64,000 bases of DNA from Candidatus Vallotia laricis (GTDB lineage Bacteria > Pseudomonadota > Gammaproteobacteria > Burkholderiales > Burkholderiaceae). The notes under the pieces are model-generated. The model searched no databases, had not been told where the DNA came from, and saw only the letters and a list, made by a program, of their open reading frames with translations. Where the stretch lies: positions 806,001 through 870,000 of the forward strand of contig NZ_CP047399.1 in the NCBI RefSeq assembly GCF_020541325.1, written 5' to 3'. Made by a program: the position numbers and the translations under genes. Below, piece by piece: positions 1-64,000 of the stretch (the stretch's first letter is position 1; each line of letters opens with the position of its first letter).

Positions 1-326
1 GCTTTTTCTCCTAAAATCTAGCACACCGATTACTAATCAGATAATTAGTTTTTATCTTCCCTAACACCGCTCGGTCAGGCTACGTTTAGCTAAATAAATC
101 ACACAGATCATAAGCATAGCTGGGCTAGATTATCTTTATTAATAGCGCTCCATAATCTAGGCCATGAATCTCTCTTAGATTGCTTTTTCCGAGGGGGGGG
201 CAAGTAGTGTGCAAGTAGCAACCACATACTTACCACTTAACACAATTAAGGCGTAATTTGGATATATAGTTATATCCATACAATATAAAACCATGAGATA
301 GTATATTTTTTTTACTATTACAAGTG
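1..326. other. Non-coding spacer downstream of etfA
   Basis: No gene recognised on either strand. The stretch is A+T-rich and carries a run of eight G at 193-200. In Burkholderia an acyl-CoA dehydrogenase gene often follows etfA; no trace of one is readable here. Confidence 0.5.
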
Positions 327-1277
327 TTATTTTTTTTGGTAAACGTGCAGTGCGTTAACTAGTTCCGGGATAAGCATAAATAAATCGCCCACAAGACCAT
401 AGTCGGCAACGTCAAAAATTGGTGCCTCTGGATCTTTGTTGATTGCTACGATAACCTTGCTATCTTTCATTCCAGCTACATGCTGGATCGCACCGGAAAT
501 CCCGATAGCGATGTACAATTGTGGCGCAACAATCTTTCCACTTTGTCCAATCTGATAGTCATTGGGCGCGTATCCTTCTTCGACTGCTGCTCGTGAAGCG
601 CCCAGCGCAGCTCCTAGCTTGTCGGCTAGTGGCCCTAGCATATGCGCATAATTCTTTTTGCTGCCCAGCCCTCGTCCGCCCGATACAATTACCCGTGCGC
701 TGGTTAATTCAGGACGATTTAACTTTCTTAGGTTACGGCTTACGAAGCTTACACTAGGTACTGCTGCCGCAGCTTTAATCACTTGTATAGGCGTGCTACC
801 GCCATCGGCAGAAACCGGATTAAATGCCGTGCCTCGTATAGTAATAACCTTAATCGAATCTACTGATTGCACAGTTGCGATAGCATTTCCGGCATAAATC
901 GGTCGCTCGAAAATATCTGTTCTTATTATTGCCGTAATATCACTTATTTGCGCGACGTCTAACTTAGCGGCAAGACGAGGTGCTATATTCTTTCCGTATG
1001 TAGTTGCAGGCAGCACGATATGTGTATACTGACGCGCAATCGAGAGCACTGTTGCCTCGATATTCTCCGCCAATCCTTCACACAACTGCGGAGCATCAGC
1101 TAGAAGTGTCTTCGCTACCCCAGCTATGTTAGCTACGGTAGCGGCCACAGCTCCTGCCCTATACCCAGCCACTAGTACGTGGACTTCGCCGCCCAATTTC
1201 TGGGCGGCCGCTACTGTGTTTAATGTTATGGCCTTGAGAGCTATGTTGTCGTGTTCTGCAATAACTAGTATTGTCAC
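327..1277 (-). CDS. etfA: Electron transfer flavoprotein alpha subunit
   Basis: EtfA binds FAD and, with EtfB, takes electrons from acyl-CoA and related dehydrogenases and passes them to ETF-ubiquinone oxidoreductase. The N-terminal half is the Rossmann-like ETF domain (begins [10 protein letters not shown]). The C-terminal third carries the FAD-binding signature, including [31 protein letters not shown] and [21 protein letters not shown] choose the GTG start at 1277 (316 aa): the family N-terminus begins there and AAGAGGT lies 5 nt upstream. An in-frame ATG at 1295 would add six residues. The gene follows etfB closely on the same strand and is presumably co-transcribed. No partner dehydrogenase is visible in this window. 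Identity is secure; only the start is open. Confidence 0.96.
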
Positions 1278-1301
1278 ATCTACCTCTTTGCGCATTGAGC
1301 A

Positions 1302-2051
1302 TTAGAGTACTTTTGCTTCACTCCTAAGCTTTTCGACCAGTGTAGAGATATCTGGTATTTTTATACCCATACTGCGCTTATGTGGCTCGGCCACTTTTAG
1401 TGTTTTAAGACGCGGCTCTACTTTTACCCCTAAGGTTTGCGGTGTTACGCGCTCTAGTGGTTTTTTCTTTGCCTTTATAATGTTGGGCAATGTTATATAA
1501 CGTGGTTCATTAAGTCGAAGATCGGTGGTTACCACCGCCGGCAGCTTTAATAAGAGCGTCTCCGTTCCGTCGTCTACTTCACGGGTCACCGTAGCAAAAC
1601 CAGCCTCAACTGTTACCTTCGAAGCAAACGTAGCCTGTGACCATCCAGCTAGCGCAGCTAGCATTTGCCCAGTCTGATTTGAATCATCATCAATTGCTTG
1701 TTTTCCAAGGATCACGAGCTGAGGTCGCTCCCGTGTGATAAGCACGTTAAGCAATTTGGCAACCGCCAAAGGCTGCAGCTCCTCCTGGGTTTCGATGAGG
1801 ATTGCTCGATCTGCACCGATCGCTAGCGCAGTACGTAACGTCTCTTGACATGCGAGCACCCCAGCAGATACAACGACTATTTCCCTAGTCATACCTGATT
1901 CTTTTAATCGTACCGCTTCTTCTACGGCAATTTCGTCGAACGGGTTCATCGACATCTTCACGTTTTTTATATCCACGCCCGTGCCGTCCGACTTCACGCG
2001 GACTTGAACATTATGGTCAACTACTCTCTTGACAGATACAAGAACTTTCAT
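1302..2051 (-). CDS. etfB: Electron transfer flavoprotein beta subunit
   Basis: EtfB is the AMP-binding subunit of the ETF heterodimer and docks onto client dehydrogenases. The start [14 protein letters not shown] at 2051 gives 249 aa, the usual family length; the frame stays open upstream but that part has no ETF similarity. Visible features are the [16 protein letters not shown] segment near residue 40 and the family signature around residues 185-205, ending in [18 protein letters not shown], which includes the client recognition loop. The stop TAA lies 24 nt before the etfA GTG start, so etfB-etfA is an operon. No promoter was identified in the long spacer upstream. Confidence 0.96.
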
Positions 2052-3331
2052 TTCTACGCTATAAAGATGAAAACGCGGAAGCGTATCAAGGTCACTATAA
2101 TAACCAACAATTTTTTTAAAGAAGAAAAAGCTAGGGAATAGCCTGTTAGAGCTGCTAGCTTGGCCCAGATTATATAGTTTTAATATGCGCTCATATAGAT
2201 TTACTGCAAAAAATTGCAGAAATCGTATGAATCCATCCCTGCAGTGCATAGATGTAGTCGCTGCTGCAAGATTAATAAAAGAAGTTTTACTAAAAAATAA
2301 TCTAACGCTATTAATCTACTAAAAATGCCGTTCCTTTGCTCAGTAATTCGCCTTGACCAGATCTCTAAGCTATAATTTGTTGTGATAAAATGGTTGTGTA
2401 TTCGGAACATGTATATACAAAATATAGGCATCTTCATCGACAATATTATCTTCTTCAGCTGCAAACTATGCTTTTAAGTAGATTTAGACTATCTATAATT
2501 TATGGAATTTTATCTCTCTAGTCTTGATGATGTCTGGTTTCGTAATCGTTTTTAACGATAGCGGCACCGAGGTATTCTTGTCTAGTTTATTCTGCGACGC
2601 AAATTTTCTTAAATTAGTAAATACACCCTAAATCATTTAATCTCTTGTTCGAGTAAAAGCTATATCGTTACTAGAACAGTATTTTCTAATTTATCGCTTC
2701 GATTCTTAAACCGCGTATCGCAACAAGATGATATAAGCAACTTTTGCATGCAGTTTACTGGCGTCGACTGTGGTAGCCGTTATATCTATAAACTCTCTAC
2801 TGCGCCCTAACATCGCAGATCGTATAAGAATTTTTTATATTGGTATTGATTTAACATGTGCATGCGACCGCTTTTTTCACAAAATTCACAAAAAGAGTTT
2901 TCAAAACTTGTACTGCTTAAGGAATTAATATAGGTAATAATCAACTAATTCTTAATCGCAGACAAGCGCACCATATATTTTAGGAAAATGCCGTTTTATT
3001 TTGCGAGAAAGAAGCTTGTATAGCTAAAAAAATATTGATATCGCAATATGGTTATCATTTGTGTAATAGCTCTCTATAAAACTGCATACTTTCTTTTACT
3101 ATCTCGCTACCGCACACAGCAACTTTTATTAAAAATAGACAGCATCAGTTATGATGTATAGATACTATCTAACCTGCTCGGAGATTTTTGTGTATTAGAG
3201 TATCCTGGACTTGTCCAGGATACTCTAATACTTGTGCGCTGCTTTACTTGCTATTCTTGTTATAGATATCTTTTTGATTTACTATCTGATTACTATTTTT
3301 TCCATGCCAGTAATTAAGACGTAACTGATTC
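2052..3331. other. Spacer between divergent etfB and mltB
   Basis: About 1.3 kb with no credible gene on either strand: short frames with many stops and A+T-rich composition. Its one distinct element is the perfect palindrome at 3192-3231. Promoters for etfBA and mltB should lie here, but I cannot point to a convincing pair of boxes. Confidence 0.5.
3192..3231. repeat. Perfect 19-bp inverted repeat, 2-nt spacer
   Basis: Left arm 3192-3210 (starts GTATTAGAG) is exactly complementary to right arm 3213-3231, with only TT between. Neither side has a T-run that would make it a normal intrinsic terminator. It lies 100 bp upstream of mltB in a divergent spacer. It belongs to a class of long palindromes seen across this window. 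Confidence 0.9.
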
Positions 3332-4462
3332 ATGACCCGCTGGACACTATCATTATTACTTATTCTCGCCATCTCTCGTAGCGCAGTAGCGAATGGTTCC
3401 GGCCAGATCATTGTTGATAAAACACAACTAGAAACCTCGCCGCTACAAAACAGAACATTTGAAGAAGAAATCGTTCCTCAGCACTATGCGAACCATCCAG
3501 GTATTAATGCGTTTATCAACGATATGGTTGCTAAGTATGATTTAGATGCCAAAACGCTAAAAACGTTGTTTAACCAAGCTGCGTATTCGAAAACCGCCAT
3601 TAAGTTGACGCTTTCTGCTTCAAAGTCAACACTTAAAAGTTGGCAGGCATATCAGGCACGGTTGATTGAACCGCTTAGAATTAATGCAGGCGTGAAGTTC
3701 TGGCAACAGAGTAAGGCAGCACTACAACGGGCTAGCAAAGAATTTGGTGTTCCGCCGGAGGTGATTGTTGGTATTATTGGAGTCGAAACATTATATGGTC
3801 GGAACATGGGGAACTTCCGTGTATTAGATACACTAACTACCCTTGCATTCGATTATCCGGAAACCCATAATCGTGCTCAACGTATGGCGTTATTCCGAAA
3901 GAACCTAGAAGATTTCTTGCTCTGGACCCAGAATGCTGGCATTGAACCAAGGACGGTTCTAGGTTCCTATAGTGGAGCAATTGGCATCCCACAGTTCCTG
4001 CCAAGCAGCATCGTTAAATACGCAGTCGACTACAAAGGCAATCATCGTATAGACTTACGCAATAGTCCAGATGATGCGATCGGTAGCGTTGCGAATTATT
4101 TAAAGCAGCACGGCTGGAACAGCGGACGACCAGTCGCATGGCGGATTCACGAGGATGCTGGCAGTATCGGTATTGCGCAAGCTGCTACAAATGGGAGTCC
4201 GGAGCCTCGCTGGGCGCTCCAAAAACTGTTGCGAGCTGGTATGCTTCTCAATGAAAATAGCGTCGATATAATAAGCGAGGCTAAAACACCCGTAGCCGTA
4301 ATCGAACTACCTACCCCAGAACAACCTACGCAGTACATACTTGGATTGCGAAATTTTTATGTGCTCACTTATTATAATCACAGCTTCTTTTATGCGCTAG
4401 CGGCATATCAACTAGGCGAGCGAGTCAGGGCGCAGATGGAAAAATCTTCGTCTATCCAATAG
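3332..4462 (+). CDS. mltB: Lytic murein transglycosylase B (MltB family)
   Basis: A 376-residue periplasmic peptidoglycan lytic transglycosylase that cleaves the MurNAc-GlcNAc bond, leaving 1,6-anhydro-MurNAc ends. Residues 1-20 form a signal peptide (MTRWTLSLLLILAISRSAVA) without a lipobox Cys, so the protein is probably soluble rather than a lipoprotein as in E. coli. The catalytic Glu is E152 in IIGVETLYGRNMG; the SYSGAIGIPQFLPSS segment near residue 215 and a C-terminal WRIHE..YNHSFFYALAAYQLG region are typical of the family (SLT_2 domain). No clear Shine-Dalgarno sequence precedes the ATG. Its retention implies the symbiont still remodels a peptidoglycan wall. Confidence 0.93.
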   Translation: MTRWTLSLLLILAISRSAVANGSGQIIVDKTQLETSPLQNRTFEEEIVPQHYANHPGINAFINDMVAKYDLDAKTLKTLFNQAAYSKTAIKLTLSASKSTLKSWQAYQARLIEPLRINAGVKFWQQSKAALQRASKEFGVPPEVIVGIIGVETLYGRNMGNFRVLDTLTTLAFDYPETHNRAQRMALFRKNLEDFLLWTQNAGIEPRTVLGSYSGAIGIPQFLPSSIVKYAVDYKGNHRIDLRNSPDDAIGSVANYLKQHGWNSGRPVAWRIHEDAGSIGIAQAATNGSPEPRWALQKLLRAGMLLNENSVDIISEAKTPVAVIELPTPEQPTQYILGLRNFYVLTYYNHSFFYALAAYQLGERVRAQMEKSSSIQ

Positions 4463-5244
4463 TAACACCTCTATTAGCATATCCGTCGAACTAACTATAC
4501 TATGATAGTTAACTATACCAAGAATATATCTCGTTGATAGATATTAATCGTAAATAATAAATAATTCATTATTAACTAGTCCTTCCTTATGGGCGGGGAT
4601 TCGGACAATACACATTACAGATTGATTAAGCATCGTTTTTTCTATCATGCTAAATTTTCTTAGCTCGTCACTCATATATACTACTTAATAGTATTACTTT
4701 AAATTTCTGCTATTCTTACATCTGATTAGATTAGTGTATTTCGAGCATAAACAGTAGGCAAAAATCCCTCTTCTATAATTAGACTGGATTATTTACGTTG
4801 GTCGACCGTAGGGCTATATTGCTTATCCCCGCGGTTACTGTTTTAGGTAGAATCAATGGTTAACGTAGTAACTGTACCTTTTATATATGACACGATCTTA
4901 TTTTGTTCTAGGATACCATTGATAGACCATTGGCATGTACTACTATGGGGTGATAGCGCCGAATCAAAAATCTAGTTTAAGTCTAAATAACTAACTTTAC
5001 ACTCACCTGCTCAGGATTGTTTGCGCAGTACAGTACACTCACCAAGACCATAGATTGCTAATAATGTTTACTAAGCCCGCGTCTACCATCCCTGGGTTGG
5101 GTAATATAAGGACTAAGTTGCATAATTAGCATAACGTGTATTCGTACTAGACAAGTTCGAGTATTTGTAGTGTGTAATTGATGGGCTATAATTGCTCTGT
5201 ACCGTACAAGTATGGTCTGCGAAAAACTAACTACTGTACTATAG
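4463..5244. other. Spacer between mltB and the lapB pseudogene
   Basis: No gene recognised. In Burkholderia, LPS-core sugar genes and cysM commonly lie between lapB and mltB. I read the minus strand for such remains (hldE, hldD, ugd, cysM) and found no alignment I trust. Confidence 0.4.
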
Positions 5245-6345
5245 TTAGCCGCTTAATGAGGCATTATTCATCAAGGTAATCGACTCAATCCGCTGAGGTA
5301 CATAAGTTTCCCAGATGCCATAGCTAGAGGGCGCCGCTAATAAAAATAACCTAGCCTGTAGGCCGCAATTCTGATGCGCATATGGTGGTAGATTTTTCAC
5401 GCAGTGCCGGATTAATATATACATTAGTTCTAATGCGATTTCCCGGGGCTTTTCGGTAATCATAATCTGTGCATTAAGCAGTCATTCTATACCAGCTAAA
5501 TTTGGAGACTTCTGCATTTTTGTGAGTACTAAAGCATGTGCTGCGTCTATATCATATAATTTAGGCTTATAAGAAACGTCAAGCAGATCGCCAGAATAAT
5601 ATGTCTTAGTAAGTTTGCTAATAACACAGCCCCCCCCCACTTGTTGCGATCGGTCATCTTTATATATATGCTTTGTATTGGCTTATAAACAACTAGTAGC
5701 AAGTAAGTGGTGTTTTGTCATCAATGATTAACAGCGAGTGTTAGTTCATTACGGGCTATCTCAACATCACCACCGTTTAGGGCGGCGTTGCACGCGGCAT
5801 TCCTCGGATTAAAATATAGTGCCCGCTGCAGTGCCTAAGTGCATTATCTAATGAATTACGAAATTTCTTTTCTTGGGGACGGTATGTCTATTGCTTTAAT
5901 CTATTTCGCCGCCATAATCGCTCTCTGCCATTCTCGTTCGATCTCAAATGATCAATGGCGCTTTTAATGCACTGAATGCGCACACCCGGTGTAATTTCTG
6001 GAAAAACCCTTTCAGCCCGATCAAGCAGCCTAGCCTCCTCAAGACATCCCGTCTAAGCTCATGCAACACACGATTTTGCTCGTTCAGCTTAGGTTTTTAC
6101 ACAAGAGTAAATTTTGTTGATGAACATAGATTGCTCGATTCGTCTTGACACGCTGACAAAATAAAGTTCCAAGAGCGAAGTGTAGTGCAGTTATCTCCGG
6201 ATTTAGTTTTGCTACCTCGACAAATATATCGATTACTTGATTCGGTTGTTTACTAATTAAGAAATTTAAACCATGAAAGTAAGAGTTGGAAGTTTTTTGC
6301 TCTTAAATAAAAAATATTTCAGGTTATAGTAAAGACCAGCTCAGC
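5245..6345 (-). pseudogene. lapB: Decayed lapB (TPR protein controlling LPS synthesis)
   Basis: Read in shifting minus-strand frames, the whole LapB/YciM protein can be followed. The N-terminal TPR part near 6310-6130 gives SYFHGLNFLISKQPNQVID, then VAKLNPEITALHFALGTLF. The middle gives LLDRAERVFPE near 6020 and ALQRALYFNPRNAACNAALN, then GGDVEIARNEL, near 5840-5740. Farther on come DAAHALVLTKMQKSPNLAGI near 5530 and the C-terminal rubredoxin-like knuckle NCGLQARLF...GIWETYVPQRIE near 5370-5270. There are several in-frame stops (for example three within about 13 codons near 5830-5865) and frameshifts. Zinc cysteines are also lost: the first Cys of the first pair, and both of the second pair (now APSS). 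The span of about 1.1 kb is close to the intact ~390-codon gene, so decay is by point changes more than deletion. It sits just beyond ihfB, the Burkholderia position. LapB normally guides FtsH-dependent turnover of LpxC. Confidence 0.85.
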
Positions 6346-6976
6346 CCGCAAACCATAGAAAAGATCAGCAGCTATTAGAAAGCAAGATATATGAATATGC
6401 TTTGTTAAGCATATGCGTGCTAGGTTTATTAGATGATCTTAGTATCGGTAGCTTCTCAATAGTTACCGATACTAGCTATTTATCTTTAATCTGCGCCTAA
6501 ACCTCAAGTATTCAGCTATAGCTAAAAACCACTAGTAGCACTAATATTTGCCAAGCAAGAATACCAACTAAAAGGTAGAGACTCAATCGATAGAGGTACC
6601 ACCATGATCAATAAGGTGTGCTATAAACTAACTAAGAATTTAGTATTAAAAGTTGTATAGTAACTAGCCGCTAGCATTAAAAATAGGAATTTAATAAAGA
6701 GGGTAAATTATACAATCAGTCTCATAAATAATTTTATTCACAGTAACCATTACAGTGAATTATTGGCGTATGAAATAATATTTTATATTTATGAATTAAT
6801 TGAGTTAGCTGTAGAAAAAAGTCTATTTTATAATAAAAACGCTTACGCTGCTTATTGATTAATGCCCTTAAAGCGATATATGTTGAGCTATATCTAGTTA
6901 TAATAATGTTACTAACCTCGTTAATGTCAGCAAAAACGTCGCATGATACTTAAGTTACTAATGTAACTAGCTTTTT
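6346..6976. other. Spacer between lapB pseudogene and ihfB
   Basis: This is where lapA would sit in Burkholderia. A minus-strand stretch around 6530-6610 would encode a hydrophobic segment, but I cannot align it to LapA with confidence. An 11-bp inverted repeat with a 13-nt loop spans 6440-6474 (TAGTATCGGTA / TACCGATACTA). Nothing else was recognised. Confidence 0.35.
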
Positions 6977-7309
6977 TTACATATCGCCTGATAAATTATT
7001 GCCACCAGTTTTTATAGACGACTGACCTGTTTTTTTGTTAATCCGATTGCGTAATTCTTTGCCCGGCTTAAAATGAGGTACCCATGTCGCTAGGATCTGA
7101 ACCTGCTTACCAGACTTTGGATTTCGTCCGACCCGAGCCATACGATAATTTAGTACAAATCTACCAAAGCCTCGTATCTCGATACGATGATTGGTGGAAA
7201 GCGCATCGGACATCGCTCCAAGCATTATCTTGACCGCACGATTTGCATCTCTTAAGACAAGCTGGGGAAATCGTAGCGCTAATTGAGCGACCAACTCTGA
7301 TTTGGTCAT
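6977..7309 (-). CDS. ihfB: Integration host factor beta subunit
   Basis: IhfB pairs with IhfA to bind and sharply bend DNA in chromosome organisation, transcription and replication. The 110-residue sequence has the HU/IHF fold throughout: [15 protein letters not shown] at the N-terminus, [14 protein letters not shown] leading into the beta-arm, the signature [11 protein letters not shown] at the arm tip, then [14 protein letters not shown]. The last ~15 residues are a basic tail beyond the usual ~94-105 aa. The start lies 6 nt after the rpsA stop, the conserved rpsA-ihfB arrangement. The arm residues have changed slightly (YRMAR for the usual YRPPR). Confidence 0.95.
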
Positions 7310-7315
7310 GCTGCT

Positions 7316-9031
7316 TTACTGGTTTTGTTGACCGTCTAACTTGGCCTTGAGCAACGCACCAAAATTGGTTGTACCACTAGCGGCCACGCTACTATCAACT
7401 TGCAAGCCACGCATTGCCTGCTGTTGCTCTGGAGAATCTTTTACTTTCATTGATAGATGGATTCCACGTGACTTACGATCAATATTAATAATCATTGCGT
7501 TAACTTTGTCACCTTTCTGGAGCATATTACGCGCATTCTCTACACGGTCTTGCGCTATTTCTGACAACCGTAAATAACCCTCGACTTCAGCGCTCAACTG
7601 AATCACAACTCCTTTTGGATCAATAATTTTAACAGTACCATTGACTATAGAGCCCTTATCATTTAAGGCAACGAAGTTATTAAATGGATCGCCCTCTAAT
7701 TGCTTAATGCCTAGCGAGATGCGCTCCTTCTCGACATCGATACCAAGCACTACAGCCTCAATTTCATCCCCCTTCTTATATTTTCTAACTGCCTCTTCAC
7801 CAGATTCGCTCCACGATAAATCTGATAAGTGTACGAGGCCATCAATCCCCCCCGGCAGTCCAATAAACACACCAAAATCAGTAATTGATCTAATTGCGCC
7901 AGAAATCTTATCGCCTTTCTTAAAGTTTCGACTAAAATCATCCCAGGGGTTTGGTTTACATTGCTTCATGCCGAGACTAATACGTCGTCGAGCTTCATCA
8001 ATCTCCAGCACCATAACCTCAACTTCGTCGCTAAGCTGTACTACTTTGCTTGGTGCCACATTCTTATTAGTCCAGTCCATCTCAGATACATGTACTAGAC
8101 CTTCTATACCCGACTCAACCTCGACGAATGCACCGTAGTCGGTAATATTTGTGACCTTACCAAATAGTCTTGTACCTGACGGATAGCGACGAGAAATACC
8201 TTCCCAGGGATCATCGCCGAGTTGTTTAATGCCAAGCGAAACACGATTTTTATCTTGATCAAACTTTAAAATCTTTGCAGTTACTTCTTGGCCCACAGAG
8301 AGCACTTCACTCGGGTGACGTACACGACGCCACGCGATATCGGTAATATGTAGCAAGCCGTCGATACCACCGAGATCAACAAATGCGCCGTAATCAGTGA
8401 TATTTTTCACGATGCCATTGAGGATTGCGCCTTCCATTAATGTCTCGAGGAGCTTCGCACGCTCTTCGCCTTGCGTGGCTTCAATAACCGCACGTCGTGA
8501 CAGCACGACGTTATTGCGTTTACGATCCAGCTTTATCACGCGAAACTCGAGTGTTTTACCTTCATACGGAGTCGTGTCTTTTACCGGGCGGGTGTCAACT
8601 AGAGATCCAGGTAAGAACGCACGAATGCCATTGACCATTACAGTCATTCCGCCTTTAACTTTACTAGTGACCGTACCGGTCACTAGCTCATTGTTATCTA
8701 GTGCTTTTTCAAGCGAAAGCCACGAAGCAAGACGCTTAGCTTTATCACGTGATAGAACCGTATCGCCATAACCATTCTCAAGAGCATCAATCGCGACTGA
8801 TACAAAATCACCTTCTTGAACCTCAATTTCACCCTGATCGTTTAAAAACTCTTCGATCGGAATGTAAGCTTCAGACTTTAAACCAGCGTTAACGACTACG
8901 AAATTATGGTCAACACGCACAACCTCAGCAGAGATTACTTCGCCTGCACGCATGTCCTGACGGGTTAACGACTCCTCAAAGAGAGCCGCAAAAGATTCGA
9001 TATTCGGATTAGAAGTTTGCAGGTCAGACAT
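7316..9031 (-). CDS. rpsA: 30S ribosomal protein S1
   Basis: S1 binds mRNA on the 30S subunit and helps initiate translation of messages with weak Shine-Dalgarno sites. The start at [14 protein letters not shown] (571 aa) matches the family length and N-terminus; the frame stays open 17 codons upstream without S1 similarity. Six S1 RNA-binding repeats can be followed, with landmarks such as [40 protein letters not shown] and [20 protein letters not shown]. No strong Shine-Dalgarno sequence precedes the ATG, as in E. coli rpsA, where structured leader sequences compensate. Flanked by cmk upstream and ihfB 6 nt downstream, probably one transcript. Confidence 0.97.
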
Positions 9032-9242
9032 AAAATCGAATGGCGCATAGTTAGGCTCGGCTTTATAATCGCCGGCGGCCACATGCGGAGTTAAAGGTTA
9101 AAAACACATTCCTTATTACTAGGGAACACTTACAGTACCACTCTACTATATCCACATTAGGCGTTGTAAAGCCGATGAAGAATTACTGCCAAGGTAGGGG
9201 CTCAAGATGACAAACGCGAAACTCCTATATCTAGGAGACTTT

Positions 9243-9956
9243 TTAATCAAAATTAACTTTTACAACACTGGTATGCGACTCGATTTTCTGATACCAAACC
9301 ACTATACGATTAACCGCTTCGCCAATTGATAACATCGACGTGTCGAGCAGACGTGCATCTAGTGCTGGCTTTAACGGCGCACTCGTCCGATTTGAATCGC
9401 TGGAATCACGCTCAATTAAGTCACATAGAATTTTCTCAATTTTAGCAGGAAATCCTTTCTGTATCAATTGTTTATAACGTCTTTGTGCGCGATCCTCTGC
9501 GCTTGCCGTTAGAAATATTTTTAATACTGCATCGGTAAAAATTACCGTACCCATATCACGACCGTCTGCGACTAAACCAGGTGGTTTTCGAAAGGCGTAT
9601 TGTCGGGATAGAAGCGCGCTGCGTACCGGTGCATGAACCGCAATCGCAGAAGCCATCCTGCCAACAGACTCATGCCGAATACTGGTTGAAACATCCACCC
9701 CATTTAATTGCACGCAGCCCCCCGCACAAAAGAAATTAAGATTATTAATTAATGATACAAGCGCACTGACGTTGTTTTTATCTATTTGATGCTGTTTTGC
9801 TGCTAGTCCTGCTAATCGGTATAGAGCACCGCTATCTAGCAAATGAAATCCAAAGTGCGACGCTACAAGTCGAGCAACCGTACCCTTACCTGATGCGGTT
9901 GGTCCATCAATCGCAATAACTGGAACGTATTCATGAAATAAATTCTTGAATTTCAT
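9243..9956 (-). CDS. cmk: Cytidylate kinase
   Basis: Transfers phosphate from ATP to CMP/dCMP for pyrimidine nucleotide supply. The P-loop is GPTASGKGT at residues 18-26, followed by [16 protein letters not shown] (CMP-binding helix). The GRDMGTVIF segment and the RRYKQL..G lid region are present, as is a [15 protein letters not shown] stretch near residue 185 typical of bacterial Cmk. Length 237 aa is slightly above the usual ~228. It is first of cmk-rpsA-ihfB on the minus strand. Its Burkholderia upstream neighbours (aromatic/serine genes) are gone. Confidence 0.96.
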
Positions 9957-11114
9957 TACTCCATATAAAGAGAAAATACGTTAAACAATTTACGGACTGG
10001 CCGTATAGAGCATAGAGTTCCACTTAAGAATATGATATTGCGGATAATCTGCCTAAAAACGTTTTCCATGCATGATTGATTAGCATCGCGAAAAGTAGTT
10101 GTAGAGATTATTGACTAAGCATTACCGATGCAATACTCATCTAGTACATCTAGTACGCGTTTATTAGTGTCTAATGGTAGCCACACAGTGAGCACCTACT
10201 ACTATAACTACTCATGTAGAGATTCGTGGTTATCTATGGGATCTATACTAAAATAGTATCACTTGTTTAATGAGAGCGAGATTCCCGGCACTTATTTAGT
10301 TACTGTAGACTACAGACTACACAGATGATTTATGCTACGGCGTAGCGATTAGCTACCTTACACTACGGGGATATAGATAAGATATTGTTAATGTTTTTAA
10401 GTAGGCAAATTCTTGATTATCGAGACCTTCTTAAACCGATTATCTAGCGGCGGCACACTACTTGAAATACCCTTAGGGTTTAAAATGCGCCAGTCTAAGT
10501 GCATACATATGGGATCTTAAGATCTACTAAATAGTATCGAATATTCCCTTATATCGTGAGACACGAAAATATCAGTACGTATTAATAGGCACAGTTTTAA
10601 AGCATTGATCTAAAGATAACGATACATCATAGTCAATCATTCAAGCATTGATTTATGTCTTGCACTCGATTCTATACCCGAGTGCAAGACGCGTTATGTG
10701 CTAGTTCTAATGGTATCAAGAAAAACTATTTTGTAAATTTTAACTTAGTCGATAAACTTACGGGGAAGTAGGCTTTAATAGTCAGCTTATGCTGATAGCA
10801 ATTATCCAGTAAGATAAGTAACATTTAATTCAAGCATTGATACTAGCTTATAAGCTAAGTTGGTTTATCTTCATTGGCACCTAACTTTAGATATGTCAAT
10901 CTAGTTATTAATTTTTGACCGTATATCTTAACGGCGTGAACGAAGCCTTATCAAAATTTAATATTTATACCCAGAATTATTTCCTCAAATAAATAAAATT
11001 ATTACGTTGAGAAAAATAAAAAACATATCCAACGTTGCTCACAATTATTAGCCTACTTCTACGACACCGCTACGTAAAGCTATAAAATAGCTGGATTGTA
11101 CACATACACAGTTA
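9957..11114. other. Spacer replacing the serC-pheA-hisC-tyrA-aroA block
   Basis: In Burkholderia the genes between the gyrA neighbour and cmk are serC, pheA, hisC, tyrA and aroA (about 6 kb, from memory). Here 1.16 kb of stop-rich DNA remains, and I cannot recognise remnants of any of them. It contains the inverted repeat at 10657-10690. Confidence 0.4.
10657..10690. repeat. 12-bp perfect inverted repeat, 10-nt loop
   Basis: Arms 10657-10668 (GTCTTGCACTCG) and 10679-10690 are exact reverse complements. No T-run follows on either side, so it is not a standard intrinsic terminator. It lies between cmk and the DUF2059 gene, far from both. Confidence 0.75.
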
Positions 11115-11717
11115 CTACTTTAGTTTAAGTAAAGCCATTTCTTTGTTAGCCTGATCCCTAGTTACTTTGATCGATATAGGCATGTACTTTTGCATCAGAC
11201 CGCTTACTAAATCACGACTAACCTGATCCTGAACTGTAATAAATCTGCGACCAGTTGGGGTTTTATAAAACGCTATTAAATCTTTTATTTCCGATACTGA
11301 GTAGTACTTTGAATACACTTCATATTGTGCGCGCATTGCGGCTTGTCGGAATTGCTCACTTTTGAATACTGCGCCAGCAGATTCTAAAAGTTTAGGAACA
11401 GCAGTCTTTTGCAGAATAGGCACCGCAGATTGCTTTTGTTTGTCGTTCAGCGATTTGCTTTCAGTTAAGGCATTGGACAAAATTACTGGAACTAGTTGCT
11501 TGGCTTGCATTTGAGCGCTATTAGCAATAGCTCCAATTAGCTTAGGGACATCGATCATATCAAGCAGATCTTTAATGGCGGCTTTTTTAGCTAAATCAAC
11601 TGGCATTACAGTAGGTAATAAATCTCCTGCTTTTTCCTGGGCAGGAAGCGTCTGTGCTATCGCTAGCGTCGACACGATGGAGGCCAGAAATATCCACCGC
11701 TTAAATTGTTTTTTCAT
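11115..11717 (-). CDS. Exported DUF2059-domain protein
   Basis: A 200-residue protein of unknown function starting MKKQFKRWIFLASIVSTLAI, a clear signal peptide that should be cleaved after about residue 26 (LPAQ). The rest is helical, with the DUF2059-like C-terminal part YSVSEIKDLIAFYKTPTGRR (residues ~145-165). The start at 11717 is chosen because ATAGGAGT lies a few nt upstream; a start 10 codons earlier has no such site. It follows gyrA by about 100 bp on the same strand, the order seen in Burkholderia. Probably periplasmic; no catalytic motif seen. Confidence 0.85.
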   Translation of the reverse strand: MKKQFKRWIFLASIVSTLAIAQTLPAQEKAGDLLPTVMPVDLAKKAAIKDLLDMIDVPKLIGAIANSAQMQAKQLVPVILSNALTESKSLNDKQKQSAVPILQKTAVPKLLESAGAVFKSEQFRQAAMRAQYEVYSKYYSVSEIKDLIAFYKTPTGRRFITVQDQVSRDLVSGLMQKYMPISIKVTRDQANKEMALLKLK

Positions 11718-11845
11718 CACGACTCCTATCAAAAGTTGTTTTATCAACCTAGCGCCTACTTAGTAATCATACTCGATCGTTACATCTATCTGACAGCTAT
11801 TAGTAAGTGCTACTATTACGATTTATATCGGACGCGACCTCAGAA

Positions 11846-14422
11846 CTAGGGCTCGATGCTATTTTCTATGTCAGTCTCAGCTATTTGCTGCAAGCCCGAT
11901 AGCTTGGTACCCCTGTCAAGGGTAATTAGTGTAACACCTTGCGTTGCACGGCTCATCTCTCGAATTTCAGTAACACGTGTACGGATCATTACACCAGCAG
12001 TCGTAATTAATATGATCTCACTGTCTGGCTCAACTAATGTCGCGGCAACTACACTGCCGTTTCGCTCCGAGGTCTGAATTGCAATCATACCCTTTGTACC
12101 ACGCCCATGTCTTGTATACTCAGAGATTGGTGTGCGCTTACCGTAACCGTTCTCGGTCGCAGTTAGTACTGATTGTGACTCGCCACCAGCCACTAGTAAC
12201 GCGATTACCTGCTGACTATTTTCGAGTTGCATTCCACGCACCCCGCGTGCTTCCCGGCCCATTGGCCGTACATCGTTCTCCTCGAATCGTACCGCCTTGC
12301 CAGCGTCGGAGAACAGCATTACATCATGCTGTCCATTAGTAATCTGCGCACCGATCAGAAAATCTCCATCGTCAAGCCCTACTGCAATGATACCCTTCTT
12401 AAGCGGCCGAGAAAATGCCTCAAGCGGCGTTTTCTTTACTATTCCAAGGGATGTAGCTAGGAATACGAACTTGTCAGCAGAAAATTCCTTAACCGGTAGT
12501 GCTACATTAATCTTTTCGCCTTCCTGTAGCGGAAACATATTTACGATTGGTCGTCCTCGGGAGTTTCTTGAGCCTCGCGGTACCTCATAGACTTTAATCC
12601 AATAAACACGTCCGTGATTTGAGAAGCATAAAATATGGTCATGCGTGTTTGCAATAAATAGTGTCTCGGCCCAATCATCGTCTTTCATTACAATAGCCTG
12701 CTTTCCACGTCCACCGCGCTTTTGCGCATCGTACTCAGATAGCGGCTGCGATTTAATGTAGCCAGCGTGCGACATCGTAACAACCATATCTTGCGGCACA
12801 ATCAGATCCTCAGTGCTAAGATCGGTAGTATTCAACGCAATCTGCGAGCGCCTCCCGTTTCCAAATTCCGCCTTGATTGCAACTAGCTCATCAGAGATGA
12901 TCGCTCGGATCCGTTCAGGTTTAGATAGAATATTCAGAAGATCCGAAATCTTTGTAGTAACCGTATAATATTCTGTAGTAATTTTATCTTTTTCTAGGCC
13001 CGTTAATCTTTGCAATCGCATCTGTAGGGTTTCCTGCACCTGTATATCCGAGAGCTTGTAAAGTCCCTGGGATTGCATACCAAAAATGGGTGCTAACCCA
13101 TCGGGACGGAACGCATCGAGCCCACCCGGGGTTTCACTTTGGGTGCGCGAAAGCATGTCCCGCACTAGCCCCGAGTCCCATCCACGCATCATTAAATCTC
13201 GCCTTGCAATTGGTGGTGTCGAAGCGGCTCGGATAATCTCAATAAACTTATCGATATTTGAAAGTGCAACCGCGAGGCCTTCCAGAACATGACTTCGCTC
13301 GCGAGCTCGACGTAAATCGTAAAAAGCGCGGCGTGTAACAACCTCACGCCGGTGTGATAAAAAGCACTCCAGTAGCTCGCGTAAATTTAATAGCTTCGGT
13401 TGCCCATTGATCAGTGCAACCATATTCATACCAAAAGTATCCTGCAGCTGCGTATTCTTATATAAATTATTAAGCACAACCTCCGGAACTTCACTACGCT
13501 TAAGTTCAATCACCACACGCATACCACTTTTGTCAGATTCATCACGGATATCGGATATACCATCAATCTTCTTCTCGTTGACTAATTCAGCAATGCGCTC
13601 AAGCAGGGAACGTTTGTTTACCTGATATGGTAATTCGTCAACGACGATCGCTATACGCTGCCCGCGCTCGATTTCCTCGAAATGAATCTTAGCGCGTATT
13701 ATAATTCGGCCGCGGCCGAAGCTATATCCATCGCGCACACCTTGCACGCCGTATATCACCCCCCCCGTTGGGAAATCTGGTGCAGGAAGGAGTTCAATCA
13801 GCTCATGGATTGACGCCTGTGGATGGTTTAGCAGGTATTGGCATACGTCAACAACTTCATTCAAATTATGTGGGGGGATATTCGTTGCCATACCGACTGC
13901 AATACCAGACGATCCGTTGATTAACAGATTCGGGATTCTCGACGGCAGCACCTGCGGTTGAGTCTCGCTGCCATCATAGTTCCACTCAAAGTCAACGGTA
14001 TCCTTATCGATGTCGGTTAATAGCTCATGACCAATTTTTGCGAGCCTAATCTCAGTGTAGCGCATTGCCGCAGCGTTATCGCCATCGACCGAGCCGAAGT
14101 TTCCCTGTCCGTCTACTAGCATATAGCGTAGCGAAAAATCCTGAGCCATGCGGACGATGGTCTCATAAACTGCGCTATCGCCATGGGGGTGGTACTTACC
14201 AATTACATCTCCGACGATCCGGGCAGATTTCTTGTATGTTCGATTCCAGTCATTGCCGAGCTCATACATCGCATAAAGCACGCGGCGATGCACTGGTTTG
14301 AGTCCATCTCGAGCATCGGGCAGTGCACGACCTACTATTACGCTCATTGCATAATCGAGGTAAGAACGGCGCATTTCCTCTTCGAGAGAAATGGGTAGGG
14401 TCTCTTTGGCGAATTGATCCAT
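11846..14422 (-). CDS. gyrA: DNA gyrase subunit A
   Basis: Breaks and rejoins DNA during negative supercoiling with GyrB. The 858-residue protein is full length. The catalytic tyrosine is Y122 ([11 protein letters not shown]), and the quinolone-determining stretch [13 protein letters not shown] has S83 and E87. The breakage-reunion domain runs to about residue 520. The C-terminal beta-pinwheel contains a GyrA-box-like QKRGGRGKQ near residue 560 and repeated blades such as [11 protein letters not shown]87 replaces the Asp usual in proteobacteria; this is a conservative change. Divergent from the ompA-family gene across a 0.4-kb spacer. Confidence 0.98.
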
Positions 14423-14845
14423 TTATAGCGTCTTTGACGAACTCCAGCGGTCCGAGACTAAGCTGCGGGGGGGGGTAGCGTACAAGCTATACTGTACCTA
14501 GTAGTAGATAACTCGCACTATCTAATATTATAATGTTAGCATGCATCTGGAACAGCACTACACACTAGGGAGTGACGTCGGCAACAGTTATGATGCATGA
14601 GCTTAAAGGTTATAATCTCTCTGCTCTCAGCCAGTACTATTTTAGTAACTGTTGCGATCTAACTACAAGTTCCTGATGAAGATTTAGAAAAAAGTAGAAA
14701 TTTATTATCGCAATAGAACTAGTATGGCAAAATATAGTGGTGCAGTTAGTCATGCCACAATACTAAGTCTCAGATAATTTCTATCTTGCTATTTGTTAAT
14801 AGGTTCGCAGTAAACTGCGACAGCATCAATCTCGAGAGGAAAAGT
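14423..14845. other. Divergent spacer gyrA / ompA-like
   Basis: About 420 bp with a run of nine G at 14467-14475 some 45 bp upstream of the gyrA start. It must contain promoters for both divergent genes; I do not see a clear consensus pair. The OmpA-family gene has a good Shine-Dalgarno sequence at 14835-14840 (GAGAGGA ending before AAAGT-ATG). Confidence 0.45.
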
Positions 14846-15529
14846 ATGCACAAGCTTTTAAAGCTCGTATTCATTGCATCTACTACGGCTATAACTACAT
14901 TCGCATCAGCGGACCCGTCACTAGCTTCACAACAGATTTCTAGTGACAACTGGGTGGGCAGTACTAGAGAATGCATTTGGATGAACGGCGACGGTGAGCT
15001 TTGTTGGCGCAATACTTTTTGGACTCCTACCACCACGAATGCAGAGTGCGGCAGCGAACTGATGGATCAAACACAAGAGTTATCAAAGCCCTTGCCGCTT
15101 ACACCAACTCCGGTTGCGACCAGACAGAAAGTTACCTATCAGGCAAATATACTATTTGACTTCGATAAAACTGAACTTCTTGCTGGGAAAAAAGAACTTG
15201 ACGAGTTAACCTTAAAGATTCAAGGTTTAAATCCCGAAGAAGTTTTAGCCTTAGGCTATACAGATAAGATCGGTTCAGATAAGTATAATGAACGTCTATC
15301 ACTGCGCCGCGCACAGGCCGTAAAACGGTATTTGATTAGCAAGGGTATCCCAGCTGATAGCATTTATACGGAAGGTCAGGGTAATCGCAAACCTTTAGTA
15401 ACAGCCTGCCCTAAAAAGAATTTTAAAGAGTTAATGGCGTGCCTAGCTCCAAACCGTAGGGTGGAGATAGAGGTCATTACCACTACGAGACAGCCTCAAA
15501 ATGAGTTAACTTCTTCGCAGACGCAATAA
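14846..15529 (+). CDS. ompA: OmpA-family outer membrane / peptidoglycan-binding protein
   Basis: A 227-residue protein starting MHKLLKLVFIASTTAITTFA, a signal peptide ending near ASADPS. The C-terminal OmpA domain (residues ~100-215) shows ILFDFDKTELLAGKKELD, then ALGYTDKIGSDKYNERLSLR and NRRVEIEV, the motif set that binds meso-diaminopimelate of peptidoglycan. The short N-terminal part (VGSTRECIWMNGDGELCWRN) matches the Burkholderia OmpA-like protein rather than a full beta-barrel, so the protein likely tethers the outer membrane to the wall. GAGAGGA supports this start. Position beside gyrA is conserved in Burkholderia. Confidence 0.9.
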   Translation: MHKLLKLVFIASTTAITTFASADPSLASQQISSDNWVGSTRECIWMNGDGELCWRNTFWTPTTTNAECGSELMDQTQELSKPLPLTPTPVATRQKVTYQANILFDFDKTELLAGKKELDELTLKIQGLNPEEVLALGYTDKIGSDKYNERLSLRRAQAVKRYLISKGIPADSIYTEGQGNRKPLVTACPKKNFKELMACLAPNRRVEIEVITTTRQPQNELTSSQTQ

Positions 15530-16668
15530 ATAACCAAGGATAAGTCGAGTTTTTCGTACTTTGATAAGTATTTATCTATATATTATGCTTGATGCCAGTT
15601 ACAGTATTATTCCTATAATTTTACCGCTTTTACTGGCGTTCATGATTCTTTTTACGTATTTCTTGCTATCTATGATTAACGTTGATTTATATAGACTCAA
15701 ATGAGCCATTTCTCTCATCAGTGGTGGGATCTAATAGCTGAATCTAGAGACCTCTTCACGATATAAGTCCACGACGGTTGTCCAGCTCGACTTGCATGCT
15801 TATTTACCTAATAAACAAGCGCTCAAAGTTATCTGTGGCGTAAATAACTTATCTAAGTTATTTACGCCACAGATAACAATGTATCCGCTAAAGAATTTAT
15901 TTATGTAAGCTAATATTTAGCGTTGTTGACCCTTAGGATAGAGAATAGTATTTCAAATGTTGAGCATAAAAATATCTACAGAAAGTTTTTTCTGATCTGA
16001 ACTATGTAATACATAGTAAATTACTTAAGAAATGTTAAAACGCGTTGGTTAATTATCGCGTATGCGTATGCTCACAATTGGTAAAGTCAGCTGGTTAGGT
16101 GTTATTCTTAACGCACGACCACAACCTAAAACTTTATTTATATTCGGTAGTAGACGCCGAGTACGTGATAAAAATCATACTAGAGGTAAACTAATAATTA
16201 TTCACGCTTTACTAAGCTATGGAGACTTTCAGGCTTACTCGAAAGTCTAGATTATTTGTTCAGAAATTCACAGAATAACCTATTGCCCCAAACCACTTTA
16301 ACTAATATTTCACTCTAGTTGAGATTATTCAGCGTTTCGTGTTCACTCATAAACCCATATAAACTATATGCTTACACAGCGACAATCCACCTACATACCA
16401 GCATAGCTGTGTCACAGGAAAATCTGCATACTAGACAATTTACATCAGCACCACCAGACTTCCTGCACAACGATCTATACTAGATTGGGATAACTTGTTC
16501 GTATCATGCAGAGTAGCTATCAAGCCGACTATCGGTATCAGCCACTCATCTCATAAATACATACTTCACTGAAAAAGTACTGAAGCTCGGTATGTTGCCT
16601 CATGCTATTTGGGTAAGTAATACAAGCGTAGTATGTGAAGCTAGATTCCTTATTTAGATATTAATAAA
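15530..16668. other. Spacer between ompA-like gene and ssrA
   Basis: No gene recognised; ubiG and gph, which follow ompA in Burkholderia, are not readable. It contains the longest perfect palindrome in the window (15828-15877). A 62-codon open frame at 16062-16250 has no recognisable similarity and I treat it as chance. Confidence 0.45.
15828..15877. repeat. Perfect 24-bp inverted repeat, 2-nt spacer
   Basis: Left arm 15828-15851 (begins GTTATCTGTGGCG) and right arm 15854-15877 are exact complements with TC between them. As RNA it would be a 24-bp hairpin with no proper loop; as DNA it could extrude a cruciform. It lies 300 bp beyond the ompA-like stop and has no following T-run. Confidence 0.92.
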
Positions 16669-16697
16669 TTGACTGTGTTTATGGCTTATAAGATAAT
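16669..16697 (+). promoter_or_regulatory. Sigma70-type promoter of ssrA
   Basis: TTGACT at 16669-16674, 17-nt spacer, GATAAT at 16692-16697, 15 nt before the mature tmRNA 5' end. Each box differs from consensus by one base and the spacing is ideal. Confidence 0.75.
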
Positions 16698-16712
16698 GAA
16701 CGTATTCTTTAT

Positions 16713-17073
16713 GGGGCCGACCTGGTTTCGACGTGGGTAGCAAAGCAATTTAGGGCATACCGAGGACCCGTTATCTCGTAAATCAATGGGACTTAAGTAA
16801 CTGCGAACGACGAAACGTACGCACTAGCCGCTTAATAACGGCTAGCCTCGCACTAGCTCTCTGACGAGCTAGGGTTGCAAAACCACGCAGAGGTCATTTA
16901 CGTCAGATAATCTACAGCGGAGTTACGGTGCTGTAGCCGAAAATATAGTAACTCGCCGCAGCGAAGCGTGTTTGTCCGCGTTAATGCGGCTAAAATTAAA
17001 AGACATAACTAAGTATGTAGAACTAGTTGTAAAGTGCTTGCGGACGCGGGTTCAATTCCCGCCGGCTCCACCA
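16713..17073 (+). ncRNA. ssrA: tmRNA (one-piece, 361 nt)
   Basis: Rescues stalled ribosomes and tags the nascent protein. The 5' end GGGGCCGACCTGGTTTCGAC pairs with the 3' acceptor strand CGGCTCC before A-CCA, and the G3-U70 wobble needed for alanylation is present. The tag reading frame runs 16803-16835, encoding ANDETYALAA then TAA, with GCG as resume codon. The T-arm GGGTTCAATTCCC lies near the 3' end and CCA is encoded (17071-17073). It is not circularly permuted, unlike the two-piece form known in some other betaproteobacteria. Confidence 0.97.
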
Positions 17074-19460
17074 ATACTTGCTAATCTGGATTCTTATCTA
17101 CTGATCCTACACTTGTGGTGCTTACATAAATAGTGAATAGGGTTTTCAGATACTAACTCCATAGGTACGCTCCTCTATTTCCAAGAAATCTCCAGAAATT
17201 CTAGAAAAATTTCTCGTTTAATTAACTAAATAATTAACTCATTAGGCTAATATTCTTTAAGAAGAAGGTCTGAGTTTGTTTTAAGAAAATATAAATAGAG
17301 CCTTATAAGAAAGAATATTTATTATGAATTTTAATTATTAGCCTCTATACAACGCTCATCCACTATCTTTATAAACATCGTTAGAAAACTATGAAATTTT
17401 TTATAAACATAATACGTCTAGCTAGACTGATCTCGTATATCTAGTCATAGTCACATATAATTGTTGTTTACACTGACCATAGATAAGCATACTCGGTCCG
17501 CATGCTAAATGCGCTATCCGGGGAGCTATGATCTGTGCTCTGCTGACTTGCAATGCTATTTTAGAACTTATTTAACATATCAGAATACTTAAATATAAGT
17601 TACATTATCAATGTACAGTGTTAGCACTGTTATTAGATCGCTTAATATACAAAATCGGGCGTCATTTAATTTCCGGTTCCTAAAATAGAGATTGCTGGCA
17701 TAAAGCCGACTACAGCTAAGTTTATACAAGTCAGACTTTGTAGTACGGATATCAATCGGTATCATTTCCGTCAATCTCGCTAACATTATACTGTTTATGA
17801 ATAGATCTAAAGCTTCATCACAAAGAATCGCTTGACCGCAAGATGTACAACTTTGCCAGTTAGTGCAGACAACGTGAATCACTAGATCGGGTAACGCCTA
17901 ATCTGACGATGCGCCACTATAGCAACCAAAATTGATAAGCCCAGGTAAATTGTCACTACGAGCGCAGACTCGGTCGAAAGCTTGAAGTATCTTCTTCTAA
18001 AAGTGCAAGTATACGTACTCGGTTATGAAATAGATATCCTATAAAGGATTAGTCAACTATTAGTGCACAACATCTCGCGTATTGTTGCGCTATGCTTACC
18101 ATGCATATTTAGAAAGCATAATGACTATGCTATAGCTGCTGATAATTTCACGCTTAGATTAGGGCAGACCGAACCGGTGCATCTTAGTGCCGATCATGTA
18201 TATGATCGGCTACTCTAGCATAAGATAGTCTTTCACATTTTTTTAACTAAAATTTTCATCAAATACAACAATACTTGCAGTTACTTCTAATTTATACTGA
18301 CATATAGCAAGTAATTCCTGTAACTACTGTTTTTTGTAACTACTGTTTAGATATCTGCTACCTAATTATGCGCTAATTATTATTTTAGGTACTAATATTT
18401 TAGCTGCGACGGTATGCTAAGCCTGGTAGTTTATATTATCCAGATAAACTGTGGCGCTTATAGGAATTAGCCTGCTGTGATGCACATATCGTATACTAAT
18501 CGCGTACGTATAACCTGTAGATGTAATGAGCTTGATTTTAGATGAACTAGTTGACCCAAATAATATGTGGCGGGTTTTATATATGCATCTTGATAAGGTT
18601 GAGAACATAAATAACCGAAGTAAGTGCCCGCCACTTGCATATGCAAATGTCCCTTAAAGGGACTGTAGCGTGGGCCTAGCACAGCTGATCAAGCATAGAC
18701 CAACAATATTCGTTAATCTTGAGGGGGGGGCGAAGATTTTTTTGTTAATTCCTGTCTTTACTCAATTAAGCTTCGTGTTCTAAATTAAACAGCTCATTTT
18801 ATTTAACTCTATAAATCTACTAATCTTTGTTTGTGTAGGTTATTTATTAATAATCCTGGTATATCTAACAATAAAACACTGAGTGTTAACATGATGTGAA
18901 TCACAAAGCATATCTGTTATTAACAGAACACTATAGCATGGATATTATCCTAATATAGTATAAACTATGCTCATATCTCACTATAGTACTTATAAGCCCT
19001 ACGGTTAGGGCTATCGAATATTGCTGCAATATATTAACGATCGCGATCTGAGCGGGCTGTCGCATAGATAGTATCGGTGGCGTTCGATGTATTGAAAGCA
19101 AAAGAGAACTTATCTTGATCAGCTAATGTTATATATTTTCCTAAGCCTTATTTAATTACCGCATACAAAACCAGCAATTATGTATGCTATAAAAGCGAGG
19201 AGCAATATCTTAGAATTGGTTAAGACAATACTATCCCAGCTACTGGGACAAGTACTACACCACTAGTTTTTGTCAACAATAAGCGGAATTGAGTCAAAAA
19301 AATTTATTTTAAATTAATCCAGTATATGGTAAGTAGGTATTGTCAATGCGTTACACGTCCACATAGAATCAGTCTATATAATCGCGGTATCGTACTAGAA
19401 AGCATACTGAGAAGCAGTGGGCACATCTCTAGAGCAGTATTTTCGGACTTATGATTTATT
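17074..19460. other. 2.4-kb gene-free region between ssrA and fbp
   Basis: No recognisable gene. Minus-strand open frames at 17589-17882 (97 codons) and 18417-18682 have no similarity I can name and no convincing ribosome binding site. A short hairpin (GCCGATCAT / ATGATCGGC) is near 18190-18211, and a run of eight G is at 18723-18730. Likely the remains of one or more genes decayed past recognition by eye. Confidence 0.45.
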
Positions 19461-20489
19461 ATGGAAGCAATGCGGTCTACATCCCATGGTATGACTCTCA
19501 CCCAGCACTTAATCGAAGAGCAGCGTAAACACAACAATAACAATATCACGGCCAATCTTCGGCTGTTGATTGAAGTTATCTCACGTGCTTGTAGACTTAT
19601 TAGCTATCACGTTAGCAGAGGTGCACTAGGTGAAGCATACGGAAGCTCTAATAAAAAAAATATTCAGGGAGAGATACAAAAGAAAGTTGATATCCTAGCT
19701 AATAGCATCCTTCTTGAGGCTAATGAATGGGGCGGAAATCTCTCTGCGATGGCATCAGAGGAAATGGAAGATATTCATCTAATCCCTGATTGTTTTCCGA
19801 AAGGGGATTATCTATTACTATTTGATCCTCTTGACGGCTCATCTAATATCGATGTAAACGTTTCAGTCGGGACAATATTTTCAGTCCTTCCATATTTAGA
19901 GGGCAACATTCCAACTGAAACATCATTTCTGCAAAAAGGCTCTCATCAGGTGGCGGCCGGCTATTTCGTATATGGGCCACAAATCTCGCTCGTTCTCACC
20001 ACAGGCTACGGCGTTAACTGTTTTACTCTCGATCGAGAGCTCGGCTCGTGGATATTAACACATCGCAATCTACGCATTCCACCCGACACGCTCGAGTATG
20101 CGATCAATACATCAAACCAGCGACACTGGTATGCACCAGTGCAGCGTTATATTAAGGAACTAATAGAGGGAGAAGACGCTGCCCGTAAGGCAGACTTTAA
20201 TATGCGCTGGATCGCATCAATGGTTTCAGACGTGCATCGTATTTTACACCGCGGTGGTATTTTCATGTATCCGGCCGATAAGCGTACGCCAAATAAACCT
20301 GGGAAGCTTCGACTTATGTATGAGGCAAATCCGATGGCGTTTATCGTCGAACAAGCAGGCGGCGCTGCGACTAACGGAAAAAATAGGATTCTAGATATCC
20401 AGCCCCAAAGTCTTCACGAGCGCGTCGCTGTATTTCTTGGTTCCAAGAATGAGGTCGACCGTGTGACACGGTACCATCTTGAGGGCTAG
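19461..20489 (+). CDS. fbp: Fructose-1,6-bisphosphatase class I
   Basis: Hydrolyses fructose 1,6-bisphosphate to fructose 6-phosphate, the committed step of gluconeogenesis. The metal/phosphate motif [20 protein letters not shown] is at residues ~127-146, preceded by MASEEMEDI. The C-terminal catalytic signature [20 protein letters not shown] and [20 protein letters not shown] are intact. Length 342 aa is normal. The first ~10 residues ([10 protein letters not shown]) lie before the conserved [12 protein letters not shown], so the true start could be the ATG at 19470 or 19491. Paired with a glucokinase and the oxidative pentose branch elsewhere in the window. Confidence 0.96.
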
Positions 20490-20614
20490 GTATACCATAG
20501 AATATCTAGCTTTCTCCTAGAGCTGAGCACCATTCAAGGTGTAGTAAAGCTATAAAGCTCCCTAATATAGGAGGTTGTTACTCTTCTCATTCATTCTTAT
20601 AATTCGTCTCTATT

Positions 20615-20690
20615 GCCGGTGTAGCTCAGTTGGTAGAGCAGCGCATTCGTAATGCGAAGGTCGGAAGTTCGAGTCTTCTCTCCGGCACCA
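20615..20690 (+). tRNA. tRNA-Thr (anticodon CGU)
   Basis: Cloverleaf: acceptor GCCGGTG / CTCCGGC with a T-T mismatch at pair 6-67, D-arm GCTC-AGTTGGTA-GAGC, anticodon loop TTCGTAA giving CGU (reads ACG), T-arm GGAAG-TTCGAGT-CTTCT, discriminator A and encoded CCA (20688-20690). Pair 27-43 is G-A. Two weak pairs suggest some structural erosion. Confidence 0.94.
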
Positions 20691-20972
20691 CACATTCAAT
20701 TTTGTAAATATAAATTTGTGAATTTTTTGTTTACAACTTTTTATTATGTGCTTTACACTACTTTCTCAATAAAGCTTAGGGAAAATACCAGCCAATACAT
20801 AGGCGTTATCATTGAATATGAGCGCATTATTTCTTTTATATCACAATCACATCTAAGTAGCAGAGCGTATACTTTTTTTAAAAGTAAGTAGCCTCAATTA
20901 ATAGCTTAAAACCTCAGAAAAATCATATTAGCTACTGCAACAACATTAGTATAAAAGCATAAACTCCATACA

Positions 20973-21875
20973 TCATATTACAAAACTCTTAGATTTAGTA
21001 TGAGGGGTGATGTGATATGGCGTCTTACTTGTCGCGGCTCGCAAGGTATCAACCCAGTGAGCAGCGTTTAAGCCATATGTTTTTTCTATTACTTTTGCGC
21101 GATCTATTAGCAAGCTCCAGTCAACAGACAGCGTAGGTCCGGAAAAAGCTAGAACAACACGATTCCCTTCGTATAATTCAGGCAATGCCACCACTCGTGC
21201 ATTAAATATTATACGTAAATGTCGAATATTTCTCGAAAAGCTTTGATATCCTCCGAATAGGTTTACTATCAAAATAGCTTGGTTTTCAAGACACGCAAAG
21301 CACCCACGATAAAAAGCGATAGAATCAAGTGCTGGACCGCAGCCGTTCTGATTATATAGATCAATTTGCATTACGCCGATGGTACCATGGTTCATTTGAT
21401 CGTTTACAAAATCCCATGCATCGGTCTGAAGAACACGTAAGTGTAAATCATCAGGTGGCAATTCAAACATACGGCGTGCCGCAACAATTACTTGTGGATT
21501 TAATTCCACGGCATCAATATGTGATCTTGGAAAATGTCGATAGCAAAACTTGGTCAAAGTTCCTGCTCCTAGGCCTAATTGTACAATACGCTTAGGTGGC
21601 ACAAGAAAGAGAAGCCATGCCATCATCTGTCGGACGTATTCAAATTCAATATCGAATGGATTTTTCAGGCGCATTGCGCCCTGAACTAATTTAGTACCAA
21701 AGTGCAGGTATCGAACTCCACCTTCTTCAGAAAATGTTACTGGTTTCACATGGGCTTGATAAGATACTTCGGAGAGCGGCTTACTCTTGTACCGTACTAT
21801 TTTTTTATGTTTACAACATTCTTTGCGGCGTGTATGTACGTGTAGTCTCCGAGACAACTGTTTATCGCTTTGCAT
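20973..21875 (-). CDS. Spermidine-synthase-like methyltransferase-fold protein
   Basis: A 300-residue protein with the polyamine synthase / Rossmann nucleotide-binding core: RIVQLGLGAGTLTKFCYRHF (residues ~96-115), IDAVELNPQVIVAARRMFEL, and a DLYNQNG segment near residue 172 in the position of the catalytic Asp loop. Burkholderia genomes carry a similar protein usually annotated as spermidine synthase family; whether it makes spermidine is not shown by the sequence. The basic N-terminal ~45 residues precede the domain (LSEVSYQAH..) and the start could lie later. Stand-alone gene, minus strand, facing the tRNA-Thr. Confidence 0.8.
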   Translation of the reverse strand: MQSDKQLSRRLHVHTRRKECCKHKKIVRYKSKPLSEVSYQAHVKPVTFSEEGGVRYLHFGTKLVQGAMRLKNPFDIEFEYVRQMMAWLLFLVPPKRIVQLGLGAGTLTKFCYRHFPRSHIDAVELNPQVIVAARRMFELPPDDLHLRVLQTDAWDFVNDQMNHGTIGVMQIDLYNQNGCGPALDSIAFYRGCFACLENQAILIVNLFGGYQSFSRNIRHLRIIFNARVVALPELYEGNRVVLAFSGPTLSVDWSLLIDRAKVIEKTYGLNAAHWVDTLRAATSKTPYHITPHTKSKSFVI

Positions 21876-22683
21876 ACGAGTGCTTGCACCAATGTATACG
21901 TATACTTACTAAAGAATTTCATAACAGACAATCTTATATATCTAGCATACGTATTTGCTGTGAGCAATTTTTTAGCTAACTCTAGAGTCGAATGGGTTTA
22001 GTCATTAGAGAACCATTGCTTAAATAACGGAAGCATATTCTTACTTAAAAAAGATGGGCATAAACCAGCACTAATCACATCTATACTAACTAGCTGTCTT
22101 GCCGCTGAACTAAGATTTCCCGCGATAAAGGTATATATATTTTAAATATCTCCACAGATAATTTAACTCTATAGTAATTAAATATTATGAATATAGTGCA
22201 TACACTAGCCTATGAGCTTTGGGCTCGTCTGGTACTAACTATAAAAACTAATTCCCCAGGTCACAACTAATTCTGGGGATCCGCTTAGTTCTAAAAGCAG
22301 TATTCTAGAAGAAAATTACCTAATGTTAGAATACTCGTATTAAATCTACCTGCCATTAAAAAACTTTGAAAACCATCTAGTTAATATAACGTACAAAAAA
22401 TATTTACCCATTTCATCAGCCAATAAGGCAGGTAATAGCGAACAGCTTTGCTATAACTGTATCTTACTAGCCCTAAGTCTAAGCAAGCTAGTGTAGCAGA
22501 TAGGATCTATTTAGATACTTAACTAGCACGTATTTTCGGTCTTCTATAAATTTAGTAACTTGCATAACCTACTCACTAAGCTCGATAAATAGTATTTAAG
22601 CGAGCTAAAACGTATTACTTAATTTTGGCGCGATTATACTATTGACCGCTTACTCGTTAGTGGTCTCTGACTAAATATACCGC
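21876..22683. other. Spacer between htpG and the spermidine-synthase-like gene
   Basis: About 800 bp, A+T-rich, without a readable gene. A 7-bp G+C hairpin (TCCCCAG..CTGGGGA) lies near 22252-22279 but lacks a T-run. Nothing else recognised. Confidence 0.45.
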
Positions 22684-24573
22684 TCACTTACTGGATATTA
22701 ATAACATATTAGTGCGCTTAACAAAACTTGCTGGGTCATCAAGTGCCCCCCCCTCCGCGAGCAGCGCCTGATCAAATAGCAAATGACACCAGTCAGTAAA
22801 GTTTTCGATTTCTGGTGATAGCTGGTTAATCAGCGCATGTTCTGGGTTTATCTCAAGTATCGGATGAAAATCTGGTGCTTTCTGTCCAGATGCTTTCAAT
22901 AGTCGCTGTAAGTAGCCGCTTATTTCCCCTTCATCGGCCACCAAACAACTTGGCGACTCGGTTAAGCGGAAAGTAAGACGTACATCCTTAGCTTTTTTCT
23001 TTAGTATATCTTTCATACTATCGATTAACGGCTTTAGATCTTCACGAATTTTTTCCTGGGAATTTTTTTCCTCGTTATAGACTGAACCTAGATCTAAATC
23101 GCCCCGGGCAACGCTAGCCAATGGCTTACCGTCGAATTCACGTAAGAATGACATCATCCATTCGTCGACGCGATCACTCAATAAGAGCACTTCGATGTCT
23201 TTTTTGATGAACACCTCTAAGTGCGGACTATTGCGAGCTCCTTGCCAACTATCGGCTGTGACATAATATATCTTTGACTGTTCGGGTTGCATCCGTGCGA
23301 TATAATCATCTAGCGATACATTCTGCTCCGCACTGTCGGCTCTCGTTGACGCAAAGCGAAACAACTTAGCGATCCGCTCTCGGTTCGAGAGGTCTTCGCC
23401 AAGGCCCTCTTTGAATACCTGACCAAATTCACCCCAAAATTTTGTGTATTTTTGCCCATCAGCAGCATCACTAGCCAGATCTTCAAGCATTGACAGTACC
23501 CGCTTAGTTACGCCATCGCGGATCGTCTTTACATCACGGCTTTCCTGAAGAATCTCTCGCGATATGTTCAAAGGTAAATCGTTTGAATCGACCACACCTC
23601 TAATAAAGCGTAGATAATTAGGTAGCAATTGCTCGGCCTCATCCATGATAAATACGCGCTTTACATATAGCTTTAAGCCTCCACGATTGCTACGATTCCA
23701 CATATCAAATGGAGCGTGGGCAGGCACATATAGCAACTGGATATACTCGCTGCGTCCTTCAACGCGGTTATGCGTCCATGCAAGTGGTGCTTCATGATCG
23801 TGAGATAAATGCTCGTAGAAGTTCTTGTATTGCTCATCGCTAATTTGGTTTTTAGCACGAGTCCAGATTGCACAAGCCTGATTAATAGTCTCATCCTCAT
23901 CCTTAACAACTATTTCACTTTTCTTGGCATCCCACTCCTCTTTTTTCATTAGGATAGGTAAATCAATATGATCTGAGTACTTCTGTATGATAGTTTTAAG
24001 ACGGTGAAAAGATAGAAACTCATCCGCGTCATCGCGTAAATGTAGCGTAATCGATGTACCGCGCTGGATACGATCTATGCTCTCGACGCTAAATTCTCCA
24101 TCTCCAGTGCTTTCCCAGCGTACGCCGCGGTCAGCAGACAAACCAGCACGGCGCGATTCCACAGTAATTCGGTCAGCGACAATAAAGCCAGAATAGAAGC
24201 CAACACCAAACTGTCCGATTAGTGCCGCGTCTTTTTGTTGATCGCCGGACAGCTTAGAAAAGAATTCCTTGGTTCCAGAGCGTGCGATCGTACCTAAGTG
24301 TAAAACCGCTTCGTCACGACTCATGCCAATTCCATTGTCATCTACAATGATTATTCGTGTAGCTTTGTCGTACGAAATCCGGATATATAGATCCGGATCA
24401 TCCTCGTATAGCCCGGTTTCGACAATTGCTTCGAAACGTAACTTGTCCGCTGCATCGGACGCATTTGAAATTAGCTCGCGCAGGAAAATTTCTTTATTGC
24501 TATACAAAGAGTGAATCATTAGTTGCAGAAGCTGCTTGACTTCCGCCTGGAAGCTCATGATTTCTTGTGCCAT
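22684..24573 (-). CDS. htpG: Hsp90-family chaperone HtpG
   Basis: ATP-dependent chaperone of 629 residues. The GHKL ATPase motifs are intact: [17 protein letters not shown] (residues ~32-48), [20 protein letters not shown] and [19 protein letters not shown]. The middle-domain catalytic Arg region ([12 protein letters not shown]) and the C-terminal dimerisation region are present. A run of eight C on the + strand (22746-22753) encodes EGGA near the C-terminus, a potential slippage site. Retained with groEL and tmRNA, consistent with high chaperone reliance in symbionts. Confidence 0.97.
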
Positions 24574-25301
24574 ATTTCGAATTCTTTCAACAAGTTGATA
24601 TCAATGGACGCGAGGCTAGGTTTACTTGTATTCCCGATAATTAAGATAATTCACGAGGAATTCAAGACTTTCCCGAGCATTTACATAATGTACTCTCATA
24701 GTTATCTTAATACACTATATCAAAGCATAGCAGACTTATATATGCTGGTTAAAATTGCCATGTTGAGTGTTCCTAAAAACGCTATGCTGCACTTGACTAT
24801 AGGCAACTAGAAGCGCGGCACGAATTTCGATAACCCTAGACGAGCAAGCGCTTTAGTATTAAAAATCGCACTTAGTATCTGAAGAGACAAGCTTAATGTC
24901 AAAGGAAAACACATCATATCACCAGTGCATTCCTGTTGTACCATAGCTATGGTAGTGTTTCGTGACATTTCTATTAATAAGATGCAGTGCGACACGACGA
25001 CATACAGTTTTCCGGGTGTTAACTAACGGGAATATTAGAATATATGATAAAAACTAGTCTAGTTAGTAACAGTATTCAGTGCAATGCTAATAATGATTTA
25101 GATTCTTATCTATAACATATACTCTAAATAAGTTATGTATTAGGGGTTACATTGTTCTATACGAATTAGCATACTCATTAAGTAACTTCGTTCGCCTAAA
25201 TTAATAATATAATTAAGCTTATAGCCAAAATGTTCTTTGGCCTAATTCAGATCTAGATCACGAATCTAGTCTATTAGATTTCTATCTTAGGGGAAGTCCT
25301 T
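24574..25301. other. Divergent spacer htpG / ridA-like
   Basis: About 730 bp with no recognisable gene. CTTGAA on the minus strand at 24666-24661 resembles a heat-shock -35 box for htpG, but no matching -10 box follows. The RidA-family gene has AGGGGAAG just upstream of its ATG. Confidence 0.4.
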
Positions 25302-25760
25302 ATGTTGAATGTATATGATCAGCTAAAAAAGCTGAATATAAAGCTGCCGGCGGCTAGCGCACCAGCATCTGCTTATGTTATGAGTGCGCAGGTGGGAAAA
25401 ACTATATTTTTATCGGGTCATATCGCCCAAAAAAACGGAAAAATTTGGAGTGGTAAGCTTGGTGACACGATTAGTACCGAAGAAGGGCGATGGGCGGCTC
25501 GCAGCATTGCTATCGATTTGATTGCGACGCTACATGCTCACTTAGATGATCTAAACCGAGTTCAGCGTATTGTTAAGGTTATGAGTTTAGTTAATTCGAC
25601 ACCAGACTTTGTAGAACAGCACTTGGTAACTAACGAAGCATCGGAATTGTTCATAGCAGTATTTGGTGAGCGAGGTAAGCATGCTCGCTCAGCGTTCGGC
25701 GTTACGCAGATTCCGTTAGGTGCTTGTATGGAAATAGAACTTATCGCTATAGCTGAATAA
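25302..25760 (+). CDS. RidA/YjgF family protein
   Basis: A 152-residue member of the RidA (YjgF/UK114) family, whose members hydrolyse reactive enamines/imines formed by PLP enzymes; subfamilies differ in substrate. Visible features are TIFLSGHIAQKNGKIWSGKL (strands near residues 34-53), LDDLNRVQRIVKVMSLVNST, the Arg in KHARSAFGV that aligns with the catalytic Arg of RidA, and the C-terminal Glu in MEIELIAIA. It is longer than RidA itself (~128 aa) and matches the longer YjgF subgroup. A good Shine-Dalgarno AGGGGAAG precedes the ATG. Confidence 0.88.
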   Translation: MLNVYDQLKKLNIKLPAASAPASAYVMSAQVGKTIFLSGHIAQKNGKIWSGKLGDTISTEEGRWAARSIAIDLIATLHAHLDDLNRVQRIVKVMSLVNSTPDFVEQHLVTNEASELFIAVFGERGKHARSAFGVTQIPLGACMEIELIAIAE

Positions 25761-27352
25761 TAGTATCTATATCCCTGCCCGAGAATATGTATATATACTT
25801 ATTATCTTCACTTGAAGCTCTTCACAATAACGCGCCGATTTGAGTGCGTCACTTATGTAATAAGGTAATGCCATAAATTTTAGGGAAAGAAAATTTAAAA
25901 GCATAGTCCGTTTCGTTTATCTTCAAACAGATTCCCAGTGGACCTGCGATGGCGTTTCTGAGTGCGTAATTAAACGCTAGGCGCTGTAACTCAAGAACGT
26001 GCTTAACCATTCCCAGCCATTTAAGGGTATGGTTATAATTTAGCAAAATTAGAGATATTTCAGCGATAACTTTCATGGCAGATTATATACGTTACGCTCT
26101 TTATATCTAGCGACCATCCGGTATCCAAGATAATTAAATCACTTACCGAAAACTAGATCGGTAGCATACAAAAAGTATTTACTACTATCTAAGTAATTAT
26201 TCATAGTCTATTGCAAATAGTTATAAGATCACCAGCTAAATAATAGCTATATTTATTCGATTGCAGTCCTCGAATTTTCGGTGCCTCTAGTTTAGCGGCG
26301 ATTATTTATTACTTTTTTTACTTACATCTTTTTTATTTTAATGTACTACAATTAGACTTCAGTTAATTTAAACTTTGGGTGAAATGTCTAAAAGTTAGTA
26401 TTAGATTGAGTATCTAAAATAAAAAGGCATATAGCCTGGCTACTAGGACTGAACAATATTGAGGAGTAAAGATTTTATTTTTTCTCACCATATGCGATAG
26501 AATTTAGTACTACTTAAGAGCTGAAGACTCTTTTACCTTCCAAAATAAAAATAGTGGGCTCTAGAAGCCTTGTTTTCTCGGGCATTAATAGTTAGCGGCT
26601 TGAGCTAGGAGGTGTATTAACGAGATAAAATCTCGAGAGGTTTGTCCATTTTAGAGAAAAATACTATATTTGATCGTCCGACTAGATAAGCGGCATTCTA
26701 TTCTGTGCTATAAACCCATAGCTACGCACTGCGTGCATGCAATTGAATTTTTAATTAGATTAGTTCAGAGTTTAGTTAAGCACGCACAAACACTAAGATG
26801 AATCTACAAATTGAGTTATAGTATTAAAGTAGTGCTACGATTACTATTAAATAAGCTAAAAGCTTATTTCTATTTTCTTGTACACTAGCTTTATATGCCT
26901 CATAAGACTAGGTTTTAAGAAAAAGACTAATAAAATTTACACTGCGCTATACCAGCATTTTTATACGCTTAATGCACTGCGCTATTTGTATAACAAATTG
27001 TCTAAAAATTTCTAGTTATTTCTGATAACAAATTTATTTTTTGTCTTCGTACTATAGTTAGTTTTGGTTGGTCTGTTTTTAACACAAAAGAGATATTTTA
27101 TTTATCTCTAGTTAGTATAACTTAGTCGGGTTTCTATCACTTTTTAGATGTTTTTTATGCTACTAATAATTGCGCGAGTAATGAGTGGATACTCGAATAG
27201 TGACTGAGTTTAAGATCTTCGCCGGGACGCAGAAAAATTTTTGGAACATTGTATGTCTAATAAACATCGCATACCATATGCACTAATATGCAAAAACAGC
27301 GTTATAGTGCTTGACATATCTACTCTTCTCCGATCTGGATCGTATCCCTAGA
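25761..27352. other. 1.6-kb gene-free region
   Basis: No gene recognised. A 75-codon minus-strand frame at 25849-26076 (MKVIAEISLILLNYNHTLKW...) is open but resembles nothing I know. The rest is very A+T-rich with T-runs and stops in all frames. Confidence 0.4.
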
Positions 27353-29674
27353 CTATACCGCAAGTATGCTCGATACCTTAAATTTGACCGCCAGGATCTT
27401 GCCGCGATGCATACGCTTACCAATATAGGGGGTCAGCGTATTTCCAGCTAGCCTCTTTTTCTGCGGTTTGCCGTTTCGCCCAGATCCGCTGAGTATTAGC
27501 CCAGTTTTACTAATCCCTAGCGCCTGCAGCAACTTCGCATTGCCGTCTAAAGTAATTAATGCCGCGCCGCGCCCACCGTTCGATAACGGTCGTATTTCAT
27601 CTAATCCGAACACTAGTAGCCGCATCTCACCCTGCGTGGTAAGTGCTAAACATGCAATCTGTAAAGCATCGGGGAAAATGGGCATTGGAGCAAGTAGCTG
27701 CGAGTCAGAATTGATTGACATGAATAGCTTTCCAGTCTTCATGCGACTGATCATATCAGCAATCCGCGCAATAAAACCAAAGCCATTACTCGATGAAAGC
27801 AGCAACATCTGCTCAAGCGGCGCAGCAAAATAATGAACTAGATGAGTTCCAGATTCCAAATTAATGAATGCTGTAATCGGCACACCATCACCACCACGAC
27901 CGCCAGGTAGTAACGCAACTGGCACTGAATAAACTCGGCCATTACTACCCCACATTACTAATGCATCAGTCGTGTTGCACCGAAAAACTGCATACAAAGT
28001 ATCGCCCGTCTTAATCGCAAAACCTGATGCATCTAGTTCGTGTCCCTTTAAGATACGGGCCCAACCGCACTGTAGGATAATAATGGTCACTGGTTCCTTA
28101 GCGATTTGCCCTTCGATCATCGCGCGCTTATCCTGCTGTATCAACGTACGCCGAGCATCTCCGAACTGCTTCGCATCATTCTCAATCTCCTTAATGATTA
28201 ATTGCTTCATAGCTATATCGCTACCCAGTAATTCCTCTAGCTGAGTCTTTTCGTCGTGAAGCTCGCCCCACTCCTTCTCAATCTTAATTTTTTCTAGTCG
28301 CGCTAATTGACGAAAACGGATGTTAAGAATATCGTCTACTTGCCGCTGCGATAACCCAAAGGTCTTAACGAGTTCTGCCTGCGGTATATTCGACGATCGA
28401 ATGATCTGCATCACTTCGTCTAAGTTTAAGAAGACAGTCATCCGCCCTTCGAGGATATAAATCCGTTCGCACACTTTAGATAGCCTAAACCTTGTCTTCC
28501 GGGTCACGATCGAAAAGCGGTAGAGAATCCATTCCCGGAGAATCTCGATCAGCCCCTTTTGCTGTGGTCGACCATCGGTGCCAATCATCACTAAGTTGAT
28601 TGGCAAGCTAGATTCTAGGCTTGTGTACGTAAATAATGTTCTAATTAAGCTATTTTGGTCGGTGTGACTGAACTTTGGTTCAAATACTAGTCTCACCGGT
28701 GCATCTTTATCAGATTCATCGCGCGCCGTACTAAGAAGAGCAAGCAGACTTTTCTTACTTAGCAGTTGCTCAGGTGTTAATATTTTTTTGTGAAGCCTAA
28801 GCTTCGGGTTAGTCAACTCTTCGATCTCTTTCAGCAGCTTCTGCGATGAGGTTCCAGGCGGTAGCTCGATGATCACTAATTGCCACTCCCCATGTGCCAA
28901 CCTCTCAATCTTCCAGCGCGCGCGCACTCTGAGACTACCACGACCGCTTTTATACACCGAGAAAATTTCTGCCGGACTTGAAATAATCTGCCCCCCTCCA
29001 GAAAAGTCCGGACCCAGCATTACTTCTATCAGATCTACGTAATTCAAATTTGGATTGCGGATGAGTTTGATTACAGCTTGCGCAACTTCATGCAAATTAT
29101 GCGACGGAATCTCAGTGGCCATACCGACCGCAATGCCAGATGCGCCATTAAGCAAGACGAACGGCAAGCGCGCTGGCAATGACTCAGGCTCTTTAAACGA
29201 GCCATCATAGTTCGGAATGAAGTCAACTGTTCCCTGGTCTATCTCATCAAGCAGTAAGTGTGCAATCGGCGTGAGTCTTGCTTCGGTATAGCGCATCGCT
29301 GCTGCGCAATCGCCATCGCGCGAGCCAAAATTTCCCTGCCCATTGATCAATGGGTAACGCATCGAGAAATCCTGAGCTAATCGTACTAAAGCGTCATACG
29401 CAGACGCATCACTATGCGGATGGTACTTTCCAAGAACGTCGCCAATTACACGCGCCGACTTAACTGGCTTTGCATCGGCTACCAGCCTCATTTCGTGCAT
29501 TGCATACAAGATACGGCGCTGCACTGGCTTCTGACCATCAGTTACATCAGGAAGAGCGCGGCTCTTGATAACCGATATCGCATAGTTAAGGTATGCGTGC
29601 TCAGCATAATCGCCTAGCGTTAGATATTCAATGCCATCGGACGTCGAAAAATCTAATTCTAATTCTTCACTCAT
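27353..29674 (-). CDS. parC: DNA topoisomerase IV subunit A
   Basis: Decatenates daughter chromosomes with ParE. The 773-residue protein has catalytic Y129 in [11 protein letters not shown]. The quinolone-region stretch reads [13 protein letters not shown]: the usual Gly is Ser, the usual Gln/Ser two residues later is Ala, and the Glu/Asp position is Asp. [13 protein letters not shown] and [12 protein letters not shown] follow the gyrase A fold. The C-terminal domain is shorter than in GyrA and has no clear GyrA box. It follows parE by 78 nt on the same strand, so the two are probably co-transcribed. Confidence 0.97.
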
Positions 29675-29752
29675 CGGGTGAGGGTCTCAGATCTAAGTTT
29701 TCCTAATAGTATGCACGGTTGCAATCTTACGAGTCGTATATAACACTGTACG

Positions 29753-31741
29753 CTAAATGCTTCCCTGTACTTTATTGATCTTTTCTGCAAGCCATATGCG
29801 CCGGGCGGCAGCTTCTCCTTTACCGATTAACATCGTTATGCGCTCAGTAGTCTTATTGAAATCTAGATAGCCAAGCTGTACTGGCATTAGCCGCCGGATA
29901 TCAGGGTTCATTGTCGTATCCCACAACTGGTCAGCATTCATTTCACCTAGCCCCTTAAAGCGCGAGATTGTCCACGCAGATCCAGGTGTGCTATCCTTGC
30001 GTAGCTTATCTACTATTATCTCGAGCTCGCTTTCATCTAGCGCATATAGTTTCTGCGCTGGATTCGTATCGCGCGCTGGCGCATCTACGCGAAACAATGG
30101 CGGGCGCGCCACATACACATGACCTCGATCAATAAGTTGAGGGAAATGTCGAAAAAATAGAGCTAGTAAGAGTACTTGGATATGTGAGCCATCTACATCA
30201 GCATCCGCTAAGATGCAAATCTTACCGTATCTTAAATGCGATAGGTCCAGTATCTCATCGCTTGCATGTGGATCAACGCCAATCGCTACTGAGATGTCAT
30301 GCACCTCATTATTTTCGAAAAGGCGGTCACGCTTCGTCTCCCATGTGTTAAGGATCTTGCCACGTAGCGGCAGAATTGCCTGAAACTCTTTATCGCGCCC
30401 CATCTTAGCGGAGCCTCCTGCGGAGTCTCCCTCAACCAGAAACAGCTCATTTCGTGACACGTCACGAGACTCGCAGTCGACTAACTTTCCAGGCAAAACT
30501 GCTATACCGTAACTTTTACGCTTCCCGACCTTTTGTCCGGCGCGGATACGTTCCTGAGCCCGCTTCATTACAAACTCGGCTAACCTACGTCCATGCTCGA
30601 CATGCTCGTTAAGCCATAGCTCTAAGCTTGATCGCACTAATGTAGATACCAATCGCACTATATCCCGGTTATTAAGTTGCCACTTAATCTGTCCCTGAAA
30701 TTGCGGATCAAGCACCTTCGCTGATAGAATAAACGAGACTCGTGCAAATACATCCTCAGCAAGGAGTTTAACACCTTTAAGGCTCAAATTATAAAGCTCA
30801 ATAAAGCGCTTAAGCGCGTGGAAAATGCCATCGCGCAGCCCGGACTCGTGAGTACCGCCCGCTGGTGTCGGAATCAAATTAACATATGACTCCCGAAAGA
30901 TCGGACCCTCTTCCACCCATGCAACAACCCACGATGCACCTTCGCCCCGGGAAAATACATTATTTATTATATGACACGATTCGGCATATCGCTCACCCTC
31001 AAACAACGGAATTAACGTATCGTATCCAGCCAAACCCTCGAGCAAATAACTACGCAGCCCATTCTTATATTCCCATGACTGCCGATCGCCAGTTTTTTCA
31101 ATGACTAATACTATCTCGATGCCAGGCAATAGTACTGCTTTAGAACGCAATAAATACTGTAGTTCAGCTTGCGGTACAGTAGCCGAGTCAAAGTATTTCG
31201 GGTCGGGCGATACAGTAATGCGAGTACCGGATTTTTTATCTATGTGGCCATTCGCCTTTCGCACAGTGAGAGCTCGTACAACATCGCCATGCGAGAAGCC
31301 AATATCAGCTACCCTACCATCCCGCCATACGGTGACATCAAATCGATATGACAGCGCATTAGTTACAGACGCTCCCACCCCATGTAAACCGCCAGAGAAG
31401 GTATAAGCGCCATCGGAATTTTTGTGGAATTTACCACCTGCATGCAACTGAGTAAAGACAATTTCTAGCACTAACTCTCCCTCTTCGGGATGTAGACCAA
31501 ATGGAATACCGCGACCCTCATCCTCAACGCTGACCGAATCGTCAGTATGCAGTGTTACAACGATTTTTGAGCCAAATCCAGCTAACGCCTCATCTAACGC
31601 ATTATCGATAACTTCTTGCACGATATGCAGCGGATTCTGCGTGCGCGTATACATTCCAGGCCGTTGTTTTACCGGCTCGAGCCCCTTAAGCACCTTGATT
31701 GACGCTGCGTTATATGCGGAACCGGATTTTTTTTGATTCAT
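29753..31741 (-). CDS. parE: DNA topoisomerase IV subunit B
   Basis: ATPase subunit of topoisomerase IV, 662 residues. GHKL motifs are EVIDNALDEALAGFG (residues ~42-56), DEGRGIPFG and GGLHGVGASVTNALS. The TOPRIM domain shows ELFLVEGDSAGGSAKMGRD, with LRGKILN and ADADVDGSHIQ supplying the metal-binding Glu and Asp residues. The C-terminal RFKGLGEMNADQLWDTTMNP is conserved. Identified as ParE rather than GyrB by its length, the lack of the gyrase-specific insert, and its partner parC. Confidence 0.97.
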   Translation of the reverse strand: MNQKKSGSAYNAASIKVLKGLEPVKQRPGMYTRTQNPLHIVQEVIDNALDEALAGFGSKIVVTLHTDDSVSVEDEGRGIPFGLHPEEGELVLEIVFTQLHAGGKFHKNSDGAYTFSGGLHGVGASVTNALSYRFDVTVWRDGRVADIGFSHGDVVRALTVRKANGHIDKKSGTRITVSPDPKYFDSATVPQAELQYLLRSKAVLLPGIEIVLVIEKTGDRQSWEYKNGLRSYLLEGLAGYDTLIPLFEGERYAESCHIINNVFSRGEGASWVVAWVEEGPIFRESYVNLIPTPAGGTHESGLRDGIFHALKRFIELYNLSLKGVKLLAEDVFARVSFILSAKVLDPQFQGQIKWQLNNRDIVRLVSTLVRSSLELWLNEHVEHGRRLAEFVMKRAQERIRAGQKVGKRKSYGIAVLPGKLVDCESRDVSRNELFLVEGDSAGGSAKMGRDKEFQAILPLRGKILNTWETKRDRLFENNEVHDISVAIGVDPHASDEILDLSHLRYGKICILADADVDGSHIQVLLLALFFRHFPQLIDRGHVYVARPPLFRVDAPARDTNPAQKLYALDESELEIIVDKLRKDSTPGSAWTISRFKGLGEMNADQLWDTTMNPDIRRLMPVQLGYLDFNKTTERITMLIGKGEAAARRIWLAEKINKVQGSI

Positions 31742-31844
31742 ATTTCTAATAAATTTCGCCGCTATTTAAACAAAATCAAATATTTTTTCCAAGCCAGATA
31801 ACTAGCTCACTATAAGATGGTATTTAGGCTGGTATGGGCTAAAG

Positions 31845-33806
31845 CTATTTTAGCGGATTGCGCTTAGTCTCTAGCATCTGCCAGCGATCAAGTGCGGCTA
31901 GCAGTTCTTCGTCGAGCGCCGAATAGCATTCGGTAAGCCGAATACTTTCAGCTAGATCTACCATAAAAATTGAATCATTTTGTAAACGTGTCGCGATGGA
32001 CTGCTGCCTCGCCTCAAGCTGAGCAATTCGATCTGGCAATGCATCCAGCTCGCGTTGTTCGTTGAACGTCAACTTGATTCTACGCTTTTCGTTCCGCCCT
32101 TTAGCAGGACTTGAGGCGTTATGCAACGAACTATTTTTCTGAGTATCTATACCGGCTTTCTCGGACAATGCGCCGTCGGCCTTTAATAGCACATCAGCAC
32201 GCGTTTTCTGTATTTGCCAGTCCCAAAAACTGCCGACATATTTTTGCCACTGACCCTTTCCTTCTGCTGAGATTACTGATGTAACAACATTATCTAGAAA
32301 TGCTCGATCATGGCTCACAAGCAGCACTGTACCAGTATAAGAAATCAATAACTCCTCGAGAAGTTCTAAAGTTGGAATATCGAGATCGTTAGTTGGCTCA
32401 TCTAAGACCAACACATTTGCGGGACGCGAGAAAAGTCGCGCTAGTAATAGCCGGTTACGTTCACCGCCGGATAATAATTTAACTGGAGAAGTAGCACGTT
32501 CTGGCGAAAACAGGAAATCGCCTAGGTAGCTCATCACATGCTTACGGGTGCCGTTAAGCTCTATCCAGTCGCCACCGGGACTAATCGTATCTATAAGGCT
32601 ACGCTCGGGATCTAACTGCGTGCGCATTTGGTCAAAGTATGCAATATGTAGATTTGTACCGATATGCACCCGTCCTTCGTCCGGCATAATCTCGCCGAGC
32701 AGCAACTTGAGTAGCGTAGTCTTGCCCACCCCATTGGGACCGATGAAGCCAATTTTATCGCCGCGTATCACCGTAGTTGAAAAACACGAAACGACTGTAT
32801 GTTGACCGTAGCGCTTATTTACATTGATAAGTTTGGCAACGATTGTTCCAGATCGGCCGGCTTGTTTAACATCAAGTCGCACATTATCCTGTATTGTTTG
32901 GCGTTTTGCGCGATTGTTTCTCATCTGCACCAGCGACTCGATGCGCGCGACGTTGCGAGTTCGTCGCGCCTCGATGCCCTTACGTATCCAAATCTCCTCC
33001 TTGGCAAGCAACTTGTCAAGCCTTGCATTCTCAATAGACTCCTCTTCGAGATGCTTCGACTTACGGGCTTGATAGGATGAAAAGTTTCCTGAATATGAAA
33101 ATAGGCGACCACGATCGAGTTCAACAATACGAGTAGAGACGCGATCAAGGAATGCACGATCATGCGTGATAAATAATACACTGCTACGTAATGATAATAA
33201 CAGTGTCTCAAGCCAGCGTATCGAATCAAAATCAAGATGATTAGTAGGCTCGTCTAATAACAGAATATCGCTCTGCATTACTAGAGCGCGGGCTAAGGCA
33301 ACGCGTTTAAGTACACCCCCGGAGAGATTATCTATGAGCGCGTTGCTATCTAGGCCTAATTGCGTAAGCGTAGTCGCAACTCTGGTATGCCATGTCCATC
33401 CATCACAAGCATCCAACTTGGATTGCAGTGTATTCATGCGTGCTAATAATAGATGTTGCGATGGACATTCAGGCATATCTGCTAGTGCGCACAAAACTCT
33501 GTTATATTCATCGAGCAGCACACGAGTGCGCTTAAGTCCTGCAGCAACCGTATCAAACACGCACATACTGGGGCAGAAGATTGGTTCCTGGGGCACATAA
33601 GCAGTAGTGAGTGCCTGCGCACGGCTAATCAAACCATCGTCTAGCTTAGTCAAGCCATCGACGATTTTTAGCAATGAAGACTTGCCAACACCGTTTCGAC
33701 CGATCAGACCCACTCGTTCACCTGGTTCGATTAAGAAATGCGCGTGGTCAAGTAGCGCGACATGGCCGAACGCAAGTTGCGCGGCAGTAATGGAAAGCAG
33801 CGACAT
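31845..33806 (-). CDS. uup: ABC-F family ATPase Uup
   Basis: A soluble tandem ATPase of about 653 residues; Uup is linked to ribosome assembly/translation factor activity and to replication-related precise excision. Cassette 1 has GRNGVGKSS (Walker A), NLSGGVLKRVALARAL (signature) and LLLDEPTNHLD. Cassette 2 has GPNGVGKTT, LLSGGERNRLLLARLF and VLDEPTNDLD. A charged linker between them (RKSKHLEEESIENARLDKLL) is the ABC-F interdomain helix, and the last ~90 residues form the coiled-coil C-terminal domain characteristic of Uup. I take the ATG at 33806 (MSLLSITAAQLAFGHV) because homologues begin there. Confidence 0.93.
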   Translation of the reverse strand: MSLLSITAAQLAFGHVALLDHAHFLIEPGERVGLIGRNGVGKSSLLKIVDGLTKLDDGLISRAQALTTAYVPQEPIFCPSMCVFDTVAAGLKRTRVLLDEYNRVLCALADMPECPSQHLLLARMNTLQSKLDACDGWTWHTRVATTLTQLGLDSNALIDNLSGGVLKRVALARALVMQSDILLLDEPTNHLDFDSIRWLETLLLSLRSSVLFITHDRAFLDRVSTRIVELDRGRLFSYSGNFSSYQARKSKHLEEESIENARLDKLLAKEEIWIRKGIEARRTRNVARIESLVQMRNNRAKRQTIQDNVRLDVKQAGRSGTIVAKLINVNKRYGQHTVVSCFSTTVIRGDKIGFIGPNGVGKTTLLKLLLGEIMPDEGRVHIGTNLHIAYFDQMRTQLDPERSLIDTISPGGDWIELNGTRKHVMSYLGDFLFSPERATSPVKLLSGGERNRLLLARLFSRPANVLVLDEPTNDLDIPTLELLEELLISYTGTVLLVSHDRAFLDNVVTSVISAEGKGQWQKYVGSFWDWQIQKTRADVLLKADGALSEKAGIDTQKNSSLHNASSPAKGRNEKRRIKLTFNEQRELDALPDRIAQLEARQQSIATRLQNDSIFMVDLAESIRLTECYSALDEELLAALDRWQMLETKRNPLK

Positions 33807-34284
33807 CAGAGCATAAAAAGAATACAAAGTACCTATTGTACCGGTCTGAGATAAATGACCTGCCTGTAAACAAGCGGTACCGAGTTAGTTGGTGCGGGCA
33901 ATACTATTTGTTATAGGAGCAAGGGCCTTACTTGTAGCCTCTTCGAGGCTAATAGCTTGAGCTATGTTTAAAAAAACTTAGTACATTATCCAGTCATTTC
34001 GGAACTGTCTTATTGTAAATTTACAATGCAGCAGACTAGCCATCAAAGATAGTTATAGCCTTTAAATCGGACTTATGTGGGATTTTAGAACAATAGTGCT
34101 ACGGTCAACTCCTAGAAAAGCCTACTTGCTATAGTAAAATCTTGAGTGCCACATCGGTGTATTCTGGGATCGTCCTCATGGTATGATCATAATCTCTTAA
34201 TGCGACTACTTGCAATGTATCACTGTTATGATTGTATATTGACTTCAGGTAGTCTCTAGATTCATGTCTAGCCCCCCCCCTCCG
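33807..34284. other. Spacer between uup and tRNA-Arg
   Basis: About 480 bp without a gene. A small 7-bp hairpin (TAGCCTC / GAGGCTA) is near 33935-33951. A run of nine C at 34272-34280 ends four nt before the tRNA. Confidence 0.5.
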
Positions 34285-34359
34285 CTCGCCGTAGCACAAT
34301 GGAGAGTGCACACGTCTCCTAAACGTGAGATTCAGGTTCGATTCCTGGCGGCGGGACCA
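34285..34359 (+). tRNA. tRNA-Arg (anticodon CCU)
   Basis: Cloverleaf: acceptor CTCGCCG / CGGCGGG (one T-G wobble at 2-71), D-arm GCAC-AATGGAGA-GTGC, anticodon arm CACGT-CTCCTAA-ACGTG giving CCU (reads AGG), T-arm TCAGG-TTCGATT-CCTGG, discriminator A and encoded CCA at 34357-34359. A nine-C run sits directly upstream of the mature 5' end. Confidence 0.94.
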
Positions 34360-35713
34360 CATTATGTAATAGCACTGTATAATGCAGGTAGCTGGTTATT
34401 TTTAAAGAGAAAATACTATGTCTATATAATTGTTATATTTAATAATGCGCAGGCATTATCGTACGATCATATGCAAATTACCTGAAGAGTGATTTGTCAG
34501 CTATCGCTTCGCTTAGCTACAAAAACTTACAATACTTCCAGATCATATTCGTACTTAAGCGCGTATCCGCCTAGATAAAAACCATAAATCTAATACCGGT
34601 AAAGGATTTATAAGCTGTTGCAAACGTATTTCGAGGAGTCTGTTGAGTCAGTCCGCTCTTAGTTACGGGCCCGATCTATTGCTACCGTATCACCTCGGAT
34701 CCGCTCGTTCGGTATTGTGCAGATGTGCAATGTGTATTCGGTGTTCGGTGCATCTTTACTATTATACTAGCGCCCTATAAATCGTTCGGACTGCTAAGAA
34801 TAAATCGATTTTGTGCAGCACACCAGTGCTAACTACTTGGAATCGGATGTTCCGAGGTCATCTGTTAATACAAGCGGGTGCTTTTCACATCTAAATGCAT
34901 AAAGTTTCGCCGTAAAAATCGAATAAGCACTCTCGCGATAGCACAGTAGAACTGCTTCGGCTCACGTATCCCGATAAGCGCATTCTGTATGACTATAGCT
35001 AGCCACGGACTCACAGACTGACGTTGTGATTAAACTAAGTAGCATGATTTAGGCATAAACACTGAAGCTACATTGTCTATCCGGAACTTATTAGCCAAGA
35101 CAATTAGTATCCGAAAGAGAAATTAATGTTGGAAACAAATTTCGATTCCCAATCACTTGCATTAAGCAAGTGATGCTCAGGTGACGTAAAATAGTGTTCT
35201 TGTCGACAGTTATTGATTCGGATGCGATAGTAAAGAGCCTCCTCTAGATATCGACATCATTCCAATCAAGATCAAACTCAGCATTGAGAATAGCATCTTG
35301 AGATTCAAAAATATTTCTTGAGTTTCAAAAACAGTGCCATCCGTTAGGTGAAGAATGCCCACACCTCATCTAGATTAGGTAGTGCGGCGTAAAGCGAGTA
35401 GTAAGAAATACATGACATACTTCAGGTCTAGCTGATAAAAAGCGCGAAGATTAATTCCACTCCGCTTAAAGAAGCTGATTATACTAGGGTATCCAAGGTA
35501 GAAAAACAACCTATTTTAAAACTGATATCGATATCATACTAAGCAACAACACAGCTAAAATCCTTTAAACTACTGTGACTTGTCTTGATATTACGCGCAT
35601 GAGCTACGCACCCTAGTTAGCTAAATTAAACTAATTACATGCAGTAATAAACACCTAGCCCGGACACTATTAACCATTATTATGATGGGTTTTTAAATAA
35701 ATATAAAAGGCGC
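34360..35713. other. 1.35-kb gene-free region after tRNA-Arg
   Basis: No gene recognised. A 9-bp inverted repeat with a 5-nt loop lies at 35152-35174 (ATCACTTGC / GCAAGTGAT). Parts near 34640-34900 have somewhat higher G+C, which may mark an unrecognisable old gene. Confidence 0.4.
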
Positions 35714-35980
35714 ATGAAAGGAAATCTCGTTATTATTTGCCGCGACCAAGATGCCCATGAATTCGACACGCTAATGAGCGAATATGGCGTTTTCCAGACT
35801 AGGTTATCGTCAACCGCATGGTATCTAAAGTTTGATGATTTACCCGAGGTAATCCAGGAGGAGATCCTAGAACGACTAGGTAAATATACTACGCACTATA
35901 TCTTTGAAGCTAATAGCGTGACATACAATACGATCGATAGCGAAGCTGCTGCCGCATTAAATACACTATTTGGCGATTAA
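35714..35980 (+). CDS. Small conserved-looking protein of unknown function
   Basis: An 88-residue acidic protein, MKGNLVIICRDQDAHEFDTL at the start and ALNTLFGD at the end. It has no signal peptide, membrane segment or metal motif. Predicted alternation of strands and helices (GNLVIICRD; WYLKFDDLPEVIQEEILERL; HYIFEANSVTYNTID) suggests a small alpha/beta fold. The frame has clean codon use for its length and stands alone between two long non-coding stretches, which argues that selection keeps it. I do not recognise the family. The Shine-Dalgarno site is weak (AAGGCGC before ATG). Confidence 0.7.
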   Translation: MKGNLVIICRDQDAHEFDTLMSEYGVFQTRLSSTAWYLKFDDLPEVIQEEILERLGKYTTHYIFEANSVTYNTIDSEAAAALNTLFGD

Positions 35981-36075
35981 CGCAGTTGTTTCCCAGTATG
36001 AAGGTAGAAATATTACAGATTAGGCCTGCGTGTCACCTGCTAAACTAGCATTGTCTACTTAATACGAAGGTATTT

Positions 36076-36143
36076 ATTCCAGTAATCGTCATCCAGTATT
36101 TAACAATTAGGAAGGTCTTTAACTGATTGACGATTACTGGAAT
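36076..36143. repeat. 16-bp perfect inverted repeat, 36-nt spacer
   Basis: Arms 36076-36091 (ATTCCAGTAATCGTCA) and 36128-36143 are exact reverse complements. It lies about 95 bp downstream of the 88-aa gene. The long loop and absent T-run argue against an intrinsic terminator. Confidence 0.85.
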
Positions 36144-36294
36144 CTGAGCTTTCTATAATTCTTGCGGACGAAGATCTTGCTTTAAATCAAGGCAGTATTG
36201 CAGAGCGCAATTTTCAACCTGATTGATGAGCTGTAAAATTTACACTACACATAGTCTAGACTATTTTGATTACTATAGACAGCGCACTGTACTC

Positions 36295-36341
36295 AGTTCT
36301 CAGTTGAATTTTCTAGATTCTAGAAAATTCAACTGAGAACT
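36295..36341. repeat. Perfect 23-bp inverted repeat, 1-nt spacer
   Basis: Left arm 36295-36317 (AGTTCTCAGTTG...) and right arm 36319-36341 are exact complements around a single T. A modest T-rich stretch (TTTGTATTTG, partly in the arm end) follows on the plus side, so it could also act as a weak terminator for the 88-aa gene, but it is unusually long and loopless for that. Confidence 0.9.
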
Positions 36342-36545
36342 TTTGTATTTGCTAATAGCCTTAGAAAGGCTTGTTTTAGTTTGTTGATACAGACTGAATA
36401 CACTCCTTAGATGTATACTTGCATAGTTCTCGCTTAGATCATTTATTCTTTGCCCATCTAAGTTGTTATGCATAACATATTAACTATATTTATATAGTTA
36501 ATAAACGCCGAAGACCTGTACTATAACAGAGCAAAAATGAATTAG

Positions 36546-36635
36546 CGCTGTAATGCAATGGCATATTGCAATGTTGATCTAATGCATCATAATACTTAAG
36601 ATTATGCGGCGGCTTATACTTTTTAGCTTGGGATA
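36546..36635 (-). pseudogene. Possible remnant of the HexR/RpiR regulator domain of Glk
   Basis: One minus-strand frame reads KLKSISRRIILSIMMH, then a stop, then INIAI. I align this loosely with the C-terminal end of the regulator domain fused to Burkholderia Glk (QLSMISR-ILHLLMID-ILAVGV, from memory). It lies about 190 bp beyond the glk stop in the right orientation. The alignment is short and made by eye, so this is only a suggestion. Confidence 0.3.
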
Positions 36636-36820
36636 GTAAAGCTTACCTATTTGTAATCTAACTTCTAGCCCAAAAAACTATTAAGAAAGCCGGCCTATAC
36701 CAGGTTTCTTAAATAGTTAGCAGTCTCTGATGACTACACGCGAGTCGGCTAACAATATCAGACCATCATATTGGAAATGATGTATCGATAACTCTAAGAT
36801 CAGATAATTATGCGAACTGG

Positions 36821-37903
36821 CTATGGGCTATCGGCTGGCATAAAAACGTCTCGCATCTGCCAGACGCGCTCAAATACCGCCGACTCTCTGTTAGATCGAT
36901 GCCAAAGTTGTTCAGCTAGAATCGCAGACACGCCCAGGAACGCTGGATATTTCGCAGTGATTACGAAGGTTGGAATATTCGCTAGATATGCCCTGGAACG
37001 GCCTTTCTCTTGGAAGCGTGTACGAAACGGAGAAGCAGAAAATAACTCTCCCAGATGAGAGATCACACCTCCGCCGATATAAATTCCACCAAGAGCACCA
37101 AGCGTAACTGCAATATTTCCAGTAAATGTGCCAAGAACTGCGCAGAAACACTCTACTGCTTCCAGAGCGAGCGGATCGGCCGCCTGCGCACGCCTCACTA
37201 CATCAGCTGGCTCGAGTTTAGGGTTAAGAGGCTTTTTACTATAGACAGCCAGTGCCCGATATATTAGCGCTAGTCCCGGTCCCGCGCAGATGCGCTCGAA
37301 GGACACATGCGTCCATTGCTTGCGCGCATAATTTAGTATTCGATCTTCACGCTCATCCTGCGGCGAAAACGTAGCATGTCCACCCTCACTGCCCAGTGCA
37401 ATCCAACGATCGTTTGATGGAATTAGACCTGACACACCTAAACCAGTACCCGGTCCAACCAGTCCGATTACACTATTCTGTCGACGCACACCACCTCCAA
37501 TCTGTGCGCGCTGTGCATCAAATAAGCACGGCAAAGCCATTGCTAAAGCAGTAAAGTCGTTAACTACTAATAGTGTATCGAATCCTAATGCGCAGCGTGT
37601 AGCCTCAATTGAAAAACTCCAGTTGCGATTAGTCATCTGTACCTGATCACCGTCTACAGGATTGGCGATTGCAATAGCCGCATGGTTCACGCGAATAATC
37701 TTATTATCCTCTAAAAATCTTTTAATCGCAGAGGCAATACCAGGATAGTCTGCACAAGGGTATACACGTACATTGTCAATCTGACCAGGTCTAAATTCCA
37801 GCGCAAAACGCGCATTGGTTCCGCCTACGTCGGCAAGCAGCCGTGGCCCATCCGGATGTGGACTCTCACGCGCAAACATTGCTTTAGGCGCACCAGTAAG
37901 CAT
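36821..37903 (-). CDS. glk: Glucokinase (truncated from the Glk-HexR fusion)
   Basis: Phosphorylates glucose with ATP to glucose 6-phosphate, feeding zwf and pgl in the same cluster. The ROK-like/Glk core is complete: [15 protein letters not shown] (phosphate 1), [26 protein letters not shown] and [11 protein letters not shown], and [19 protein letters not shown]. In Burkholderia the protein is bifunctional (~640 aa), with an RpiR/HexR-type DNA-binding and sugar-isomerase-fold regulator following QMRDALTPAER. Here the chain ends [12 protein letters not shown] at 360 aa, exactly at that junction. The start at 37903 overlaps the pgl 3' end by 20 nt, as in the compact Burkholderia operon; an upstream extension is possible but unlike the family. 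Confidence 0.93.
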
Positions 37904-38570
37904 CGACGTTGACTCCCATATCGTTGGCCAGTTTGGAGATGGCATTATGTTGTAATTGCTCAATCGCAGCATGTAGAACGTCTAGCTTTGACTGCCCGGA
38001 GATTAACAGAAAGAGACGCTTAATTTGCTTAAGTGCCGATAATGAAAAGCTGACCCGTAGATGTAGCGCCTGTCGTGGCTGGACTAGAATATAACGATCG
38101 TGAGTGAGTATTGCTAAATCCCACTGCGGCGAGTCAGCGAAAATCGACGCAATATGACCGTCTTTGCCCATACCCAGAACGGCTACATCAGGAAGCATGC
38201 GTGAGACATTCATATTTAGAGCTTCGATGTGGGCATTAGGGGGCTGATTGATGTCGACTAACGGCTGGAACATCGCCTCGCGCGCTGCATGCTGCAGCAA
38301 TGTATCTTGGACGAATCTCGCATTACTATCTGGGTGTATAAGGGGAACCCAACGGTCATCGACCAGGGTGATATTAATGCGCGCCCAGTCAAGCAAGCGC
38401 TGTGATAAAGCTTGCAAGAATGGGCGTGGGCTCGTGCCACCCGACACCGCGAGTGTGACACGCGCCGGGTCTATACGATTGGCTAGCGACGACTGTAACG
38501 CATCGCTAACCGCTTGCACTAGCGCGGCCCGCTGGGCGTACTCATTGTCAAAAGCGTGAAGCCCGATCAC
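37884..38570 (-). CDS. pgl: 6-phosphogluconolactonase
   Basis: Hydrolyses 6-phosphogluconolactone to 6-phosphogluconate, second step of the oxidative pentose phosphate route. The 228-residue protein shows [16 protein letters not shown] (sugar-phosphate binding, residues ~40-55), [21 protein letters not shown] and [18 protein letters not shown], the family signatures. It lies between zwf (52 nt upstream) and glk (overlapping downstream), forming a three-gene operon. Confidence 0.95.
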
Positions 38571-38622
38571 TTTTCCTCCGTACTGCTTTAATTATTATCT
38601 ATAGATACCGCGTGCGGTCTGA

Positions 38623-40080
38623 TTAGTTCTCTTCTTCTAGCCAGCATGTACCATGCTGAGCTAGAAGAGCGCTAGCTGCAGCTGGTCCCCATGTTCCTGC
38701 TGCATACCGCTTAGGCACAGTACCGAGTCGAGTCCATTCTGTTAGAATTGGCTCAACCCACCTCCACGCTGCCTCTTGCTCGTCTCGATGCACAAATAAT
38801 GCTAATCGGCCATTGATAACATCTAATAGTAAGCGCTGGTATGCTTCCATACGTTCTTCTTTGAAGAACTTATCAAAAGCTAGATCCAAGTGCACACTTT
38901 GTAAGTTCATCCCTTCACCGGGCTGTTTGGCGAGGCCATATAGCCGAATTGATTCGTTAGGCTGAAGACGAATCACTAAACGATTAGAGCTATTTCGTAG
39001 TGCCATAGAATCAAAAACTGAATGCGGAACTGCTCGGAAGTTAACAACAATCTCCGCAACTCGATCAGCAAGTCGCTTGCCGGTCCGCAGAAAAAATGGC
39101 ACTCCAGCCCAGCGCCAGTTTTCGATCTCGACTTTTAGGGCAACAAAGGTTTCGGTCGTGCTAGACGCGCTCACGCCCTGCTCCGTTATATAAGCAGGCA
39201 CCGCAACACCTTTGAGCACGCCTGTATGATATTGACCGCGTACAGCAACGCGACTAACAGCACCAGGCTCAATAGGTTTGAGGGCGCGTAGCACGCGCAG
39301 TTTTTCATCGCGTAACGAGTCAGTATGCATTGAGTGGGGCGGCTCCATTGCTACGATAGACAGCAGCTGCAGTAGATGGTTTTGCACCATGTCTCGTAAT
39401 GCGCCAGTGCTATCGTAGAAATCACCTCGTCCTTCGACTCCCAATTCTTCTGCAATCGTAATTTGAATACTCTCGACCCACTCGCGGCGCCATAGTGGCT
39501 CAAGGAGTGTATTGCCAAAACGCAGAGCTAGTAGATTCTGAACGGGTTCCTTGCCTAGGTAATGATCTATCCGGTAAATATGGCTTTCTACGAAAATTTC
39601 ACCGACTGCGTTATTGATCGCTTTAGACGACTGCAGGTCATAACCAAGAGGCTTCTCTAACACGATTCGTGCACCATCACTTAAGCCTATAATTGATAGT
39701 GCACGACAAATTGGCACGAATAGAGATGGCCTGGTAGCAAGATAGAATACCCGAATACCGGACAGCTGCGAAATCGCATCTCGCAATAACGCATAATCTT
39801 CCGGCTGCCCGAGATCAACCCGCACAAACAAAATTCGATTGAGAAAGTCGTTCCACAAAGGATCATCGCCATCCGGCTTTATGTGATTGCGTACATGTGT
39901 ATGCATCCACTGCAAGTACGCTTCTCGATTGCCGAAGCCACGGGCGACCGCAATAATCCGTCCCGCCGCAGGCAGCAAGCCGCCACGGTGCGCCTGGTAC
40001 AACCCCGGCAAAATCTTACGCATTGCCAGATCACCGGTTCCGCCGAAAAGAACAAACGTAAAGCCTGTGTCAACTTGCAT
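38623..40080 (-). CDS. zwf: Glucose-6-phosphate 1-dehydrogenase
   Basis: Oxidises glucose 6-phosphate with NADP to the lactone, supplying NADPH and pentose precursors. The start MQVDTGFTFVLFGGTGDLAM gives 485 aa, normal length, with the dinucleotide motif GGTGDLA at residues ~13-19. The substrate signature RIDHYLGKEPVQNLLALRFG contains the conserved Lys and catalytic His region. An open extension of 19 codons upstream (to 40137) has no family similarity. First gene of zwf-pgl-glk. Its HexR-type repressor appears lost (see glk), so expression may be constitutive. Confidence 0.96.
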   Translation of the reverse strand: MQVDTGFTFVLFGGTGDLAMRKILPGLYQAHRGGLLPAAGRIIAVARGFGNREAYLQWMHTHVRNHIKPDGDDPLWNDFLNRILFVRVDLGQPEDYALLRDAISQLSGIRVFYLATRPSLFVPICRALSIIGLSDGARIVLEKPLGYDLQSSKAINNAVGEIFVESHIYRIDHYLGKEPVQNLLALRFGNTLLEPLWRREWVESIQITIAEELGVEGRGDFYDSTGALRDMVQNHLLQLLSIVAMEPPHSMHTDSLRDEKLRVLRALKPIEPGAVSRVAVRGQYHTGVLKGVAVPAYITEQGVSASSTTETFVALKVEIENWRWAGVPFFLRTGKRLADRVAEIVVNFRAVPHSVFDSMALRNSSNRLVIRLQPNESIRLYGLAKQPGEGMNLQSVHLDLAFDKFFKEERMEAYQRLLLDVINGRLALFVHRDEQEAAWRWVEPILTEWTRLGTVPKRYAAGTWGPAAASALLAQHGTCWLEEEN

Positions 40081-41147
40081 TATGTATTGATGGTGACGTT
40101 GTAAATATAGCTTGGTTTTGTTGCGCACGTGGCACAATTACCCATAGTCTGATAAAAATATTTATGACACTGTGTAGTGTAACTACAATCTAAATAAAGC
40201 GGTACATTTAGTGTGAAGAAAAACTTCTTTATATTAATCAGTTACAGTACAAGCTATCAGCTTCTAACCAGTCGGTAGATGTTCATGATACCCTTTTAAT
40301 AATAGTATGACATATGCCACGCAGAGGGATCTTCATGCTGAAGAAGATGACATATCTATATACCGTTGGAGATTTACGAAATTTACTTATTTTGTGGCTA
40401 CATAACCCCGTAGCCAGGTAATTGATACATCGCCTCTTTATACTTTCTCTAGCGCTCCAAGCCCCGAGGGAATAACAATAAACCTCGTATAATCATCGTT
40501 GCATTGTGTGCTATTGATTTGATATGTAATCTAGCACTATCTAATATAGTTAAAATCCCGTGAATGCCTTGTTAGCACGGCTATCTTTCAACAAAAAATT
40601 AAAGTAGGAAGTGACATACGTTAAAAACGTATAAATCATTAAAAGTGCCTATAGAAAAACTACGCCATAGCAAAGCTAGAAATAGCTGGTAGTAATACTA
40701 TGCTCAATTTCAGGGAAACTTTATTCAGTACCTTTCTTAGGGTACCCTTTTAATAAAGTATTAAAAGACCGCATTAATATCAGATTAGACTAATGCGAGC
40801 ATACTGGGAGCTAACAAGGCCGCTGAAATAGCAATGTTGGGTTGGTTTCGAAATGCTGAGTTAGATTCGGGAGCTTAATTTTGGGTGTCTCCATAAAGGC
40901 GGCTTGGTTGAAGTAATTACGGGCTACTGAACACTATAATATGCATATATATAGTGTTCAGTAGCGGATACTTCCCTAAGAGTATATTTATCTATATTTT
41001 ATAGCCCCGATATATCCCACTTCAACGCGCTTTTCTACGAGAAATTTAATAATGATATGGATGTAGCTTTCTCAGCATATGAAGCTATTTACGTATCTAT
41101 TATTTACGATAATACGCTATAACACTCAACTCCAACTGAACTATGCC
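40081..41147. other. Divergent spacer zwf / ribD
   Basis: About 1.07 kb with no gene recognised. I looked for an FMN riboswitch before ribD and saw none of its conserved blocks. It contains the inverted repeat 40924-40964 and a GGGTACCC palindrome near 40739-40746. Confidence 0.5.
40924..40964. repeat. 15-bp perfect inverted repeat, 11-nt loop
   Basis: Arms 40924-40938 (CTACTGAACACTATA) and 40950-40964 are exact complements flanking an AT-rich loop. It lies about 180 bp upstream of ribD. No T-run follows. Confidence 0.85.
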
Positions 41148-42299
41148 ATGTTTTCAGACTTTGATCGCTTACAAATGCGGCTCGCGCTCGCGCTTGCGGA
41201 GCGCGGGTTATATACAACGTCGCCGAATCCTCGAGTAGGATGTGTTCTTGTTAAGAATGGCAAAGTTATTGGAGAGGGATTCACTCAGCCTGCTGGGCAA
41301 GACCATGCAGAAATTTGTGCACTAAAAGACGCTCGATCACGAGGGCACACTACCGTTGGCTCCACCGCCTATGTGACTCTGGAGCCCTGTAGCCATTTCG
41401 GTTGCACGCCGCCTTGCGCTAATATCCTAATTGAATCCGGAATTTCGCGAGTAATAGCTGCGATGAGAGATCCAAACTCTCAGGTTAGTGGTCGTGGACT
41501 AGCCATGCTGCGCAATGCGGGTATGGAGGTGCATTGTGGACTGCTGGCGCAGGAGGCTCAGGAGCTAAACGTAGGATTTGTGTCACGGATGACGCGTAAC
41601 GTTCCGTGGGTTCGTCTTAAGATTGCTGCGACATTAGACGGTTGTACTGCATTGCCAGACGGCCGCAGTCAATGGATCACATCAGATGCCGCGCGTAGAG
41701 ACGGACATGCATGGCGAGCGCGCTCATGTGCAACGCTTACCGGTATTGGCACAGTTAAAAAAGACGATCCGCAGATGAACGTGCGTGCGGTATCAACACC
41801 TCGCCAACCATTGCGTGTGCTGGTAGACAGCCGATTAAGCATTCCGCTAGATGCAAAACTTTTATCTGGTGCACCACTACTTATTGTATGTGAGAGCGAT
41901 GATGGAGAATGCGCCAAACGAGCCCATTCCTTACGCAAAGCTGGTGCCGAAGTAATTGCCTTACCGAACCTATCTGGCAAGGTTGACCTACAAGCGGCGC
42001 TACGGATGCTTGCTGCTCGTGGTATTAATGAATTGCATGTCGAGGCTGGATATAGGATTAATAGCTCATTATTGCGCGCAGGCTGCGTCGATGAGCTTCT
42101 GCTCTATATTGACCCATCTCTTCTTGGAAACGCGATAGGTATGTTTAACCTCGATCCGCCATTAGAACTCGATCGACGGATACGGCTGCGCTATCATTCG
42201 GTTCAGCAGATCGGTAAAGATCTACGTATCCTAGCTAGGCTTATATTAGCAGCCGAGTTTGGTGACTTATCGAAAATGAGTAGTGATACGCTCTCATAA
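41148..42299 (+). CDS. ribD: Riboflavin biosynthesis deaminase/reductase RibD
   Basis: Bifunctional enzyme: pyrimidine deaminase followed by 5-amino-6-ribosylamino-uracil phosphate reductase. With the start at 41148 (MFSDFDRLQMRLALALAERG) the protein has 383 aa. The N-terminal zinc deaminase shows H53-A-E55 and PCSHFGCTPPC with C81 and C90. The reductase domain begins near residue 150 (VPWVRLKIAATLDG) and includes GRSQWITSDAARRDGH and the NADPH-binding GIGTVKKDDPQMNVR. The frame is open 23 codons further upstream without similarity. First gene of the rib-nusB cluster, 18 nt before ribE. Confidence 0.95.
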   Translation: MFSDFDRLQMRLALALAERGLYTTSPNPRVGCVLVKNGKVIGEGFTQPAGQDHAEICALKDARSRGHTTVGSTAYVTLEPCSHFGCTPPCANILIESGISRVIAAMRDPNSQVSGRGLAMLRNAGMEVHCGLLAQEAQELNVGFVSRMTRNVPWVRLKIAATLDGCTALPDGRSQWITSDAARRDGHAWRARSCATLTGIGTVKKDDPQMNVRAVSTPRQPLRVLVDSRLSIPLDAKLLSGAPLLIVCESDDGECAKRAHSLRKAGAEVIALPNLSGKVDLQAALRMLAARGINELHVEAGYRINSSLLRAGCVDELLLYIDPSLLGNAIGMFNLDPPLELDRRIRLRYHSVQQIGKDLRILARLILAAEFGDLSKMSSDTLS

Positions 42300-42317
42300 T
42301 AAAGAGGTTATATACAA

Positions 42318-42974
42318 ATGTTCACAGGTATTGTTACAGCGATCGGCCGGATTGAATTGATTACTCCGATAGATTCCTCCTGCATTAAGGGGGGGCTACG
42401 TCTTTCAATCTCCGCTGGCATACTTGATTTGTCCGATGTGAGGTTGGGTGATAGCATCGCAGTGCAAGGCGCTTGCTTAACGGTCATTGGAAAGAAAGCG
42501 GCACATTTTAATGTTGATGTATCACGGGAAACACTAAACTGCACTGCAGGGCTGACCCAGCCTGGCGACGTGAATCTCGAAAAAGCGCTAAGAGTCGATC
42601 AACGCTTAAGCGGTCATATGGTCAGCGGCCATATCGATGGAATGGGGCAAGTCAGCCTCTTTGATCCGGCGGGGGAATCATATGTATTATGCATCGTCGC
42701 GCCCTCCTCACTCGCGAAGTATTTTGCACATAAAGGATCTGTTACGCTTAATGGTGTAAGCCTCACAATTAATACCGTTAAAGATCTAGGCGACGGATGC
42801 GAGTTATCGTTGAACCTAATTCCGTACACGATACAGATGACTACGCTACGGCATTTGCGAGTTGGCGACACACTCAATATTGAAGTCGATATTATTTCGC
42901 GTTATATTGAGCGAATGCTTAGCGCATATCAGGATAGTTATAAATCATTAAATTTATCTAATTCAAAAGTTTAG
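42318..42974 (+). CDS. ribE: Riboflavin synthase alpha chain
   Basis: Dismutates two 6,7-dimethyl-8-ribityllumazine molecules to riboflavin. The 218-residue protein begins MFTGIVTAIGRIE and contains the two lumazine-binding repeats; CLTVIGKKAAHFNVDVSRET and GVSLTINTVKDL mark the equivalent region of each half, and HMVSGHIDGMGQV starts the second. AAAGAGG lies about 10 nt before the ATG. Downstream, an unusually long 0.7-kb spacer separates it from ribBA. Called ribC in E. coli nomenclature. Confidence 0.96.
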   Translation: MFTGIVTAIGRIELITPIDSSCIKGGLRLSISAGILDLSDVRLGDSIAVQGACLTVIGKKAAHFNVDVSRETLNCTAGLTQPGDVNLEKALRVDQRLSGHMVSGHIDGMGQVSLFDPAGESYVLCIVAPSSLAKYFAHKGSVTLNGVSLTINTVKDLGDGCELSLNLIPYTIQMTTLRHLRVGDTLNIEVDIISRYIERMLSAYQDSYKSLNLSNSKV

Positions 42975-43670
42975 AAAAATCTACTAGTATTGTGCTAAAA
43001 TTAATCAAGGAATCTAATCGAGCCGCAGAACTATCTGCGCTGAATTTTTGCAATATCCGCAAAGACCTATCTCTAAAAAGCATAGAATGAGCGTCGCTAC
43101 TTTACTATATGTACTGTAACGCTAGCGATTATCATTTGTAATGCGCTACATTTTCTACTAGTAATCTTTCAGCATGACAGACGTAGTTTTCATACACACG
43201 CTCGATTTATGATCGAGGTAAATTTTAACTACATAAAACAAGAAGTGATAATATATATGAAATAAACGCTGTAAATATTTCTAGTTCTAAATTATTTGGT
43301 TGTGATACTTAACTTAGAGAATGCAAATAAGGTAGCGGCAATAAGTATATCCTAAAACCTGCTGAGCTTAACAACCTGGAAATTTTTAGGGCTGCTATGG
43401 ATGCAGCAGATTCTAACTCCTGCAGCTCATTATAGGATTAGATCATCCTAATCCAAAGAACAACAAAAGATCTTTTCTAGATCCTTATCCGTCTGTTTTG
43501 TATAACGTCTAGCACGACTGCGTGAAGAAATTAATCCTCGTAAAACTCTACGCTTGTATATTTTTAAAAAAACTGACCTAAATCGGCATACAACGGCATA
43601 GAAATAAGCGCTCTCGACGAAATGCACGCGTAAAATAGTAGTTTTTACTATTGTGTCAATATTGTCCACT
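42975..43670. other. Spacer within the riboflavin cluster
   Basis: About 700 bp between ribE and ribBA with no gene recognised and no FMN riboswitch pattern. A short ACGCTCGAT..ATCGAGGT hairpin lies near 43199-43219. Such a gap inside a normally compact cluster suggests decay of a former insertion or gene. Confidence 0.45.
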
Positions 43671-44783
43671 ATGACACTCGCTTCAACGCAAGAGATCATT
43701 GCCGAACTCGGGGCTGGAAAAATGGTCATTCTTTTTGATGAAGAAGACCGGGAGAATGAGGGTGACTTGGTGCTGGCCGCTGATTTCGTTACGCCAGCGG
43801 CAATTAATTTTATGGCTCGCTATGGCCGTGGTCTGATCTGTCTGACGCTGACACAGGAGCGCTGCCAAACATTGAATTTGCCGCTAATGACATATCGAAA
43901 TGGTATGCAATACGGTACAGCATTCACGGTTAGCATCGAGGCCGCAGAAGGCGTAACCACTGGCATCTCGGCCGCTGACCGTGCTCGAACGGTCCGGGCA
44001 GCCGTCGCATGTAACGCTCGAGCTAAGGATATTGTCCAACCTGGACATGTGTTTCCGATTATGGCACAGCCTGGTGGGGTACTTTCCCGAGCTGGTCATA
44101 CCGAGGCGGGTTGTGACCTAACGCAGTTAGCCGGGCTTACGCCCGCATCAGTGATCTGCGAAATAATGAAAGATGATGGCACGATGGCACGATGGCACGA
44201 CCTGATTGAGTTCGCTTCGCAGCATGGCTTAAAGGTCGGTACAATTGCGGACCTAATCAAGTATCGAAGTCGTACCGAATCGGTTATTGAACGCATAGCG
44301 CAGCGCTCGATGCACACCACGCATGGACTTTTTAATGTAGTGCTGTTCCACGACAAGCCAAGCGGTGCACCGCATTTAGCGTTGGTACGCGGGAAACCAT
44401 CTCCTGGGATTGAAACATTGGTACGCATTCATGAGCCACTATCTATTCTAGACCTTCTCGAAACGGGTATAAGTACACACTCCTGGACATTAGATGCAGC
44501 GTTACACAAGATTGCTCAGAGAGGAATGGGGGTCATAGTACTGCTGAATGTACACAAATCAGGCGAACAGTTATTAAGCATATTCCAAGAATATAACTGG
44601 AAAAAGAATGGAGTCGAATTCAAGTCTAATCCAATCGACTATAAGACTTACGGTATCGTCGCACAAATTCTTCGGGCATTACATGTCGGAAAAATGCGGC
44701 TATTATCAAATCCATTCCGTATAAGTAGCATATCAGGATATGGCCTTGAGGTAACCGGTTTTGAGCCTATGCTAGTACAGTGA
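43671..44783 (+). CDS. ribBA: 3,4-dihydroxy-2-butanone 4-phosphate synthase with degenerate GTP cyclohydrolase II domain
   Basis: The N-terminal ~205 residues are RibB, which makes 3,4-dihydroxy-2-butanone 4-phosphate from ribulose 5-phosphate: FDEEDRENEGDLVLAADFV (acidic metal-binding loop), AEGVTTGISAADRA and RAGHTEAGCDLTQLAGL. The C-terminal ~160 residues have the RibA fold (HLALVRGKPS, LVRIHEP), but the zinc cysteines and the QEGRG motif of active GTP cyclohydrolase II are missing; HEPLSILDLLETGISTHSW stands where they should be. This degenerate RibBA form occurs in Burkholderia, which carries a separate ribA, not seen here. Start at 43671 is the family start. Contains a triple 8-bp repeat at 44175-44198. 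Confidence 0.92.
   Translation: MTLASTQEIIAELGAGKMVILFDEEDRENEGDLVLAADFVTPAAINFMARYGRGLICLTLTQERCQTLNLPLMTYRNGMQYGTAFTVSIEAAEGVTTGISAADRARTVRAAVACNARAKDIVQPGHVFPIMAQPGGVLSRAGHTEAGCDLTQLAGLTPASVICEIMKDDGTMARWHDLIEFASQHGLKVGTIADLIKYRSRTESVIERIAQRSMHTTHGLFNVVLFHDKPSGAPHLALVRGKPSPGIETLVRIHEPLSILDLLETGISTHSWTLDAALHKIAQRGMGVIVLLNVHKSGEQLLSIFQEYNWKKNGVEFKSNPIDYKTYGIVAQILRALHVGKMRLLSNPFRISSISGYGLEVTGFEPMLVQ
44175..44198 (+). repeat. Three tandem copies of an 8-bp unit in ribBA
   Basis: GATGGCAC is repeated three times in the coding sequence for DDGTMARWHDL. Relatives read DDGTMARLPDL (from memory), so the third copy appears to have overwritten the sequence for LP with WH without changing length. Confidence 0.8.
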
Positions 44784-44899
44784 AACGGATTATCAGGAAA
44801 AAACATGTTTTCATGAATAAAGCGATGCGTGTGATATCTGCTATTCTAATCTTAGCCCGCCGACTAGCAGAGTCCGTTTTGATTTAGAGGAACATTTAT

Positions 44900-45406
44900 A
44901 TGGAAATTGGGAAATATCAACCGAACTACGATGGTAGTGGACTGCGTATCGGCATAGTTCAATCCCGATTCAACGAGCTAGTTTGCAACGAGCTGACCAA
45001 AATCTGCCTTGAGGAACTCAAGCAACTTGGCGTTACAGGCGAGGACACTTTATTCGTTACAGTACCTGGAGCACTAGAAATTCCACTTGCTCTACAGAAA
45101 CTCGCCGAGACCGGTCAGTTCGATGCTCTAATTGCTATTGGCGCGGTAATTCGAGGTGAAACCTATCATTTCGAGCTCGTATCTAACGAGAGCGGTTCAT
45201 GTATTAGCCGTATTGCTCTGGACTTTGGTATACCAATCGCAAACGCAGTTTTAACTGCTGAGAATGATCAGCAAGCACTCGTACGAGTGCCCACAAAGGG
45301 TCGCAATGCAGCGCGTGTTGCCGTAGAAATGGGGCATTTATCGCTCTCTCTTGATCATCTTAATCAAGATGATCAAGAGAGAGACCGGACAGTAGTGGAG
45401 GATTAA
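44900..45406 (+). CDS. ribH: 6,7-dimethyl-8-ribityllumazine synthase
   Basis: Condenses the RibD product with the RibB product to lumazine; forms capsid-like or pentameric assemblies. The 168-residue protein shows IVQSRFNE (N-terminal substrate region), [12 protein letters not shown] and [18 protein letters not shown] with the catalytic His. The variable acidic tail ([15 protein letters not shown]) is encoded by a perfect inverted repeat at 45344-45383. A 116-bp spacer separates it from ribBA, and nusB follows after 2 nt. AGAGGAAC lies upstream of the ATG. Confidence 0.96.
45344..45383. repeat. 18-bp perfect inverted repeat inside the ribH 3' end
   Basis: Arms 45344-45361 (CTCTCTCTTGATCATCTT) and 45366-45383 are exact complements with a 4-nt AATC loop. 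They encode LSLDHL and QDDQERD in frame. No T-run follows, and nusB begins 25 nt later, so it is not a terminator of the operon in any usual sense. Confidence 0.9.
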
Positions 45407-45408
45407 GT

Positions 45409-45846
45409 ATGACAACTAGAAATTCTCGCCGACGCTCGCGTGAGTTAGCTACACAAGGTGTGTATCAGTGGCTAATATCGGGGGCGGCAGTCAGTAAAAT
45501 CGACTCCGCTATGCGCGAACAGCCCGGTTTCAGTAAAGCGGACTGCGTCCATTTTGATGTACTGCTGTATGGCGTGATCAAGAAAGCGAAAATGCTGACC
45601 GAGACGCTTATTCCATTCCTAGATCGACCGTTCAACCAGCTTTCGCCAGTCGAGCGGGCAGTGCTACTAATAGCGGTATATGAATTTCAGCATCAACTCG
45701 AGATCCCCTACCGAGTTGTGATTAACGAGGCCGTAGAGTTAACCAAGACATTTGGCGGAGCCGACGGTTACAAGTATGTGAACGGCGTTCTAGATAGGCT
45801 CGCAGTAACCGTGCGCCCTAACGAAGTCAAGGTTCTTCGCACTTGA
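45409..45846 (+). CDS. nusB: Transcription antitermination protein NusB
   Basis: Binds boxA RNA with NusE (S10) for rRNA antitermination. The 145-residue all-helical protein has the family features [33 protein letters not shown] and the C-terminal [32 protein letters not shown]. It is separated from ribH by 2 nt, the common ribH-nusB pair. Confidence 0.96.
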
Positions 45847-46700
45847 GCTTCATGGTACTGTATCCGCCAATGCTTAGCTATTTAATATCTTAAAGCTCGG
45901 CGCATCGCACAAGTCAGCATCATTAGGATGTAAATACACGCAGTATCTGCTTGAATTTCTATCACATCTTCCTGATGCATTGAGAAATAGTAAAGATATT
46001 TCAACATACTATATATTCCGCTCCTGCGCTAGTTTCTAAACTAGGCGTTATTTCTATATTCGTCTTTTCAACATTTTATTTACAAGGATGTATATATAAT
46101 CTGGAATAGTTTGAGGTACTTTACCGTAACAGACAGTATCTAAGTTTGCCGCTAATCGCACGTAGAACACTTATAACTCCAATATTTAAAAGTATAGGCT
46201 AATATAATAACCAAGTTTTTTAGTATGTGTACTTCATAATCTGTAACGTTATGCACGAAAGCATTAATACCAACTGTACTATAAGATAACTCCTGATCAA
46301 TGCGTTGACTAAATCCCCCCCCGTGGGGGTGGGGCTTGACAAGCACCTTCCATCTGCTATATCTATTTCCTCTACCTAGGCCAGGGTACTATCAATCTAT
46401 CTAATGTACGAATGCACGAGTGGTACAGCATACAAAAATGCCGAGCATATAAAAATATTTAGTTAGATTAGAACTGTGCACGATCTGCATTACTACTATG
46501 CTCTAGTTTAGAGTGACTGTCCTAATGCTTGCCGCTGGAAACCGATTGTCGACGAAATCAATACTACAGTTAAAATTACCGACGCATCGTGACATAAATT
46601 CGTCGGATGTAGGAGAAGCTTATTGTGACTGCCCCCCCGTCATATTGCCTGGCGCTTTACGCCCTCTAATCACGAGTGCATTAATCTCATGGAAAATAAT
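45847..46700. other. Spacer between nusB and yggT
   Basis: About 850 bp. The last ~190 bp (46510-46700) look more coding-like on the plus strand (a 65-codon frame beginning MTVLMLAAGNRL), but I cannot match them to proC or any other known neighbour. A C8-GT-G5 segment at 46315-46327 could form a strong hairpin, and a seven-C run lies at 46632-46638. Confidence 0.4.
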
Positions 46701-47264
46701 ATGTTTGTAGATATTGCTCGTTTTTTACTGAATACGACTTTCACATTATTCGGCGCAGCCTTGCTGCTTCGTGCGTGGCTTACTATGGTATGGATAAAAC
46801 CATACAACCCACTCTTGCAAGCCATCCTCAAGGCTACCAACTGGTTGGTATTACCGTTACGCTGTATAATTCCAGCCTCACGTTGCATTGACTGGACGAG
46901 TCTATTTGCTGCCTGGTTAGCTGCGATTACATTTACTATTTTGATAGTAACTATCTCTGGTGGTAACCCGGTCTCGCTGTTGCTCATCGGATTAATTGTC
47001 TCGGCATTGATAATAATCAAATGGGCGTTGAATCTAATAATTTGGTTAACACTAATTATGGTGCTGCTCTCGTGGTTTAACCCAAGCGCCCCAGCAATAG
47101 AAATCTTACTACAATTGACAGCTCCATTGTTAAACCTGCTGCGCCGCTCAGTACCCCCTCTGGGCCGAATCGACTTGTCACCGTTAGTACTACTTATACT
47201 TGTCGAAATATTATTGATTATCGTCACACATATTACAGTATCATTAACAATGTTCGGACTTTAA
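46701..47264 (+). CDS. yggT: YggT family membrane protein
   Basis: A 187-residue inner-membrane protein of the YggT family (function uncertain; linked in other bacteria to osmotic tolerance and division-site or thylakoid organisation). Two YggT repeats are visible: FLLNTTFTLFGAALLLRAWL.. with ILKATNWLVLPLRCIIP, then WLTLIMVLLSWFNPSAP with LTAPLLNLLRRSVPPLGRID and SPLVLLI. About four to five membrane helices. The start at 46701 matches the family (MFVDIARFLLN), with GGAAAATAA upstream; an in-frame ATG four codons earlier is possible. Confidence 0.88.
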   Translation: MFVDIARFLLNTTFTLFGAALLLRAWLTMVWIKPYNPLLQAILKATNWLVLPLRCIIPASRCIDWTSLFAAWLAAITFTILIVTISGGNPVSLLLIGLIVSALIIIKWALNLIIWLTLIMVLLSWFNPSAPAIEILLQLTAPLLNLLRRSVPPLGRIDLSPLVLLILVEILLIIVTHITVSLTMFGL

Positions 47265-47963
47265 GCATTGAAATGCCAGCAACCGTGGAGTAATATAAAC
47301 GCATAAAGTTTATATTGCATGGCATGTGCTAGTGTAAACATCAGTACGCTCGATCTTTTGATGTATATCAAGCCCGCACTTTTACTGTGCTTATGCAATA
47401 CTTCTAAAATAGTTAAAAACTATTTAATAATTATTATATCTAATACCGACTCTCTATTTAACTAGTTAGTGTAAGCTGTCGCCCCAGAAACATATACACG
47501 CTCTATTATATTTAGGTTTGCAAGATAGTGTGATATCTATTACCCAGCTTCCAAAGCTGCAAGTGAGTAGCATACCCCCCCCAAGAGGGGGGACTATAGT
47601 TCCCCAGAAAAGAGATTTCCAGAGTATTTCTTAGGCCTTTCACTAAATATCGGATATATAGTATCCGATGAAGGAGGGGATGGAAAATATAGAGGTTATC
47701 ACCTCTTATTCATTCTCAGGATACACTTTAGAGTAATCCTTTTAATGGCAAGACTAGAGTAAGTTGTACATTGCGGCAGCGACTCTAAGATAGCAGTAGT
47801 CGCTTAATATCTATTAAAACAGATCTTAGTTTCTCAGCTGTGAATTGTTCTATGTGGTAGGTATATTAGACAGATTATTGAAAATAGTGACCCCCCTTCA
47901 ATTGCCGTGATGACGTAGTTCGGACAAACGCCCCAACACTGAGGCTCAAGCGGACAGATAGTG
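47265..47963. other. Spacer between yggT and trmB
   Basis: About 700 bp with no gene recognised. A run of eight C at 47575-47582, then AAGA, then G6 at 47587-47592 forms a potential G-C hairpin. No T-run follows. Confidence 0.45.
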
Positions 47964-48680
47964 ATGACCTATCCTACCTATACAATTCCCCCGCGTATTC
48001 GCAGCTTTGTAACGCGAGTAAGACATCTATCTAACGCCCAACAGCGGGCCTTGGAAAAGCTAGGACCGAAATTTAAACTACCATACACCGATGCGCGACT
48101 TGACTATAAGGTAATTTTTGGTCGCGATGCGCCACTCGTACTCGAGATTGGCTGTGGCATGGGAACGACAACGGTCGATATCGCCACACAACGGACAAGA
48201 GACAATTTTCTTGGCATTGAGGTTTATGAGCCCGGGATTGGATCGCTTTTAAAGTTAATTGATTCAAGACAATTAAGTAATATCCGAGTAATTCAGCATG
48301 ATGCTGTTGAGGTCATCGATCACATGCTCACCAGGGATAGTCTGGATGGCGTACATATCTTTTTTCCTGATCCATGGCATAAAGTGCGTCACCACAAGCG
48401 ACGGCTAATTCAATTACCATTTATTAAACTGCTCGCATCTCGCCTGCGTACTGGTGGTTATTTACATCTAGCAACAGACTGGCAAAACTACGCAGAGCAG
48501 ATGCTTAGAGTACTATACGCAGAACCAACACTTGTCAATGTCTCGAGTCGGAAAAATGGTTACGTACTACGCCCCGATTATCGTCCGATTACAAAATTTG
48601 AGCGCCGCGGACTACGCCTTGGTCATAGCGTATGGGATTTACTTTTCACAAAGTGTCCAGCATCACTCGTTAGTGGTTAA
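47964..48680 (+). CDS. trmB: tRNA (guanine-N7-)-methyltransferase
   Basis: Methylates G46 in the variable loop of tRNAs using S-adenosylmethionine. The 238-residue protein has the SAM motif VLEIGCGMGTTTVDIA (residues ~54-69), the acidic GIEVYEPGIG, and the TrmB signature FFPDPWHKVRHHKRRLIQ. The C-terminal RPITKFERRGLRLGHSVWDL is also typical. ATG at 47964 is preceded by an in-frame GTG at 47961. Its 3' end overlaps convergent uppP by 11 bp. Confidence 0.95.
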   Translation: MTYPTYTIPPRIRSFVTRVRHLSNAQQRALEKLGPKFKLPYTDARLDYKVIFGRDAPLVLEIGCGMGTTTVDIATQRTRDNFLGIEVYEPGIGSLLKLIDSRQLSNIRVIQHDAVEVIDHMLTRDSLDGVHIFFPDPWHKVRHHKRRLIQLPFIKLLASRLRTGGYLHLATDWQNYAEQMLRVLYAEPTLVNVSSRKNGYVLRPDYRPITKFERRGLRLGHSVWDLLFTKCPASLVSG

Positions 48681-49512
48681 ATCCAAGGTCTTTAAAATAA
48701 CTAATGACTAGAACTAGTAGTCCAAAAACAATTCGATACCACGCAAACAAAGCAAAGTTGTGCGTCGAAATATAGTATAGCAACCAGCGCACGCATGCGT
48801 ATGCGCTGGCGAATGCAGTCAAAAATCCAACCGCAAATAACCCGCTATCTGATGCGCTTATCATGCTTCGTGCTTTAACAAGTTCATATATTGAAGCACC
48901 AAAAATCAATGGAATAGCAAGGAAAAAAGAAAATTCGATCGCAATACACCGCTTTAAATCAGTAAGTAGTCCACCAACAATAGTAGCGCCAGATCGTGAC
49001 GTTCCGGGGATGAGTGCAAGGCATTGCGCAAGACCAATTTTTAATGCATCAATGGTAGTTAACTCGTCGATTGACTGTACGCGAGTATTATATAAGGTGT
49101 TACCACGCCGGCAATGTATAGCATCTACCCATAGAAGAATAATGCCTCCTATGATTAGCATAATAGATACTGGCACCGGTGAAAACAGAAGTGCCTTGAT
49201 AGGACTTTCGAATAACAGTCCAATAATAGATGCAGGCAAAGAAGCAACAATTACGTTAAGAACAAAACATTGGGTTGGTCGCTTAGTGGTCAAACTCCGT
49301 ACTACGTAGCTAATACGTTTTCGATATTCCCAGCATATCGCAAGAATAGCGCCAAATTGGATTGCAATATCAAATACTTTGCTACGATCACCAGTAAAGT
49401 CAATCAATTCGCCTATTAGGATCAAATGTCCCGTACTGGATACTGGCAGAAATTCTGTCAAGCCTTCTATTAGCCCAAGAACTAGCGCTTTAAGTAACAA
49501 AATTATATCCAT
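48670..49512 (-). CDS. uppP: Undecaprenyl-diphosphatase
   Basis: Dephosphorylates undecaprenyl diphosphate to recycle the lipid carrier for peptidoglycan and O-polysaccharide. The 280-residue membrane protein has both BacA/UppP signatures: LGLIEGLTEFLPVSSTGHLI (residues ~12-31) and LIPGTSRSGATIVGGLLTDL (near residue 170), with about eight hydrophobic helices. Overlaps trmB tail to tail. With mltB and rmlBACD it indicates a wall and some surface polysaccharide are still made. Confidence 0.95.
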   Translation of the reverse strand: MDIILLLKALVLGLIEGLTEFLPVSSTGHLILIGELIDFTGDRSKVFDIAIQFGAILAICWEYRKRISYVVRSLTTKRPTQCFVLNVIVASLPASIIGLLFESPIKALLFSPVPVSIMLIIGGIILLWVDAIHCRRGNTLYNTRVQSIDELTTIDALKIGLAQCLALIPGTSRSGATIVGGLLTDLKRCIAIEFSFFLAIPLIFGASIYELVKARSMISASDSGLFAVGFLTAFASAYACVRWLLYYISTHNFALFAWYRIVFGLLVLVISYFKDLGFNH

Positions 49513-49857
49513 TAAAGCATCCCCTGAGGAAGCAACCTAGGCTTATATAGGCTTCCACTGCTATTACCCCAATGATCCCCGTATACTGCATTCGCATTAT
49601 GTATAAAGATTAATTATATTGGGTTCATATTGACGCCTAAAAAATTAGAGTTGTTTAAACTTAAATAGTGGATAAGAGAATTCCTATAAAGATTGGGTAA
49701 TCAATGTACAGGCAAAATTTCCCATATATATAGTGGCAAGTGATAGGCTAATTGATAAGGCAGTGATTATAGTCTGTATAGACAAGTCTTATAGAGACTG
49801 ATCTAAATATCTCTTGTAAATATCTTATAGATCAACAGCTAAACTATGCCAAGTTTT
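49513..49857. other. Spacer between uppP and the phosphomannomutase gene
   Basis: About 345 bp, A+T-rich; I see no gene, hairpin or promoter that I can defend. Confidence 0.5.
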
Positions 49858-51240
49858 CTAAAATGGAAATTTAGTATCTGGCTTCTGTGCAATGATGCAG
49901 CGCTTAAAATCTCTCTGGATTCTCTTAAGCGCTGCATCATTATCAGCCTCGAAGCGCATTACAACTGCAGGTATAGTATTAGATGCGCGTATAAGCCCAA
50001 AACCGTCTAAATACTCCACACGAAGACCATCGATTAAAATCACTGCATTAGCACCGCAAAAGGTCGCACGATTTTGAAGATTGCCAATCAGCTCAAAGTT
50101 CTCACCCTCGTTGAGCCTAAGTTGCAACTCAGGCGTCGAGATTGAGTTCGGTAAGCTGTTAAGTAACTGACTCGGATCCTTTACTCGAGATAGAATTTCT
50201 AGAAGCCGCGCACCAGTATAAAGACCGTCGTCGAAACCGTACCATCGATCTTTAAAAAAGATGTGCCCGCTCATTTCTCCGGCGAGGGGTGCGCCAGTTT
50301 CACGCAACTTCGCTTTTATTAGAGAATGGCCAGTTTTCCACATCACTGGTTCGCCGCCCCGTTCGCGTACCCACCTATCTAGATTACGCGTGCATTTCAC
50401 GTCATAAATAATCTTCCCCCCAGGAGTGCGTAACAGCACGTCTTGCGCTAATAACATCAGTTGTCTATCCGGATAGATAATCTGACCGTCCTTAGTGACA
50501 ACGCCCAGTCGATCTCCGTCCCCATCGAACGCAAAGCCAATTTCTGCATCCGTCTCCTTCAAAGCACGAATAACGTCTTGCAGATTTTCTGGATGGGCCG
50601 GATCCGGATGGTGATTTGGGAAATTGCCATTAATGTCGCAGAATAGTTCGACTAGTTTGCATCCAAGCGCTTTAAATAGCCTTGGCGCAAGTAACCCTGC
50701 AACACCATTGCCAGCATCAACGACGATCTTTAGTGGTCGAGATAGTTTGATATCGGACACGATCCGATCGACATACGCATTAAGTATATTGTAGGTGCTG
50801 TAGCTTCCTTCAGCTGTATCGAAATTTCCATCGACTATGCGTTTATATAACACCTGTATTAGCTCACCATAGATCGCAGTACCACGCAAAACCATCTTAA
50901 AACCATTATAGTCAGGGGGATTATGGCTGCCAGTAACAATAATGCATGAATCTACATGTCGCCCTGCGATGGGTACGCTAGCTGCGAAATATCCGATCGG
51001 CGTCGGCACCAAACCGATATCAATTACATCTACTCCCACTGCGTGTAGACCATCTGCTAGAGCGGAAGATAACTGCGGACTAGACAATCGCCCATCACGA
51101 CCAATTATCACCGCATTAGCACCTTGCGCCCGTACTTCGCTTCCGAACGCGTAGCCAATGTGGCGCGCGACATTACTATCGAGCGTTTTACCAATAACAC
51201 CACGAATATCGTAGGCTTTAAAAATAGATTTAGAAATCAT
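49858..51240 (-). CDS. manB: Phosphomannomutase/phosphoglucomutase (ManB/AlgC type)
   Basis: Interconverts hexose 1- and 6-phosphates; glucose 1-phosphate is the substrate of RmlA in this window. The 460-residue protein has the phosphoserine loop TGSHNPPDYNG (S105), metal loop DGDGDRLG (D239-D243), sugar loop GEMSGHIFFKDRW near residue 323, and a C-terminal phosphate-binding region. N-terminal FKAYDIRG is the family hallmark. Substrate preference (mannose or glucose) cannot be told from sequence. The last ~17 codons lie in an inverted repeat (49891-49941). Confidence 0.92.
   Translation of the reverse strand: MISKSIFKAYDIRGVIGKTLDSNVARHIGYAFGSEVRAQGANAVIIGRDGRLSSPQLSSALADGLHAVGVDVIDIGLVPTPIGYFAASVPIAGRHVDSCIIVTGSHNPPDYNGFKMVLRGTAIYGELIQVLYKRIVDGNFDTAEGSYSTYNILNAYVDRIVSDIKLSRPLKIVVDAGNGVAGLLAPRLFKALGCKLVELFCDINGNFPNHHPDPAHPENLQDVIRALKETDAEIGFAFDGDGDRLGVVTKDGQIIYPDRQLMLLAQDVLLRTPGGKIIYDVKCTRNLDRWVRERGGEPVMWKTGHSLIKAKLRETGAPLAGEMSGHIFFKDRWYGFDDGLYTGARLLEILSRVKDPSQLLNSLPNSISTPELQLRLNEGENFELIGNLQNRATFCGANAVILIDGLRVEYLDGFGLIRASNTIPAVVMRFEADNDAALKRIQRDFKRCIIAQKPDTKFPF
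49891..49941. repeat. 17-bp perfect inverted repeat inside the manB 3' end
   Basis: Arms 49891-49907 (AATGATGCAGCGCTTAA) and 49925-49941 are exact complements with a 17-nt loop, all within coding sequence (NDAALKRIQRDFKRCIIAQ). The frame is undisturbed. Confidence 0.9.
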
Positions 51241-51820
51241 AAGTAAGCAACTGTTAAAGCGAAGATTCGAAAGAGCGCGAAAGCGTCAATATAACGATGA
51301 CGCAAACCATTTACAGCCCCTCTCTCGGTTTCCGCCAGTTCATAAAAACAATCTATAATCGCGGATTCCTAAGCTACTTTTATTGATCTATTTTAGCGTG
51401 GTGAAAACTACGATCGCTAAGATGTTGGTATATATCAGAGTTAGGATTAGTAATTTATTATTTATAGGATTTCACGTGATGAGCGAAACTACGTGCAATT
51501 CTGATATTGATTATGTACTTGCTATCTTTGTTAGCTCAGCCCAGAGCAACTCACCCGAAGGTATAACAATCCCGATCAGCAGCTTTCACCAGCAGTGCTA
51601 GCTTCAGGGGCTCGTATACCTGCGTCGAGTTAATAATTAACATAAGCTATGTATTAGTAGTCAACAACCTGATCAATAGCAAATTTGACGCAATACGGCA
51701 CGTCGAGCAGGTTATCGGCAAGACAATTTAGTCTATCAAGTTAATTCTTGTGATGATCAGGCGCTTCGAAGAGTATTTAAGTAGTGCCCCAATCCACGCG
51801 GTTATTCATATTTCAGCTCC

Positions 51821-51866
51821 AAGGCAGTTGGTAAATCAGCGAAAAGGCAGTTGGTAAATCAGCGAA
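51821..51866. repeat. Exact tandem duplication of 23 bp
   Basis: Two identical head-to-tail copies, 51821-51843 and 51844-51866, each starting AAGGCAGTTGG and ending CAGCGAA. The exact identity points to a recent event. Confidence 0.92.
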
Positions 51867-52155
51867 AAAACTACTGGAGTACTATTCGAATGGCTTAAAA
51901 AGCCTGGTAGCTCTGCTTAGCAGAATAAATGAGTATAACGTAAAACGTATTGTGTGTAGTTTATCGGCCACGTTGTGTGATAAGCTACAAAGCGTGCTTA
52001 TCAACAAGTTATGATCCTTATCTGTAACCAACCCGTATAGTCAAACAAAGCTAATAGCCGAAAAATTCTTCGTGATCTGGTAAGCTGATAGCTGATAATT
52101 CGGATACTAGCCGGAAGGTTGCTTCGCTACGCTACCTCAATCTAGTCGGATTGCA

Positions 52156-52296
52156 TCAGAGCAGGCCAATCGGTGAAATCAAAGCGGCACTCCAAATAAT
52201 CTTATGCCGTTCGTCGCGCAGGTAGAAATCGGAAAGTTTCTTTTCTTTCTGGTCTTCGGTGGAGATACGATAGTTGGACAGCACTGGCGTCTGAGA
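52156..52296 (-). pseudogene. Orphan coding-like fragment, family unknown
   Basis: A minus-strand frame of about 46 codons, bounded by TAA and TGA, reads like protein: TPVLSNYRISTEDQKEKKL continuing SDFYLRDERHKIIWS. Its composition is richer in G+C and more coding-like than the surrounding spacer. No ATG start is in place. It lies just beyond rmlD, where an O-antigen gene would be expected; I do not recognise the family. Confidence 0.3.
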
Positions 52297-52336
52297 TTAC
52301 CCTTAGTTTGTAGGAGTTACCTACTAAGGAGAAATT

Positions 52337-53287
52337 TTATAAACTAGGGTTGGTTATTGTACTTAGTTTGTAATGTCCGTGCAATCGTAGACATAATTTT
52401 AAAGCCCGATCCCATCGGGGAGGTTGTAAACCAAACACGCGCTTTAACTTATTGTTAGATAAACAAGAATTTTTAGGTCGATTCACTCGCATAGGAAATT
52501 CGTGTGTAAAGATTGGCATAATCGTAGGCACACGTTCCATTATCATCGCATTAAAAATAGCTTTAGCAAAACCATTCCATGAAGTTGATCCAGCTGCAGT
52601 CAAGTGATAAATACCAGAACGCTCTTGCCACCATTGCTGTGTATCATATGCATTTAGTGCTTTTTCCGCAATGTGTACGGTCATCGCTGCAATGGTATGA
52701 CTCCATGTCGGGGAACCAAATTGATCAGCTATAACTTTAATGGTATCTTGTTCCCTTCCGAGACGGAGCATCGTCGATAAGAAATTTTTGCCTCGCATAC
52801 TGTAGACCCAGCTCGTGCGCAGGATGAGATAGCATATTCCTGCGCTTGCAATCACTTGTTCCCCGGCTAGCTTACTTACGCCATAAAAATTTTTAGGACT
52901 AGCCTTATCTTCTTCAATATATGGCAACTCTTTTTCACCGCTGAAGACGTAGTCCGTAGAATAGTGAATTATCGAAGCTCCTATCCTCCTTGCTTCGTCG
53001 ACTAATATACTCAGAGCCTTCGCATTAACCTGCATTGCTAGGCTACGATTGCTTTCCGCCGCATCGACGGCCGTATAAGCGGCTGCGTTTACAATTACTG
53101 CCGGTTTAATGGCGCGTATAACGGAACACATTTGATTTGGTTCGCACAAATCAAATGCAGATCTATCAAGCGCAATTACTTTGCCTACGCTACGCATCGA
53201 GCGTGCCAATTCAAAACCAACCTGCCCTAACGCGCCCGTTACTAGGATCGTCGCTCTGCTGGTCTGCTTTTGTTTACCAACTGCCAT
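52337..53287 (-). CDS. rmlD: dTDP-4-dehydrorhamnose reductase
   Basis: Last step of dTDP-L-rhamnose synthesis, NAD(P)H-dependent reduction. The ~316-residue protein has the Rossmann motif [17 protein letters not shown], the YxxxK pair in NFYGVSKLAGEQ, and STDYVFSGEKE. The ATG at 53287 overlaps the 3' end of rmlC by 46 nt; a second in-frame ATG at 53308 would extend it by seven residues. Last gene of the rmlBACD operon. Confidence 0.94.
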   Translation of the reverse strand: MAVGKQKQTSRATILVTGALGQVGFELARSMRSVGKVIALDRSAFDLCEPNQMCSVIRAIKPAVIVNAAAYTAVDAAESNRSLAMQVNAKALSILVDEARRIGASIIHYSTDYVFSGEKELPYIEEDKASPKNFYGVSKLAGEQVIASAGICYLILRTSWVYSMRGKNFLSTMLRLGREQDTIKVIADQFGSPTWSHTIAAMTVHIAEKALNAYDTQQWWQERSGIYHLTAAGSTSWNGFAKAIFNAMIMERVPTIMPIFTHEFPMRVNRPKNSCLSNNKLKRVFGLQPPRWDRALKLCLRLHGHYKLSTITNPSL

Positions 53288-53835
53288 ACATATAACTCTG
53301 CTTCGCATAATCGTTTACCATTCGCATCCCTTTCAGAAACAATAGGCTTACTCTGTAGGGGCCATTTAATCAGTAGCTCTGGATCGTTCCATAAAATTCT
53401 GCGCTCAAAATTAGGATACCGGTAATCAGTGGTCTTATATAAAAACTCGGCGCAGTTTGACAGCGTTAAAAAACCGTGAGCAAACCCGGGCGGCACCCAT
53501 AACTGTCGCCGATTCACGGCGGATAAATATACTCCAACCCATTGGCCAAATGTAGAAGAACCTTGCCGAATGTCTACTGCGACATCAAAGACTTCTCCAT
53601 GTATAACACGTACAAGCTTACCCTGTACGTGCTCAATCTGGTAATGCAATCCGCGCAAAACACCATGCACAGAATGCGAGTGATTATCCTGGACGAACAC
53701 TACGTTAGCATCAACTAGTCGTGCGAAATCACGCGTATTAAAACTCTCAAATAGAAAACCACGCTCATCATTAAAAACTTGTATATCTATGAGTTTAATA
53801 TCGGGCAACGAAGTAGAACTTACTTGGATTGACAT
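53242..53835 (-). CDS. rmlC: dTDP-4-dehydrorhamnose 3,5-epimerase
   Basis: Epimerises C3 and C5 of dTDP-4-dehydro-6-deoxyglucose. The 197-residue cupin-fold enzyme shows [31 protein letters not shown] (with the catalytic His region), [20 protein letters not shown] and [13 protein letters not shown]. The start overlaps the end of rmlA by 16 nt. Length is slightly above the usual ~183 because of a C-terminal tail. Confidence 0.95.
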
Positions 53836-54722
53836 ACGATTTGATCAGTTAGTACTGTTTGCAAGTATTGTCCATACTGGTTATTTAAAAGTGGTGCCGC
53901 AAGCCTACGCAATTGATCTATTTTGATCCATCCTAGCCGATAGGAAATTTCTTCCGGACATGCAAAAACAAGCCCCTGACGCTTTTGCAGCATTGCGACG
54001 AATGTAGCAGCATCGATAAGTGACTCGTGCGTTCCAGTATCAAGCCACGTAAAACCACGTCCCATCACCTCAATATTAAGCTTACCAGAATTAAGATACA
54101 CACAATTCACATCGGTAATCTCAAGCTCGTTACGTTTAGAAGGCCTCATTGATGCCGCGATATCACAAACATTGTTGTCATAGAAATATAATCCCGTGAC
54201 AGCGTAGTGAGAGCGAGGTTTATCGGGCTTTTCTTCGATTGATAGCGCGCGGAAATTGCTATCAAAATCCACAATACCATAGCGCTCAGGAGCGTGTACA
54301 TAATACGCAAATACTGTAGCTCCTTCCTTCTGCGCACTAGCACATGCCAATTTCTTCATTAGGTCGTGACCATAAAAAATGTTGTCACCCAGTATGAGGG
54401 TCGAAGCGTCGTTACCAATAAAATGTCGACCGATGAGGAAAGCTTGAGCGATACCACCCGGGAATGGCTGTACAGCATACTGTATATTCATCCCCCACTG
54501 TTCACCATCCTTTAGTAGAATTTTAAAACGAGGCGCATCATCAGGCGATGAAATTAAAAGTACATCTCGAATTCCGGCCATCATCAGTGTCGATAGTGGA
54601 TAATAAATCATAGGTTTGTCATACACTGGCAGTAACTGTTTAGAAAGCGCCAGTGTAATAGGGTACAGTCGAGTACCAGATCCTCCGGCCAGAATAATTC
54701 CTTTACGTTTAATTTTGTTCAT
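53820..54722 (-). CDS. rmlA: Glucose-1-phosphate thymidylyltransferase
   Basis: Joins dTTP and glucose 1-phosphate to dTDP-glucose. The ~300-residue protein begins [20 protein letters not shown], with the nucleotidyltransferase signature [44 protein letters not shown] and the EEKP motif ([15 protein letters not shown]) follow. The ATG at 54722 is preferred; a TTG three codons earlier is a poor alternative. Overlaps rmlC, follows rmlB by 42 nt. Confidence 0.95.
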
Positions 54723-54764
54723 GCTTAACAACCCCAGCTCTTATACACATTAGTGTATTTGAGC

Positions 54765-55793
54765 TCAATACACTCTTGCAGACTGCACTGCATTCACCCA
54801 ATTTTGGTTATCCAGGTACCACTGAACTGTTTTTTTTAGACCGCTCTCGAATGTCTCTATAGGTTTCCAGCCAAGTTCGGTCTTAATCTTGCGTGCACTG
54901 ATTGCGTATCTGCGATCATGTCCTAAACGATCCGAAACGGAAACGATTAGATCGTGATATGAACCACTAACTTTTGGGTTCAAAAAATCGAGCAAATCGC
55001 ATACAGCCCGAACAACTTCAATATTTTTTTTCTCATTCTGGCCACCTACATTATATGTTTGGCCAGGTATACCATGGGAAAGTATCTTACGTATTGCTGA
55101 GCAGTGATCATAAACATATAGCCAGTCACGCACGTTCTGTCCGTTGCCATAAAGTGGAATAGACTTGCCCCTCAGTGCTCTAACAATTGTCAATGGAATT
55201 AGCTTTTCTGGAAAATGATAGGGCCCATAATTATTTGAACAGTGCGTTATGACAACAGGCAATCCATATGTGTAATGATATGCACGTACGAGATGATCCG
55301 ATGCGGCCTTAGTAGCCGAATATGGACTATTCGGTGCATATGGCGTTATTTCGCAGAAAGGTGCATCACCCGGCAATAATGACCCGAACACCTCATCGGT
55401 TGATACATGCAAAAAACGGAATGCAGTCTTTACATCATCATCGAGGCGACCCCAGTATGCACGAGTAGCCTCAAGCAACGTAAATGTACCTATCACATTA
55501 GTTTGTATAAACTCTGCGGGGCTGCGGATAGATCGGTCTACATGGCTTTCTGCGGCAAAGTGAATCACTGCGCGTGGCGCGTAGCGCGAAAATAATACAT
55601 CTAATGAAAATCGATCATTAATATCGACCCGAGCAAAGTAATACAAGGGATTGTCTTTAAGAGACTTTAGTGTGCAAAGATTTCCGGCATATGTGAGTTT
55701 ATCCACATTAATTACGGATTCTTCTCTACGTTGTAGCCAATCGAGAACGAAATTAGAACCAATAAAACCAGCACCTCCCGTTACAAGAATCAT
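54765..55793 (-). CDS. rmlB: dTDP-glucose 4,6-dehydratase
   Basis: NAD-dependent conversion of dTDP-glucose to dTDP-4-dehydro-6-deoxyglucose. With the start at 55793 ([15 protein letters not shown], 342 aa) it has the GxxGxxG motif, [20 protein letters not shown], and the [11 protein letters not shown] catalytic Tyr-Lys pair. AAAGGTAG precedes the ATG. The frame is open 45 codons upstream but encodes a hydrophobic stretch foreign to the family. First gene of rmlBACD. Confidence 0.95.
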
Positions 55794-56522
55794 GGAACTA
55801 CCTTTGGTTTGAGTACCAACGGATATACACAAGCCCACCAATCCTATTAAAGTTAGGATGCAAATCAGTGAGCAAATATTTAGTAAAATTATAAAGGATC
55901 GAGTGGGTATTCCCCCGACCTTCAACAAGATTTCTTGACCGATTACATATCAAATATATCTAATTACACGTCGATATTGAGGGACTCTAAGGCTCTTATA
56001 AACTTATTAAACCTAATATCTCGTGCGTTATAGAAACTTCGATATAGAAAAACTTCTAAAACTCTTTTTAGAGAGTCTGGACTTCTCTTATCTAGGTATA
56101 GCTAGGATAAACAAGATATATAAACTTATTGTGACGCTATTATGTTAAGAGCAAATTAGATTTTAAACACAGCGTATCCACAAATTTAAGTAATGCTACA
56201 ATGCTCCACCGTATATATAAGCAAACCCAGCTGATGTGCTAAGAGTGAGTATTTGTTCACAGAAAATCACCTATTAGTATAAATATTGTTAGCTCATATA
56301 ATCTTAAAAAGATTCTAAAGTATTTAGCGTATTATTTACCCTTTCTAGCAAAAGGCTAAAAGCAGCCCACTGGTGACTTTCTTTTATACAAGGTATTTAA
56401 TAAGAGGTAATAATATAGTTCCACTCGCTTGAGCAACTAGAGAAATACGGATGCCGATTCTTCACATATTTAAAATAATTGTCAGATTAGCATTCTGTCG
56501 ATATATACTGACCTTATAGCTG
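55794..56522. other. Divergent spacer rmlB / apaH
   Basis: About 730 bp (including the open but unrelated frame upstream of rmlB). A+T-rich; no gene or defensible promoter recognised. Confidence 0.45.
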
Positions 56523-57401
56523 ATGAAATACCCAGTTAAGAAAAATTCCGTTTCTAGACTTCTTTCTAATGCTGTTGGCCCTTCACCCATAGGAATAGGT
56601 GATGTTCAAGGTTGCTGCAACGCTTTAGATCGGCTACTCGATAAGCTTGGACCGATAGGAGATACGCAGCTTTGGTTTGCTGGCGATCTGGTCAATCGAG
56701 GACCTGAATCGCTTGCCGTACTGCGTCGCATTATGGGGCTAGGTGAACGTGCTATAACCGTACTCGGCAATCATGATCTTCACTTGTTGGAGCTTGCAGC
56801 TGGCAAGTATTGTCCAGAGCATGATGATACGCTTGATGACATCCTTTCTGCGCCAGATGCTATCGATTTAATCGACTGGTTGCGATATCGGCCAATCGTA
56901 CATTACGACGGACAGAGACTACTTGTACATGCTGGTGTGCTGCCTCAATGGAATATCCAAGTCATACTCGGGCTGGCTCATGGGATTCAGACAAAGCTGA
57001 GAAGTAAGGATTGGAAAATATTTCTTCAGTCTCTGCGAGGAAACGGGTCGAATACTTGGTTTAATTCACTACAAGGTGAAGCGCGCGCTCGTGTGATTAT
57101 CAATGCCATGACACGTATTCGCTTTTGTGACGCGTATGGACGAATGGAGTTTATAGCAAAAGGATCCCCAAATACAGCACCAGATGGGTTTATGCCATGG
57201 TTTGATGTACCTCAGCGCCGTAGCGCTGACACACTAGTAGTATTCGGCCACTGGGCATCACTGGGACTTATGATTCGTGATAATATAATTGCCCTAGACA
57301 CGGGCTGTGTATGGGGGGGGAAACTATCTGCTATACGACTAGATACTGCCCCCCAGAACCGAGCGATCGTAGTTCAAGTTGACTGCAGCAAAAAACGCTA
57401 A
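56523..57401 (+). CDS. apaH: Symmetrical bis(5'-nucleosyl)-tetraphosphatase
   Basis: Splits diadenosine tetraphosphate (Ap4A) into two ADP. The 292-residue metallophosphatase has IGIGDVQGCCNALDRLLDKL, FAGDLVNRGPESLAVLR and VLGNHDLHLLELAAG for metal binding, LVHAGVLPQW, and a C-terminal VFGHWASLGL..ALDTGCVWGGKLSA. A run of eight G at 57313-57320 encodes the WGG and is a potential slippage site. The first ~20 residues precede the conserved region, so the start is slightly uncertain. Convergent with pyrC'. Confidence 0.94.
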   Translation: MKYPVKKNSVSRLLSNAVGPSPIGIGDVQGCCNALDRLLDKLGPIGDTQLWFAGDLVNRGPESLAVLRRIMGLGERAITVLGNHDLHLLELAAGKYCPEHDDTLDDILSAPDAIDLIDWLRYRPIVHYDGQRLLVHAGVLPQWNIQVILGLAHGIQTKLRSKDWKIFLQSLRGNGSNTWFNSLQGEARARVIINAMTRIRFCDAYGRMEFIAKGSPNTAPDGFMPWFDVPQRRSADTLVVFGHWASLGLMIRDNIIALDTGCVWGGKLSAIRLDTAPQNRAIVVQVDCSKKR

Positions 57402-57722
57402 TCTATGCTTCGTCTGACTATAGATCGCATTGTCACGTATCGTACTTATCATTTTATATAAGTCGGTAAGGGGGGGGGGCTCGTACTTCGCCGAGATTTT
57501 TCTAGCACACTACTTACCAAATTTTATAAAGTTATTAGTATCGTACTTGGAATAAGTCCTCATTCAGAATAAATTCTGGGAATAAAGATTAATCATCTTT
57601 CCCCAGAATCTTCTGGGGCAATTCGTGCATAAACTGTTATGCCTATTTATATTCGAGGCATAAAAATTTGTTTTAATTCTAAGACGTGATTTCTTCTCAT
57701 TGTTTGGCGCAGTGTTTCATAC
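57402..57722. other. Convergent spacer apaH / pyrC'
   Basis: About 320 bp with the longest G-run of the window (ten, 57470-57479) and an 8-bp G+C-rich hairpin CCCCAGAA-TC-TTCTGGGG at 57601-57618. The hairpin sits between converging genes and could help end transcripts, but no T-run follows on either strand. Confidence 0.5.
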
Positions 57723-59006
57723 CTACTCGTTGCGGCTGTCGTACACAACACGACCAGCTATAATCGTAGCACGCACTCTTGCGGGCAATTTACAGCCTAA
57801 AAAAGGCGTATTGTGTCCCTGGCTTTTTAGTGCCCGCCGTTCGACGTGCCAATATACGGTAGGGTCAAATACACAAAGATCAGCAATGGCTCCAGGCTCG
57901 AGCCTTCCCACTGGCAATCCAAGCAATGCGGCTGGCGCACAGGTGATCTTAGCTAGCGCTTGTGCAAGTGATTTCTTTTCCTCAATCGCCCACTGAAGAG
58001 TTAACGATAGCAGTAACTCTAGCCCAGTCGCGCCAGGCGAAGCCTCCCCAAAAGGCCTCAGTTTTTCATCGTCGTCGAGGGGTGTATGATCTGAGCAAAT
58101 CGCATCGATAGTGCCGTCAGCGAGTGCAACACGAATTGCATCACGGTCACCTTGAGCTCTTAGTGGCGGATCTATTCGGAACTGGGCGTTGAAGTAGCCA
58201 ATATCTACGTCGATCAAGTGAACATGATTAATTGTAACATCGCATGTGACTGGCAACTCTTCGCGCCTAGCCGCTCGCACTAGTTCAAGACCCGCTGACG
58301 ACGATAAGTGCTGAAGATGAACTCGCGCACCTGTAGCGCGCATTAGCTCGAAGATTGTATGCAATGCGATCGTCTCGGCAGCTATTGGTACTCCTGATAG
58401 TCCAAGACGAGACGCGACTGGTCCGCTAGCAGCAATACCGCCCCGGCTCAGATGGGGGTCTTGCGGACGTAACCAGACTATATAGCCAAATGTGTTTGCG
58501 TATTGTAATGCCCGTAATAACACCATAGTATCGATAATTGGTCGATCTGCTTGTGTGAAGCCGACGCACCCTGCTTCAGTTAACTCAGCCATTTCAGTAA
58601 TCACCTCACCTTTCAAGTCTACCGTTAATGCCCCTAGAGGATATACGTGGACTTGATTTATATTGCGAGCACGAAACTTTAGCATCTCGACCAATGCCGG
58701 CTCATCTAATGGCGGGTCAGTATCTGGCGGACACACAAGGCTAGTCACACCTCCAGCTAGGGCCGCAGATACCTCCGACTCTAGAGTTGCACGATACTCA
58801 TATCCTGGCTCACGAAGCCGTGCGCATAAATCAACTAGTCCCGGGGCAATCGCTAATCCCGTAGCGTCAAAAGTCTGTATATTATGCGTGGGCGCAGTAG
58901 TATCACCGATTGATACGATTCTACCATCGGCAATCCAGATGTCTGCCTTCTGATCAGTTCCAGTCACCGGGTCAATGACACGTCCACCCTTGATATACAT
59001 CTTCAT
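57723..59006 (-). CDS. pyrC': Dihydroorotase-like non-catalytic subunit PyrC' (PyrX)
   Basis: Homologous to dihydroorotase but probably inactive. The metal site that reads DxHxHxR in active enzymes is here D59-L-C61-A-R63-L-R65 (GLVDLCARLREPGYEYR), so both zinc histidines are replaced. CSDHTPLDDDEK retains the Asp of the family, and the fold can be followed to the C-terminal GAIADLCVFDP. In Pseudomonas and relatives such a protein (PyrX/PyrC') is a structural partner needed for aspartate transcarbamoylase assembly; here it directly follows pyrB. With the start at 59006 (MKMYIKGGRVIDP) it has 427 aa. Starts at 59018 and 59000 are also possible because a 31-bp duplication covers this region. 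A catalytic pyrC should exist elsewhere. Confidence 0.9.
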   Translation of the reverse strand: MKMYIKGGRVIDPVTGTDQKADIWIADGRIVSIGDTTAPTHNIQTFDATGLAIAPGLVDLCARLREPGYEYRATLESEVSAALAGGVTSLVCPPDTDPPLDEPALVEMLKFRARNINQVHVYPLGALTVDLKGEVITEMAELTEAGCVGFTQADRPIIDTMVLLRALQYANTFGYIVWLRPQDPHLSRGGIAASGPVASRLGLSGVPIAAETIALHTIFELMRATGARVHLQHLSSSAGLELVRAARREELPVTCDVTINHVHLIDVDIGYFNAQFRIDPPLRAQGDRDAIRVALADGTIDAICSDHTPLDDDEKLRPFGEASPGATGLELLLSLTLQWAIEEKKSLAQALAKITCAPAALLGLPVGRLEPGAIADLCVFDPTVYWHVERRALKSQGHNTPFLGCKLPARVRATIIAGRVVYDSRNE

Positions 59007-59039
59007 GCACACGTCCATCCTTGATATACATCTTTATGC
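58978..59039. repeat. 31-bp tandem duplication across the pyrC' start codon
   Basis: Copies 58978-59008 and 59009-59039 differ at two positions. On the coding strand each copy carries AAG-ATG-TAT-ATC-AAG and GGACGTGT. Because 31 is not a multiple of three, the upstream ATG copy is out of frame and would give only about 19 codons. Confidence 0.92.
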
Positions 59040-59071
59040 TTATAGATATTTTTAATGCCTGTTAATTCATT

Positions 59072-60106
59072 TCAATCGTTGTTGCCCGCGATAATGCTCA
59101 TTACTGCCATGCGTATTGCTATACCGAATGTAACCTGATCTAATATTACAGATTGAGGTCCGTCTGCGACGCTTGATTCGATCTCTACGCCACGGTTCAT
59201 CGGTCCTGGATGCATGACTATTGCATCAGGTTTAGCGTACGCCAGCCTCTCCGGAGTTAGGCCCCATGTCTTGAAATACTCCTGTGCAGATGGCATTAAT
59301 GCACCATTCATTCTCTCGTTTTGAAGGCGCAGCATAATAATTACGTCGACGTCGCGTAATCCCTGATTTGTATCGTGAAAGACACGTACGCCAAAGTGCT
59401 CTAACCCTCCAGGTAAAAGCGTGCGGGGCCCAATCGCACGAATCTCTGGCACACCCAGCGTAGTCAGTGCATGAATATCGGAGCGCGCGACGCGCGAATG
59501 CAAGATATCTCCGATAATAGCTACCCTCAATCTAGTAAAATCACGCTTATAGTGACGAATCGTGTACATATCTAGCAAACCCTGGGTCGGATGCGCATGG
59601 CGACCGTCTCCAGCATTAATAATATGTACATGTGGTTCGCAATGCTGTGCGATTAGATAAGGCGCACCGCTTTGTGCGTGTCGTATAATAAATATATCTG
59701 CATGCATTGCTGACAAATTATTAATCGTATCTAACAGAGATTCTCCTTTACTTGTAGATAATGCACTAATGTTTAAGTTCAGCACGTCTGCGGACAGACG
59801 TTTTGCGGCAATTTCGAACGTCGTTCGAGTGCGAGTGGAATTTTCAAAAAATAAATTAAATACAGATTTCCCACGCAACAATGGAACTTTTTTGATACTA
59901 CGATTCGTCACACTTAGAAACCGAGCCGCAGTATCTAGGATATAAGTAATTACTGCACATGGAAGACCTTCAATAGTTAGTAGATGCTTTAATTCGCCGT
60001 GATGGTTCAATTGTGGGTGACTGCGTAAAGAACTTGGCTGGAATTCCGTGTATTCAGGCAAGGGCAAACCCCGCCTATTATTATTAAGTAATATATCTTC
60101 ACACAT
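59072..60106 (-). CDS. pyrB: Aspartate carbamoyltransferase catalytic subunit
   Basis: Forms carbamoyl-aspartate, the committed step of pyrimidine synthesis. The 344-residue protein has the carbamoyl-phosphate motif [30 protein letters not shown]-type [20 protein letters not shown], and the C-terminal [11 protein letters not shown]. The N-terminal extension of ~35 residues ([19 protein letters not shown]) fits the class that associates with PyrC'. It lies between the pyrR pseudogene and pyrC' on the same strand. Confidence 0.96.
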
Positions 60107-60239
60107 CGTTTCCGCAAGATTTAGAGGGGCGGTATTTATAGATAACCCGAGGTTAGATTATGATCATGAAAGTAGTAGCTGCTACACAACAAATGAAAGA
60201 AGTAATGTAATACTATCTCAAGTAGTACAAATTTATAGG

Positions 60240-60655
60240 TATTAAGTGATTCGCATTCGTTTTAGTGACGAACGTTAGCATATCGCTACTATCACGATGC
60301 AGTACTAGCATCTCTGTTTTTCGTAAGGCACTGTTCCAGAGACGTAAAAGTGGATAAGTAGCTCGCAGCAGACCTGGTCCAATTAATATGACCAATTAAC
60401 ACACGCCAAGTGGCTGATAATCGTGGAGCTTATTTATTGCAGACCGTAGTCCTAGTGCATGGGGAATCTGTTGCCGACTTGGGCTATTCATCTTCATAGA
60501 AGCTCGATAGAGTGCAGTATTCACTACGCTAAATAAGCTGTACTAGATTTTAAACAGCTACACCAACAATCATGGGCACTAATCCAGGTTAGTACGGTTG
60601 TTCACGAGCATATCGCAAGTCTACTGTAGCCTGCAACGTATCACGCATTGCGTGA
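60240..60655 (-). pseudogene. pyrR: Decayed pyrR (pyrimidine operon regulator)
   Basis: One minus-strand frame can be read as PyrR: VVNTALYR near 60520, QQIPHAL, then AINKLHDYQPLGVC, a TAA stop, LVILIGPGLLRATYPLLRLW and TEMLVLHRDSSDMLTF near 60270. These match PyrR segments such as VVNVALYRDDY, AINELYDYGRP, VLIDRGGRELP and a LVL-RD-x-(G)-LTF tail. The PRPP-binding loop (VDDVLxTGRT) that should follow IPHAL is deleted. The 5' part (about 60530-60655) is scrambled, with a weak PMIVGVAV; it also contains a 10-bp palindrome at 60638-60658. Location between ruvX and pyrB is the Burkholderia position. Confidence 0.75.
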
Positions 60656-60670
60656 TACAAATGCTCCGTA

Positions 60671-61108
60671 TTAATCAATATAATAACCACACCCATTATG
60701 GCTCTTCAATAAATCTTCATCAAAATATTGCTGAAGAATAATGCATGCCGCTACTGCGTCTAGAATATGAGCGCGAGCGCCCGTTGCTTTAGCCTCAACC
60801 GACGAATATCGCTCGTCTACTAAAGTCACTGGTAAATTAAAGCGCCCATTGAGTTGATTGCCGAAGTTCTTCGCTTGCTGCGTCAGATTATGTGAAGTCC
60901 CATCGGGATATATTGGTAGCCCAACAACTAACCACATAGGTTGCCATACGTCAATCAATTTCTTCACCGCTGAAAAACGGTATTCTCGATTACGATTTTC
61001 GACTGTTATGAGGGCACGCGCGCAATAAGTTATCGTGTTTCCGATCGCTATGCCGATGCGCTTATGTCCATAGTCAAACGCGAGAAGAGTTGCCTCTGAC
61101 GTATTCAT
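60671..61108 (-). CDS. ruvX: YqgF/RuvX-family nuclease (pre-16S rRNA processing)
   Basis: A 145-residue RNase H-fold protein of the YqgF family, assigned to 16S rRNA 5'-end maturation in E. coli and also called putative Holliday junction resolvase. Conserved features are [16 protein letters not shown] (first catalytic Asp), [30 protein letters not shown] (second acidic position) and [18 protein letters not shown] (third Asp). Its ATG overlaps the stop of the yqgE pseudogene (ATGA), so the original translational coupling is still visible. Confidence 0.93.
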
Positions 61109-61671
61109 GAGTGCCCTATCTTTGAAATTCTCATGAATGAGTTACTTAGTAACCTAAGTGCCACATTAAAACGTTGCTCTGACGGCATATCGAACATAAT
61201 ATTCGGATTTCCCTTAACAGTTAGCCAGATATTCCTCGAAATCTTATCCTCTCGCTGACCCGCACCCCAGCCAGTATGTCCAAGCGTAAGTAGAACGCGT
61301 TTAGGCCTACACCATTTACAGCTGCTTCAAGCACGTCTTTTAACGTAGTTATTTTAAGTCTATTAAGCACTTACATCGACAATATATAGTGCCCTCTGTG
61401 GATAGAGTCATGCGCTTATCAAGTTTAGGGAATCAGTAGTCTTTAACGTGTCTTAAAGTTTAATAAAGACGGGTTCTTTAGTGATTTCGAGTCTAGTTAA
61501 CAATAGCCTGCTTCTAATGTAGTTTGGAGAAATGCCGAGACAATAGCTAGTCAGTATTCCATCTACATACGATAGATGCGTTTCTAAAATAGAAAATACC
61601 CCCTTGTCCGTTAACGAAAACAGTGCCGTACTCGCCGCTTGACCACTAAAAATGCATTGTTTTCGAGCCAT
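61105..61671 (-). pseudogene. yqgE: Decayed yqgE (DUF179 family)
   Basis: The C-terminal third is intact in one frame: PKRVLLTLGHTGWGAGQRED, then WLTVKGNPNIMFDMPSEQRF, ending IGHS-TGA overlapping the ruvX ATG. Upstream, ITTLKDVLEAAVNGVG continues in another frame; one lost base near 61308 (GGCCT) explains the shift. A stop at about 61450 and an open, diverged N-terminal half (61453-61671, MARKQCIFSG..TDKGVFSIL) that loosely resembles YqgE's TFSG..ERGALGLVI complete the span, which equals a ~190-codon gene. The C-terminal call is firm, the N-terminal part tentative. Confidence 0.75.
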
Positions 61672-62244
61672 ATCGATTCAAAATGCCTACCCTGATATGC
61701 TAAAACTATGCGTTAGTGATACAGCACCTAGCCTGTATCACTAATCATGTCTAGTGTGCTACTACATCAGCTCACAAGCGTAAGAAATATAGTCAAATCA
61801 TATACATCGACCGGCAGTGAATTAATCTAACACTATACAGTCAAACTCCGCCTGCTAATTTTCTCCATATCGAATTTTCATCACATGCTTAGTATCGTTC
61901 TGTTTAATAATATCTCAGACATTTTGCTATAGTGGGGGGGCATATATATAGGGCATCCACAACTAATCGCTACAGATATAAAATTCCCGGATCTATCACT
62001 TCTAGAATGCATTTCTAAAACTTCAGTACAGATAACATACTTAAAATAGTATTATTCAGCGCATACGCTGATTGCACACTTAAACGGAACTACATATGCA
62101 GCGTAGTCGATGAGATGTAGAAGCGCCATTAATAATGCTAACAAAGCGAAGAGAATTTATGAAGCTATATTATCCTCTATAGCTTATCTAATTGATGTAC
62201 GTTTATATAACGTGCCATCAATGTACTAAATCTTTTCTTGAGAG
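61672..62244. other. Spacer between yqgE pseudogene and rubA
   Basis: About 570 bp with no gene recognised. It contains the inverted repeat 61713-61744 and a run of seven G at 61934-61940. Confidence 0.5.
61713..61744. repeat. 12-bp perfect inverted repeat, 8-nt loop
   Basis: Arms 61713-61724 (TTAGTGATACAG) and 61733-61744 are exact complements. It lies about 500 bp downstream of the rubredoxin gene (minus strand). No T-run. Confidence 0.75.
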
Positions 62245-62415
62245 TTAAATTTGAATCATCTCAAAATCTTCCCTTCGTGCTCCGCACTCGGGACATGTCC
62301 AGTTAATTGGGATATCTTCCCAACGTGTTCCGGGCGAAATCCCCTCCTCCGGAAGACCCGCTTCTTCATCGTAAATCCAACCACAAATCAGGCACATCCA
62401 ACTTTTGTATTCCAT
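62245..62415 (-). CDS. rubA: Rubredoxin
   Basis: A 56-residue iron protein carrying electrons through a single Fe(Cys)4 site. Both CxxC pairs are intact: MCLICGWIYDEEAG (C8, C11) and WTCPECGARREDFEMIQI (C41, C44); the GxPxxGIxPGTxWEDIP core (LPEEGISPGTRWEDIP) is typical. The gene is complete with ATG and TAA and no disruption, in contrast to the decayed yqgE downstream. Its redox partner is not visible. Position near groEL and the yqgE-ruvX-pyr genes resembles Burkholderia. Confidence 0.95.
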   Translation of the reverse strand: MEYKSWMCLICGWIYDEEAGLPEEGISPGTRWEDIPINWTCPECGARREDFEMIQI

Positions 62416-63017
62416 CGTATTGCCGCGTCACACAAATAGTTCGTGAGAATGAAATATAAGGTACAGTACTTTGTTATTGCATGGATGCCTGGCAGAGGGA
62501 TTATGCAATACAATTTATTTTTCTCAAATTTATTTATATATAGCAAGGCTACGATTATTGCTATCCCCGGCAACGTTACGCCTTGCTTTCTAGCAATGCT
62601 ATCTGGATAGTCATTAATGATACCCACGCTAATATTAGTCTAGGATTATAGTCTTCGAAACTGCTTAATACTTCAGCGAAGAGGCTGAATTCGCTAAAAT
62701 GCTTAAAACTATAGAAAAGAGTAACTAATGAGTCATATTATTGATGCTGCGAGATACGCCTATGATCTAATAGATTGCTTCAAATAAATTGCTCGCAAGC
62801 AGATGCAAAAATGCGCGTACTAGGTAAATAGTGGGGTACTTTCAGTGCTTGAAACTGCCCAAGCTTGAACTACTGACGCTGAGGAGAGTCGCATTGTCCT
62901 AGGATTCTAATCGCAGAGCTAGAAGAAATAATAGAACAGTAGTCTAACCTTTAAATTCTCCTAAAATCCGCTCTTTAATAAAGAGCTTCAATATTAGATG
63001 TCAAAAACTTATCCTCA
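62416..63017. other. Spacer between groEL and rubA
   Basis: About 600 bp without a recognised gene; thiamine or haem genes sometimes found near rubA in Burkholderia are not readable. The groEL terminator lies at its upper end. Confidence 0.45.
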
Positions 63018-63057
63018 TAAAAAACAGACTCTGTATTTTCTGAATACAGAGTCTGTT
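63018..63057 (-). terminator. Intrinsic terminator of groEL
   Basis: A 15-bp perfect stem (63023-63037 with 63043-63057, sequence AACAGACTCTGTATT) with a 5-nt loop. On the minus strand it is followed by a run of T (complement of A at 63019-63024). It lies 65 bp after the groEL stop, so orientation and position fit. Confidence 0.8.
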
Positions 63058-63121
63058 ATTGAATGAAATGAACAGCGCACTTTAAAGGAAGCCGTTCAAT
63101 TCCCATTTTTGGACAGCTGAA

Positions 63122-64000
63122 CTACATGTCCATACCCATACCGCCCATACCACCTGGCATACCGCTCGGTGCTGGTGTTTCTTCTTTCGCTAGCTCACAT
63201 ACCGCCGCATCAGTTGTAAGTAGCAAACCAGCAACAGATGCCGCATTTTGCAGCGCAGTGCGAGTAACCTTTGTTGGATCGACAACTCCAGCCTCGACGA
63301 GATCACCATACTCACCGCTTGTTGCGTTGTAACCATAGTTACCTTTACCTGCAGCTACAGCAGCAACTACAACACTTCCCTCTTCCCCACCATTCAGTAC
63401 GATCTGACGAAGCGGCTCTTCTATCGCGCGAAGAACGATTTTAATGCCGGCTTCTTGGTCAGCATTTTCGCCTTTGATGTTAGTGATCGCGGTGCGAGCG
63501 CGAATCAATGCAACACCACCCCCCGCTACGATTCCTTCTTCAACAGCTGCGCGTGTAGCATGTAGAGCGTCCTCAACTCGCGCCTTTTTTTCCTTCATTT
63601 CTACTTCAGTGGCTGCGCCTACTTTAATTACCGCTACGCCACCCGCAAGCTTCGCGACACGTTCTTGCAGCTTTTCGCGATCATAATCTGATGTTGATTC
63701 TTCAATTTGCGCACGAATCTGCTTTACACGACCCTCAATACTTTTCGCTTCGCCGGCGCCGTCGATAATTGTCGTATTTTCCTTCGCAACTTCAATCCGC
63801 TTGGCTTGGCCTAATTCTTGCAGCGTAGCTTTTTCAAGCGAAAGACCAGTTTCCTCGGCAATAACTTGGCCACCGGTTAAGATCGCAATATCCTCAAGCA
63901 TTGCCTTACGACGATCTCCGAAACCAGGTGCCTTTACTGCGACAGTTTTTAAAATTCCGCGGATATTGTTTACGACTAATGTCGCAAGTGCTTCACCTTC
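63122..64000 (-). CDS. groEL: Chaperonin GroEL (3' part; gene continues beyond the window)
   Basis: The C-terminal ~292 residues of the 60-kDa chaperonin, reading on to the window edge at 64000 (first visible residues [15 protein letters not shown]). Landmarks: [17 protein letters not shown] (apical domain), [40 protein letters not shown] (equatorial domain), [20 protein letters not shown], and the GGM-rich tail ending [10 protein letters not shown]. No disruption is seen. GroEL is usually very highly expressed in insect endosymbionts. The start and any groES lie outside. Confidence 0.98.

Follow-up and report, generated by a model that had tools for sequence, protein, structure and literature searches.

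The glucokinase gene (glk) of Candidatus Vallotia laricis is very probably the surviving kinase half of a bifunctional Glk-HexR gene of the Burkholderia type, and the operator of the lost regulator would persist as a ghost or as part of a promoter. The gene lies in the window, a stretch of 64,000 nucleotides on contig 1; the whole genome has 1,125,782 bases (about 1.13 Mb) in two contigs. Vallotia are symbionts of adelgids, and the window genome groups with Mycetohabitans and Ca. Vallotia. The comparisons within this genus group cover eight genomes: four reduced genomes of 1.1–1.2 Mb (V. laricis, G000; Ca. Vallotia sp. ex Adelges kitamiensis, G002; Ca. V. tarda, G003; Ca. V. cooleyia, G005) and four larger genomes of 3.3–3.8 Mb (Mycetohabitans sp. 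B8, G001; M. endofungorum, G006; G004 and G007, both taken as Mycetohabitans).

The kinase-only glk occupies 36821–37903 on the minus strand and ends with a TAG at 36821–36823. Its start is likely the ATG at 37903, placed by alignment with relatives, which gives a protein of 360 residues and an overlap of 20 nt with pgl; the same overlap is found in the other three reduced genomes and in G007. The Glucokinase domain (PF02685, E 1.4e-106) is covered in full by residues 22–331 (36911–37840, minus strand), with a score of 356.5 bits against a cut-off of 22.1, and the invariant glycines and the NDF motif are retained. Solved glucokinases match residues 19–335 (PDB match 1q18, E 1.5e-75), and the model of stand-alone glucokinases (NF001416) gives 387.4 bits against a cut-off of 383. 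The model of the bifunctional protein (NF010701, 638 positions) covers the window protein at residues 3–358 only, and its 602.5 bits fall below the cut-off of 920. Neither HTH_6 nor SIS has a Pfam match in the window protein. HTH_6 is absent from all four reduced genomes at E 0.001, and from every frame of the V. laricis genome up to E 10; the sole SIS protein of that genome is a 610-residue frame with two SIS stretches. A HexR encoded elsewhere in this genome is, thus, ruled out.

The sequence-only reading of this locus, which proposed that Glk had lost a fused HexR regulator, named unfused Glk proteins of the same length in close relatives as the observation that would speak against it; what was found is a fused Glk-HexR of 639 residues in each of the four larger sister genomes. 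The fusion of G007 comprises Glucokinase (22–331), HTH_6 (344–412) and SIS (464–592), with the HexR model beginning at 343, and the kinase-only frames of the reduced genomes have 360, 360, 359 and 338 residues. In the wider family, from which 299 genomes were drawn, both halves are spanned in all of the best 150 of 293 matching genomes (one match each), a figure that yields no fraction, as genomes without the full fusion rank lower, beyond these 150. Single Glk proteins do exist in this wider family (G021, G013, G008, G011 and G009; frames of 353–457 residues, 46–57% identity), and an unfused glk could therefore be ancestral or separately acquired in Vallotia, but this is extremely unlikely: the window Glk has 83–86% identity with the fused kinases of its genus, as expected from common descent, zwf, pgl and glk follow one another in the same order with the same overlap of 20 nt, and the relics of hexR still in place in V. 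cooleyia and the A. kitamiensis symbiont already refute it. The two upstream genes, on the minus strand like glk, are pgl (37884–38570 in the list of open reading frames), presumably encoding 6-phosphogluconolactonase, and zwf (38623–40080), encoding glucose-6-phosphate dehydrogenase, for which a start at 40080 is suggested by comparison (the listed frame extends to 40137). Their order matches the published one, in the part of the source available (PMC12568896).

Descent from a fusion and the absence of the regulator thus hold, but the cut does not lie exactly at the domain boundary, as had been proposed. In the intact fusion of G007, the kinase model reaches residue 331, with HexR starting at 343 and HTH_6 at 344, so that the window frame retains about 15–18 HexR residues; by these profile limits, the cut falls within the start of the HTH domain, beyond the boundary. 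The in-frame vestige, the start of the HTH, comprises residues 341–358 (36830–36883, minus strand), as delimited by the NF010701 match to 358, by the structure prediction and by the positions that have changed. AlphaFold2 gives the window Glk a confident kinase fold (overall mean pLDDT 86.5), with residues 339–360 below 50; the fusion in its intact form is modelled poorly (mean pLDDT 43.7). At positions conserved among the larger genomes (18 in the tail, 283 in the kinase), the tail has changed at 6 of 18 in V. laricis against 25 of 283 for the kinase (p 0.0056) and at 6 against 22 in V. tarda (p 0.0032); the corresponding counts of 4 and 25 in the A. kitamiensis symbiont do not differ significantly (p 0.08). 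Only in V. cooleyia, where the frame ends at residue 338, does the cut lie near the boundary.

The breakage point in the window can be placed at 36821–36835 (minus strand) by alignment and anchors, and the stop has the same position in the A. kitamiensis symbiont. Counted from a conserved alanine codon to this stop, both genomes are one base shorter than the fused relatives, a shortening read by eye where the sequence changes fast, and both frames end alike. An out-of-frame TAG is already present at that position in three of the four fused relatives, G004 being the one without it. The glk of V. tarda ends with another stop codon and another spacing, and in V. cooleyia the linker and first helix are deleted, with likeness to hexR returning three bases past the stop. 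These alignments show at least two kinds of break in hexR, a one-base shortening (V. laricis and the A. kitamiensis symbiont) and a linker deletion (V. cooleyia).

The DNA behind the stop was compared with hexR in two ways. In local alignments of the 900 nt past the stop with hexR of four references (200 shuffles), no shuffle reached the score of the A. kitamiensis symbiont or of V. cooleyia with any reference; 9–30 did so for V. tarda and 123–184 for V. laricis, in which hexR is not detected directly in these 900 nt. In alignments anchored on the left at the break (300 shuffles), likeness to hexR is strong in the A. kitamiensis symbiont (0 of 300 in six of six tests), weak in V. laricis (6–40 of 300) and mixed in the other two, with 98 and 108 shuffles reaching the score at 60 nt, 11 and 20 at 120 nt, and 1 and 1 at 250 nt in V. 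tarda, and 252 and 107, 0 and 0, and 4 and 0 at the same lengths in V. cooleyia. The V. laricis spacer aligns with that of the A. kitamiensis symbiont when anchored (0, 1, 0 and 0 of 300 shuffles at 60, 120, 250 and 350 nt), and also with that of V. tarda (5, 7, 13 and 0); the unanchored alignment with the A. kitamiensis symbiont is not significant (79 of 500 shuffles). Since the V. laricis spacer aligns in anchored form with that of the A. kitamiensis symbiont, and the latter with hexR, it is identified through this relative as a far-decayed, non-coding relic of hexR, at 36500–36820 on the minus strand (far limit approximate).

A possible remnant of the end of the regulator, which had been pointed out at 190–275 bp past the stop, proved no better than chance: when the segment from +150 to +330 was compared with the 3' end of hexR (its final 150 nt and a further 60 nt beyond the gene) in four references, 542, 589, 826 and 854 of 1000 dinucleotide shuffles equalled or beat it. 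This segment overlaps a block common to the A. kitamiensis symbiont, and in neither genome does it match the end of hexR. Of the proposal that the enzyme survives as the regulator decays, the first part stands; in V. laricis the regulator is nearly gone and not visibly decaying, a stage that can be seen in V. cooleyia and the A. kitamiensis symbiont. The common stop position of the latter and V. laricis might suggest that ribosomes still pass the TAG, by readthrough or frameshifting, and complete the full-length protein. This can be given virtually no weight, given that V. laricis has HTH_6 in no frame and no directly detectable hexR past the stop, and that the relics of the A. kitamiensis symbiont and V. 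cooleyia align only with many gaps.

Other features lie near the end of glk. Between glk and a small convergent frame, at 36295–36341, lies a probable terminator, an inverted repeat whose 23-nt arms pair perfectly around a loop of 1 nt, with a T-rich tail on the plus strand. A second pair of repeats, of 22 nt and 91% complementary, is located at 36076–36097 and 36122–36143. The convergent frame itself (35714–35980, plus strand, 88 residues) matches nothing in Pfam up to E 0.1 and no plasmid; its one NCBIfam match, to a cyclic di-AMP receptor, stays below the threshold (E 0.091).

In a tree of the zwf, pgl and kinase proteins, the reduced genomes branch as (G005,(G002,(G000,G003))), with support values of 96/92, 100/100 and 97/95; codon positions 1 and 2 of the same genes give 86/87, 100/100 and 98/98 for these three nodes. 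From this topology and the break shared by V. laricis and the A. kitamiensis symbiont, the one-base break is probably older than the split of these two and V. tarda, with V. tarda having changed later and the break in V. cooleyia being separate. A single loss in the ancestor of Vallotia, in which another part of hexR would have been inactivated earlier and the ends of the frames would have drifted apart later, has about even chances. The four reduced genomes form one clade (96/92 for proteins, 86/87 for codon positions 1 and 2) and none has a detectable HTH_6, both of which fit such a loss; V. cooleyia lacks the one-base shortening, its frame ending through the linker-removing deletion, and its hexR can still be aligned over most of its length, which do not.

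The kinase, as judged from substitution rates, is held by strong purifying selection. Its dN/dS is 0.049 between V. laricis and V. tarda, 0.069 between each of these and the A. kitamiensis symbiont, 0.062 between V. laricis and V. cooleyia, and 0.044–0.081 against G007, ratios that are rough, as dS exceeds 0.8 in kinase pairs. Among the reduced genomes, zwf has values of 0.052–0.076 and pgl of 0.139–0.173, the kinase thus resembling zwf and lying below pgl. The other genes of the pathway are also kept: edd scores above its cut-off and is unbroken in seven of the eight genomes, including all four reduced ones (two frames in G004), and eda is found in all eight, free of inner stops in the reduced four. 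A loss of the effector KDPG through loss of edd or eda is, thus, ruled out. The gene for 6-phosphogluconate dehydrogenase (gnd, PF00393) was found in none of the four reduced genomes and in three of the four larger ones (missing from G001). Phosphofructokinase of the PF00365 type was found in none of the eight, which rules out its being missing from Vallotia alone. With edd and eda intact, and gnd and this phosphofructokinase not found, the Entner-Doudoroff pathway looks like the remaining glucose route, as far as gene content indicates. For V. tarda, the available text of PMC8692619 reports the absence of 6-phosphofructokinase, no recognised sugar transporter and 52 pseudogenes. In so reduced a genome, the kinase could itself have become a pseudogene recently and be about to follow the regulator, but the low dN/dS, the full domain coverage and the retained glycines and NDF motif make this very unlikely.

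Upstream of zwf, at 40173–40187, lies an exact TGTAG-N5-CTACA palindrome, of the right form for an operator of the HexR/RccR type. It is probably the operator of the lost HexR, binding being suggested by co-occurrence with the fusion and by likeness to published sites. The sequence TTGTAGTTAAACTACAA is present upstream of zwf in G004, G006, G017 and G019; G007 is one base off, and in G001 the arms are intact. The core was found in the fetched stretch of all of 17 further fused genomes (16 from the family matches listed, and G031 through a 661-residue frame and a match to residue 358), and in the 15 in which a zwf motif was found it sits 82–533 bp before that motif. It is not upstream of zwf in any of the three single-Glk genomes with zwf in range (G009, G013 and G021), nor was it found in any of 12 regions fetched around single glk genes. 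There are departures from this pattern. In the relative G200 (3.5 Mb, 680 contigs), kinase and HexR occupy separate frames, split near residue 337–338, and the zwf palindrome is absent; in fused Noviherbaspirillum, the exact core is missing at both loci with zwf in range, and a copy with one mismatch lies 77–78 bp before the zwf motif. The co-occurrence of palindrome and fusion could also reflect shared descent alone.

Across whole genomes, the core occurs once each in G004, G006 and G007 and twice in G001 (reversed control pattern, 5–8 times); in the reduced genomes it occurs 2–3 times against 2–5 for the control, and is there no rarer than chance. A match with at most one mismatch turns up somewhere in the window in 19 of 100 shuffles, which is not rare in itself, and the claim rests on place and comparison, not on rarity in the window. 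Of the 17 bases of the palindrome, 15 are kept in V. laricis, 16 in the A. kitamiensis symbiont and 14 in V. tarda, the arms being intact in the first two. The binomial chances of such retention are 0.0002, 0.000015 and 0.0012, respectively (fourfold sites in the same genes are 43–44% identical to G004), in a test that treats sites as independent and does not separate constraint on an operator from constraint on a promoter. In V. cooleyia the site is degraded. The arms of V. tarda are altered in a matching way (TATAG and CTATA), which AT-biased mutation alone could also give. Literature searches aimed at the binding site of the Glk-HexR fusion found no paper on it in the portions of text available, and the palindrome, present in most fused-Glk relatives checked, is a testable operator candidate for a widespread regulator.

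The larger genomes G001 and G004 have a second RpiR-type gene, of 280 residues, divergent from edd, and in G001 TGTAG-N5-CTACA is also present in the gap between the two; only one end of this gene is left in G006 and G007. When the DNA beside edd was compared with both RpiR references (100 shuffles), V. cooleyia was found to have a relic (0 shuffles with each) and V. laricis a short match (0 shuffles); 47 and 43 shuffles reached the score of the A. kitamiensis symbiont, and 3 and 12 that of V. tarda. Read by eye, hexamers of the form TTGAGT-N17-TAAACT (TAGACT in the A. kitamiensis symbiont) precede edd in all four reduced genomes, and the dyad of the edd spacer of G001 and G004 is not kept in them.

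The sequence shows that hexR broke close to where its HTH domain begins, that translation now stops after 360 residues and that the DNA behind the stop has decayed far. The 360-residue kinase would, on sequence grounds, still phosphorylate glucose and feed zwf, pgl, edd and eda. The role of HexR as a repressor of the Entner-Doudoroff pathway comes from other bacteria, according to the available parts of PMC5489143 and PMC5343134; by analogy, without HexR and the second RpiR-type regulator, the genes of the pathway would be free of a repression that KDPG would relieve. The zwf palindrome may persist as a ghost operator or through overlap with promoter sequence. Only a handful of transcriptional regulators are left in Vallotia, according to the available text of PMC8692619. 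It is conceivable, though we lean slightly against it, that HexR was lost repeatedly in Vallotia with the kinase intact each time, that the operator outlives the regulator, and that the palindrome is the Glk-HexR operator across Burkholderia sensu lato. If so, the four genomes would form a small time series of the dismantling of a circuit, regulator first, operator later and enzymes untouched, and the palindrome, both arms of which are kept in V. laricis and the A. kitamiensis symbiont, would serve nobody or have joined a constitutive promoter.

In outline the finding stands, and it is of an ordinary kind, loss of a domain from a bifunctional protein in symbiont genome reduction being already known. 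In obligate insect symbionts, the lengths of orthologs and domains vary more (PMC4007534, available part), and the way in which adelgid symbionts are annotated already makes provision for such a case (PMC8857208, available part). The terms glk, glucokinase and hexR have no occurrences in the Vallotia main texts searched, and no paper joining "Vallotia" and "glucokinase" was found in the literature searched. The locus clearly illustrates how a bifunctional protein is split by function in genome reduction, with the enzyme kept and the switch lost in four related genomes at differing stages of decay, and such genes are awkward to class as intact or as pseudogenes. The added interest lies in the four-genome series and in an operator outlasting its regulator.

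Several known systems are close to the one described here. The bifunctional regulator/glucokinase of Burkholderia sensu lato (NF010701) has the same kinase half, the same zwf-pgl-glk order and the same 20-nt overlap with pgl; the window Glk differs in lacking the HTH and SIS halves, hence the low score with that model. Stand-alone glucokinases (NF001416, PF02685; E. coli-type chains such as 1q18) have the same domain layout, and the window Glk scores above their cut-off, but it is secondarily single, it ends in about 15–18 HexR residues and is most closely related to fused proteins. In Pseudomonas, HexR and RccR are RpiR-type regulators of Entner-Doudoroff genes, and the zwf palindrome is similar to RccR sites such as TGTAGTAAAACTACA (PMC5489143, available part); in contrast to the fusion, these regulators are not joined to glucokinase, and the HexR consensus is TTGT-N7-8-ACAA, the spacing at the zwf site here being N9.
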